DNA of 64,000 bases from Branchiostoma floridae (Eukaryota > Chordata > Leptocardii > Amphioxiformes > Branchiostomatidae): NCBI RefSeq assembly GCF_000003815.2, contig NC_049987.1, forward strand, positions 12,828,700 through 12,892,699, in the 5' to 3' direction. Position 1 is the first letter of the stretch, and every line of letters begins with the position of its first letter. Shown piece by piece: positions 1 through 64,000 of the stretch. The notes beneath the pieces are model-generated. The model saw nothing but the letters and a program-made list of their open reading frames with translations. It did not search any database and was not told where the DNA came from. A program made the position numbers and the translations under genes.

Positions 1-365
1 TGTAACTGCATGTGTACAGACTCACATATATCAGACACAGCAGTCAACAGCATATCCTTCAGTGTCCTCTAGAGTGTTAACCTTATACAGAAATGACCTC
101 TGAACCCAAGCCATCTGTGTTTACCAAACATCCACCATGCCTGTCCTACTAATGAAGGATTCTAGTACACTTTCTGAGTTAATTAATCTAAAGCTCACTA
201 AATATCTTGTCATAGAAAATGTACAGATTTAAGAACAATTTCCTACATTATCAAAATTATGTACTGCGTATGATAACCTTTTGATGGATCACATATTTAA
301 ATGCTTATTCTAATCATCATCATTATTGTAGTTGTCAAAGATAAGCAAAGGAGCACTACCAGTAG
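1..365. other. Gene-free flank
   Basis: AT-rich sequence with no supported exon on either strand. The only open frame of note overlaps the adjacent small inverted-repeat element and is not coding-like. Confidence 0.5.
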
Positions 366-720
366 CAGGGCTCGAAATACTGGGTGCATGTGCACCCAGG
401 TGCACCCAAAATTGGAGCTGTGCACCCAATTATTTTCTGTGGGTGCACAGGGTGCACCCAAATATTTTCTTAGGTTTATGTACGTAAAGATATCAAAGTA
501 CTAGTATACAACATATTCCTGACATCTAAGTTAGAAAGATAATAAAAATGTCTGTCATGGTACTTGTTTAAGAATTTGATAGCTTGTAACTAAGTTTTAT
601 TATCAGGATATTACCCGGTACTTAAATTTAAGTGGTGCACCCAAAATTTTTTTGGTGCACCCAATTTTTTAAGCTGGGTGCACCAGTGCACCTAATCCCC
701 AAAATGAATTTCGAGCCCTG
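366..720. mobile_element. Small hAT-like non-autonomous DNA transposon (MITE)
   Basis: The ends are CAGGGCTCGAAAT and its inverse ATTTCGAGCCCTG. Inside each end lie several copies of GGTGCACCC in both orientations. The element is flanked on both sides by CAGTAG (360-365 and 721-726). The CAGGG terminus is typical of hAT elements, whose target duplications are normally 8 bp; only 6 bp match exactly here. The interior is AT-rich and has no transposase. Confidence 0.7.
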
Positions 721-2816
721 CAGTAGTATTAAAGCCAATCATGATAGCATTGTATAATATATATATAATATATTATATTTTATGTTATAAGAGAAGTAAT
801 TTGCAATTCACATATGAATATAATCCCACCCCCGATCATGAAGACCTGATTACTTGACAGGCACTCACCTTTTCTGTGTCTTTCTTTTCTTTTTTGAAAC
901 AGAAAATAATAATGCAGGAATTTTCAAATGCTATATTATATTTGGAAACAGATGGATCATATACTTTTTATCATTGAAGTGTGCAATTATTCGCCATCAT
1001 ATTAGAAGTGCAAACTTGATGAACTGATACATGATTACTCTACATGTACAGATGGATTCATTAGTGACAAGGTGACCTTAATTAACCTTTAGCTTCCACT
1101 AGGTATACCACACTAACAAGTCAGTGCTAATTCACTGGTAACTCTGCATTAAAAGGGTTAAACAACAATAATATTTCTATAAATGTAAAATGGACTCCAT
1201 CTTAATATGTAAGACAGATGCTATGTTTCTCAACTCCTCTATATTGCAGACCACAATACTATTGCCTTAGTTTTAATAGCTATTGCCTTAAATCTCTAGG
1301 TCAAAATTCATATGCAAGACATGTATAGGATGATTATTTGAAATTATGGATGGCAATAAATAAGGCAACTTGGTAAACTGTCATTTCATCATTTCATTAT
1401 TTTAAAATGATTTAAAAGCACAAGGTTCAATCTTGAATGAATATAAAGAAGTGAACATAATACATGTGTATGAATAATTTCATAAACACCGAAACATGGT
1501 ACCTTTCTAAGCTTCTGCCAGGAAAATCCTCCTTGGAACATATTCCTTCATACAGAAGCCCGCACATGAAAAACCTTAGATAAATCTTCCATGCCCAGGG
1601 GAGCTATGATTATGAATGTGCTGTGGAGGGATTCCCACAACATGCATATCAACAAGCTTCACTGTGATGACCCACTCACTGGTGTTGCTACAGCATTCAA
1701 TCTTCCTCCTTTGTGATGTCATCAGTTTCACAGCCAATCAACAGCTACCAGGCATTGTCAACCCTTGTTTCATCATCTGATGAAGATTGTGCAGTTTTCA
1801 ACATCAGTTTTTCAGTGATGTCAGCTTTAGTTCTAGAATGTGATTTTAGCAGTGACCACTAGATCAAATATATTGTATACAGTCAATATTATTACATCAT
1901 TGCTATTTAACATATGCAGTTATTGAGGATAGTTTACTAAAGCTTTGTTTGATGCTGGTTTCAACCAATAACTGAATAACAATTGACGGTTCAACTAATG
2001 GGAGAATGACTGCCATGTCCATCAAACATTTGAATTTGGCATGTTTTTACTTTGAATCTCTATATTACTGCAGAGGTGGGTTGAGCTATGGGATCAGTCT
2101 TTTTGCTGCAATGGTTCCATTGACTTTAATGACAGTTGAAGAGCATTTTCAAGTTATATGATGTCAACATTTTGGAAAATTATATTTCATGATGCTAAGC
2201 TAGAACTGCCCAGTCAGATTTATGCGGCTTGAAACATCTTTTATGAATCAACGATGTCTGGAAAAAAAATCAATATCATAAATAATTCAGCTGGTGGGCT
2301 GTTTCTGCTAACATGAAATTGCTTTTGTCAGACAAGTGGCTGCTATAACAGCAAACCAGACGATCATGCATTTTCTGTTGTTGGCATAAACCTTCTCACT
2401 GCAATTGACTTATTCATGCCACTTATTCACTAGTAAGGGTAGGAATTCAATCCCTCCGAAGGCCAAGAAGGTCAGGTCTGCTTGTTGTTATTAGGTTAAC
2501 TAGATCACTCTGTGACGCACCCTGCGTGTATGTGAATACTATGTACCATATATATGAACTTGTCCTTGTTTGCACTTGGTTGAGAGCCCAGGAGGAAATT
2601 AAGTTTTACATAAATCACTTACAATTTTTAGTTACATGGAGTAAAAAAAATATACTGTCTACCACACAACCAACGCATAGAATTGATAATTCAACCTGAG
2701 GTTAAATTGCATGACATTTTATGATTAACTTTTCATCGAAATTGAAGTCATAGCTTAGATTCTAATGTTCCCACTGATATTGCCTTTTCACTGATATTGC
2801 TGTATTTATGACTTGT
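721..2816. other. Intergenic, nothing recognised
   Basis: AT-rich with frequent stops in all frames. I see no exon, RNA gene or well-bounded repeat here. Confidence 0.4.
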
Positions 2817-2849
2817 TTTCGATGTTTTTGCGCGGGGTGCGGAGATCAG
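2817..2849 (+). repeat. Left arm of an outer 33-bp inverted repeat
   Basis: Matches the reverse complement of 7838-7870 with one mismatch. It includes the motif TTTTTGCGCGGGGTG. The pair lies outside the target-site duplications of the 4.6-kb element between them. It may be the terminal repeats of an older, roughly 460-bp element into which the larger one inserted. Confidence 0.55.
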
Positions 2850-3045
2850 AGAATGCACTTTTCTGAATATCCTCATCATGATTAGTATCTAATGCCAGCT
2901 ATTCCTAATCAATGCTTTCAGTTAGACATGGATTGTAATTAAGTCAGTGGCATTGTCAAGTACATAACAGCTGGGACCATATCGCATAGCCTATATGGTG
3001 ACCAGGTCTGTTTACCAAAATCGAGTCCTAAAAAGTTTTCCTTCT

Positions 3046-3217
3046 GGGTGTTCGGAAATACCGGTCCGGTCCGGACCGCGGAATTACCGGTCCGGTCTGT
3101 TTGGGGGGCGGAAAAACCGGTCCGATCTGTTATGCGTATAGCTACGCCCCCAGGCAGGAAATAGCAGAATTGCAATTTGTATGGTGTGTTCCCGTATATC
3201 ACAACATGGGGCGCGTT
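3046..3217 (+). repeat. Left terminal inverted repeat of the 4.6-kb element
   Basis: 172 bp pairing with 7465-7636. It contains clustered CCGGTCCGG palindromic motifs followed by a region with TATGGTGTGTTCCCG. Only a few mismatches are visible, suggesting relatively recent insertion. Confidence 0.85.
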
Positions 3218-5245
3218 GATTGGATGCATGGGGTCCGCATGCTAATGTCACTGTTTACGTCAGATCGATTGGCGACGGTTAACATAAACATTGCACTGGT
3301 GGAGAGTTTGCCATGCCCGATACGCCGAACGGAACCTACTGCCAACAACACTCAAAGCAGTAAAACCGACACTTTTGAACACTAACGTTACCGTAGATTA
3401 CGCTTAGCGTAATCGTGCACACGCCATAAATCCGATCGTAATTACGGCCGTATTTACGGAACGGTATCACGTGAAGAGCGGTCGGTAATATTCAGAATAT
3501 TCATGTATGCTTTGAATACCGTGTACACGGAATATTCATGAAACACCATTAATTATCAATCAAACAGCCTGATTTACGGCAGAAATTTAACAGCGTTTGG
3601 CCGGAAGGGTGGGGTTCTACCACGTGCGCAACGTAACTAGACTGTGGTTTGTTTTTTTTTAAGTAAAATCGCTAGCCGATGTTTTGCTATTTTCCTAACA
3701 CGAAAGGGCAATCCTCATCACCATGTTTTCTTGGAAATATTTCTTCAAACAAAAATATGTGTATTTAAACAATACTGAGATAAATGCAACCGTTGCAACG
3801 TCAATATAAATCGCCTGTACATGTTCGCAGAAAATCTAACGTTACCGGACAACACAAGTCACCGGCAACTTTGATATTGCCGCTGGGCGTGATCAAGATC
3901 GGGAACATGCACTGGTCAGCGCGCGATCGGAAAGCCACCTTCGAATTTTGATAGGAATATCTGTGCACGGTAAATACCTATCTGGAATGGTGCAACCATG
4001 TATTTTAGAACTACTACGTACTACGCTTTCTATTAGATATGACCAAAGATCTTATATACACTATAGAGTTTATAGGCACTTTTCTCAATGGTATGACACG
4101 AGCTGTCGGCATGTACACGCCGTAAATACTACGACGTCACGGCCTTGTATACGGGTTTTGTGTGGGGTTCAGAAAGTGGGGAATGTTGTCAAACTTTGTG
4201 GTTTTGAGCGGAAATATGGGACCTACATTATTGAAATAGAAACCAATAGATATTTTGTGCGGGTGAATATGTTTAGTAGATGTTCAGATACCGGTAGAAT
4301 TGTAGCAAAAATGGGTCTGACCCGGGCCCTCCCGCCGCGCCGCCCAATTTGATTGACACATGCGGGCGGGCGCGGCTTCTTTGAGTTTGACCAAGGAGGT
4401 TAATCGCATTGCTTTGACGGCATACTTTCAAAGAACGGCCATGCACATATTAATACAACTATCAGCACGGAGCTTGTTTTTCCACAGTGTTTGATTTTGT
4501 TTCTTGGTTTACTTTATTTCATAGCGATATTTAGTACCGATGAATATCTTTTAGATATTTAGGAATAACATGTACCGTGAACCCACATTTCAACAGGCGT
4601 GCACAAATTGTTAGACATATTCAGTTGCGATTTATACTGATATATGGTGCCACCGCGACTTAAGATGACTAAGGCATGGAGTTTCTTCTTACATTTAGCG
4701 ATGTACCTACCGTATTTCCACATTTGGAATAGATGGTGGTCGATCTGGTAGCTGCACAATGATGATGGAAAGCTGTCGTACGAACTTACCTTCCAGGTTT
4801 TAAACGTTTTAAGATGTCCTGTAGTGTACATGTGTATTCTCCAAATTAAAGGAGATTTAAAAGTTTCTCACCGATAATTTTGGAAAGTTCGCAACTGCAG
4901 TGTAGTTGTAGATTATAAAATCAATAAACAATGTTTAAAATGGGGGTAGATCGCCACGACTGTTAACAGCGATATTTATTACAATCGGAAGATTATATGC
5001 TGTTTTTTGTTGTTGTTTTGGGGCTCATTCATACAACCCCCTCTCGACATTTCTTGTAGTATGAATCGGAAATACAAAATTTTTGAAATATTTGGACGAT
5101 GAACTTCTGTAATGCTATTTTTTTTATATCAAGATTTTGAAATCAAGAGGTCATGATAGTTATTGCCTCATGTCGGTGTCAGTTGTTAAACCAGGACATC
5201 AGAATCTAGGATCGCTGCAAGGTTAACTGTATTCCAGGCCATTCC

Positions 5246-5465
5246 TCTGGCCGGCCGACTCCCCTAGCGTACCATTGACTCTATTTGTCCATTTTCTACA
5301 ATTATTTTATTTTTTATTTTATTGGTTTGGCTGCACCGAACACACAGCCAGGGCTGCCCAACTAGCCTATGGCTATTACAAAGGGCTAGCCCTGCTGACA
5401 AACACATAAACAATACAGATTAAAAAAATTAAACTACCGATCCGCGGAGCCTGGTAGAGGCTAGG
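5246..5465 (+). repeat. Dispersed repeat copy (also at 38930-39024)
   Basis: Shares GGCCGRCGACTCCCCTAGC-like and GATCCGCG(G/A)AGCCTGG blocks with 38930-39024. This copy has an extra internal stretch. The family is unknown. It lies inside the large TIR element here and downstream of the polyketide synthase in the other copy. Confidence 0.55.
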
Positions 5466-7062
5466 TCTTGTTGGCGGAGCTGCACCCCCGACGATCAGCA
5501 GTGTGCAAGGGATGGAAGCCCGAATCCCTTTATTCTGACTTAGAAATGTAGCTACCTAATAATAGTATGTCTTAAATTAATACATAGAAGTAAGTGCAAT
5601 GTTAGTTACGACTTCACAAGTTTGAACAGGTACGGTTAGTTAGTTACGTACGCCAACTCAACATTGAACAGACAAATACGATCAAAAAATACATTAAAAA
5701 CACATGAATGCCCTGTATTGATTTCGTCGGTCGACTATCCGACGATCAGGAGCGGCCGTCAGCGATGTTCCGTCCCAAGAGCTCCGTCAGGAACAGGTAG
5801 GTCTTGTTGGGCCCCTCGGCACCCTCGACGACCAGCATCATCATTTCAAGCAAAGTCGTCGAATGAAAACATAGTTTTGTATCGTCTCGTAAAGTAGTTG
5901 TGATATCAATAACTAATTAAACAAGGACCATCATCTTAACTAGAAATACATGGGCATATGGTTACATTATACAATGTAAATTGTATAGTGTATTATACAA
6001 TGTATATTAAATTTCAAAGAAGAAAAAAATATCCGAAAAGTCCGCCTCTAGAAAAGTAGCTATGATATCAATCAATTCCTAACAAAGGAGCATCAGCTTA
6101 TCTATAGAAATATAAGTTATGACCGGGCATAATATGGTTTTACAATTTCACCTTGTATATGATAAATAAACTACTCAGGCAAATCTTATATTTCCACTTG
6201 CAAAGAAAAAAGGTTATACTCGGTGAGACATTTGTAATGGGTATATTAGTCTCCGATTTCTAACGTAATGTAGGAAGTTCTACACGATCCTGAAAAGCTA
6301 TCCCTCGGCAGTTTGTGGAGTTCTGTCGGCCTGATCAAAGGGTACCGATATGCTAAGTAGGTTAGGGATATCATTACAGAGGAAACCGCACGACTGCCAA
6401 TCACAATCACAACCATAGTAACAGCCAGGCTGTGGCATTGTCGGTCTGTGGATGGGATTTGAATTAAAATACAAGTGCTATTTACTTTTGGAAATGAATC
6501 AAGCCAAGAGCTCCAAAGAACCAAGGACGTTACATCAACAAAGAACGAACCACTGTATTTACGATTCTCTATAGTATTATTATCATTTTTATATTCTACG
6601 CACTCGATGTGTAACGAAATCAGCACGAGTCTGCGACAGTCACAGACTCGCGGCGCTCCGTGTAAGACGCCAGGCACCCCCGGACTGTCACTCTTGTTTC
6701 AACATTTTCCCACGCGTTCAGCTGGCCGACACGAGACTGCCGAACATTGAAAGCCCACCTTTGGTCAATTCCTGTCAAATCTATTTCCAACATACAAATT
6801 ACGATGTCTATTTAGCGCTGTGGCTTGGTTAAGTTCGAATATATTAGGGTCACCCATATGACTGTTTCGGGTCTAAAAACTACACGGGCGTCTTTCCCGT
6901 CGCCTCGGCGTCCGAGTTTTCGCAGGTGATTACAAGGGATTGTTGTCATCAAAACAAAATATTCGTCTTTAGCGACAAGTGCAAGACAACAATCAATATC
7001 AATCTCGGTAAAATCTGTCATTTATACAGAGAATATGATATGTCAAGAAACATCGCACACAT

Positions 7063-7132
7063 ATCCATGCACGCTGCGTATTTCGGGATCAACGACCTAT
7101 CCACGCACGCTGCGTATTTCGGGGTCAACGAC
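7063..7132 (+). repeat. Two 35-bp tandem copies
   Basis: Two head-to-tail 35-bp units with two substitutions, sharing GCACGCTGCGTATTTCGGG. They lie inside the 4.6-kb transposon, near its right end. Confidence 0.75.
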
Positions 7133-7464
7133 CTAATGTGCGCCGCTTTGAATGCAGAAAACTTCTGATGGATATTATTAATACACAATCCAATCATTCC
7201 AACCTACAGTTCTCTCATTATGAAACAAGTGTTAGGGATTACATTTTCGCACCAAAAAAGAGAAGAATTTTGTACGGATGAGAACGCACTCCGCTAGCAA
7301 CATGAAAGACCGCACCGACCGGAGCCGGTCTTACGTTGATGCGTTGATTTACTACTGTCACTGGAAGGATACCGGCATTCTTACTATTCATACTGTTGTA
7401 AAATCAAGGCGCTAATCAGTTCTTACGGTGAGGACACGCGGCTCATCATCACCTCATTAGCGTT

Positions 7465-7636
7465 AATGCGCTCCATGTTGTGATATACGGGAACACACCA
7501 TACAAATTGCAATTCTGCTATTTCCTGCCTGGGGGCGTAGCTATACGCATAACAGATCGGACCGGTTTTTCCGCCCCCCAAACAGACCGGACCGGTAATT
7601 CCGCGGTCCGGACCGGACCGGTAATTCCGAACACCC
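7465..7636 (-). repeat. Right terminal inverted repeat of the 4.6-kb element
   Basis: Reverse complement of 3046-3217. The outermost bases abut the second copy of the 9-bp target duplication at 7637-7645. Confidence 0.85.
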
Positions 7637-7837
7637 TTTCCTTCTTGTGTTTATAAGGATGTTGTTCCCTTTATAAAGTCATCATCTCAATAAGTATAAG
7701 ATAGGCAAGCTGACCAGTCTTACAGTGATGGATGTAGCCACTGACCTTCCTGAGTCTCTGCCATTTGAAGCTCCCCTGCAACATCTCTGTCCTCCCGCCC
7801 CTACCCGCGCAGCATGCCAGCTCTGCCCCCACCCTAC

Positions 7838-7870
7838 CTGATCTCCACACCCCGCGCAAAAACATCGAAA
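7838..7870 (-). repeat. Right arm of the outer 33-bp inverted repeat
   Basis: Pairs with 2817-2849 (one mismatch). It is followed at once by a short GC palindrome formed by CCCCGCGC and GCGCGGGG. Confidence 0.55.
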
Positions 7871-8531
7871 CCGCGCGGGGATTGACGTAAGCGTAAGATA
7901 TAAAAAGAAAGAAACTTATTTCTGGACGTCTGGCATCTGCCCATGCCACTCATTCCGGTCGGAGTAATGATTAACAGGACCTAGCTAACATTTGATGACA
8001 AGAGCACAGCTGACATGCTGAGGTTTCGTGTTTGCATTCTTAGGATTACATTCCGGGTCAAAGTTTGTAGCACCGCATCAACCCACTTAAAGTCACAAAA
8101 CACGTCATATGATTTTAGATAAATCAAAAATAAGTAGAACAAATATTTGATATTAATTTAAAGCCTTTACAAGTCATTTTTGAGTGAAAGATATGTTAAT
8201 CTCCGAAACGTACTCATGATTTTTAGGATTTATCGCGGTCTTAGCAAGGTCGAAGTTGAAAATGATGACGTTTTCAACATGGCGGAACCAGGAGCAAATT
8301 TTCACAACTTTCTGCATTTTTTTGTCTGAAAAGAGCTACCTTTCCAGTCTCTGGTAACCTGCCGTCTTGCAGCTATCGATTAAGGTCGGTAGCATTTATA
8401 GGAATCATTTTTACGTGGATTTCTTTAGCTATTGATCATGAATTGGGCGTTATAATTTGTCCGTTTCGCGCACATGCTAGGGGTCACGTAACACGTTTGT
8501 TAGCAGACGACAAACCAGAATCTTCACAACG
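7871..8531. other. Upstream flank and putative promoter of PDSS2
   Basis: No gene on either strand. Contains the YY1-like CAACATGGCGGA (8275-8286), listed separately. The last 200 bp before the PDSS2 start are moderately CpG-containing. No TATA box is evident. Confidence 0.4.
8275..8329 (+). promoter_or_regulatory. YY1/TISU-like motif with a 16-codon upstream ORF
   Basis: CAACATGGCGGA matches the TISU consensus SAASATGGCGGC at 11 of 12 positions and resembles a YY1 site. The ATG at 8279 opens a 16-codon frame ending in TGA at 8329, about 200 bp before the PDSS2 start. If transcription begins upstream it is a uORF; otherwise it is a promoter YY1 site. Confidence 0.45.
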
Positions 8532-11500
8532 ATGTTTTCGACACGAGGACTTCCTTCCAGGACGGCTTTGCCATCTTTTCTTCGATTACCTGACGTGTTG
8601 GCCACAAACACTGTAAGGACTACGACAAGCTTGCCACGTAGGAGCGTTACAGATCATTTATTAGCAAATTCCAGATCACGTTTCAACGCCCATCAAAGGA
8701 CTGCATCTCACTTTGCATTTCGGGATCATTTCAACAGTAATCCATTGCTAGGATGTAAGAAAGATAGTGGTTTGATAATGAACAGATTGCAGAGGCGTGT
8801 TGTTAGTATGTGGCCTTCAGGAAGAAAGTCGGACTGGCAGAAAGCCCTTTCGGACGCAGAGAAGGTGGTGGGTTACCCGACATCCTTCATGAGTCTGCGC
8901 TATCTGCTGAGTGATGAGCTGTCTAACGTGGCCATGCACCTGAGGAAGCTGGTGGGGACGAAGCATCCCATCCTCAAGACGGCAAGGTACAGTTTAAGTT
9001 TGCACAGACTTTATTTCATGGTATGAGAGGAAAGGGGGCTTCCACATTGTTTTAAGTTTGAAGTGCATTTGAAAAAGTGCAATGTCTGCGGTTGATGTTT
9101 CCAAGCAACGATTGGACTGATTAGCCACGCCTATACTCACAAGGTCCTCATTGACATCAGATGGACTAACATCGCATTTGAAAAAGTACAGTAGTCAGAC
9201 AGCTGGAGCATATGTCAAAAGTAGAACCACTGTAAATGTTACATGATTTACAGTAGTTGATGCAAGCATGAAGATTGATATCCATGGTACAGGTGGTCTT
9301 AAGTTATCTTAAAATATGACAGTGCAATGTATTGCATATTCATGCCCAACTGGGGCTAAATATATTAAGTTAGATACCTAGAGTATTATCAGAAAACAAT
9401 GCTGTCCTTTATCTAATAGATGTAATTTAAAAGCATCTTCTCACTTCTTAAAACATGTATAAACAAATCTTCAGAGTGCAGAATATTTATGATGATATAA
9501 CAGTATGTTTCCTTTGCTAGATTTGCATATCTCTGGTCTAGATGTAACAGTACTGCACTGTGTTACATGTGTCTTTCCCAGGGGTTTTGTGTACGATGGT
9601 AACAACAGCATGCAGACCCGAGGCCTGCTGGTGCTGCTGGTGTCCAAGGCTGCAGGGCCAGGTGGGGAGTGGGAGGAGGAGGAGGAAGAGGAAGGGGAGG
9701 GGGAGGACAGCAATGGGAGGACAATGGTCTCTGGCATCTATCGAAGGTACTTGTACTTATAGCTGTCTGATAAATCTTAGTTTAAGATAACAGGATACAA
9801 ATGTATTTTCATGTTAAGTGTCTTGAACAGTTAGTTCAGACTGTGTTTCCCTGTCTTTGCTGCTGACTGTGTTTCCCTGTCCATGGTGCTGACTGTGTTT
9901 CCCTGTCCCTGGTGCTGACTATGTTTCCCTGTCCCTGGTGCTGACTTTGTTTCCCTGTCCCTGGTGCTGACTGTGTTTCCCTGTCCCTGTGCTGTGTTTC
10001 CCTGTCCCTGGTGCTGACTTTGTTTCCCTGTCCATGGTGCTGAGTGTGTTTCTCTGTCCATGGTTCTGAGTGTGTTTCTCTGTCCATGGTTCTGAGTGTG
10101 TTTCTCTGTCCATGGTTCTGAGTGTGTTTCTCTGTCCCTATCTGTGTTTCCCTGTCCCTAGTGCTGACTTTGTTTCCCTGTCCATGGTGCTGAGTGTGTT
10201 TCCTTGTTCCTATCTGTGTTTCCCTGTCCCTGTGCTGTGTTTCCCTGTCTCTGGTGCTGACTTTGTTTCCCTGTCCTTGGTGCTAACTGTGTTTCTCTTT
10301 CCCTGGTGCTGACTGTGTTTCCCTGTCCCTGGTGCTGACTGTGTTTCCCTGTCTCTGGTGCTGACTGTTTTTTCTCTGTTTTCCTGTCTTTTGTGCTGGT
10401 TGCATTCCCTTGTCCGTCTTGCTGACTCTGATTTTCTTTCACTGGTGCTGAAGTCTCTCACTGGTGCTGAAGGATATCCAAAAGACCTTTGTCAGACCTA
10501 GAAAAGTGATACATATGATATAATGTTGATGGTGTAAATTGGTATACTGTTGAATGATTTGATATTATATGTTACTAGCCAGAGGAGTCTTGCAGAGATA
10601 ACAGAGATGATCCACACAGCATACCTAATGCATCGAGGGGTCGTTAACCTTGAGGAGGTGACCTCTGCTGATGGAACAGTCGGTGACATGTCCTTTGGAA
10701 ACAAGATGGCGGTGCTGAGTGGGGATTTTCTACTGGCTAATGCCTGCACTGGGCTGGCTCAACTCAGGAACACTAAGGTACTGTATCATTGTACTTAAAA
10801 AGCCACTGTATCAAGATTTTTGATGGAAAAGTTGAACATCTGACCAGTCATAGGTACAAAAATCAAACTTAGATGTATTTGCCAATAATTCACAAATTTA
10901 TGGCCAAAACTGACACAATGACCTCTCAACCACAATTTATGGCACTGCAAATATGCACTGCAATTGTTTTGAGTTAACCATGAATTTAAGACACAGAAAA
11001 AATTTCTGTTTCCCTTACTTTAAAGTAAAACCCCTTCAGAAGTAAGAGAAATTATGCCAATCTTTTTAAATGAACAGCAAAATCAAAACAACTTTTTACA
11101 GGAAAGTAAAGAAATTTGTTGCATGGGGCTTTGGAAACTTTACAATTTCGTGTCATATGTTTTCCTGCATCCTATTTTCTGATATGTAAATGGTCTGGGT
11201 TGTACAAACTTGTAGCTATATTTGCCTCAATAAAGGAGATTGAATATTGCACTAGAATATAGCTGCTTCTTATCCATTGTATGTAGGTTGTGGAGATTGT
11301 GTCCAGTGCCATTGCTGACATGATGGAGGGATCGTTCTTACTAGAACAGGACAACCAGGGTGTCACCTTCCTACCAGACAAGGACTGGACCATCAAGGAC
11401 TGGACCAACCACAGCTTCCTCTGCTCGGGCAGTCTGATTGCCAAGTCCTGCCAGGCCGCCATGATGCTGGCCGGTCATCGGCTGGACATACAGAAGAAGG

Positions 11501-12875
11501 CCTACAACTATGGGAAACACATGGCGCTGGCGCACAGGGTATTAGATGGTTTTAACCCTCTTCTGTCTGACATTTGGTACACATTTGGTCAAATACAATT
11601 CAATCTTTACTTTACTTCCAGACGTTTTGAGTGACATCTATTACTCAGTGTCACTAGAATGAACAATGAATGATCTGTTCATTCTAATGATATTGAAGAC
11701 TGATGCATGTCACTTGAAATGTATGGAAGTAAATCTCTGTTTTTATCCAGTTGTAGAGATTGAATAGTATTTGAATATTGTTTACCTGGATATCTAACCC
11801 TCTTAAACATGGTAAACATCTGTTTCTTTTTTTTTTGCATGAACAGTAAACTGCCTTAAAATGCTGAACACACCAGTGCAATCATACACCCTCTTTTCTC
11901 ATAGGTTGACATGAGTAAATCTCATTTTGTCATAGAGGAAGTTTAAAATGATTATATTTTCTCTGTGTTTCAGCTGCATGCTGACCTCCTGCCCTTCTCA
12001 GACTCCAGTGACCCCAACATGCCCTTTGCCCTGACCTCTGCCCCCATGGTGCTTCACATGGAGCATGCTGGGAGGGCGGCTGTTACCGACAAAATTACTC
12101 AGGTTTGTTCAATACTGTAAATGCAGAAATGTTTGCGGTGGTTTTATGTTCGCAGTTTTTGCAGGGACCACTTCACCGTGAACTTAAAACCACCACGAAT
12201 ATTTTTTCCATTATAGTATGAGATTGCAGTCTATGGGGCTACCGCGAACTTAAAACCGCCGCCAACAGTCCACTTTCTCGCAAATGCGAAATTAAATGCC
12301 TGCAAACTCAAGTTGCTGCAAACTTAAATGCATTTACAGTAATGTAACATCAAGAAGCTTTGAAACAGAAACTATATTTTATGATTTAAAAATTAGGGTA
12401 TGGTATGCCGTATAAACTTGTGAACAGGTATACAGTAGAAGCCGTTTAACTGCACACCCCATTTGCCAGCATGTTTCGTTTAATTATCCAGGTGGTGCAA
12501 CAAAGCAAAGTTATCCAACTGCACTACACCACCACGGGATTTGGTACCATTAACAGAAGTGTGCGGTAATCTGTTGTGCAATTAGCTGGCTTCTGCTGTA
12601 CCTTTCAACTGCATGCAATTTCAAAAACCATCAAGAACATTTAGTTGCTTTTTGTTATCAAGTTTTTTTTCCTCTTTATTAAGGTTTCAGACAAGGCAAT
12701 GAAAGTTGACTACAAGCAGCTCCGCCTAGAGGTTCTGAAAGGTCCTGCAGTCCATGCTGCTAAGGAACTGTGCTACGACCACTCCCAGAAGGCACTCGCT
12801 GCTGTGACAGTGTTCCAAGAGTCTGAGGCTAAAAGTGCTCTGGAGAACATGACCAGAGCTGTCACAAGGTTCTAA
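8532..12875 (+). CDS. PDSS2: Decaprenyl-diphosphate synthase subunit 2 (PDSS2)
   Basis: Six exons: 8532-8986, 9582-9746, 10579-10777, 11287-11538, 11974-12102, 12684-12875. All junctions are GT/AG with matching phases, giving 463 residues (human about 399). PDSS2 is the non-catalytic partner of PDSS1 in the mitochondrial heterotetramer that makes the polyprenyl tail of ubiquinone. Recognisable blocks include [49 protein letters not shown] and the C-terminal [16 protein letters not shown]. As in the family, the DDxxD metal-binding motifs of true prenyltransferases are absent. The N-terminus is Arg/Ser/Thr-rich with few acidic residues, consistent with a mitochondrial presequence. Exon 2 carries an acidic Glu/Gly insertion just before the conserved MVSGIY block, in a low-complexity GAGGAG-rich stretch. 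The start chosen is the first ATG of the open first exon. Confidence 0.95.
9837..10450 (+). repeat. 26-bp minisatellite in PDSS2 intron 2
   Basis: About two dozen degenerate head-to-tail copies of a roughly 26-bp unit, containing GTTTCCCTGTCCCTGGTGCT. Some units are shortened to about 19 bp. One strand is strongly pyrimidine-rich. Long open frames on the opposite strand (for example the repeated MDRETHS pattern) are by-products of the repeat. Confidence 0.95.
12115..12339. mobile_element. Palindromic MITE with TA target duplication (PDSS2 intron 5)
   Basis: Starts CTGTAAATGCAGAAATG and ends ATGCATTTACAG, flanked by TA. The interior holds imperfect inverted GCGAACTTAAAACC blocks. The same family occurs at 58249-58439 (opposite orientation) and as a truncated copy at 26652-26770. 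TA duplication suggests mobilisation by a Tc1/mariner-type transposase; that is inference. Confidence 0.75.
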
Positions 12876-13211
12876 GCTTGAAAGTAGAATGTTACAATAC
12901 ATTTGTATTATGGCATTATGGAGCTACTTCTTTGTAAAGAGGCTACTAAACAATATTATATTTCATATTGGTTGAACCAGTGAATGCAAAATGAAATTGT
13001 GAGTGATCCTTCAAATAGATTCCTTAGTTGCCTACATGTTATTTGAAATAAGTATGTAACATGTAATGCTGAATGAATCTCAGAAAATGTGTGGCAAATG
13101 TTCAATAGTTTTTACTTGCTCGTTTATTGAAGCAGTGTTTTTATGTATGTTAGCTTGAATGTTTTGCACACAAAGCAATATTCTCCTAGATACTGGTCCT
13201 CTTCAGTCAAA

Positions 13212-13217
13212 AATAAA
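13212..13217 (+). terminator. Candidate PDSS2 poly(A) signal
   Basis: AATAAA about 340 nt after the PDSS2 stop codon, in an A-rich context. Assigned only by position and motif. Confidence 0.45.
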
Positions 13218-13694
13218 TAACAAGCATTTTCTGTTTTTTATTTGGCAAAGGGGAATGACATCTCTTTGATATATTCTTATACTACAACTTATAATGTCAC
13301 ATATCACTCACATTTACTAACACAAACTACCTGAAATCCAATCCAAATTCATCTTACGACATTTTAGACATATTGGATGTTTTAGGTTTCATGAGATGAT
13401 GCCTCATTTTTGTGTCCTTAGTATTTTCTTATTCCAAAGTAGAGTAATGTTCTGGTGTGTTTCATACTAAGTTGTGTAGACATATTTTACTGCCAAGTTT
13501 GGTTGTATTTACATCATAATCTATATTATGATTGTAAGATCCTCAAGTGTATTGTAAAATCTGTAGTTGTGGGAAAAGGTGATTATCATTATGTATTAGT
13601 GACTTATTTCTTCCATCACTGTATTGATCATACTATGGCTGTTTAGTGGTGATGTCTGGCCATGTGAAATTACCTCATGAATTTCTTGACGTCC

Positions 13695-14150
13695 AATGGA
13701 ATCCGATGCTGCTCACATAAGCGTAAACCTGTTTGTCAACAGAATTCAATTCATGTACAGCACATGCTTGAGTCCTAGAATTTTCCTTTTACTGTACTAT
13801 TGTTGTGCCATGTGTGTGAAGACAACTACTCTACATTACAAATTTACAATGGTTCCTTTTGAACTTCTCTGGAAGAAAATTTCATTTATCACTATAGAAA
13901 TGGTGCTACAAAAAAACGAAAATTTACACAGCTCATTGTCCTTGTGTTTTTATTAACTTTGGAGACTTGTCTTTATTTATTGTCACTGTACCAATAGATG
14001 TCCCCACATTATCTTCTAGCAGATGCAATGTTTGGGTCCCATTCAGCTGGTAATGGTAAAGAGGAAGACATCATATCTGTATGAAAATGTCCAAAATGTA
14101 GAGATCATTTTCCAGGATTTATACACAGAATGAACCAATTTTAAATACAA
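13695..14150 (+). repeat. Dispersed ~450-bp repeat, copy 1
   Basis: Collinear with 39465-39950 over several blocks, for example GATGCAATGTTTGGG, CCAAAATGTAGAGATC and GAACCAATTTT. Divergence and small indels are visible throughout. No coding potential or obvious terminal repeats are seen; both copies lie just downstream of a gene. Confidence 0.7.
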
Positions 14151-14208
14151 CATAATTATCTTTAAATGATTATTGATGGTCAAGCACACGCAATCGGAGG
14201 TCCTTAGA

Positions 14209-14308
14209 NNNNNNNNNNNNNNNNNNNNNNNNNNNNNNNNNNNNNNNNNNNNNNNNNNNNNNNNNNNNNNNNNNNNNNNNNNNNNNNNNNNNNNNNNNNN
14301 NNNNNNNN
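14209..14308. other. Assembly gap (100 N)
   Basis: Exactly 100 undetermined bases, the usual placeholder for a gap of unknown size. The right edge starts with a short A-run. Confidence 0.99.
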
Positions 14309-17300
14309 AAAAAAAAGCGCCCTACCGCAGAGGCCGGACAGACGGCAGGTCAGCTGCATGCTGCAGGTTACTCTAGAGGCATCCCTTGCTTGATCCCTTA
14401 CTAATACCATCGTGTATGATGAAATGTTTTACATTGACCATAGTGTCAAGGACGCTCAGCAGGAGCCGACGTGTAACCGCACCTTGCAACTGGTCAGCAA
14501 TAAACTTGGCCCAATAACAAACATCGCTAACAATATCAGTCGGCATGCCACCGGCACGCCAGCTTCATTCAGGCTGACGCTGCAGAAATGTTTACAGTCA
14601 GATTCTCTTGATCATACAAACATGATGAAAAGAATGGCAGTCCTGTTAATGATTTGCATATATAGTATATTTTACATAGACTTTGTTTGAGTAGGCTCCT
14701 TTCATCTACATCAATCAACTTGTCATCTACCCTGGGAAAACCAAAGGTGGCGCAATTGATTACCGATCCCCACCACACCCGCCCGTGCCCGACGATCCAG
14801 TTGGCCCCACCAAACTATCGCTTGCCTCTGGTTGTATACAAAGTGTAGTATATAAGTAAGTAAGCAGCGAGCGTGCGTGTGGCAGGATCGGTAACCTTTT
14901 CCGAGCCGCCTCTTTGGTTTTCCAAGGTATTGTCTGACACCACATGGCACCGTTGACATTGGAGCAGGCATTAACATGCATCACCCAGCAAACATACTTT
15001 GATAACAGCACTGGCGTTTCCTTATTTGCTTGAAACAAATACGCTCCAACATGCAAATGGAGAATAACAAAATTGTTAAGTCCCTGGTCAATGACATCAT
15101 CCTGCGTGTCCTGAGAATAACTTTTATGAGGTTTTTAAGACATAGGTAGAACTGACAAAATGCACTAATAACATAGTCCGACTTGCATTCTCTTGACCTG
15201 ACTGGATTATTAAGAAATAGCTCTTGTGCTCAGAAACAAGTTTTTTCCCTGAAATTAGAGGAGTGTCTGTCAAGAAAATTCTGAAGAGGATATAACTTAA
15301 GAAAGAATTAATGGGTTTGTCATGCTTTATGGTATGTAGGTAGTTTAGACAAGGATATACAATATGAAGTACAAGTTAAATTGGAGGACGTTTACATGAT
15401 TAATGAGAAAATTCTATCATAGCAGTTTTTCAGTGTATCTCTTGTCCCGGACATGATATGGTCTTTTGGGGTTTAAGTGGCAGATAGCTTTTGATGTCAG
15501 GATAAAGTTGGCCTGCTAACATTCAATTTTGGGACTGCATGATCATTTCGTGTAAGCTAGTTGAAGGTGAACAGCACCGTGCATAAATTATGTAGATGTA
15601 GAAGTCATATCATTATAAACTCTATTTCATTGAAGAATAAGGTCGTCAAACTCTGGTTTTAGGTTTGTTTTCTGTTGGTTTGGTCATTTTCAAGTTTTTT
15701 TGTTTGTTTTTTTTCAGAAATTGGCGAGACCCACATTAACTCAAAAGTTGTTTTTCGCCAACGTCACGTAGATCAGATTGCATCATAGTCTGGACTTTAA
15801 TGGACTGAATAACCTCGCCAGGTGGAGCATAGCTAAGCTGGCAACCTACAGTTTACACTGTCAACACCACTGTCTGGCTCTGGCATTTCCTTGTTTGCTT
15901 TAAACAAGTACAATGTCATCAAAGGAACATCATTCTTTTTCTCGGGAAGAAAACATGGCCAAGTACGATTCTGAAGCACTGTAGTAGAAATGAAAAAAAT
16001 AGGTAATTGTAATGATAAGACAAGAGTCCGTAGGACACAAACTCCGTGAAGCAACCTTTGTAATAGCCTCGGCTAGTTGACCGACCTTGGCTGTCTGTAA
16101 TGTCAGCCGAACAAATAAAATGAAATAGAATAATTATGGTCGTTGAGGTGGGCTTAAGTGTTTGATACCCTCTTTGCATTTGACAACTGACAAATTAGGC
16201 AATTTTATGGCGAATTGCGATACTGCGACTATGTGAGCCCTCAAATAAACCACCTTCTGTTGTATCATTTGCGCAATTGCACAATTAAATGATTCCCATG
16301 CACTTTGCCATTCCCTCTTTCTTCAAGGGCAGGGGAAGGTGGGGTTGTCAGTGACTTTGGAACAGTATTGATGTATACTAGCAAATACAATTTTCCATTT
16401 CAAACAAAACCATGTCAGTTCCATGAAAGCTGGATCAAATATTGGTGGCTAAAAATCTCATGGGGATGGGTAATTGTTTTACTCTGCTAAAGGTCAGTAT
16501 TGTTCTGTTACTGAAGAAACATGTGACTGAACTGATAACACTGAACAGTCAAACCTGAATTATTGACCATTTACTTTTGGGTGCAAGAACTGTTCTGTCA
16601 CGTCCTGTCCACCATCGGTGCATGTTTGCGATCCTAGCTTCATTTTGCAATTCTACCTATTTTCCTTAAATTCTTTCTTTAAAATTGGTGTTTTATTTTC
16701 TCATATTATATCTGGGGCGTCATGAGAATACAATAATGTAAAGTTATATTTGCGCGTATTGTCAGTTTTTTTCCAAACTAAGTAATATATCTATGTCCCT
16801 TTGAACGACTGATCTATCCAAAATGTTTTGCAAAAGAACGACTCAAAGACTGGATCCCTCCTTTCTTAACTTTAATACACTTAAACTAGACAAAATACTT
16901 CACATGGATAAAGTTATATAATGATGAAGCATAGATACTATACTAGTATTATATAAACTTGGCTGGTCCATATGTTTTATGAATGTATAAACTTAAAGGC
17001 TAGTCATTTCTCCCACGAATTCAACATTCTGTACAGAAGGCTGAATAACACAATTTTTAAAGACATTCTTTGTCAATGATAATGTGCAATTTTATCTACT
17101 GGCACACGTGGCTATAATAACAATGTTATCACCTGAAACTACTAATTGAATGAAAAGAACTTGTAATTAAGTTTCTTAAAAAAATACAAGAGTAACGATT
17201 GCCTTATATTATAAGTTTAAATCGTACAAAACGCCATAAATCATGACTTATAAAACAAAAACTAAATGTCCTATCCTAGTACAAATAGTACGGGCTCTTT

Positions 17301-17641
17301 CAGATAACACAGATGTATTTGGTATATTTGAACGTGTGCGCATGCATTTGATTTAAAGATGAAAGTATTGTAAGAAGGAAACAGCAAAATATTTACTTAA
17401 AGGTATTACACAAATTGACACAATTGTTTTTAGATGGAAATTTTAGGCATCGCAATATATGCTAGAATTTTCCATACTTTTGCTACGCTGGTGTAATCTC
17501 CTTGAAATTAATCACTTTTGTTAATTTTGAAATTGTTACCTTCTCTAAATACCATTCGTACTGGCCTGATTTAATCACGTTTCTTGCGGCCCGCCCTTCA
17601 TCTGTGGGGAGGCGCCAATTTGGTCTGCGGAGTTTGCCTTA
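14309..17641. other. Intergenic between PDSS2 and the Patched-domain gene
   Basis: No exon recognised. It contains the inverted-repeat element at 14732-14927. It also has two related blocks near 15005 and 15875 that share a TTTCCTT(A/G)TTTGCTT motif. The rest is AT-rich and featureless. Confidence 0.4.
14732..14927. mobile_element. Short imperfect inverted-repeat element
   Basis: The ends share GGAAAACCAAAG and an inner GTTACCGATCC / GATTACCGATCC block in inverse orientation, about 200 bp overall. Probably a MITE; no clear target duplication was identified. Confidence 0.45.
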
Positions 17642-18375
17642 TACCCCCGTCACATTATATACGATCTTCGGACGTACTTTGCGATCGCAGGAAGGTCGGC
17701 AAATTTTAAGAGGGTCTTGCGTATTTGTCGCCCCAAAACTGTCCCTGTCATATTTAAGCGAGGCTCGTGCGATCGACGGTGAATAAATCTATGATAATGA
17801 ACCTCCCATGACCTCTTGCACGCGGATAAGGTAACAGAAAACGTTCCTAAAAAAGGTAAGAGATCAATGAATGTTGCTTATTTTGTTGTCGGAATCTTTT
17901 TAATCAATGAATGAAATGTGCGGGCATAATAGAAATGACATAAGAAAGGAAAGTGTGTCACAAAGCCAGCCTACATACTACCACAGGGGCCACAATGTCA
18001 GAATTACCCTCATATTCCCAGAAATTCAATATTTGTAGACAAACGGAAGTTGGGCGAACGTAGCCCGAACGTCGCCCGAACGTCGCCCGACTAACGGGCG
18101 TTCGCTATCCGATTTGCACTCGATACTGTGCTGTGCTCGCCCATCGGTCTTCAATAGTTGGATTGACGCAAGACTATCGACCAATTCCCTTGCGAGGTAC
18201 GCACGATTTGCACGCACAATCTGCGACTCGGTAACGAGCTCTGCGATCTCAGAGATCTCCTGCGACTATCGTACGACCCCCGAAAATCGCCGGCGATCCC
18301 GAAAAATCACGAAAATGTCATTTAGAGCTCGTAGACTAGTCTTCCGATCGATTTTCGCCTAATGTGACGGGGGTA
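17642..18375. mobile_element. PIF/Harbinger-type non-autonomous transposon
   Basis: The ends are TACCCCCGTCACATTA and its inverse. A 3-bp TTA is duplicated on both sides (17639-17641 and 18376-18378), which fits Harbinger elements. The interior is CpG-rich with three tandem CCCGAACGTCG-like units near 18060. Open frames inside are not recognisable as transposase. Confidence 0.75.
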
Positions 18376-18621
18376 TTACACAGACAAACACAGACTACAT
18401 TCGTGCCTGCATTATGTGCCTTTATGCCATTAAAGTTAAGGCAAAGATTTCTCAATAAAGAGTTGGCTTTCTCAATTCCCAAATGGTGATGTAAGAAAAT
18501 ATTTGTCGCATCTGACTATAGTTGTGTACAAGGCCAGCATACTATCCTATCGCGCGCGTCGATACAGGATACAAAGTCACCTTACACTGACCGAGGGAAA
18601 TCAAATTTGAAAAATACGGTA

Positions 18622-21600
18622 CTAATATAGTATGTTGTCTTCGTGCTGATTTGCGCGCTCTCTCACTTCTGGCTCATCCTTCTCATACGACTGGTTTACG
18701 TACTCTATCCAGTTTGCCATTTCTTTGTTCATCAACGGGTTTTCATTGCCGATGGCTGCGTTATGCGAAGGGGAGGATTGGCGAGCACTGGCAATAGCAA
18801 GTGTTCCAGGCTCTGCCAATGTGGCAGTTGTTGCATAAGCTGTATCGTCAACCTTCGATGTACTTCCATGCTTTTCAAATCGTTTTCCTAGCGACTTCTT
18901 AGGGCCCAGGAAAGTCAGGACTACAGGCAGTATGACAATACCATGCATAGCACCAAACAGCATTACCAGAAGCATTGTTTTGAAAAAGGTCCGGAAAATG
19001 TAGCTTGTGGAGAAGGCAAGAGCAAGAATGCCAAGGATGGTGGAAACGGTGCTCTGTACGATTGGCATGCCGATGGAATATAGAGCAAATACCGAGCGCT
19101 CATTTCTCGACTCTCCCTGTCCCGTTACAAAGGCGTACGTTATGTGGGCCGAAAAATCGACAGAAAAGCCGATACACATGATGATGTTTATCATAGAAAC
19201 GCTGTCCAAGTTAACACCCCACAGAGTCATGAAACCAATAACGCCGGCGTCGATAGAAGCTATGGTGAGCGCGATCCACAAGGAACAGATGGGATGAGGA
19301 ACCAGAAGTAGGGAGACCACTAACATAGATAGGGTGGCTATGCCGATATTTTGTAAGGTGTTTGGAAGAACTGCTGTGTATTGGTCATAAAAGATGAATG
19401 CAGGATGGAACACAGTCATCTGAAATGGGGCTTCTGCGGCCAGACGCCTCATATCCAACATCATGTCTCTCTCACGATTCGCGGTGTTGGTGTTTTTGGA
19501 CTGAACAAAGAAGCGGGATGACAATATTTTTGTTTTATTGTCGTTAAACTCTATGTCAAGCTGATAGCGATCGAACCAAACGGTTGCCAGAAACTGGTCT
19601 TTCAGGATAGTGATAAACCTTTCAGAGCCTGGAGTATTTGGGAGGAATGGATGCCCTCGAAGAAACATTGTGTAAGCGTTCAGCCATGAATCGGTATTGT
19701 TTGAACCAAAGGTGTACTCGCTGTTTTCAAAATTCTGCAGGGTGTCAGAAATTTGCTGTTGGATTGTGAGATTTGAATAATCTACCTCTTCTGTCAGAGT
19801 GACCATTACCTGTGGTCCATACGTCTTGAAATATTCATCCTCTAAGTCATAGAATTTGACAATATAAGAATTGTCGTCTGCTAGCGACTGAAGGCGCAGT
19901 CCTTCGCGCAGCTGTGTACAACCCCAGATAGAGACGGCAAGGTACCCTAGGAACAGTATGATAACGACTACTTTGACAAAACCAGTCGTCAGAAATGGTC
20001 CGAAGTACTTTTTAAAGAAAAGCATTAAAAAGTGATCCCTTTCTGGCTCCTGATCTACGATACCCTGGTCCAACTCTGTACCAGTTACCCCTCCCGCGCA
20101 AAACAGCCTGAAACAGCCAGATCTGTGCTCAGCATCTTTCTTGGTCGGAGCGCGCAAGCATGTAGCCCAATGGAGATTCTTATTTTCACGGTAACCGAAA
20201 ATCGCCATGCACGCAGCAAAGAAGGTTATCTGATAGATATAATCAAAAACCAAAGCTACACCGGTAAATATACAGAATATCTGGACAGAAGGGAAGAAAG
20301 TTATAGCACCGATGCCGAATGCTAGCGCGTCAGTGATGCTGGTGATTGTTATGGACATGGCGGCCTCTCCCAGTGCCTCGGACATGCGTCGCTCCACGGA
20401 ATGGCGTGGGTTGGTCTTGCGCCATGCAGCAACCATGATGAACATGTCGTCGATGCCAATCCCTGTTGGCCAAAAAAACAACGATGAGAAAATACACATA
20501 GACGATACACATAGATGAGAAAATAACACATAGATGACTGCATTTGAAAAATATGAGAGAAAGGCCAGACGGGCATTGAGATTCAAATAAATTCATTCCT
20601 ACATACATGAGCTGCAAAAATATATGTAACATTTAAAGTGATATTTCATAAACCCCTCTCCTAATCTAATGCACACCATCATTCATACACGGTCACGGTA
20701 CAAGTGCACACGCGGGTTGCACAAAGTTGGACTTACCAAGGCAGAGAAATGGCATAGAGGCCACGATACTAATGAACTTCACTCCGCAGAAGAGGACGAG
20801 GCCCATGGAGGAGACGATTGCAAGGCCGGCCGACAACACGCCGAGCATCCCGAGCCAGGGTTTAGCGCGTACGGCGTCTGTGTCCGCGCAGGAACACACA
20901 GCGAACGTGATGATGATACTGAATGTGATGCTGAAGAGAGGGATGATTCCGTTTGTCACTGAGTTCAGTTCGTTCGCCCGACTTTGGGACGTGTACATGG
21001 CTACGTCTATGTCCGTAGATGTGAAAGTAGGCACTTCTGCGAGGAAGGCTTCCTCCCACTTAGCGCTGATAACATCGTTTACTTGTTCGCTGTCGTCCCA
21101 ACGGACATAGTAGTGAAGTTGGAGGGCTTCGGCAGACTCGACCGTGTCTTCCGTACCGTCAACAATGGTGACACCGCCAAGCTGTGTTCCAAGAAAGAGT
21201 TGCACTCCCAATGGACTGAAGGATGTCGGATAGAGAATGGTGGTGTTTTGAACTTGGCTGGCATTGTAGTCGACAAGTTCAAGGAACTCGTTGCTGTCAC
21301 ATTTCCCCTGCCACGCAGCACACAGGTCTTCATAACGGTAAGTCTGTCCCTCGTGATCGACAGAAATATTGTTGAGCACAAACTCGTGTAGTCGTAGGAC
21401 CTCTTCCATCATACTTTGCTGGAGAATGTTACTTTTGTCTTTGGCAGTCACGATAACTCGACCGAAACGCCCGAAAACGGCAAGCCTGCTTTGCTGAAAG
21501 TTGTCCGTGACGTTTGTGGAGAAATGGTCCTGTATGACTGATCGCTCGGTCTTGGCTTCCCCGTTTGTCGGTGTGAACAGGTACTCTACTCCGGATTCTT

Positions 21601-21748
21601 GTTGGGTTGGGAGTAAGTACATGCCTGACGCCAAACCTCCCGCAACCAGAATCGGGATGATGAAGAAAGGTAACGGATAACGGGCCACCAGCCCGCCATA
21701 ATGTTCAAAAAGTCTGCGCAACCGGCGCTCAATGCAGTCATATGCCAT
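18622..21748 (-). CDS. Patched domain-containing membrane protein (PTCHD3-like, RND superfamily)
   Basis: Two exons on the minus strand, 21748-20737 and 20462-18622, joined in phase 1 (CTTG|gtaagt ... acag|GGATTGG) to give 950 residues. An N-terminal transmembrane helix (about residues 26-46) precedes a large extracellular loop with N-glycosylation sequons. A sterol-sensing-domain-like helix bundle follows from about residue 265. The RND signature GIGIDDMF is split across the intron. After a second helix and loop comes the second-half motif GFSVDFSAH within the C-terminal bundle, then a charged cytoplasmic tail. Patched/NPC1/Dispatched relatives move sterols or lipids using a cation gradient; the substrate here is unknown. 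The gene is divergent from the polyketide synthase 1.8 kb away. The start is the first ATG of the open exon; an untranslated upstream exon is possible. Confidence 0.92.
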
Positions 21749-23203
21749 GTTGCGTTCCTCCGTAGATCTGAAATGCGCCGTATGAAAGTCAGAACTTATC
21801 CCTTCCTATTTTCAACATGACCTAAGACAGCAGTTGACCTGGCAGCACGACCGTACAGAGACTCTCCATTTATTTGTGTGTGCAATGTGCAAACAGTGGG
21901 AAAATTGTATACGAACATGGGCCTAGAACAATCGTGGCCATTATGCTGAGCCAAAGCAAACTTCCTTGTTGACCAACCACGATAGTTACTATGCTAACAC
22001 CTGCGTACGGCGACGGGGAAATTGCCTTTCATACCTCCCAAGTCCCAATTGGTGATCAAGAAACTAATAAAGCTGTCTATGCTTTTTTGTTTATAGTTAT
22101 GGTTATGGTTAGATATCATTTTTCAACGAGGTAGCATGACTGTAAAATAGTAGTGTGTAGTGTACCATGTAAGTCATTCAGATAATGCTCGTGAGGATCA
22201 ATAATAATAGCCTGTTTTTGTCGACTTTGGATACGACCAAAATAATCTGGTATTAGCTCTGACCATACGTAACACTGTTAAGTTGACACGCATTTATCGA
22301 CCTAGTGAAGAATAACTATCGTCCCGACTAAAGCAGGGCCAGGTTAATCAAATTCTACAGTATTGATCTGATACGCGTTGGACTTTCATGAGTGAAGATT
22401 ACACAACGATTGCATCAGGTACAATGTGTGTCAAATAACGCGTATTAAAAGCTATGTAAATCAGTGTACTAATCTAATATCACTCAATACACATTAGTGA
22501 CTAATGACTTTTCGATAAGTGTGATGGGTTTTTAACGTGCTTGATTTGTAGCTCTCCTCAAAACACGGGACCTCCATTTAACCTCTTAACTGCCGAAGCT
22601 AGGTACTCATTTTCATCTCAGTGAAGTCAGGAAAGTTAGACAGTGTAAAGTGCCTCTCCCAAGGGCACAAGATTGGTGGCACATCAACGGATTTGAATCC
22701 AGAACCTCTGGGTTACAAATTGCCTCTGCGGATTGCTTCCACGACGCCACTATAATAAAGACTTACAGCTACAGTAAGACTACTGAATGTGACTCGAGAA
22801 GGCAAATCATCACAAAACTGTGGGAACAAGCAACCAAAGCTCACTCCTTCATACAAGCTGCCCAAGGTGAGCGGCTAACAAGGCAAGGAATGCCGACGAA
22901 ATGTAGCATTAACCCATGACGGGCGCCACCTCGAGCTCAGCTACTGAATGTCCGATCGATTAGCCGCCACAGTGTTGCCATGCATTGGTATACTCAGGGC
23001 AAAATGTTCAAACGACTTTTCCTATGATCCAAGTAAAAGATTGAAAAAAAAAGTGATTGTGTTGTGTGCCATATGAACTAAGGAACGCCCAGTGTACAAA
23101 TTGGGCTTGAATGATTGATTGTCTTTGTCGTATAGGGTAGATAACAATCGTTTCCTTGTCGTTCTGCTGACTAAGTATGTAAATAAGCCCCTGTCTTTAA
23201 ACG
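21749..23203. promoter_or_regulatory. Divergent intergenic region between the RND gene and the polyketide synthase
   Basis: Separates two head-to-head genes. It contains a tRNA-derived SINE-like block (22540-22751). No TATA box is seen on the minus-strand side. Short open frames here are not supported as genes. Confidence 0.45.
22540..22751 (-). mobile_element. tRNA-derived SINE
   Basis: Read on the minus strand it begins TGGCGTCGTGG, like an A box. A B-box-like GGATTCAAATCC follows, then CTTGGGAGAGGCACTTTACA. This order is characteristic of SINEs common in marine invertebrates, recalled from general knowledge. The 3' end is indistinct. Confidence 0.6.
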
Positions 23204-23211
23204 TATAAAAG
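23204..23211 (+). promoter_or_regulatory. TATA box of the polyketide synthase gene
   Basis: TATAAAAG followed by GGCGAG, an excellent TATA consensus about 320 bp before the synthase start codon. It predicts transcription start near 23235 and a 5' leader of roughly 290 nt with several short upstream ATG frames. It suggests regulated rather than housekeeping expression. Confidence 0.6.
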
Positions 23212-23464
23212 GGCGAGTGAAAGAAACGGCCCGGGATACGGAAAGGAGGGACGCGATGAGAACATAAATGTTTACATTCGTCAAGGTAAAATTCTACATA
23301 CAAAACATGTATATTCGTATATTGTATCTCTAGTAACTACAATTACAACTGTTTTCAATATGTTTTGATATTTTGGTGACGCGAGAAGTGTATTTAAGTT
23401 GAAGTGGAAAGTGTTGTAAATTCTTGTTTGTACAAATTAAGGAGTGGTGATGATTTTTTACAAG

Positions 23465-23476
23465 ATGGCTAAATAA
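23465..23476 (+). promoter_or_regulatory. Three-codon upstream ORF in a YY1-like context
   Basis: ATGGCTAAATAA, preceded by CAAG, lies 48 nt before the synthase ATG. It could lower translation of the main frame or be part of a YY1-like site. Confidence 0.35.
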
Positions 23477-23523
23477 CACGTCTCCTTACTACCGAACTCA
23501 TCTTAGGCAAGTTCTACGCCGCG

Positions 23524-26500
23524 ATGATGGACGAAGAGGTGGCGATTGTCGGCCTGTGGTGCCGCTTCCCGTCGGCTGAGGGTCCGGACGAGTTTTGGCG
23601 GGTGCTGGAGAACGGAGAAGACTGTATGCGAGAGATCCCACCCGAGCGCTGGAACCAGGAGGCCTGGTACAACCCCGATAGAAACACCCCTGGCAAGTCG
23701 TTCGTGGAACGCGCCGGCTTCGTAGATGAGTGAGTAAACGAAATATTTCTTCACTACTTTGTAGTGATTATGTCAGGATGAGGAAAGTCCTGCAACGTTT
23801 TCACACATTGATGGGCTAAAATGTTCTTTGTTGTGCTATACATATGATTCTTTCATAGTTCAGATGTAAGACCTACGACACATTTCCAAACGTTTAAACC
23901 GGCATCCGGCCGAGCAGCTTTCGGGAACGACAAGTATGATAAAAAAAACCCACCAAACTACACAAGACGTAAAGAAAATAGCCGTGGGCATTATGCGTAT
24001 ATATTTTTTGCGGTATATATTCTATTTTGCGTTTCCACAAACAGCCCGGCTGGGCCCCTGTTTGGAAATGTGACATTAGCCAATCAATCAAGACTCTAGA
24101 CCTTCAATTCTGCGATTTTAGGAGGGGGTAGTTTTATTTTCGACTGTAAAGTCCCAGTCACACATAGAGCACGCGCTTTACCGCGATGAGGATTTCATGC
24201 ACGGGAATAACACCGTGCGCCGCATGGGAGAAATCGGTATCCTGTGTATATTTCTTGGTCTTGTAGTTTAATAATTCTTCTTGCAGGGTTCAAAAGAACC
24301 GGCCACAACACCGCCCCACTTACATGGGCACTTTTTTGTGAGCCATTCACATAAGCAGGCCTGTTGCACGTTTCATGAGTTAATATTCCAAACTTTTTGC
24401 GCCTAGTTAGGGTTTTTCACCAGCAGGAAGACATTACAGTTTAGCATTCATTAGCTAGGTCTACATTTGGTCGGTTCAAGAAGCAAAAAAAAACGTTCAG
24501 GTGGCTATTCACAAGTGAAAAATTGTTTGAACATCGCAGGACGCTCCGCGATGGCTGATTTTACCTACGATTTACTTGCAATTTACCGCGATCATCGTGC
24601 GATTTACACTGAGTATGCTATCCGGATCATAAGGTTGACTCTCACTGCACTTGGGGCACCGGTGAGGCACTGCGGGGTTCGAAGATGACTCAACGAATTT
24701 CAGAGATAAAGAACGAATTTTCTTCCGTTCAGTGTGTATCATGTTGTTTTTTAAGTCATACTTTTACGTATTACGCATGTCTAAATTATAAAAAAAATAA
24801 CAAAACTGTACCGCAGTGAACGAACCCCGCAGTGCCGCATCTACGCCTAAGCAAGGTGAAAGTACGACAAGTTGGTGGTTGCTTATACATAGATTATGAT
24901 AGATGTAATCATGTAATATTTATGTTGAATATTTAAAATGTAAAAGAGTTTGGGGTAATGGGTCCTTCCAGTTAGGTGCTCTTGTAGCACTAAGCTATAT
25001 CATAGAATCGTCACAGAAATCCTTTTTGTCGGCCGTCAATACATGTATTATATGGACTCACTGTATAATAAGATCAAATCATCTAAAGTAGAATTAATAG
25101 AGCAATAGACCAATTAAATGTTGCAATTTCTGTGCTTCGATAGTTTTGATTGTCAGCTCCCCTGTAGATATATACCAAAATGCTGGGCCACGCCGTGCGC
25201 TTTGATTTTCGCTGGGTCCATTACTGAATCATTAAGACCTTTATTGTACAATTTTGCCCAACCGAGCTAAGTGCAGGTCACACAACAAGTCAAAACATGT
25301 CTACATATAAAAGTATCACAAATCGTGTCCGACACAGCAGAAGTTCGGCTTCAGATGGTTGGTTTGTCAAAACGCATGAGGAATATAAACTTGTCAGTGC
25401 TACCCATGTGTCTAAAATGAGGGAATCTACTTACTATGTAACTAAATCGAGTATTTCTATCATTGACATACATATCACAATCAACAGTGAAGTACACTTC
25501 ATCTTCTACCATGTTTGAAGTACGAAATTGGCAGAATCTTTGTTCTAGAGAAGTGCGGTTGTGCCTTCCTGATTCAATTTGCAGTTTGTGGCAATTGATT
25601 GTAAGTTTAGCGATGGTAGTTCTGTGGAGAATGTTTATAATTTTCAAATACTGCTCTTCGTTGTATGTGGACTTGAGTAGTCTGTACGTTCGGAGTTTTG
25701 TTTTTCGTACTTTATTATCATCATGAATTTTTGTTTGGAAATTCTGGAAATGAAATCCTTCTGTTCTGTACATGTCGTGTTTGATTTCCTGACGACAGGA
25801 TGGCTTCTGCGGACCATGTTTTTATAAATGGTTGAAGGAAAGGCGGCAGCAATTGGGCAAGTAGAGGTGCCTTTTGTTAATGTACAGCTACATTTGTGCT
25901 CAATCAATGCTAGCTAGTTTAGTCCACACAACTTTCGGCAGGTGTTATCAAGGGCCTCCGAGTTCCTTTTTTTACTTTGATATAATTAATTTGCGTCATC
26001 TATGTTTGCCCAGAAGCAGTTAAAACGTATACGTAAGCTTAGTTAGACCCCGCTTGGAATACGCATGTACAGCATTGGATCTACGCCACTGGTACTGTTC
26101 CGATTCAGGTCCAGAGGATCAGGTCCCGGTCCGGACCTGAAACTGGACCTAATTGTTTGTGAATACATGTACTTGTGAGTGGGTGATGCACAAAACAATG
26201 GTCCAATTTTCTACGAAGTAATCTACTGAGTATCTAGATCTGGCGGAGTATTACTGACTTTTCAAAATCCTGTCTTCACGGTAAACTCTGTAAGTTTGAC
26301 CATAGAAACTTGGTAGAAACCACTATAAACGCTGGTCTACTTCGCTCTTGTTATTTTTTAACCGGTTCGCCTCTTGCAACTTTCTACGTATACTCGGTTC
26401 AAAATCCTAATCTCCAAGCATATATTGCGGTGGCATATGATCGTATCATAAGCTGGGTAATGAGTTTAGCAGGCAGAGGACTTTCATTGGCCACGGTGTA

Positions 26501-29500
26501 TCTGTGGCAGGATATGCTAAGTATTAGTAAACTCAATCATACATATTGATTGTAAAATGGTCATGTAGTTACTGCATAAAGTAGCTGAATTCTCTGTATA
26601 GAACACATACATACAAACGCTACCCAAAATATAACCTTCTTTTCGCCAGGCAGTCTTACCACGAACTTAAAACCACCGCGAACATCACATTACAATATTT
26701 GACTATAGTGAACACTCCACTTTCCCGCTAACGCGAAAATAAATCCCCGCGAACTTACATGCATTTACAGTTTTCCTCTCCCGGTACAGTCAAACCTGTC
26801 TATAGCGGTCACTCAAGGGACTGGAGAAATATGGCCACTATAGACAGGTGGCCACTATAGAGAAAATGTAGATCAATTGACCATGAGCAAGCTACACATG
26901 ATTTCAGTTCCCACTAATCTTTCTCACCAAGTAACACTGTCTCGATCGGTAAATTCACCGACAAAGACTTGCACTTTAATGTTCAAGGCAAAAATACCTT
27001 CTGCTACCGCCAAAATGACCCTGTCAGTAACTCCAAATCCTTGCAAACTACAATTTCAAACTCGGTGCAGGGTGACATAAGGCTGCAGTATGGTTGCAAT
27101 AGGCAGTGTTTCTGTATCAACGGGACCGGAAATCGTGTGGCCATGGCCGCGTTGGACAGGTGGCCGCCAAGCCTATTTCTTAATCATTACGAATCCAAGG
27201 GACCGACAAAAAGTGGCCACTATGGGCAGGTGGCCGGTATGCAAAGGTGGCCGCTAATACAGGTTTGACTGTATATATTCCTTTCCTAGCATATTCCCGG
27301 TTAAAAATCGCGACTCGACCTTTTTCAACGTCACCGGTACCGCCCCTAACACCCCTCCCCAACAACTTAAACACGCCAGTGCCAATAAGGAAGCCGGTGA
27401 AGGAGGCTACACTGAGCGTAAGTCTGTAATGATGGCCCAAGCCTGTCACAATTGTCAGACAACAATTGTCACCTCACCTTGCTTCTTCCAATGCTTGTAG
27501 TCTTTCGTCCCATAGTTGGCAACATCGTCGGAAGCTGAATGCCTTACAAACCAGTAAAGCAGGGAAAAAGATAGAAGAGACCTTTGTGCGGGAGCAAACC
27601 AACCAGTAAAATAACCCCGGCGGAACCTATGTAAATATGTTTTGGCAATTAACGGCGAATCCAAGAACCCACTTGCCACACGATCACGTGCAACGCCGAA
27701 CTGCACTTTCGCCGATAACCTACAGGGGGTAGCACACATAACTTTACTGCTGTATGATGACAGGGAGTGCAGCTTGTCGCCTTCGTCATGCAAGAAGGGT
27801 ATGCAAACTGAACATTGAGTTTGTTGGGTCTGTTGAGTCTGAGGGTTTGTTGGGTCTATGTGTAGGTCAACAGCATATATTGGTGGGAAGACTAGCCGAA
27901 AAAAGATATGGCATCTAAGGAAAAGGTCACGATTTTCCCCACCAACCTCTACTTTTATTGGGAGAGATGGGTAGGAACATTTTTGTGTTTGCTCATATTA
28001 CAGAATTTTATAAACTACTGGTAGTGTAAGATTTAGTGAGGAGTTTGGATGTTTAGCCCCTACAAGGATGAGTTGAAAATAATAAACTCAACACACACTC
28101 TCGCCAAATATCTAAATAAGTAACAAGTCATGTACAGTTTGAATTTTCTTTACAGCTTTAGTTGAACAACTTTTGAAAACTTAAAGTAAATAAAAAATCG
28201 CACGCTTAAATGATTATACGTGCTTTGTATCTTATCTACCCAAAATTTGAGACTTAACAGGTGTGTGTGCGTCCTATGAAAGATCTGATTTCTTTTCTTG
28301 AAAAGAATCAATGCACCGCTCTAAGCCAGTTGGCTTACACATCCTCTGTGAAGCGCACGCATCATAACTACCGCCTTGCTTTTCCAGTCATGTCTCTCGA
28401 GCAACTTAATCTTGAGCTTCAGAAAGCACAGAAGAGTGTTTCTGGACTGAAAAATAGTGCAGGTCCGAAGAATGTGGAATGCATAACTCAAGAAGCCTTG
28501 AAAGGATCCTGATAAAATTTGATAGGTGGGTAGGGGTCAAGATAACGAAGGTCGAGTATGATAGTGGGCCCCCTAGCGGCTTCCTAAGGTACTGCAGCAA
28601 AACTTTAATTTTGACATCTCATGTTCTGAACATGCTGTGGTCGTGATTTTTGAGTGGTAGATAGCCTAAGTGATGACTTACATAATGTAATACTTATTAT
28701 GCAAATCAACAGCTAATTTGCATAATCAATGAGGAAAGTTCATAAATCCACTGAATTCCATGATAGGACTTTCAAACTTGTTTGCATTGTTTTTGGCTGA
28801 AATGTACTTAAGATCATTTTTACACTGACAAGCATGAAATTCTGATTGACCAGGGATGCTACCAGGTCATCTGTGATCAAGGTCTTGTTTGGGGTAGTAT
28901 TTGTGGATTTGTGAGGAACACAGTTCATGCAGTCATTTGCTATTGGCAGGGGTAGGCACTATTTAGTGATATATGAATAAGACCTTTAAGTCTTAAATAA
29001 AGCACAAAAAGGCATGATTCTTTGGCGAAGGGATGTGTTCGTCGAACTCCAGTTATTCTTAGGACGTTCGAGTTGGAAATAGTTGGGCCAGTTGTTCACC
29101 CGATCAAAGTTGTTGCTTTTTGTATCTCAGTTTCAAAGACTTCGACAACCGCTTATTCAATATAAGCGACCTTGAAGCATCTCGGATGGACCCTCAGCAA
29201 CGCTGGATGCTAGAGTGCTCGTATAAGGCCTTAGAGAATGCTGGCATCCCCCTGAAGAATGTGTACAACACCGACACCGGCGTTTTCGTTGGTAAGAGCA
29301 CACTAGCTGTGTTTCTTAACCTGGGTTGAAAACAATGAAAATTTAGATAACAAGTACAAGCCTCCTACTTGTCTCTAGCTTTTGAATTAATATCATTTCC
29401 ATTATCAAATTTTTATTACTTCATATACTAAAGTTAACACGGGTGAAAAGGAAGCAAAACGCTTATAAACACGGCATTGTTTCAAAGGTGTCATGAACTA

Positions 29501-32500
29501 CGACTACTACTGGAATTCCACATTGGACATGGCAGACGTATCCAGCAACACAGCGACGGGGGTTTCCATTCCTGTTGTTGCCAACCGGGTGTCGTACGCC
29601 TTCAACCTGACCGGTCCCTCCATGACCGTCGATACGGCCTGCTCCTCAGGAATGACTGCCCTACACCTCGGCTGTCAAGCTATTCGTGCAGGTTAGCTTA
29701 GACTCCTATGGGCCATACCTTTTCCGAATCATATTTGTTTAAAATTTGATAATATATTTCAAAACATGTACCAACTCAAAAGTATTGCAGAGTACACAAC
29801 ACAGTGTCAATTCACAACATCGCAAGTGCTAAATTAATTATTATATTGCCATTCACTTCTGATAAGCAGAATTGCATCACTTTGATGAGTCTAAATGGCT
29901 TCACGACAGATGGGCCATTGCCTCTTGTAGCTATTGCTGTCAGTGTTATCAGAATATGACTCCTATTCCTACAGATGTTTAGTGACTACGAATACCTAAT
30001 TAAGAGCTTGTGAGATGACAGGTTTTTTTTTATCTTGTACACAAAGTGCACCATTTATCTTATGATGCGGAGTCACACTAGTGTATACTTATGGCTCTCA
30101 CGATTCTAGCTGACAAATACGAATGGCTATCTCTTTCTCACAAAATTATCAGCCTACAGCGACTGTCATTGTCTGTGTGTGGCTCTCTACCAAAAGTGTC
30201 TGCTAACGGCTTAGAGAGCAATGGATTGCAAGAAATGAATTTTCGAAATATACGGACATTACTATTTCTCATTTTCATTTTTATAAAGTAACTGGTTCTG
30301 ATGCCTTTTGATACTCGTATATAGGTGACTGCACAATGGCAATATGTGGAGGTGTCAACTTCATCCTGAATCCTGGCATGTTCGTACAACTGTGCCGTGC
30401 CGGTATGGTGTGTCCTGACGGTCGCTGTAAGCCATTCTCCGCTGCCGCTAACGGCTACGCGCGGGGAGAAGGCTGTGGTGTCGTCATCATCAAAAGTTTC
30501 AGAAAGGTAAAGGATGTATGTTGTCGCTGTACGTATTGGGCAATGTACAGATCTCATGATTCACCTAATAGCGCCTAATCATGCTTATTTTGCAAGGTGC
30601 TTACACCTACAGTCAGGTATCAGCGTCAATATTTCTCTTGTATTTATCTACTACACAGTTGGGCACTTTTAAGTTTAAAGACAATGTTTTATGATAAAAA
30701 GATTAATCATAGTTGTATTTGTCACATTGATAGCTGGTGGTGTTTAAAGTATCTTGCGTGGATAAATGTGTATTAATTTTGCATGGCCTCAAAATTCTGG
30801 ACATACCCTCAAAATCAATCATGCGTCCATGCCATGATATTGCGTTACATCAATGCTAGCATCTACGCCTCAGCTATCAACTGTAGAAGTCGACAATCGT
30901 TGTTGATTAAGATTTCCTGCAGGCGTTGGTGGACAAGGATTACATCTGGGCCACGATCAAGACAGGAGTGAACCAGGACGGACGGTCTGCGATTCCCATG
31001 ACTTCCCCATCCCCGGCCCAACAGGAACAGCTGATACGCCGACTGTACGAACAGCACAATGTAGATCCCCGCCATATCGACTACATAGAAGCACATGGTA
31101 CAGGTACGCCAGTTGGAGATCCAGTCGAGGCCAGGAGTCTTGGAAAAGCCATCGGGCAATCGCGGGACAGCTCAGAACCACCAGTTCTGATTGGCTCAGT
31201 GAAGAGTAACTTTGGCCATCTTGAGTCGGCAGCGGCAATGGCGGGACTTATCAAAGTCTTACTGATGATGAAGCACAAAAAGATTGCGCCGACGCTACAC
31301 TTCAACGAGCCCAATCCAAACATTGATTTCGAAGGCCTAAAAATCAAAGTTTGTACAGAGCCCATTACCTGGTCCTCACGAAACAAAGATAAGATGATGG
31401 CATGTGTAAATTCCTTTGGTTTCGGGGGCTCAAACGCGCACGCCATACTTTTCTCTGAACCGTCTTCTGGGGCAACAGAAGAGCTGGGTAGGCATGAAGA
31501 ACCAAACATCATCGCTGTGTCTGCCAATGGCAAGGAATCTTTGCAAGCGTCTATGAAAGATCTGATTTCTTTTCTTGAAAAGAATCAATGCACCGCTCTA
31601 AGCCAGTTGGCTTACACATCCTCTGTGAAGCGCACGCATCATAACTACCGCCTTGCTTTTCCAGTCATGTCTCTCGAGCAACTTAATCTTGAGCTTCAGA
31701 AAGCACAGAAGAGTGTTTCTGGACTGAAAAATAGTGCAGGTCCGAAGAACATAGTTTTTGTCTTTTGTGGAATGGGCACTTTATGGGAGGGTATGTGTAT
31801 TGAGTTAATGGCGAAAGAGCCCCTTTTCAGTCGTAAGGTTAAAGAGGTTGATGCAATCTTCAAAACCATTGCTGGCTGGTCTCTGGTCGACAAGCTTCGG
31901 AATGTGAGGAACTTTGACGATCCTGCTGTAGCACAGCCAATAATATTTGTTTGCCAGGTTGCCCTGTTTCATCTGTTGATGACTTGGGGGATTGTGCCTG
32001 ACAAAATTGTTGGCCACTCTGTTGGAGAGGTAGCAGCGGCTTGTTGTGCAGGCGCCCTTTCTTTACCAACTGCCGTTCGGGTCATCTACCACAGGGGGCG
32101 TTTGCAGAGTGAGGTGACTGGCGGCAAAATGCTGGTAGTCGGCAACTATGATGTCAGAAAGGTGAACGATTGCTGCCAGAGATTTACAGGCAAAGTTTCT
32201 ATTGCAGCAGAAAACAGTGGGACGTCATGCACAGTGTCAGGTGATGCAGATGCTGTAGATAGTCTGCATCGGCTTTTAGATAGAATCAACACAGAAGAAG
32301 AAGAGGGAAGACTCTTCATTCGAGAGCTCAACGTCAGGTCTGCGTATCACAGCCATCACATGGACCCCATCTGTAGCAAGCTGCGAGAAGCGCTCCATGA
32401 TATCAAGGCGGCGGATCCCACAGTTCAAGTGCTGTCCACGGTTACTGGTGATTTGGCTCCCAAAGATTTTGCTTCTGAAGCATACTGGGCAAAGAATGTT

Positions 32501-35500
32501 AGATGCCCAGTCATGTTTAACTCAGCTATGAAAAGGGCAATTGACACAAAGGCCCGCAACATTGTAGTGGAGATAGGACCGAGGCCGGCACTTCGTGCTA
32601 ATATCAAAGAGATTGTAGGTGAGGCTGAATTGACCCTGGTTGCCTCGTCAAGGCCAAAGCAAGAACACGCTTGCATTCTTCAGTGTCTCTGTGACCTATA
32701 TCAAGCTGGCCTAGATCCTCAGTGGAAGGCGTTCTTTGATGAGGATGAAGTCTATGCCCCCCTACCAGTACCTCGCTGTCATCTGAACAGGCAGTCCTTA
32801 TGGTTTGATCCAGAGGCCGGGATCTCTCTGCGACAGGAGAATGACAGCAAAGCAAGCTTAGTCCAGTCACACTTGAAAAGGCTGTCTAACAGTCCTCCGA
32901 GTTTTCGGTGCTCCATCAGTAATGCAACGCACCCCTATGTATATGATCATAGATTGCAGGATATGGTTGTTGTGCCTGGTGCCCAGTATGTAGATCTCGG
33001 TTTAGCTGCTTGCATGGAGGTCATGAATCCCCGCCAGCCACCGTCCCACTGTAGGCTGCAAATAGAGTTTCTGTCTCCAGCAACAATAGGGCGACATGGT
33101 GATAAAACCGACCTAGTTGTGAACGTCCACCATGACGAGACGTCACAAAATGTTACATTTGAAGAGAGAACCGATAGGGCAGTGCATGCAAGAGGGCATG
33201 TTGAGTATGACAGCCAGAGTCAGGATGTACTTCATAATGTCAACCTCGTCGCCATTCAAGAACGCTGTTCGTACAGACTACCAGAAGAAATACTCTACGA
33301 CGAATTCAAGAAAGTAGGTTTCCACTACGGTCCATCTCTATGCCAACTCAAGGACTGCCGGTATAGCGAATCATCCATGCACCCAGAGGCACTGTCTATT
33401 GTACACGTACCAGAGATTGTATCTCATGACATGCACAACTGCTGTATCCACCCTGCGCTGCTTGACTACGTATTGCAGTCTACTATCTTGCTAATGATCG
33501 ACGATGCCGACCACAAAGAAACGTTGCTGCCAGCTTCAGTAGGAAGTGTTGTCTCTGTGAAGCCTCCTGAACTCAGAATGTGGGTTTACCTTCGTCAGCT
33601 GTACAAAACAAAGGATGCATTGTGTTGCAATGGAGCGTTGATAGGCTCAGATGGGCAAGTCATTGTTGAGGCCCGAAACATCGTTTGTAAAATTCTAACA
33701 GACAAGAAATCCGTACCATTTTCTGACGTCACTTACACCATGGACTGGTTTCCATTTGAGTCCTGTTGTGAAGCACCAGAAGCGTCCATGTCTCAGCTCA
33801 AGTGCCTTGTCCTCGCAGATGACTGTGGCATCCTGGATAAAATGGGGCATCTCGTTAGTCCTGACTCTGTCTTAATCTACCAGAGTGAGTTTACAAGACA
33901 AGATTTTAGAGTGAACAGCAGTGTCTTGCCCTCCATCATACAGCAAAAGGACGAGTCCATCGAGTTCGACCAGATAGTTCATGGCTGGGGCATAACCCTG
34001 TTAGAGGATTCCACAACCAATGGGGCGGCATTGGCGTCAGCTGTGGAAGTCTCCTGCGAGAGTCTGAGACAATTGTTGAAGATGTTGATAGCAATGGACA
34101 AGAGCATTCCGGTAAAGGTCGTCACAAGAAATGCTCAGCTGCCAATGTGGGATGGACTCACCGAAGCCCAACAAGTGAATGTCATCGATTTGGTTGGACC
34201 GCCACTTTGGGGTCTCGTTCGTGCTGTGCTCCGCGAACGGGCATACTTAAACTGTCAGCTTGCTGAGCTAGCAACTGGAACGGACGATGAAATCCTCACT
34301 CTCGTTCAGGAAATGACAACACCTGAGATGTCAGAGTTTACAGAAATCATGTTGGTGGGCAATAAGAAATACTACATTGAAATGGTACGATCCAACGTTG
34401 AGAAGGTTTCCTCCGTGCACAGGGTCAACGTTGCAGAGGGCGGAAGAAGAATAAAACTGCAAATGTTGGAGACAAGCCAACCGCAGAGTGTTAGGGTTAC
34501 ATATGATGATGATACCCCTTTGTTGGATGTCGGCTACCAGGTACCCCATGCTCAAATCAATGTATCTGCAATTCGCTTGCACGAAGATTATTTTGCGCCT
34601 GTGATAAAGCCAACAGAAAGCAGAGAAGCGGTACCATGGCTTGAGGACAGCAACTGTGCCCAAGACCTACATGCCCTAGACTTTTACGGAACAGTGGTTG
34701 ATGTGACCGAGAAATGTAAGATTAAGGTTGGGGATGTTGTTTTTGGTTGTTTTCCTGTTGTCGCCAGTTCAACTGTGTGTGTTCCTGTCTCTGTTTTGAA
34801 GAAAGCCTCTACTTTCCATCAGCTGGAGAATTTGCCTTGCCTGTCTTTGTTGGTGCTTGCTTGGGAAGTCTTGGCTTGTGTGAAGCCTAAACAACGTGTT
34901 GGTTATGTTGGTGGAACGGTCTGCCCGACGTTTGGCTGTGCATTGGATGTCATAGCCACCAAGTTGAAAGTGTCAGTGACAAAACGCCAAACCGCATGCC
35001 CTGATGAACAATACCCTCTGGTTATTGTTTGGGAAGTGGAAGCGTGTAAAAGCGCGAGGCAGCTGCAGGCTATGGTTGAATCAAATGGACAACTTATCAT
35101 CGTCAGTGGCAAAGCCGTACACCAAATCTCTTCATTGCATGCACCAACTATTTACAGGCCCGACATTCAGCTTAAGATGGTGAATACTTGCCTCCTATTT
35201 AGGGAGTCAAACCTCCTCAGGGTGATGCCTTCTGTGCTCAAGTTGTTGACATCGGCTGCAAAAAAACTGACAAGAAATGATCTTACTGCCCGATTCATTC
35301 CGTTGTCAGAGATTTCCCAATTGGGTATGCCTGGGGATTTGAATTCGGAAAACCTCAATAGGCACCCAGAGGACCACCTGACAGTAGTACAGTTTCAGTC
35401 CAAGACTGGTGTTTCCGTTTGTGTCGGCAGAAAGCAGCTCTTCCGTAAAGACTGCGCCTACCTTGTGGTCGGGGGACTCACTGGCCTTGGTATGGTGACA

Positions 35501-38500
35501 GTAAACTTCTTGGCTGAAAAGGGAGCTGGATATATTGCAATTATGTCCAGGAGTCCCCCCAACGAAGAAACCAATGACAAGATTTCGGAACTTGCCTCAA
35601 CAAAGGACACCAACGTAGTTTGCCTGCAAGCTGATGTTACCTGTTTAGACCAAGTTGAGGCTGCCATCCAGAAACTGGAGTCGACATTTCCAGATGTTCC
35701 CCTAAAAGGGATTTTCCACAGTGCAGTGGTTACAAGTGATGGCATTCTTATCAACCAAGACCACAGCCACTTTCAAAGAGGAATGGACGCCAAAGTAATA
35801 GGAACATGGAACCTGCACGTTGCAACTCAGCGTTTCCGACTTGACTACTTCGTCGCGTACTCATCCATCGCAGCGATCATTCCAAACGGCGGGCAAACAG
35901 GGTACGCGTCCGCTAACGCCTTCCTGGATGGCTTCATGTTCTACCGTAGACAGCAGGGACTCAGCGGCCAGACAATCAACTGGGGAGCACTCAAGCTTGG
36001 CATACTTGAGAGAAATGAGGCAATTGCAAAGAAGCTGGAGCAACAAGGGGTCCCAGCCATGGAGCGTCATGACATTGTCAAGTACCTCGAGGATTGCTTG
36101 ATGCTCAATGAAACACAGCTCATTGTAGCCCTGGTCAACTGGTCCCGAATAAAGAGGGTTCAAGCAGGGATGACAGATTCACGACGATTTCATACGATTT
36201 TTGAAAGCATTAATGGCAACGAACCGCAAGAGAATACTGAAGGATTTAGAATCGACATGCCTTCACTGTTGAATCAATCGAGTGAAGAACAGCTTTCTAC
36301 CCTGGAAACATTTGTCAAACATATGTTTGTACTGCTATTAAATGCAGATGAAGAGACAGCAAATGTCAGCTCATCCATCGTAGATCTGGGAATAGATTCC
36401 CACACGGCTCTTAGTGCTCAACAGCTCATCAAAGAGCACATTTGCGTAGATGTCCCAATTATCATGTTTCTCAGCCAGGAGACCACTTTGGGCTCGTTAG
36501 CAGTGGCAATTCAAGAAAATCTAGTCCAGAACCATTCCACCAAAGTCTGTGTGGAGAATACCAGTGAAGCAGAACATAGTAATGAGGGACTGGGCAAGAA
36601 CCCTCGCCTGACATATGAACAGAATGAATCAGAACCAGAATCAGAAGAGCCTTTGAGTCAAGAAGATGACGAAATGGAAGTTTCATCTGGGATGAGTCAA
36701 TTGTCTCTTGCAATGACAGATGTTTTCTATCAACATGTGAATAATACGATTCATGATCACGGTATCTCTGCCTGTGTACACAAGCTATTTGAGAAACAGG
36801 TAATGGATACACCGCAACGAGTGGCTCTCATTTTCAAAGATACAAATGTGACCTACCAAGAGCTCAACAGGTCAGCGACAAGCATAGCACGGGAACTGCT
36901 GAGGCTACCACAGCGGAAACAACAGAGACACGATTATGTTGGAGTCTATCTGGAAAACACACCAGACTTATTGGCGACACTATTGGCCATTTGGAAAGCA
37001 GGTAAAATCGTTGTCCCTCTGAACATGGCACAGCCTAAGGGAAATATGACACATCTGATTGAAATGTGCAATATCCAGGTCATCGTCACTGATTTCTCTG
37101 CGCACACCTTGATATTCACAAAGCTTCCCAGATACACAGGCCATGTTATCACTGTTCCGGTAGAGCACAAGTTGGAAGATGATGATGATACTGTTCTCCA
37201 AAGGGTCCTGCTGCCGGACGCCCCTGCATTTTGTATGCACGAGGCGGACAATGGGCGACGAATAGTCCAAGGTCTGCATTCTGGCATGTTGAATCGCTTG
37301 ACTTGGATGTGGCACACATTTCCATTCAAAGAAGACGATGTTTGCTGCTTGAAGACTCCCCTTAGGCATCTCGATGCTTTTTGGGAGATTCTTGTCCCTC
37401 TCCTGAAAGGAGTTCCCGTTGTGATTGTGACAGAGCACATGCTGAAAACGCCGACAGAGTTTCTGCAGGTGTTGCGCGAACAGAAGGTCACACGACTTTC
37501 AGGTGTATCCAGAGGCTTTTGGGAGAGGCTCGTTGCTGTGGTAGAAAGAGAACCCCCTGAAGCACAGGTGTGTGTTAGACAGCTGTTCATGAACGCTGGG
37601 AATATAGACTTTTCTATTGTACATCAGGCAAGTGAAGCTCTTCACGCTGAAGAGGTGACAGTGATGCTCAGCTGCACGGCTGTCTATTCAGGAGTTGTAT
37701 ATTGCAGCCTCAAGCCAAATTGTGTGGAAGCAGACCTGTCTTTTGTACCTGGATACAATACAGAAGTATACGTATTGAATGAAGAACGACAACTGTGTGA
37801 GGTCAACCAGCCAGGTGAGCTGTGTTTGGCAGCACCTGGGCTCCCTTATCACGATGCCACTGTGAAAAGTAACAGGTTCACCTCTGCTGCTACCGAGAAA
37901 GTTGTGGCAACAGGAATCATGGCTGTGTTAACAGAACATGCAGAGATCCGTCTCCTTCATAGCGCAACCTTGCGAGAGAGTCAACCACAGCAGACCAGAC
38001 TGGCAAACGGCGTGAAAAGTCACCACATTCAAGAAATGATGAAAGGTAAGTGAATAAACAATTAAACGTTCCCTCTACGGTCATGTATGATATATGTACA
38101 TTAAAAAGTTGATGTATTGCAACAGTTAGATGATAATATCCTCACCAGTACATGAATATAATTTTCTATGGACGATGGTTGAAGAAATGCCAACTTTTTG
38201 TTTCAGGAAAGATCTTCAAGAAACGGACGACAAAGGCAAAGGCACACGAGCGCTACGTCCGGCTAGTGTTGCAGCAAAACGATATCCTGGAGGCGACCCT
38301 GAAATGGGGACCGTCTGAGAACCAAATATCCTCTAAACTGAACGTCCGCAACATCACCAACATCTATGCAGGTAAATATTTGAATAAGATACCTGTCTGT
38401 CTGATTGCATGTTCTATATTACTTTCTATATATGATATTTACATGTCACCATCTCAACTGCAGTAACGAATGGGTGATTTTGTATGTAAATTTAGCTTAT

Positions 38501-38647
38501 TTTTTACACTTCCTTGGTTGCATCTTGTCAGAGAGGTCCACGCTGGTCATCTCCACATGCCAAAGGACGTTCCTGTTCCAGACTGAGGAGGTAGAAGTCC
38601 TGCGCATGTGGACAGAGGGGCTGCAGTACCTGAGAAATCTTGTTTGA
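23524..38647 (+). CDS. Type I polyketide synthase with degenerate adenylation domain and C-terminal PH domain
   Basis: Seven exons: 23524-23729, 29131-29291, 29488-29691, 30325-30506, 30923-38045, 38207-38371, 38532-38647. All are GT/AG and phase-consistent, giving about 2718 residues. KS (1-430): DTACSSG Cys174, EAHGTGT His309, NFGHLES His350. AT: GHSVGE Ser617. DH: His927 in DHRLQDMVVVP (family Gly replaced by Asp) and Asp1099 in HPALLDYV. Next come a structural KR half (LWGLVRAVLRERAYL) and an MDR-like region without the GGVG cofactor loop, so ER is probably dead. KR: GGLTGLG, YSS and Tyr1912 in GQTGYASANAF, apparently intact. ACP: LGIDS, Ser2077. An acidic linker leads to an adenylation-like domain (about 2190-2620) missing its P-loop and YGPTE-type motifs, then a PLC-type PH domain (2627-2718). 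No thioesterase. The product is unknown. Confidence 0.93.
24667..24835. repeat. 15-bp perfect inverted repeat pair
   Basis: GCACTGCGGGGTTCG at 24667-24681 pairs with its inverse at 24821-24835 in synthase intron 1. Probably the ends or relics of a small MITE. Confidence 0.4.
26652..26770 (+). mobile_element. Truncated copy of the palindromic TA MITE
   Basis: Shares CGAACTTAAAACCACCGCG and the ATGCATTTACAG terminus with the copies at 12115-12339 and 58249-58439. The left terminus is missing. Confidence 0.65.
26787..27271. mobile_element. 485-bp TIR element with TA duplication
   Basis: Begins CAGTCAAACCTGTCTATAG and ends CAGGTTTGACTG, flanked by TA on both sides. The interior has repeated GGCCACTAT blocks. 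It shares termini with 59302-60859 and a fragment near 51901-51940. Tc1/mariner-like mobilisation is inferred from the TA site. It lies in synthase intron 1. Confidence 0.75.
28275..28472 (+). pseudogene. Perfect 198-bp duplicate of synthase exon 5 in its own intron 1
   Basis: Reads base-for-base identical to 31552-31749, the KS-AT linker starting MKDLISFLEK. After the match it skips 16 bp of the parent and resumes for nine more bases (TGTGGAATG). It keeps an open frame of 83 codons from 28261 but lacks the downstream AT domain. It is out of order relative to exon 2 at 29131. Either a very recent duplication or an assembly artefact. Confidence 0.85.
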
Positions 38648-38929
38648 TAGGTAGGTTTTAGACATGATTTTTGAAACTACCGATATATTATAGATCTTGA
38701 CTACCGAAGTAAATCTCTCATTTCAGTGTTGAAAGTTCAATCACAATGTAAACTTTTGAGAAAATTTGTTGCAGTATGTGAAGTTTTCCTTCATTAAACC
38801 AACAAAGTACATTTTACAAACAATGACTCAACAACTTACATTGTATAAGTATGTGTGTTCCTTTAGTTTCAGGTCCAGAGAGACTGTCGCTGAGTATAGC
38901 CTCTACCACGTGGGTTGCAAACTGACTCC

Positions 38930-39024
38930 TATGGCCGGTCGACTCCCCTAGCATACTATTGTTGACTCTATTCGTCCAATTTCTTCTATTTGACCATAGA
39001 TCCGCGAAGCCTGGTAGAGGCTAG
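38930..39024 (+). repeat. Dispersed repeat copy related to 5246-5465
   Basis: Same CGACTCCCCTAGC and AGCCTGGTAGAGGCTAG blocks as the upstream copy, with a shorter interior. Located about 280 bp after the synthase stop. Confidence 0.55.
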
Positions 39025-39069
39025 CTGAATAGGCTACTGTTAAAACTGAATGCCTTTATCATCCTGTTC

Positions 39070-39075
39070 AATAAA
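39070..39075 (+). terminator. Candidate synthase poly(A) signal
   Basis: AATAAA about 420 nt after the synthase stop codon. Assigned by motif and position only. Confidence 0.35.
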
Positions 39076-39464
39076 AAAATTAATGATCAGATAAAATGTG
39101 CAAATGAAGAGTACATACCAACAAAGACATACATAACACAATTTTTAATGTGACAGTCATGCTTAGGTTACTTAAGTTACCTGACATAATTATGAGAGCT
39201 GGTGTTAGACTTTGAGGACAAGATAGAGGAATTAGAAAGGCAACAATTGGCATGTTCCACTCCCTAGCCTCTCCCTCCAAATGCACAAAAAGGCTGTTCC
39301 ATAACAACCTTTTCAAATAAATTCATGGACAAGTTGATGGCAAAGGGGATTTTAAGAAATGCCAGTGAGAGTTTGATATGGAGTTTAAATCATACTGTTT
39401 TTGCCTTCCGAGCAGATCAGGTTTTTATATATTTCCTTGACATTGAAGTGATGAAATAAGGAAA

Positions 39465-39950
39465 TCCAATGCTGCTAATATAAATGGAATACAAACTTGT
39501 TTGCTGAAAGAATTCAGAAGCATGTACACTGTTTGTAATACAAATTCCTTTCACTGTACTATGCTACATTACCATAGTTTTTCCTTTTGGACTTAAATTG
39601 AAGAAAATGTCATTTATCACTATGAAGATCGTGCTACAATAATTTGAAAATTTACACTGCATCATGTTGTATCTAGTGTCTTTATTAACACAGATTTGGA
39701 GACTAATCTTTACTTAAGAGACTACTGTTGCTGTACCTTCAAGCAGATGCAATGTTTGGGCCCCATACAGCTGTTTCATTAATGGTCACCACAAATCATA
39801 ATGCTGGAAGACATCATATCACTTTTTGATTTATATGGAAACATCCAAAATGTAGAGATCGTTTTCCATGATTATCACACAGTATGCTGTATGAACCAAT
39901 TTTCAATACAACATAAGAACAAATTATCTTGAAATAATTATTGTTGTTCA
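39465..39950 (+). repeat. Dispersed ~450-bp repeat, copy 2
   Basis: Collinear with 13695-14150. Shared blocks include GATGCAATGTTTGGG, GACATCATATC and CAATACAACATAA. Confidence 0.7.
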
Positions 39951-40525
39951 CATTACACCAGTATGCATGATTTAATTTGGATTAAAAGATACATGATACA
40001 CTCACACAAATCTACATGTACACTTGATCTACCAATCACATTATCTACTTTGAACATTGCAAACTACAGATGACTTGCTAGTCTAAGAAATTGTTTTCCT
40101 TTTGTAGATTGCTTCTTCTCTTCCTAAAGCTGCAACAAAACTGATATTAAACAAAAATCACAGCATTCCTTTGTATTCATTTTCTTTCGTGTAAAAATCA
40201 TCATCACAATCATCACCAAAGATGTGATTATGTGGGTATGTAGGCCTTAGAAAACAGTTTATCAAGAATAAGTACAATACAAATCAATAAATGGATATCC
40301 ATATTCTTGGCATTACAAAGGCACTTCTCTGTACGTTGGAAAGCAAAGGATTCTAAATATGCAAATTTCTTTCATAATGAGAGAAAAACAGGTAAAGGCA
40401 TATTCCCTCTAAAGCCAAGATTCTAGTCAGCAAAATCATTAAGTCTGGTGTGTTTTCAGATGCACTTTCACCAAATGTGGAGCCAGGGATTGAAAACATT
40501 TGTGACAAATATAACAAAAAACAGT

Positions 40526-43500
40526 TTAGCTTTTCTTGTCCTTTTTCTTGCTGCCAGAGTCTGCAGATCGCATATCCCTCTGATGAGACCGAATACTCTG
40601 TCTCATCCCCTCGATTTCTGGGGTGATGTCCTCCTTCTCTCCGTCTTCCTCTTCTTCTTGTTCCCTCTGGAAAGAAATGGGATGCAAGGATGTTGAGAAA
40701 TTCAAAATGGAGGGCGGAACAAGGTCAAAGATGCACAAAGCCAAAGGTGAGAACAAAAGGGGTACAAGGTCAAAGATGCACAAAGCCAAAGGTGGGAACA
40801 AAAGGGGTGCAAGGTCAAAGATGGGTGCAAAGCCAAAAGGAGGAAACAATAATTAAGAGTTACAACCTTTATGGCGGTTATGGTTTTGATACATTTAGCA
40901 TCAGGACAGGCTAGCAACATACACAGGCTGGACCATGTTGGCCAGCAGGGGCATCCTTACCTCTGCCATCTGCATTTTCTCCCAGGCGCTCTGGTTGTGT
41001 TTTTTGAGGGCCTTCTGTTTCTCCATGTGCTTCATCAGCTGCAGCTGTTCACGGGCAGCAGCCTTCGCCTCCTCATACTCCTCAGGCTGGAAGATGAGGT
41101 AAAGGTGAGGTAAAGGTTTCATTGCCTTCTGAGCCATAGGGGCAGAGGTTTTTTTTTTTATCCACTGTCTTGGGCAAGGTAGAATCTATCCTTTGCCTTC
41201 CACTGCTTTTTAGCTCCCCAACTATAGTAAAGCCAGCCAGGTAACCATTTCAATAGACCTGGGTGGAGTGAGGTAAGCTGTGTAATGCACATCATTGCTA
41301 TCCATCCTGGCACTTTAAATCTGACAGACTTTACTTTACTGACACATATCAACTAGTACTTTCTTCATTTTGTGACATTTCCCTCACTTACCGAAAGGAT
41401 TTCCCGAAGCTCTTCAAGATCATCTTCTGACGTCATGTGACCCGGGAAGAAATTTTTGGTCAGATCCGACATCTTGGGCATATCTGCCTCCAGGTCATCA
41501 ATGCTCTCCACTTCTCGGACATTCTTAGACCTCGTCCCATTGGTCATTGGTTTCTTCTCCTCAGCCTTTGTGGCCGCTTCTGGTTTCTTGTCTGCTTTTG
41601 CTTTTGTTGATGCTTCAGGATCTGCATTCTGATTCTTCACAACAAAGGTCTTTTTCCCATCAGCTCTCTCTTCATCTTTGTGTTCCACTGCCTGGACATT
41701 GAGGTCTGCCATTCCCTGCTCTGCCTCCTGTTGTTGGGGGTAATCATACCAATAATGCTGGGAGAAGCCATGCAAATAAGCATTGACAGAGGTGAATTGC
41801 AAGCAATGAAATGTAATGATGTTGCATTAGTTTTTTATGAATACATGTATGATGGCGGAAAGATAGTCAGCAATACCAGTGACATGATTTAGAATAGCAG
41901 GAAGAAGAAGCAACACAAAGGGAAGACACAGAAGAAACAGATATACATAGAAGATTACAACTTGGGAATGTTGGCAGAACAGTATTAAATCACACAAAGA
42001 ACAGTGGGCAAAAGGACATTCTTTATAAATGCCATGGTCCATGCAGGGTAGAACACAGGATGTAGAATCTTGTGAAGGATATGCATGCTGAGAATCTAAC
42101 ACCCACAAGATGTTCAAAATACCATACATAAATATGCCCCCATAAAATGAACAGAAAATCAGTTTCGCCTTCAGCAACATTGTTGTGATTGACAGCTGTC
42201 AGTTTCCAAAAGTTCAATTACAATCATATGGAACAGTAAGGAATTTGTTTCAAAAAGCTTGAAAGCTTTCACATGATCATACTTAAACCTGCAACACTAA
42301 AAGTGTACAGGGAAACAAAGAGGCTAAAATGCTAGTGGTTAACCAGAACAGAAAACCAAAACTGTGCCTTCAAAAATTTCAAAGACTGCTACCAACTGCA
42401 ACAGTGATGAACAACATCTATGGAAACTATTTCCTGTTAGTATCACTCATCAAAAACAACTGACACCCATACAAAACTGGGAAAAGTTGTGTCACTTCTT
42501 TATTGAAGACAACAATGGTGATGACCTCATACTCTTCAACTGTGCGCTTAATTTCTTTTCAAATTTTCATCTGAAAAATCTATAATTTTCCCTTCTTTGT
42601 ATAAAGGTTGACCACAAAACCTATGTATACCTACATTTACACTTTGTACGTTTATACAGTTCATTCGTAAGGTGTCACATAGTTGTCAACGGTCATTAAT
42701 CAAAAATCATCTTCAAGACATTGCTGATCCAAGGAATTGTGTATGAGAGTGCACACATTTACAGAATTGAACAACTTTTCATGTTTTCGTTAAATGCATC
42801 TGTATCTTATATTTACGTGACTATATCTTGTAATAAAGTTTTCTATGCTCTTATACTGTACATTAACTACCTACAAGCTTTTTGCACACAAATGTACAAA
42901 ACAATCTCACATGAAGATAATTTATCTAAGTTGGCAAATGTATTTCAAGGACTCAGGATGACAGCTGTCAATCACAACAGTATGGCTGACAAAAGAAGAG
43001 CTGTGTATCTTCTTAATTGTTCTTTCTCTGATTGGATCTGTGATAAGTTCAATAATAGTCTTTGACATTTGATGTGTAAACTATCCACAGGCTGCATATA
43101 CTATAGATAAACTTTCATGGGTATGTCCATGGAACTACATGTACACAATGAGCAAAGCAATGAAACAGGAAGGCCTATGAAGAGGAAATTATACCAAAAT
43201 GTTGGAACAGAATTCTTGTTCAAGACATGGTTTACTCTGCTTTTATTTTCTGTCAACCATCCATTGTAAATTATTTTTCTGTCAAATATTTCATTTTGCA
43301 CTCTTCATTCCTTTCTGGTCCATACTGTATCATCGTTCTGGTTGACATGCTTCTGAGTATGTCCCCTACAATTGCAGAATTGTCCAATGTCTAGTGGATA
43401 AATCCCACATTTGTTAACATTGCAACATTTGCAATAGAAAGAGAATACATGCACAAGCCCCAAATGCAAGCAAGGATAATCAGTCCTAATAAATATAAGC

Positions 43501-46500
43501 CATGAACTGAAGTGTTAGAAGGAGTGAGTCTTGTGCATGCACTCTGGAGTCGCGTGCTTGGTCAGTAGTTTCCACACTGCTGGACATCATACCTCCCCTT
43601 GATCCAGGTCAACTTGTCCCGGCATGTCTAGACTTGCCCAGCTTCCAGGTTCTAATTTCCTCATCTTCACCTCCACTTTTGTCCCCAGTAAATTCACAGT
43701 ACTCTTTTCTACATCAATCATCTGAAATGATGAGAAACATTATTAGGCTTTCCCAAAAAGACCATCTTACTTAAGAGAAAATCCATTATATAGAGACTGC
43801 AAAAGTAGAAAAGCAGTAAAAACTTACCCCTCTAAGTATGACATCTTGTTGGAACTGACTGTTGCCCTGGTCAAACACAACATTCATCTTTACCTGAAAT
43901 ATACAAGACAAGATTTACTGCATAAGTAACATTTGAGCTTAAGTAAGAGATGCGAGTATAATAATAGGTTATAGTCTAGAATACCTTACTAAACACATTC
44001 AACATTTCCATACAAAGGCAAGGTAAAGTAGTCAATCTGTATTGAGGTCAAGTCTGGTGATTCTCAATAAGTGTACTTGGTTCTTTTACGTGCAACGCTT
44101 GAGTTTAACAACTTAAGCTCCATCACACACAGGCCGTAGGCTTTACTTCCCCCTAAGAGACAATTACTATCTGATGAGTTTAAGTTAATTGTACAGACTA
44201 TTCCTGTCAATGACAAGAGCAAAAGTGTATCATGGCTGAACTTCCACTCACCCTGACTTTGTTGGCCTCCACAAATGTTTTCTCTGGGTCACAGACCTTG
44301 GCGTAGATAGAGATAACAACCAGAGCTCCTGTCTGATGCCAGTCAAAACGACAGGCCACTTTTTTTGTGTCACCCTGAAAAGAAAAAGAAGTTGAGATGT
44401 CTCTTCATAGGAATGCAGAGAGAACCTCAAACACTTATCGTTGAAGAGATTCATTAGTCACGTATGTTCACAGTTAATAGAATTTTTCGTCAATCAGTGA
44501 CTTATCAAAGGTAAGTAGAACGTACCTCCAAATTTTCGATGGCTATCCAGTCCATCTTGTTCACGGAGTGACCTAGTTCTCGCGAGAGTTGCGATCGCAG
44601 ACACCGTCGAGATTATCGACCAAGAACCACGCAAAGCACACAGAAAAGTTAAAGAAGCAGTTCACATCCAGTTGGAAGGTGCAAAGCTGAATCGGAATGA
44701 TGGCTGGGAGCTGCCCAAGTCCTACTTACCCTTACTCCGGAAGGAGGCGGGGTGGGGGACAGAAGATCCACGCAAGTCTTGACCTAGTTCTCGCAACTCT
44801 CGCGAGAACTAGGTCACTCCGTGAACAAGATGGACTGGATAGCCATCGAAAATTTGGAGGTACGTTCTACTTACCTTTGATAAGTCACTGATTGACGAAA
44901 AATTCTATTAACTCAAACACTTACTTTTCATCCATAATTTGAATGCTGAAATCCATTTGTGTGTTTTCTCATAAAGATCTTTTAATGTGAAGCTACAGCA
45001 TCTAAAATCCGTACCATTGTGTTGACCTTACCTCCTCCTCCTTGATCCAGACATGCTTGCCTTTACTGCATCCTGCCTGACTCAGGAACTCATTAAAATC
45101 AGTGGTCCTCTTGGTGCAACAGGACCAGAACTTGTAACTGGAGAACAGAAGAACGGCATGTCAAATGCTGCACACTAATCTGCAAGGGTTTACACTGACC
45201 TGTCACCTAGAAGGATTGCCATAGGTTTGACTGCAAGGATCAGAAACTTGGCAAGAAGAGAGTAGCACATTGTAATGACACACATTGAAGCCAGCTGAAA
45301 TGGGGCAAAAAGGAGTAATAGGAGGATAGATTTGACTATTTATTCAATTAATTGTCACCACTAAAAGTAAGAAATTTAGTATAACAACATCCCCTACCCC
45401 GTATTATAGACGGTTTGTGCAAAGTGCCTTTCTCATCACCAAAACATCAGCGCCTATCTGTGTCAGGTGTAATCTTATCTTAATCTTAAAAAAAGTAAAA
45501 GCAATAACCTGTCACTCACCCTTCATGGAAGGTAGGCGTGCCTGGATGGTACCAGCAGTCTTCCTCATTACTATTCTCATCCTCAAACGTCTTCTTACAC
45601 GCGTTGTTCTTGCATGTCGTTCCGAGGGACACCCCACCAGCCACTGCATTTTCTGCAGATTCTTCTTCTGACGGTTTCTGCTTAGCCAAGGCCTGTTTCA
45701 GGGAAGCACCTACTGTGGTTTTTAACCTTTGTAGAGGCTCAGTTGGACTGGAAATGCAGAGAAATGACAAAACGTTTTGGCATCTTCGTATCTTGGAATA
45801 AAACTGGTACCTATACGTTAGTGTCAGAATATTGATATATGTATTGTATACATACATGTATTCAAAAACCTCTCATTCTGACACATCCTACATGTATTCA
45901 ATTTCGTATTGTGTCTCTCTACACGTTTCATAACATTGTTTTGTTACCACTTAGGAAAACAATCAGTCCCTACTCCCAACATACAGTCAGTATACTTCCT
46001 CCATATTTCTTGTTGACATAAACAATCACTCAAAATGTGCACCTACCATAGAGCTGAGAACAAGATTCTGTGATTAGATTGGCTAATTATTCTCCAATTT
46101 TTCGAATGATAGTACAGACACCTTAGATTACATAGACAAACTTTTTGAGCTCAGAAAAGCAGTTACCAACCTGGGCCTCTCCATCATTTCCTTAGGTAAG
46201 GGTGCCCTGACTTCTCTAACTTCATTTCTGTCTCTTGAATTTGAGTTTTGTTTGGCAGGTTCTACAGGTTTGGTGTTAGTGTGACGTCCGGTTGTGCAGC
46301 CAGGGAAGTTGAGGAACACGGTGAAGTCTGTAGACTTCTTCTTACAACAGGACCAGCTCTTCTGGGCATCGTGGAAGATGGGTTCACCAGCATGATACGT
46401 GCAGGCAGCTGTAATATAGAAAATCATAACAATTAATCAAAGACATTATAGTTGAATGAACGACTTGATGAACCAATAAAAGTATTTCGTTTGTAAGTGT

Positions 46501-47439
46501 TGATCACAGGTCCTTGTAACGACGTCCTTGGTTGTGTATACAAAAGCTACCCTTGGATAATAGATAGGATAGACTTCTCTTTGCTTCACGTAATCATGTG
46601 TGAACATAGTTCATACATTTTTGTTTGTCACATTGTTTGTCCACAGAGGAACTGAGATTTTCCGTACTAGTAGATAAAAAGCAAGTTGTTAGTGTTATTT
46701 GGACATCCAAGGTTATAATTAAATGGGTCTTCGGTTGTGCCAGAACACATGGCCAAACATTCACTGTTGTTGCCACTGCCATGCATGTCTAATAGCCATT
46801 GCCTTTCTATTTTGACAGGAGAAATCACCATATTTGGTCATGATCCCTTTGAGGATAATCTTTGTTCATTCATAGAAACGTCTCCATTTGGTCTGACTGG
46901 ACGGCGATAAAATATTGCTATACGTAAAACGTAGACGTTGTTTCTTGTCTCCCTCTCTCTCTCTGTCTATCTTTACTATGACTGGAGATTCAAAAAGCTT
47001 TGAGCTTTAATACAACTTACAAGCGAAAGTTCCTCATCTGTTTACCCGTATACCGGCAAATCAAAACTGAACACAGAAATTGCAGGGTTTCTTACGATCA
47101 ACTCTCAATTATTTTTTTGATCGTTGAAATCTTCTATCAAAGAGTAAAACGATAACAAGTAACATCAATAATTGTAATTTACAACATTCTGCTGGTCGGC
47201 GTGAACTCTAATGCTTTTCCAGCCCCCCTCCCAACATTCCTTCTAGAAAAATCCCTACTCAACAAGGTCACTTTATCTAGTTTTCCTGTCAAAATACCCC
47301 ATATTTCGGACATATACTGCTAGTACCACTGCCTCACTGACTCTTGACATCAATACTTACAATCGTTGTTCTTCCTAGGGTCGAATTTTTGGCCACAGCC
47401 CTTGTTATAGCACAGCACAAGATCCTGCCAGTCCGCCAT
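40526..47439 (-). CDS. CHORDC1: CHORD domain-containing protein 1 (CHORDC1/morgana) with C-terminal extension and a frameshift
   Basis: Ten exons on the minus strand: 47439-47361, 46408-46171, 45747-45520, 45137-45032, 44375-44252, 43893-43828, 43721-43593, 41727-41392, 41086-40961, 40666-40526. Two CHORD zinc-binding domains with complete Cys/His sets ([12 protein letters not shown] ... [23 protein letters not shown] ... [11 protein letters not shown]) precede a CS domain (ISIYAK ... VILRG ... [12 protein letters not shown]). In vertebrates this is an HSP90 co-chaperone linked to ROCK and centrosome control. Exons 8-10 add an acidic/basic, coiled-coil-like tail, for about 523 residues against 332 in human. 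Exon 5 is 124 nt, one base too long: an extra G in GACTGGGCAT breaks the conserved DWHQTG motif. The shift is probably a sequence error, since both sides are well conserved. Confidence 0.92.
42181..42979. repeat. 21-bp perfect inverted repeat pair in CHORDC1 intron 7
   Basis: TGTTGTGATTGACAGCTGTC plus A at 42181-42201 pairs with its inverse at 42959-42979. The core CAGCTG is itself palindromic. The pair may bound a degenerate element of about 800 bp. Confidence 0.45.
44472..44913. mobile_element. Foldback element with 123-bp inverted arms in CHORDC1 intron 4
   Basis: 44472-44594 and 44791-44913 are reverse complements of each other with no mismatch that I can see. They flank a 196-bp centre. 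The centre contains the tail of a GIY-YIG-like retroelement protein (44600-44782). TCAAACACTTA occurs just right of the right arm and again about 35 bp left of the left arm, which might be a displaced target duplication. The perfect arms imply recent formation or active gene conversion. Confidence 0.8.
44600..44782 (+). pseudogene. C-terminal fragment of a GIY-YIG-type retroelement protein
   Basis: A 60-codon frame ending in TGA reads [20 protein letters not shown], then [10 protein letters not shown]. This matches the pattern at the C-terminus of GIY-YIG endonuclease regions in retroelement-encoded proteins (VKEAIYI ... LNRDGG ... LP), as I recall it. No reverse transcriptase is nearby, so it is a captured scrap inside the foldback element. 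Confidence 0.5.
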
Positions 47440-48554
47440 GCTGCTTTCGCCACAAAATTGGAAGTGCCGGAAATGGAACCCACCGGCCTGACGTCATCAA
47501 CTCTGGCAACCTCACTTCCGGTGAAACCGTACAATTTTGGCAACGCCCGAGGGGTTGGGCTTTATTGTTTGTCTCTAGTCCACTTCGTCCCCATCAATTT
47601 GTTGAGCACCTGGCTACATTTTATATTAGATACTCAAATTGCAGCCCCATTGGCTTTAGTTTGGTTGAATAGAATAATAATTTAAAGTTTATTGCAAATT
47701 CTTGCCCGAGGGCTAATGTTAATTGCAAGTGACAATAAATGACAGATAAATAAGTTTGTTAATGGTTTCCCTCTGGAGCTTACATCATATCCCAGTATTT
47801 GTCAGCAAAAAGAAATTGACACCAAAGGATGACCAGAGAAGAACACAACTTTATAAATGACAAGTTTATTTACAAGTATTTACATTAGCATATCATGTAC
47901 AGAAATACTTCGCAGATCTTTCCTTACTGATTTTCTACCCTAAAAGCCACTAGGCACCAGAAAGGAACCACAGCATAATCATTACAAATTCTTGTGGAGG
48001 TCCAAATCAAAAGACTTCTTTCCAGTCATTTGGAATTTTTTTATGGTGAACACAAAATTAGATGTACAATCATTTATAATTCAAAGACTGTTTCTTCAAA
48101 CAATTTGACAGACCTAACAACAACTGTAAAAAAGTATACCAAGTCTTTTCTATATGACACTCATTTGACTATCAAAATGCATAATCAAAAAGTATCAACG
48201 AAGCATTTTACAGAACTCATGTATGCTGAAACAATTATGCTATACTGATAGTTCAGAAAATGATAACTATGATCAATTATCTTTATCTACATGCACATAC
48301 TTGACATTAAACTTTCCCTACATCTTTTTTTTTCAACAATTACACACATTGGAATGTACACAGGTACAGGTAGAGCTAAGGGCAGAGGTAAATTTTGTGC
48401 TTCTCCAGCAAAGACAATTGGTCTGTGTTACTTTGAAACAAGAAATATGTTACATTCAGCAGACTTGTACAGCAGGTATATGGATGTATCAATGGTAAAA
48501 TACAAACTGTAGAATGTTATAAGAAGTTTACATTAAAAAAGGGGGCCAAAAAAG
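47440..48554. other. CHORDC1 upstream region and downstream flank of CDC40
   Basis: Adjoins the CHORDC1 start, whose context CAGCATGGCGGA is a partial TISU match. The rest is AT-rich with no further gene. Confidence 0.45.
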
Positions 48555-48560
48555 TTTATT
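48555..48560 (-). terminator. CDC40 poly(A) signal
   Basis: AATAAA on the minus strand about 65 nt after the CDC40 stop codon at 48625-48627. Confidence 0.55.
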
Positions 48561-48624
48561 ATGTAAAAAAAGGTTTGATAGAAAAGTTGAGGATCAATTC
48601 CACATCAGCACGAGTGCCAAAACT

Positions 48625-51600
48625 CTAGTCCCAGAGCTTGATGAGTCCGTCCCAGCCTGCAGTGATGACCTTGGAAGTCTCGTGAGGCAGCCAGACACAG
48701 GAGATACACACTCCGTCATGGGCCTTGATCTTACTGTACAACTTGGTGGACTTCCAGTCCCAGATAAACAGCTTTCCATCCGCGTCACCAGACACCACAT
48801 AGCTGTGTACAAACAACAGATTGTAAGTCAGAAATGCAGAAAAAGACATGTACTTCTCTGACTGTTGGTCAGGTACCAAGAAAAAAAGTGAAATGGCAAA
48901 AAAAAAATACATAGGTGTTCAGGCTATAACTACTTACTACAACTACTACACACAATTTAAGGTAAGTGCAAAGGGGATTTCTGGCTTCCTATCATTCTGA
49001 CACCTTGCCCTTGCCCATTAACTTTAACAGTCAGATGTTTTAACAATCGAACTTCTACACTGGGAATAACGTGAGACTAAAACTCTGGCACGAGAATTCA
49101 CATCGGTGACCTTACCTCATGTCGGGAGAGAAGTCCATCTGACAAGCATAACCTGCTACCATGTGACCTTTGAACTCTTTCTTCCTGTTGAGCCTGAAGC
49201 GGTTGTGGGCTCCGTAGATCACTATCTTGTTGTCCATGGACTGGCAACCCAGCCACTTGCCTAATAAATAATATTAAGGTATTATTATATTTCAGCCATA
49301 CATAGTATGGTGAAATATATTGTATTCGTAATGTTTCTTTCTTTCTTTCTTTCTTTCTTTCTCCTGTCAAATCTTCAAAGTGATTCATCTCCGCCGTTCC
49401 TGGACCGAATGACCTGAAATTCGGCACAGGGGTAGAGTGGGCCAATACCTTGATGCTTTTTTCCCATTTTTTTCATATCTGCCTCTAAAATGATTTTATT
49501 GAGATTTTTTGGTTAATTTTAGACCAAAACTGTATATTTTGGCCCCTGTACCCTGGTATTACAACCAAATGAGCTGAAATTTGACAGAGATGTGCCTTGA
49601 TAATGCCCCCATATAAATTCGATAACACTTTTGGTGTACAGCACAACAAAATGCTTATTTTTGCGATTTTTTGACCAATTTTTGACCAAAAAAGGACACT
49701 TTTGGCCCCTGTACCCTGGTATTACAACCAAATGAGCTGAAATTTGACAGAGATGTGCCTTGATAATGCCCTGATATAAATTCAATAACACTTTTGGTGT
49801 ACAGTACAACAAAATGCTTATTTTTGCGATTTTTTGACCAATTTTTGACCAAAAAAGGACACTTTTGGCTCCTGTACCTTGGTATTGCAACCGAATGAGC
49901 TGAAATTTGACACAGATGTGCCTTGATATTCCCTTCATATAAATTCAATAACACTTTTGGTGTACAGTGAAACAAAATGCTTATTTTTGCGATTTTTGGC
50001 CAATTTTTGACCAAAAAAGGACACTTTTGGCTCCTGTACCCTGGTATTACAATTAAATGACCTGAAATTTGGTATAGATAGGCATTAGATACTTGGTAAC
50101 AAGATTCAGGTAAAATTTTTGACATAAACAACTTTAAAATGATTAATTTTGGCACTTTTCTGAGGGGAAATTTGTTTTCTTTTGGCCTCCTGACGTGACC
50201 TTCCGTGACCCCGCACAGAGCCACACCTGTGCGCGTCAGCCGGAGAGTTAATTGAATCAAAGACCTAGCCAATCAGCGATGAGGAGGCCAAAGGCTAATT
50301 AATATTCATAAGCGGGGCCTCATGATCTCGTATATAGCAGTGTTCCCGCCAGGGGGAGCGAAGCCCGCCTAAGGCTCTCGCATTTTAGACTATTCAGAAG
50401 GCTTTATATTGTATCAGTTCTTAGGGGCATATCTATGATAATCGCAGCAGTCACTTAACTTCTCTTCAGGAGTTTAGCGTAACACTATTTCAGGTCAAAC
50501 CGTCAAAGGCAACTAAAAACAAACTTTAACGTTACTGAGTTCAACAGTACTTATAACTTGTTATCCGAAGTTGAAACGCTAGCGATGGTATTTTCGCTGC
50601 GCTGTTAGCTCTGTGCGACTGTTGTTGACGGTCTTATAACGGTATATTTTGCACCCCTGTACCCTGGTATGAGTAACATTTGGTATAGATAGGCATAAGA
50701 TAGTTGGTAAAATGATCCAAGTAAAATTTTTCGCATAAAGTACTGTAAAAGGCTTAATTACAGCACTTTTTTTAGGGGAAATTGGTTTTCTTTCGTTCTC
50801 CATGCCATGACCTTTCGGACGTTCACCCCACAGAGCCGACATCTGCACCTGCGTCTAGCCGGCAGGAAGAGTTAATTCAATTAATGGTTCAGCCAATCAG
50901 CGAAGAGGAAAGCGAAGGCTAATTAATATTCATAAGCGGGACCACACAATACGTTAACTTGAAGACCCAGGCCGTACAGACTTCTCGCCAGGATTTTTTC
51001 AAAGCGTCGGACAGAGGTCCGGGGGCCGCCGAATGTCCCAGGCGGGGTCCAGGGGCAGGGCCACTGTGGGGGGGACCCAGGTGGGCGAAGCCCCCCCGGA
51101 AGCTCTTGCATTTTAGACTATTGAGAAGGCTTCTTTTATCAGTTTTTTTAGGGCCATATCTACGATAATCGTAGCAGTCACTTACTTCTCTTCAGCAGTT
51201 TGACTTATATTTCGGGTCAAAGCTTCAAAGACAACTAAAACCTCATAAACAACAAACTTTACTTAGTTCAACAGTATACAAAAATATTGTACGGGTTGCC
51301 ATCCTTAGTTGAAGCGCTTATTTATAGCGCTAGTATCTTCGCTGCGCCTTTAGCCGCCGTGCGACTTTTGTTGACGGTCTGATATCCCTACGTCGCCGCC
51401 TCGCTGATATTCCCACGGACATGTTTCAAGAAAAATACCCAGCAAAAAACGCTGTTCTGCGTCAAATTCTATTCTATAAAACATGTGGGACTCAGTGTTA
51501 CAGTCTAAATATTTTGTAGAAGCACCGCTGTAGGAAAGAAGGTCCAAGCAATGTAAAACATCACGTAGCATGAAGTTTGCTGTCAACTGGCACACAGCAC

Positions 51601-54600
51601 ATGACTGTTTGAAACTCTAAGTCTAATCAACAGCCGTGTTTGATTGATAGCCGGCGGTCCTTTGATGAAGTCGGCGAAAGGTGCGTTAGTTAGAAAATCT
51701 GCGTTTAGTTTTGATACGTAATTATAAGTTAGACAGTGGCGAAAATGATTATTTTCTCATCAATATTTCTCTTCAGAATTATTTGAACTTAATTGTACAT
51801 CTAAACAATTGGCTTACCTGTGCAATGTTTATATGATTAATGATCAGTGTACTAAAATCATGTGTAACGTATGGCTCCTAGTCAATAGATCAGCATTTTC
51901 TCTATAGTGACCACCTGTCTATAGTGGCCACATTTCCTAGTGCTGTTGTTGTTTGACATAAACTTTGAACATTTAAATTGTAAGTAACTTTAAACTGCCA
52001 GAGTTTCAGCCCAATAAAACACTCTCAGCGCCAGGGTATGAACAGACTGACCAGACAGACGAAAATAAATCCTCGAACAAGGTTCAATCGTATCTTCCGG
52101 GTCTGGCAGGAAGTTGTTAAACTAAAATAAGAATAGGCTCGATGGCTGATTGCATACAAAGTAAAACAGTTTAACAGTTTTACAGCTTGAAGAAAACAAA
52201 CGCTCCTACAGTACCTGCACCTGCTTGATAATTATTAAATCGTATGCCCTACTTGAATAAAAAAAGTTCACTGCAATAATAAATGTACCCACATCACAAG
52301 GAGCTTATACTTTTTTAAACTTACACCTAGTTATCGTACTGAAAATTGTTAATGACATTACATGAAGTCATTCAACAATTTTCAGTCATGATGAAAAGTT
52401 TCTGAATGGAAGGTGTGATTATTGTCATTTTCTGAAAAATAGAAGCAAGCTCTGTTTTTACCTGGAATCAATTCACAATACCAGTCCACTTTGGGGGATA
52501 ATGTACTGTTAAGAGGATGTTCCATTTTTGCGCAGGGGTGATTTGGAACAGTCCAATGTTGCGTGGGAAGGGGTATGGCTGAAATATGCTGTATTTGCTC
52601 TTAAGCAAATGTCGGCCTTTCTAGTTTCATTTCATCTCTCTTCTTTATAACACAAGCTGTTAAAACATTTTACTTGACAATTTCTTTTAAAAAACTCTTT
52701 TCTTCTTGAAATGGAAAAAAAAATCAATCGATTATGCAAGAAGGCTTAATAGTTGGTACTAAGATTAAACCATGGCTCTTTTTGTCCAGCCATACTCACC
52801 ATTAGGAGACAGGGTGACAGCTGGCATGGAATGCATCCCTGGTTCAGCAATGTACTTGAAGTCAACAGGGATGTCCCTGAAATGCACACAAAGATCATGG
52901 ACTTTTAACCAAATTATTTGAGTGATGACTAGGAGAAGAATAGAACTGAAACATTGAACTATAACCAGCAACGTTTTTAGGCATAATCTTTTAAGCATGC
53001 TCAATAGTAATGAAAACATTACAACTACTCATTGTACAGAAAGTAAACAAATACTGCATACCATTCCCAGACTCTAAGACTCTTGTCGTCAGAAGTGGTC
53101 ACGAATCTTCGGTTCTCGTCCACAAATGTGATGGTGTTGACCGCACCCAGATGTCTGTCATACTCCTGTACTATCTCCCCTGACCTCGTGTCCCACTGGG
53201 GAAAACAACAGGTCACAAATCTTTAGCATCCACAATTTACAAAGATGTTACACAAACATACAGAAGGCAAAGCAGTGAAATGGAACAAAATAAGTTTAAT
53301 ATTGGAGCCCTTTCATGTGATGTTACTTTTACCTGTACAATCTTCTTGTCCGACATTCCTGCCACAAAGATGTGCTGCTTGTCTTCATCAGGGTTGAACT
53401 TGACACAGTACGGCACCTTACGGTTGGTAAAACGGGATATGCACGCTCCTGAAATACGAGTTAAAAAAGATATAAGGGACATCATGGAACATCCTGGAAA
53501 CAGCTGTCTATAGGCACCATGCAACAGCAGTTGGTGCCCATAGACTGATTTATATCATATATCATAAGTGTGATTCCGCTATTGATTATGTAATGACAAA
53601 TATATTATACTTTTGTAACTTCCAATCCTTCAGTTCCTCACCTGTCTCAGTGTCCCACAGTTTGATGTACCTGTCGTAGGCAGCTGACAGGAACTGGGTC
53701 CCGTCATTGTTAAAACACACGTCTCTGACTGCATGCTTGTGACCTGTAACAAACACATTCAAAAGTTTAAAACTGCACAATCACAAAGCTTCTATCTGTG
53801 TACACATGTGTATACATACCATTTCATATCACATGACCTTGACTTGCTTTTACAGATACGTTTACAACACATCTGAAGAGTAAAGTGAAATACTAGTAAT
53901 AGCGAGACATGACTCAAAACTGTTTAACATCATTGGACGTTAAGAAAGATCAACAAGCTTCTGCATTTCAAATAGGACATCAACACACCATAAAAGGACA
54001 TGTAAAGCATTTCTCTTTATATAACACTTACCAATATATGTACGGACCATACTTCTCTTGTTGTAGACTTCCCAAATCTGAGAAGAAAACAGATAACAGT
54101 ACATATGAGTTTCTTTTCCGTCTTTCAGCCATTTAGTAGAAAAAAGAAGGTTTATTCTGTTTTAAAAAGACATCTTGGCAAAACTTTGAGCTTTTAAATG
54201 CTGACTCATTGTTTGCTTTGAAGAATAAAAAAACATCCGAGTTTTACCTTTATCTTACTATCCATAGATGAAGACAAGAGCAAGTGCCCAGACTTGGGGA
54301 AGAGCCTGATGCAGGATATGCCCTTGCTGTGGCCTGACCAGGAGTGGATGTGCTTCTTTGGGATGAAGCATTTTTCTGGCGGCTCCTCGGACCGCAGATT
54401 GACCTCCACATCCTGTGGCGGGTGGAGGTACGACCGACCCTGATAGTCGTACATGTCCTTCACTGAGATGGTATTAATAAAGGAACAAAATAGGGTTAAG
54501 GCTCTGAAAACTGCCTGAACCATGATAACGTTACACAAAGAGGTTGTGAGAGAACTTGTGCATGTTGATGCTTTGCAACCTTGGTCACTCATCTATGATT

Positions 54601-57600
54601 ATGTGCAGGAAAAATTGCAGAAAGTCATATCCCGAGAAGGTTGCAAGACAAAGTTGAGGTAATGAACTGCAGTATTGACTATCTTTACATTGCAAACATA
54701 GAATGAATCTTTATCCTGGGAGATTACACCTGTGCAAATATCTCCAATAAGACCATTGCTCTTTCTTACCATGCAGCTGTGTCTTCTCCTCTGCAGACTT
54801 CTCCTCTTCTTTCTTTCCCTTCTTCTGTCGCTTAGCAATGATCTCATCCAGCTCCTTCTGCTCTTCCTACATGTGGAGAAGACATAAAATTGGCAAACTT
54901 TTCCAAAATCATGAGATCCAGGATTAATTTGTTTACCTGACCTAAAGTAAGAGGGATTCTAACTAAATGCATGTCAAGGCAAACCTGACTCAGATACTCA
55001 AAACTAAACAATTTCCTTCATCCAAACTTAACTTAAAGAAAGGGCAATGGATGTACATGCCCCATTCATCTACATTTACAAATACATCTAACCGTAAACG
55101 TTATATCAAAGACTCTCTTGTCCTTCTTACCTCTGAAGGCTTGGCTACAGTCTGCTCATCCACATACCCTCCCCATGGCCCCTGGAACCCTTCAATGTCC
55201 TCAGGTTCAGTAGCACGCACTCGCTTTCTCTTGTCTGAGGGTCGGGCTTTCTTGGCTTCAAATACTGTCACAGCTGTTTAAAATGAAGACAAAGTAACAT
55301 ACTTTGTAATTTGAGATATCAGCTGTAAGAATACACGAGAGTACACTATAGAAGAACTTCTCACACAAGTAGGGTAAGAACTAAGACTGACTTACACTTA
55401 TTGACCTCTGCTGCTTCTTTGTCCCCAATGATTTGTGTCTGGATGCCAGCTGAGTCATGTGATGGGTCCACTGCATAGCCTAAGAAGTAAACAGGAGTTT
55501 TTACCATAAACAATGCAGAACTCAGAACTTCTCAATTCTGTTAACATAATAACGTTACATGTATCTTCTCCTACATGTGTAACAGAGTTGTTTGGGTGCC
55601 CTATCACCTATTCAGTGCATCAACTGAAACTGAAAATAAAATATCCTACTTTGTGATACCTAGCACTAAAAGGGACAGACAACAATGGATTTGGGTAAGG
55701 GGCTTCTGTGAAAACCTTGGAACGGTGCACACCCCAGTTTATTTGGGGTCTCAAATCGAGGCTGCGCACCCTCAAGTCGAGAGGCCGTCTCTTCAAGAAA
55801 ATAAATCTAAAGCAGAAAAGCCGTATATGGGAATGAAGGGTATCACTCCAGCTTTAAGAACAGCCAGTTTTCAGTTTCTTCACTCTCTCTACTTGTCATA
55901 ATTTTGGGGGGAGAAAAGTTTTTTTCACGTAAAAAAGTATGCAAAAAAAGGGGAATTTTGACGTGGAAATAAACCCATCACCTATATTTTAGTCATGAAA
56001 ATGACTGATATTGTCGGAAAGAGAATACATCTAAGATTAATCAAGCAAAAAATAAAGAAAATCATAAAACTGAGATTTTTACAATAACCCGACGCGCGAG
56101 GCATAGCAACACGGCTCACAGACCGCATATGGACGGGGAATCTGGGACAACGGGCGAATCACTTCCAACGCGTAGAAATACAAGGAAGTGACACTCGGGC
56201 CCAAAACCAATTTGCACCAAAAACACATCACTTCTTACGCTTTTTAGCCATGCCAGTATTAAATGCCACTTCGCAGCAGATTATGAGAAATTTGATCTCA
56301 AACACGGACCCTCGAGACCCTTTCGTCACATTTTTGTCGCGCACTATCTCGGACCCCTGTCACGGAAGAATTGGTGTGTGCACCGTTAATTAATAAAAAG
56401 TATAATTAATATTGAGTATGGCTTTAGAAAGTCATCTTCTATGATCATGCCAAGTTTGAATTGTCTGTGACATTTCCTTCTCGAATAGCAGGTGTTTGAA
56501 AGTTACCGTCTTCGAAGGCTAAATTTGCCACACCAGGCATTGGTACCATTCACTGTACATAATGCCTCTGACGTCACAATGGTTGTATACTCTTGAAGAG
56601 GTTTTAGCTCATTAATTCAGGTTAAACAAAAACATATTGCCATGGAAGAGGTAGGCATAGGCCAGTTCTTGCGATGGAGTAGATTTCATATCCATTTCAG
56701 GCTGGAATAAGCGATATAAACCACATGGAACGTAGTTTAGATAATGACGTCACAAAGCCCGCCGCAAGAAGATGTATTAAAGTGACAACGATACCGTTTT
56801 AAGTTCCGCTCTTCAACGGAAAGCATATATGATTTCGCTTTTTGGTCATATCTGGTAGGTAAGAAACCTAGCATTCCTGTCCAAGCGTTTCCGCTGCCGA
56901 AATGCATTTCATTTTGCAGAAAAACGCAGCCAAATGTTGAATTTGTGGCTAGGACGGAGTCCCATGCCGCACTTCTGGCAACTAGAGGGGGTTAAAGGGG
57001 CATTTGCTGAGAGAAGACTGTACAGTTGCGTGTCGGTCACAATGGATTACACAAGCCGTGGGATATACCTCCAAATTAGTGCGACTTATTTGTCTGAACA
57101 TTGAATACCTTCGCGAGCCCGAACCTAAAACTCGATTTTGCTGGAATGAACGAAAGTGACGTTATCTGAAGACTTTTTCATTAAAAAAAGCACTCCGTTC
57201 AATGCAGGAGTCGCCATCAATAAAATAAAAGCTATTTCCAAGTGGCCCATAGATGTAGTAATACTAAAAAGATGTTTTGGTAAACATGACGCCATTGATG
57301 TCTAAGCATACACTCTTTGAAGGCTATATGGCTGTGGTCAGGGGGGGGGGGGCGTGGGGGGGGGGGCAAATCATGCATTTTATTAACATTATATAATCAT
57401 TTCAAAAGTTGCTAATTCCGATTTTTTTCTATATCATTGGGTCAAGGGTATGCACTTTACTGGGGAAAATGCAATTTGTTGACTTTCTTTGCTTTTAGTT
57501 TTTGTAGGAGGGGCCATATTAACGGTGCACGCCCCAGTTTATTTGGGGTCTCAAATCGAGGCTGCGCACCCTCAAGTCGAGAGGCCGTCTCTTCAAGAAA

Positions 57601-60600
57601 ACAAATCTAAAGCAGAAAAGCCGTATATGGGAATGAAGGGTATCACTCCAGCTTTAAGAACAGCCGGTTTTCAGTTTCTTCACTCTCTCTACTTGTCATA
57701 ATTTTGGGGGGAGAAAAGTTTTTTTCACGTAAAAAAGTATGCAAAAAAAGGGGAATTTTGACATGGAAATAAACCCATCACCTATATTTTAGTCATGAAA
57801 ATGACTGATATTGTCGGAAAGAGAATACATCTAAGATTAATCAAGCAAAAAATAAAGAAAATCGTAACACTGAGATTTTTACAATAACCCGACGCGCGAG
57901 GCATAGCAACACGGCTCACAGACCGCATATGGACGGGGAATCTGGGACAACGGGCGAATCACTTCCAATGCGTAGAAATACAAGGAAGTGACACTCGGGC
58001 CCAAAACCAATTTGCACCAAAAACACATCACTTCTTACGCTTTTTAGCCATGCCAGTATTAAATGCCACTTCGCAGCAGATTATGAGAAATTTGATCTCA
58101 AACACGGACCCTCGAGACCCTTTCGTCACATTTTTGTCGCGCACTATCTCGGACCCCTGTCACGGAAGAATTGGTGTGTGCACCGGGAACATCTTTATTT
58201 GGTCACTTAGAATTGCCTTCTTGTGGAAGGTTTTCTTCATTTTAAGTACTGTAATTACATTTAAGTTCGCGGGGATTTAATTTCGCGGGAGCGGGAAAAA
58301 GGACATTTTGCGGTAACACCATAGACTGCAGTCTAATACCATAATAGAAAAATGTTCGCGGTGGTTTAAAGTTCGCGGTGAAGTGGTCACCGCGAAAACC
58401 GCGAACATTAATCCACCGGGAACATTTCTGCATTTACAGTACTCCCAGTGCACATTTCCTTTTCTACATCCCTTGGTTCTTGTCCTTTTGGTCCATCCCC
58501 ATGCAGTTGTAAAAGTTTTCATACTAGTGTAGTTTGTCTCCTACAAAGAGACAGAGGCTCTTACCATAGCTATGGAAGGTTCTTCTCTGTACTTCAAATG
58601 TGAAATCGTTGACGTGAGCCTCCTCCACAAACCCTGACAGTGTGTTCTTGTGTGCTGAATCCTGCTGGGTCTTGAAGGGATTGACTGGACCAATCTGTCA
58701 AAATTGAAACAAATACTTCAGCTCTATAATTATAAACATAACTTAACTGTCTAAATTGTCTACACAATGTTATCATAAAAAGAACATTGCTGATGACATA
58801 CTAGTATATAATCCACATATAGTTCTTGGTCTATGGAGGAAGAGATAGAGACATAAATTGCTCTATAAATACAAATGTATAAGGCGTAATGTTACATCCT
58901 TGTGAGGCTGCCATTTAGAAGTCATCTTAGTATAATAGTAAGTCTTTGCATGAAAGCTATTATACTGTACCTGTGGGGCAAACAGTTGGTCGTAGGTAGG
59001 GTTATAGGCCACCTCCTTGGTTGTACCCAAGTCTACAGGTTTCACAAGATTTACATCATCCTGAAACAAAAAAGAACAACAGGTTTCATATCATCAGAAA
59101 ATCTTTACTAATTAGTTAATCAGAATCAACAGCATAGTTGTAAATGGATCGAACATAAGAAAACACATAGACACGATTTTATGATTTAACATCGACTATC
59201 ATAATTCCACCAGGTGCCGTGCTATAATACCGCCACCTCAAAAAACGTTAGTATAGAGGTCTTGACTTCCCAAGATTGTCTTGAATACCGAATGTTAAAT
59301 ACAGTCAAACCTGCCCAAGTCGACCACCCGGGGGACCGGAAAAAAGCGGTCGATTTGGACAGGTGGTCGCTGAGAAGAGTATCGACTCAAAACATGCCCG
59401 ATGCAAAGTATAAATGGTTTCCGTTGTGTTTAATGGCAAATAGCAAGCACACTGCACGCACGCAAAGAAGCGAGGTCTTTAATTAAGGGTTAATGACCCG
59501 CCCCGAGGTGTATATGGTGTCATAATGCCTGGTCCTTTGCTATAACCACCGAATAAAACTACCGAGTGAGCAAAGCGAACGAGGTGGTTTTATGAGGTGG
59601 TTATAGCAAAGGACCAGGCGTTATGACACCATGTACACCGAGGAACAGGCGGGTTATTAACGTTATTATCATATAGCCTACCCAAACTTGCAAACTCCTG
59701 TATTACGCATAGATCCCTTGGTAGCATACGTGTGAATTCCTTTGTCGAATTTGTTCTTTGGTACATACATTTAAAAGGAGATTACAGATTGCATTTTGAA
59801 ACCAAAATTCCCACAGAAAAGATTCGAAACATTGTAGTCTTTGGCTCTTTAAAGAGAACAAAACATTATCAATGTTAACAGAAGGAGCCATTCCCGTCTT
59901 CTTGCAGTCTGTACTTATTCCCTCTGCTCTGGAATATGTCTCGCTCCTTTTGATTGGCCAATGCCTTCATATCCTTTGTGTATCGCTCCTTCTGATTGGT
60001 TAGAATGAATCGACACCGGCACCGGTGTCGATTTGCATCAACACTGGTGCCGGTGTCGATTCATTCTGACCAATCAGAAGGGCGATACACGCCGGGCTGG
60101 CGGGAATCTAAGTATTACGGCGTCATAACCAACGTGGAACGGGGCCTTCTGATTGGTCCGCGGCGCCTGGCTATATGATAATGTCAAATAAAACACGCAC
60201 ACTGTAAATTGTAAATTTAACCCCAAGCTTTTATCGAGTTTTTATACGATACAGTGTTTTAAAGCTCAAGTATTTGTACACTAACGTTTTAGACAGTAAG
60301 GGAACTTTGATGCTGTCAGTTAACTACCATACAAGCCTTTATGCGTCGCTATGTTCTTGATCTGAAATAGCTACGGTGCACCTTTCGAATTCGATGCCCG
60401 GTATGTCCCGATAGCGTAATTACCCACGGGTGAATGTACAGTACAGTTGGACAAAAGCACTCACACATACAGATCGATCTTTCTTAAAAAGGTATGAGCT
60501 ACACAGATCTTTCTTAAAAAAGTATGAGGCTATATACGTTTCAGCATTCGTTCACTTTATTATGATATAGATTTTTTTTTTAAACTTCTATAACAACTAA

Positions 60601-61262
60601 ATTCGGATTTTCTTACAACGATTTCGGCACAAAATCGCGCTAGTTATCACCAAAAATCGATGAAAACGTTAATTTAGAAAATGATGCGGTCGTCATGGGT
60701 CCCAATTTGGGCCGGTCGCGGTCGCGTTGGCCAGGTGGTCGTTGAGAAAAGGTCGCTTAATGCTTAAGTCAATGGGAAAAAAAATCGGGACCGAGAAAAA
60801 GCGGTCGAAATGGCCAGGTGGTCGCTGAGAAGAGGTGGTCGCTCGGGCAGGTTTGACTGTATCTTAATTGTAATACAATTCAGATATTTAGGTGTTGAAG
60901 ACAACCTTGAGAAGGCCTCTACAACAACGTTTTTTGAGGTAGCGGTATATTGGCACCTGGTGAAATTATGCGAATGTATGTTACCACAAGTATAATTTAT
61001 TTGTTCAGAAATATTGTTTGGAAATCTCAGCATGCTTCAGCTGCCCCCCTCCCCACGCCTGACGACAAACCTTCGTGATGACGTCGGGCGCAGCATTGAT
61101 CTTCGCCACGGTTTTCAGGGCTGAGAGTTTTCTCCCGTCCTCAAGGGGTTTGAGATGAGCAATATCGTCGGGTTTTGCTGCCTGAACTGTTTCTGAGTCG
61201 CTTTCGTTGTCCGAATTCTCGGAGTCAGATCCGTACGCCTGCAAAGCTGAAATGGCCGCCAT
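48625..61262 (-). CDS. CDC40: Pre-mRNA-processing factor 17 (CDC40/PRP17)
   Basis: Fourteen exons on the minus strand: 61262-61071, 59060-58971, 58694-58565, 55479-55397 (left or right edge uncertain by 1 bp), 55273-55131, 54866-54770, 54462-54248, 54077-54032, 53743-53642, 53448-53333, 53195-53062, 52876-52800, 49260-49116, 48802-48625. About 582 residues against 579 in human. PRP17 is a WD40 spliceosome factor acting at the second catalytic step. The Ser/Asp/Glu-rich N-terminus is followed by [23 protein letters not shown] and a Lys/Glu-rich helix. The seven-bladed propeller includes [68 protein letters not shown] and the terminal [10 protein letters not shown]. The first in-frame ATG at 61283 is possible, but 61262 matches the family start and lies in a TISU element. 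Confidence 0.96.
49331..49362 (+). repeat. TTTC microsatellite
   Basis: About seven TTTC units in CDC40 intron 13. Confidence 0.9.
49548..50200 (+). repeat. 163-bp tandem repeat, about four units
   Basis: GTACCCTGG-type landmarks recur at 49548, 49711, 49874 and 50036, spaced 163, 163 and 162 bp. The units also share TTTTTGCGATTTTTTGACC. The last unit diverges. Open frames on the minus strand across the array are by-products. It lies in the 3.5-kb CDC40 intron 12. Confidence 0.9.
50036..51385 (+). repeat. Two diverged direct copies of a ~620-bp segment
   Basis: From GTACCC at 50036 and again near 50659, both copies run through the same order. Shared blocks are TTGGTATAGATAGGCAT, GGCTAATTAATATTCATAAG, CATTTTAGACTATT, and GACTTTTGTTGACGGTC or a close variant. 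The second copy has a GC-rich insertion around 51000-51100. Confidence 0.8.
51901..51940 (+). repeat. Fragment of the CAGTCAAACCTG element family
   Basis: Reads CTATAGTGACCACCTGTC and CTATAGTGGCCAC, like the interior of 26787-27271. No termini. Confidence 0.5.
55723..58185. mobile_element. Element bounded by 663-bp direct repeats (LTR-like) in CDC40 intron 3
   Basis: Two direct copies, 55723-56385 and 57523-58185, are both 663 bp and differ at roughly eight sites that I can see. They flank 1137 bp without coding potential. Outside the pair lies GGAA on both sides (55719-55722 and 58186-58189), a possible 4-bp target duplication. Each copy also starts CGGTGCAC and ends GTGCACCG. A purine-rich AGGAGGGG precedes the second copy. 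It could be a small non-autonomous LTR retrotransposon (TRIM-like) or a composite of two DNA elements. Confidence 0.7.
57341..57366 (+). repeat. Poly-G tract
   Basis: Twelve G, then CGT, then eleven G, inside the interior of the direct-repeat element. It could form a G-quadruplex on the plus strand and is also error-prone to sequence. Confidence 0.85.
58249..58439. mobile_element. Palindromic TA MITE, reverse-oriented copy
   Basis: CTGTAATTACATTTAAG ... ATTTCTGCATTTACAG, flanked by TA. It contains GTTCGCGGTGG in inverted pairs. Same family as 12115-12339. Located just downstream of the direct-repeat element in CDC40 intron 3. Confidence 0.75.
59490..59659. repeat. ~170-bp hairpin
   Basis: The arms share GGTCCTTTGCTATAACCACC and ATGGTGTCATAA(T/C)GCC in inverse orientation around a short loop with GAGCAAAGCGAAC. 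It may be a MITE nested in the larger element. Confidence 0.75.
59978..60090. repeat. ~113-bp near-perfect hairpin
   Basis: The left arm GTGTATCGC...CTTCTGATTGG and onward pairs with the right arm ending AGAAGGGCGATACAC. The arm cores GAATCGACACCGGCACCGG are themselves partly palindromic (CACCGGTG). The loop is about 10 nt. Confidence 0.8.
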
Positions 61263-61266
61263 CTTG
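61255..61266 (-). promoter_or_regulatory. TISU/YY1 element at the CDC40 start codon
   Basis: On the minus strand CAAGATGGCGGC is a 12/12 match to SAASATGGCGGC, with the ATG being the chosen CDC40 start. TISU elements direct initiation on mRNAs with very short leaders and bind YY1 in the promoter. This predicts transcription starting only 5-30 nt upstream. Confidence 0.75.
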
Positions 61267-62441
61267 CATGGAGCATACGTCACACTGTACAGCCTGATGA
61301 CTATACGTTCAGTGTTTTGAAACCCTAAAAAGAGCTTTACACACTGTTCATTGAAACCTATTTACCATACATAGTATACAAAATTAGCTTGATGAAAAAT
61401 TAAGGACTTTAACTCTCGGATATATTTACAAGATACACTTCCGTTCTAGCTAGGCGAAAATATATGGCATAAAGGGTCTTGGATTAGCCGATTGATATCA
61501 CAAGGCATTCAAACCTTTACAGTTAAATATCTTATACCAACGAATGTGATCAGCATACAGTATAGCATAGATATATTAGATTTTACTGATTTTTATTTTT
61601 TTTAGTTGTTTTTATGTATTTTTTAAGTTAAAAGTAAAATGCAAAACAACCACCCCTATCCATTAATAGTACGATCTAGAAGGGTGAGCGCCATCTTGTT
61701 TTTGTCACTTCCCGTTCCCCAAAAATTGGGGAAAGAATTTTGCGTTCGTGCAAATAAACGTGGATCAAGAGTGAAACGGGCGACAGGGGAGAGTTGAGCT
61801 GAGGACATTTGGTTCCCGTTTTTCGTGTTGCAGTTTAAGGTGGGCGAGGTTTTACGTCATAGCTTCAAGGAAAGAGAAAATATAAATTTTGTCGGATGGG
61901 TGGAGCCGTGGCCCAGGCCAATTTTTGAGTGGGAGGGGGGCACCCGGAAAAGAGTGATGTTTTTAGTCACGAAGGAAGTCTTAGAGACTAACGTTTTGTA
62001 GAACCAAACGTTGAATCTTTAAGGGCTCGGACTGTAGCCTGGGTTTCATTTGTCTGACGTAGAATTGTTTAAAATCAGTCATGAAACAGGGGCGTGATGT
62101 GTTGTGCATATCTTTTGCTAGATCTATGATAATCGAATTTTGCATCTGTCAAGTGGTGTTGTCTGCCTTATATGTAACTTCCGGATAGAACGGAGATAAT
62201 TTTGGCAGAGAACTGCGTTCAGTTGATGTTTATGTAGGTTAAAAGTCCATCAAATTGTTTCGTAAAAAGGTATAAAGTAGACTGCAAGAATAGAAGTGTG
62301 CTTTTGTCTTTAAAGAAGTTTGTATTTGAACTTTTATCAGCATTTGGGATATTTCAACAGATTCAAATGAATTCTTGTGTTCTAATCTAGAGACTTATTT
62401 TTTCAGAGATGACCTAGCACGGACAGATCAGGCTTCCCACA
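61263..62441. promoter_or_regulatory. Shared divergent promoter region of CDC40 and the WAVE gene
   Basis: 1.2 kb between two head-to-head starts. A second YY1-type site, CGCCATCTTG, lies at 61689-61698. The WAVE coding exon seems to start by splicing (polypyrimidine tract and CAG ending near 62405), so an untranslated first exon probably lies within this region. Confidence 0.6.
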
Positions 62442-63803
62442 ATGCCCCTGATCAAGCGGAATGTAGATCCTGTGCACCTCTGCAGGGGGTCTCTACCTCA
62501 GGGCATCAGTAATGAACTTGAGTGTGTGACCAACAATGCACTGTCTGGTGAGAACTTTTCAGACTTATACAAATCATGACAGTTCAGATTTCCACATTTT
62601 AAGTGTACAAATACATGATGATGATAAAAGTACTGAATTATTTCATCAGTACATTAAACCACAATCCAACTTCATTGGCAAAAACGAAGTTTTGTTCATC
62701 TACTTTGTAAGTCATCATTTTCATTCTGAGTCTCAACAGTTGATTTAGATCAAAGTTGGCAGTTTTCAGTATATCTGGTCAAGAGCAGCTGATTTGAGTT
62801 TCCCTATTGTAATCTACTCACACATGTAGCTTGTGTCTCTAGACTAATTCTCGTCAGTGTCAATTATTGTGGAATTTGATGTCTCGTTCCCCTTTTTTTT
62901 TCAGGAATCATCCGCCAGCTCAGTAACCTGAGTAAGCATGCAGAAGACATGTTCGGGGAGCTGTTCAAGGAAGCCTCAGCCTTCCAGCACCGCTGTGTGA
63001 CCTTACAGCAGCGCATCGACAAGCTTAGGGTCAAGGTGACACAACTGGACTCTACAGTGGAAGAAGGTAGAATAATTTTTACCTGTATCATTTTTGAAAG
63101 CACTTGTTGCCAATGCAACATGTGACCAAGCACAATGCAATAACAGTGTTTAGAAAGCATATCCAAACATACAAGAATAACTCCAAAGGGAATTTTAGGC
63201 TTCATTGGGAATGTTGAGTTCAACTCCAAGGTTGTATCCATTGCAGCTTGGTGTTAAAATGACCAATATTTTTGTTTATCCCTCTAGTGTCTCTACAAGA
63301 CATCAACATGAGGAAGGCGTTCAAGACGTCCATCGTCCCAGACCAGCAGGTCACGTCACGACAGTCAATGCCGTCCGCCATGCAGGATACGTACAACCAG
63401 TGTGACAAGCCTCCTCCTCTCAACATTCTCACACCTTACAGGTTTGTGCACTGTGTAACATGTACTGACCAATCAGGACCTTCATCAGAATGACAAGCCC
63501 ACTATTGAAAAATTCTAAATCCAGAAAAGTGGGTCAGTCAAGGCTAAACAATTGTCTGCCTGTGGTGTTTCAGCAAAATGTTTTTCACCTGTGAAGATAA
63601 GCTGTCATTCTGTAATGTTACCTGCCATTCTGACATGTTATCATTACATGTTAACATGTCATTCTGTCATCTTATCTTTCAGGGATGATGGGAAAGAGGG
63701 GCTGAAGTTCTACACTGATCCAAACTTCTTCTTCGAGCTGTGGTGTATGGAGATGCAGAAGGATGTCCAGGCCATCAAAGACGCGCGGCGCAGGAAGCAG
63801 AAG
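62442..63803 (+). CDS. WASF: WASP-family verprolin-homologous protein (WAVE/WASF), 5' part
   Basis: Four coding exons, 62442-62547, 62905-63066, 63288-63441 and 63683-63803, phase-consistent. They encode the first 181 residues; the gene continues past the window. This is the WAVE homology domain: [16 protein letters not shown] at the start, then [20 protein letters not shown], the coiled heptads [15 protein letters not shown], the TSRQSMP block, and [14 protein letters not shown]. The final basic RRRKQK begins the phosphoinositide-binding region. It anchors the protein in the WAVE regulatory complex (Abi, HSPC300), which controls Arp2/3 actin branching downstream of Rac. The proline-rich and VCA parts lie beyond the window. 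Invertebrates usually have one WASF, so I give no paralogue number. Confidence 0.95.
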
Positions 63804-64000
63804 GTATGTATGGGGGTTTCCAAGCATACTTTTAACATTTAATGATTCAGCAGGAAAAGTAATTCACAGTTGGTATTTTATGGTCTTTTTCGTCCCACAA
63901 ATGTGAAAAGTTGTTGCAGAGCTAGTTATGTTGGCTTTTATCACGCTGACCCACTAGTGGTTATGAAATGTGATGTATTTAATGTAACCACAGGAATCAT
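63804..64000 (+). other. Intron of the WAVE gene at the window edge
   Basis: Starts with donor GTATGTATG after the fourth coding exon. No further exon is evident before the window ends. Confidence 0.6.

Follow-up and report, generated by a model that had tools for sequence, protein, structure and literature searches.

A polyketide synthase gene of the lancelet Branchiostoma floridae with a degenerate adenylation domain and a PH-like C-terminal tail, and its paralogues

Animals have few polyketide synthases (PKSs), and little is known of how these enzymes off-load their products or where in the cell they are placed. The stretch of lancelet DNA analysed here (64,000 nucleotides, contig C9, 12828700-12892699; hereafter the window) raises a question on both points: does one gene join a PKS to a degenerate adenylation (A) domain and a C-terminal PH domain, and what would such a tail do for the enzyme?

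Exons and catalytic domains of the window gene

Our analysis showed a gene of seven exons on the forward strand, with a summed length of 2718 residues as calculated from the exon coordinates. Exon 1 (23524..23729) holds the start ATG and the N-terminal part of the KS; it is supported by its frame, a GT donor and a homologous exon in the C5 and C9b paralogues described below. The KS is continued by exon 2 (29131..29291; frame, splice signals and paralogues), by exon 3 (29488..29691), which carries the active-site Cys in VDTACSSG, and by exon 4 (30325..30506; reading frame and splice signals). Exon 5 (30923..38045), lying in an open frame of 30911-38053, encodes the C-terminal part of the KS, the AT, DH, KR and ACP and the degenerate A domain. 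Exon 6 (PHa, 38207..38371) is 165 nt long with phases 1-1, as in five paralogues, while it has 162 nt in two; exon 7 with the stop codon (PHb, 38532..38647) encodes the C-terminal helix of the PH domain with its invariant Trp.

The splice sites of this gene are all predicted from sequence. The junctions joining 38045 to 38207 and 38371 to 38532 are GT-AG, have phases 1 and 1 and keep the frame, and the stop codon ends at 38647. Splice signals, frame and stop agree with the original prediction that exons 6 and 7 are joined in phase 1,1 to exon 5, giving 2718 residues in total. As far as the sequence goes, the presence of a PKS, a degenerate A domain and a PH-like tail in one gene is confirmed.

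Two minor features of the gene region were seen. Retention of intron 5 would lead to a stop at TGA 38051-38053, and an overlapping AATAAA starts at 38053, so a PH-less isoform is possible. A segment of 204 bp (28269-28472) within the intron that precedes exon 2 matches exon 5 (31547-31749) at 99.5% identity with a single gap, and may stem from a recent duplication of part of the gene or from an assembly artefact.

The KS C-terminal part, the AT and the KR scored well above the Pfam cut-offs. The AT domain (31754..32623; PF00698, E 1.3e-57) contains GHSVG, and the KR (35456..35992; PF08659, E 1.9e-53) contains the active-site motif YASAN. The ACP (36317..36502) keeps the serine of GIDS; its Pfam match (PF00550, E 0.007) is below the cut-off, with 17 bits against 20.8, while that of the C5 paralogue (E 1.3e-4) is above it. 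Together with EAHGTG, NFGH and the Cys in exon 3, active-site motifs are present for the KS, AT, KR and ACP, which identifies the gene as an animal type I PKS. In the DH region (32858..33706; PF21089 and PF14765), HRLQDMVVVP replaces HxxxGxxxxP, with D where G is expected. No thioesterase was found in exon 5 by Pfam. The interval between DH and KR (34301-35500) matched no Pfam family and, judged by eye, looks like a decayed enoyl reductase.

PH-bearing PKS genes in the genome

The genome (513 Mb, 431 contigs) was searched with the tails, the A domains and the KS-AT region as queries. At least eight PKS genes with homologous PH exons were found on three contigs, a lower bound, since only the best candidates were scored. 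These are the window gene, C9:14.92 Mb (C9b), C5:9.37 Mb, C1:34.26 (C1a), 34.39 (C1b) and 34.45 Mb (C1c), C1:28.87 Mb and C1:15.88 Mb. The prediction, made from the window alone, that one gene combines a dead A domain with a PH-like domain at its C-terminus gained weight from the homologous PH exons of the seven paralogues.

In six of the genes, the A exon ends in phase 1 (K-G or R-G across the junction), after which come a phase 1-1 exon of 165 nt and a final exon. In C1:28.87 and C1:15.88, a phase-1 end is possible for the C-domain exon, and the PH exon has 162 nt. Phase-1/phase-1 PH exons were readable in 8/8 genes. The splice models of the window, C5, C9b and C1a genes were the best by a simple in-house score. 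For C1b and C1c, the third-listed model was used, with the PHb acceptor as in C1a (the first-listed model adds nine residues), and for C1:28.87 and C1:15.88, where six models fit each gene, homology to the C1:34 genes decided the choice.

The architecture before the tail varies. The window and C5 genes read KS-AT-DH-KR-ACP-A-PH, and C9b is co-linear with them by tblastn. By Pfam, C1c reads AT-DH-KR-ACP-TE-C-A and C1b reads ACP-TE-C-A, each with a KS upstream, while in C1a KS and KR were seen by tblastn and the C and A domains by Pfam; all three genes retain HHxxxD and GHSMG. TE and C are present in C1:28.87 and C1:15.88, and an AMP-binding match is absent from the exon before the PH; a tblastn search of these two loci with C1c stopped 37 residues into the C1c A domain and resumed at the PH. 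A further paralogue, at C4:19.5 Mb and with 54% KS-region identity to the window gene, ends just past the ACP; in the 1.5 kb beyond, read by eye in three frames, neither A nor PH was seen. Altogether, PH was found in 8 of 17 PKS/FAS-like loci (22 rows, with same-gene rows merged and an in-window fragment excluded), the loci without PH other than C4:19.5 having been checked solely by the genome-wide PH searches. Other A-domain exons lie on C4, at 9.68 and 9.69 Mb (45-47% identity to a cyanobacterial A domain, one internal stop in each match), and at C6:5.6 Mb (27% identity); no link of the C4 and C6 exons to the PH-bearing PKSs was observed.

One genome holds apparent intermediates, namely TE-C-A-PH, A-PH, TE-C-PH and plain ACP ends, and these genes appear to record how an NRPS module was turned step by step into a non-catalytic tail. 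On the KS tree, the label 'A-PH' requires three or more changes and the state at the base is ambiguous; the tree is compatible with one origin of A-PH as well as with several. In this tree, C1_28.9 and C1_15.9 carry the label 'no group', given before the PH was discovered in them, and the C7 row was left out as too short.

Two irregularities were noted around C9b. The reading frame of its A exon breaks after an NGDRTP-type repeat (about C9:14.9297 Mb), which could be an assembly error, an allele or decay, and the gene is adjoined on the opposite strand by an incomplete PKS copy that contains two in-frame stops (C9:14911431-14912894).

The degenerate A domain, the PH-like tail and known systems

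Past the ACP, exon 5 runs into an adenylation-like domain, as had been predicted: PF00501 matched it with E 2.7e-36, and TIGR01733 (AA-adenyl-dom) over profile positions 1-330 of 409. The degenerate NRPS-type core covers 36788..37954 and ends at the hinge, with the P-loop, A5, A7 Asp and A8 all absent. The block NRLTWMWHTFPF, said to align with A domains, did so, and motif alignment bore out the replacement of the P-loop, YGPTE and Y-TGD motifs. The domain resembles cyanobacterial A domains, with which it has an NRFxWMWxxxPF block in common. In an AF2 model, analysed by VIA-align structure comparison, the fold of the A core is retained up to the hinge, where it ends; a canonical A fold was favoured in this prediction because the AF2 alignment otherwise consisted of bacterial relatives. 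The linker from the A core to the PH (37955..38045) has low model confidence, with pLDDT below 50 for model residues 426-451.

The catalytic motifs of NRPS adenylation (A3 P-loop, A7 Asp, A8 and A10 Lys) are lacking in the window gene. Among 79 bacterial relatives, TSGSTG is kept in 75-79, the A7 Asp in 79 and the A10 Lys in 75. In the A domains of the window gene and the five A-keeping paralogues, both the P-loop and the A7 Asp are found in 0/6. The A7 of C1b, misaligned (gap) in the motif alignment, was taken from a separate alignment and reads YITER. The A domain of C9b was read as two pieces because of the frame break in its A exon, and its A7 (VGTGL) was taken from the second piece, the first having a PNGD repeat at the A7 position. 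The A5 Glu (YSTLE) is kept in the three C1:34 genes. Judged by these motifs, the A domain is catalytically dead in all six genes that bear it.

Exons 6 and 7 encode KIFKKRTTKAKAHERYVRL...LRMWTEGLQYLRNLV. This tail matched four Pfam families, PH_12, Mcp5_PH, PH and PH_2, with E 3.8e-5 to 0.038, all under the gathering scores (the highest being 24.6 bits, where PH_12 requires 27). It also matched one unrelated weak family, and 94- and 96-residue tails matched two. When six tails were searched against Pfam, none passed a gathering score, and the C1a tail taken singly matched no family at all. In the search with eight tails, the best single-tail E was no better than 0.0015 for any family, and PF00169 was matched by 6/8 tails at E up to 1. 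Among nine shuffled or reversed tails, none matched a PH family, while a reversed tail reached E 0.017 with an unrelated family. A single-tail Pfam E near 0.01 is therefore at chance level, and the case rests on the agreement of the PH families and on the profile.

With the eight-tail profile, 8/8 of the listed PDB chains were PH or PH-bearing, the best being centaurin-delta 1 (E 1.1e-4); four of them are named PH in the search output, and the other four, 2cod, 2da0, 5c6r and 1qqg, are structures of PH-bearing proteins. With the six-tail profile, 7/8 listed chains were PH, and the eighth and weakest was an antibody chain. The five PDB alignments displayed cover the C-terminal half of the tail only. 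A single-tail phmmer search against PDB returned only a xylanase (E 1.4), PH being found only with multi-sequence profiles; PADLOC gave nothing, and NCBIfam on the tail one unrelated weak match. A Trp near the C-terminus is invariant in 8/8 tails. The resemblance to a PH domain was thus upheld by four sub-threshold PH families, the clean controls and the PDB profile matches, and the tail probably has a PH fold. The assignment to the PLC family was not supported: no PLC entry is among the Pfam or PDB matches listed for the tails, and the best structures are PH domains of ArfGAP type and of Plasmodium. The idea that the PH is a diverged C-terminal subdomain of the A domain was rejected, as hhalign gave a probability of 0.08% against the bacterial subdomain.

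Centaurin-delta 1 (2cod), ARAP3 (7yir) and Plasmodium PfAPH (6f24) are among the best eight-tail profile matches; their similarity to the lancelet tails is weak (E 1e-4 to 5e-3) and lies in the C-terminal half. To our knowledge, no PH domain of ArfGAP proteins or PfAPH is attached to a PKS. Ebony is an active A domain, and the lancelet PKS A domains differ from those of the Ebony clade in being without catalytic motifs. In the available part of PMC10531068, Branchiostoma A domains that carry condensation domains are grouped with Ebony, and we infer that these are A domains of the PH-tail PKSs.

The original prediction knew of no described PKS with such an architecture. In the papers searched, this held for the dead A domain and the PH, but not for the order before them, since lancelet PKS-AMP orders were already tabulated in 2015: the available part of PMC4604110 lists 13 lancelet PKSs, including KS-AT-DH*-KR-AMP, TE-C-AMP and TE-C forms, and in that part neither a dead A domain nor a PH is noted. 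In its Table 2, XP_002589799 (KS-AT-DH*-KR-AMP) has the domain order of the window gene up to the AMP-binding domain and may be this gene or its C5 or C9b paralogue; the AMP domain is reported there, whereas its catalytic death and the PH are not. XP_002598380 (KS-AT-DH-KR*-ACP-TE-C-AMP) matches the order of the C1:34 paralogues and XP_002610053 (KS-AT-DH-KR-ACP*-TE-C) that of the two A-less C1 paralogues, and for these the table leaves the dead A domain and the subsequent PH unremarked. Medaka OlPKS and sea urchin PKS2 are animal PKSs with KS-AT-DH-KR-ACP like the window gene; they end in ACP or TE, with A or PH unlisted in the same part of PMC4604110. For Saccoglossus, PMC4604110 gives the order KS*-AT-DH-KR-ACP-C-AMP.

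The terms 'PH domain' and 'pleckstrin' are absent from the available parts of PMC4604110 and PMC10531068, and the available part of PMC10764717 gave no lancelet mention under the terms searched. Among the freely available articles listed by the literature searches, no title or abstract described a PKS with a PH domain. Within this scope, the dead A domain and the PH were not found in print, nor did the papers searched yield a description of a PKS placed at a membrane by a PH tail.

Selection, proposed role and alternatives

Nei-Gojobori dN/dS among the C1:34 genes was 0.17-0.22 for PH, 0.32-0.39 for A, 0.18-0.31 for C and 0.19-0.22 for TE; these PH values rest on 5 to 14 replacement changes (C1b-C1c: 6 synonymous, 5 replacement), and with so few changes the differences are tentative. 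Between C9b and C5, the values were 0.31 for PH and 0.30 for the end of A, without a tighter PH. The PH is constrained, apparently more than A in the C1 genes and not in the C9b-C5 pair. Because of this constraint, and because two genes have the PH without A, the PH rather than the A domain appears to be the part maintained. Between C1b and C1c, dS is 0.026 in the A domain and 0.305 in the neighbouring C domain, which suggests that the dead A region has undergone gene conversion.

PH domains bind inositol phosphates at beta1-loop-beta2. The first 21 PH residues, assigned to this segment by analogy, have a net charge of +5 to +8 in 8/8 tails; of 2357 windows of 21 aa in the exon-5 frame, none reached +6 and 0.2% reached +5. 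All eight tails have K7, H15 and a basic residue at column 17, and the phosphoinositide consensus K..R/K is seen in part. The basic stretch fits binding of anionic lipids. All C1-type proteins (5/5) end in -EDT[HRY]L, in an otherwise variable tail. This ending matches the pattern of class I PDZ ligands; DTRL is the C-terminus of CFTR, a chloride channel. A targeting tail is therefore favoured.

We propose that an ancestral PKS ended in an Ebony-like NRPS A domain that lost catalysis, and that the mobile C-terminal subdomain of this A domain, the carrier of the A10 lysine, was replaced by a PH from two phase-1 exons. The dead A core would be a dispensable spacer that is still retained, with selection acting on the PH. 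The PH would bring the PKS to a phosphoinositide- or anionic-lipid-rich membrane, where the ACP-bound chain, with no thioesterase in the window gene, would be handed to a membrane partner. For an iterative type I PKS subfamily of at least eight genes with a PH C-terminus, a dead-A spacer, membrane placement by the PH and hand-off, we estimate a probability of about 0.5. Many PH domains bind no lipid, and lipid binding and membrane hand-off by this tail are presumed here. More tentative, and to us somewhat improbable, is the wider claim of a lancelet class of membrane-targeted PKSs in which a dying A module became a phosphoinositide-binding PH tail and a PDZ ligand was added in one branch. If true, polyketides would be made and released at a chosen membrane. 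The PH tail common to eight lancelet PKSs gives a direct handle on enzyme placement.

The strongest alternative, though an unlikely one, is that the PH serves protein docking or as an intramolecular cap, filling the place of the lost A subdomain and stabilising the core or binding a partner enzyme, without lipid. PH folds often bind proteins, the PH begins directly after the A8/hinge region, and the PDZ-ligand-like ends of the C1-type genes point to protein contacts, whereas the basic beta1-beta2 stretch is conserved in 8/8 tails. Capping A is not the main role of the PH, given that two paralogues keep the PH without A.

The same two paralogues bear on the dead core. It may still hold an acyl or amine substrate or gate the ACP and be kept for that, which its retention in six genes, its dN/dS of 0.32-0.39 (<1) and the core fold kept in the model would suit; with the domain missing from two PH-bearing genes, and the P-loop and A7 Asp in 0/6, we consider this improbable. 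The earlier suggestion that the dead A acts as a scaffold or a release module is weakened likewise, as far as the tail would need it, by the PH kept without it.

Very improbable is a PH carried along by duplication and now functionless: all PH copies found sit in PKS genes of one genome and their similarity to any known PH is low, but the PH shows dN/dS of 0.17-0.22 in the C1:34 genes, has a conserved basic patch and is present where A is absent. A gene-model artefact, with exons 6 and 7 from another gene or fortuitous, was rejected: lancelet domain novelties and combinations are often prediction errors according to the available part of PMC4967905, and the splice sites are all sequence-predicted, but the eight-fold recurrence of a homologous exon pair with compatible phases on three contigs answers this caution, and PH dN/dS is 0.17-0.31.

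Beside the PKS, a Patched/NPC1-like sterol-sensing gene was seen on the minus strand of the window (18622-21805).
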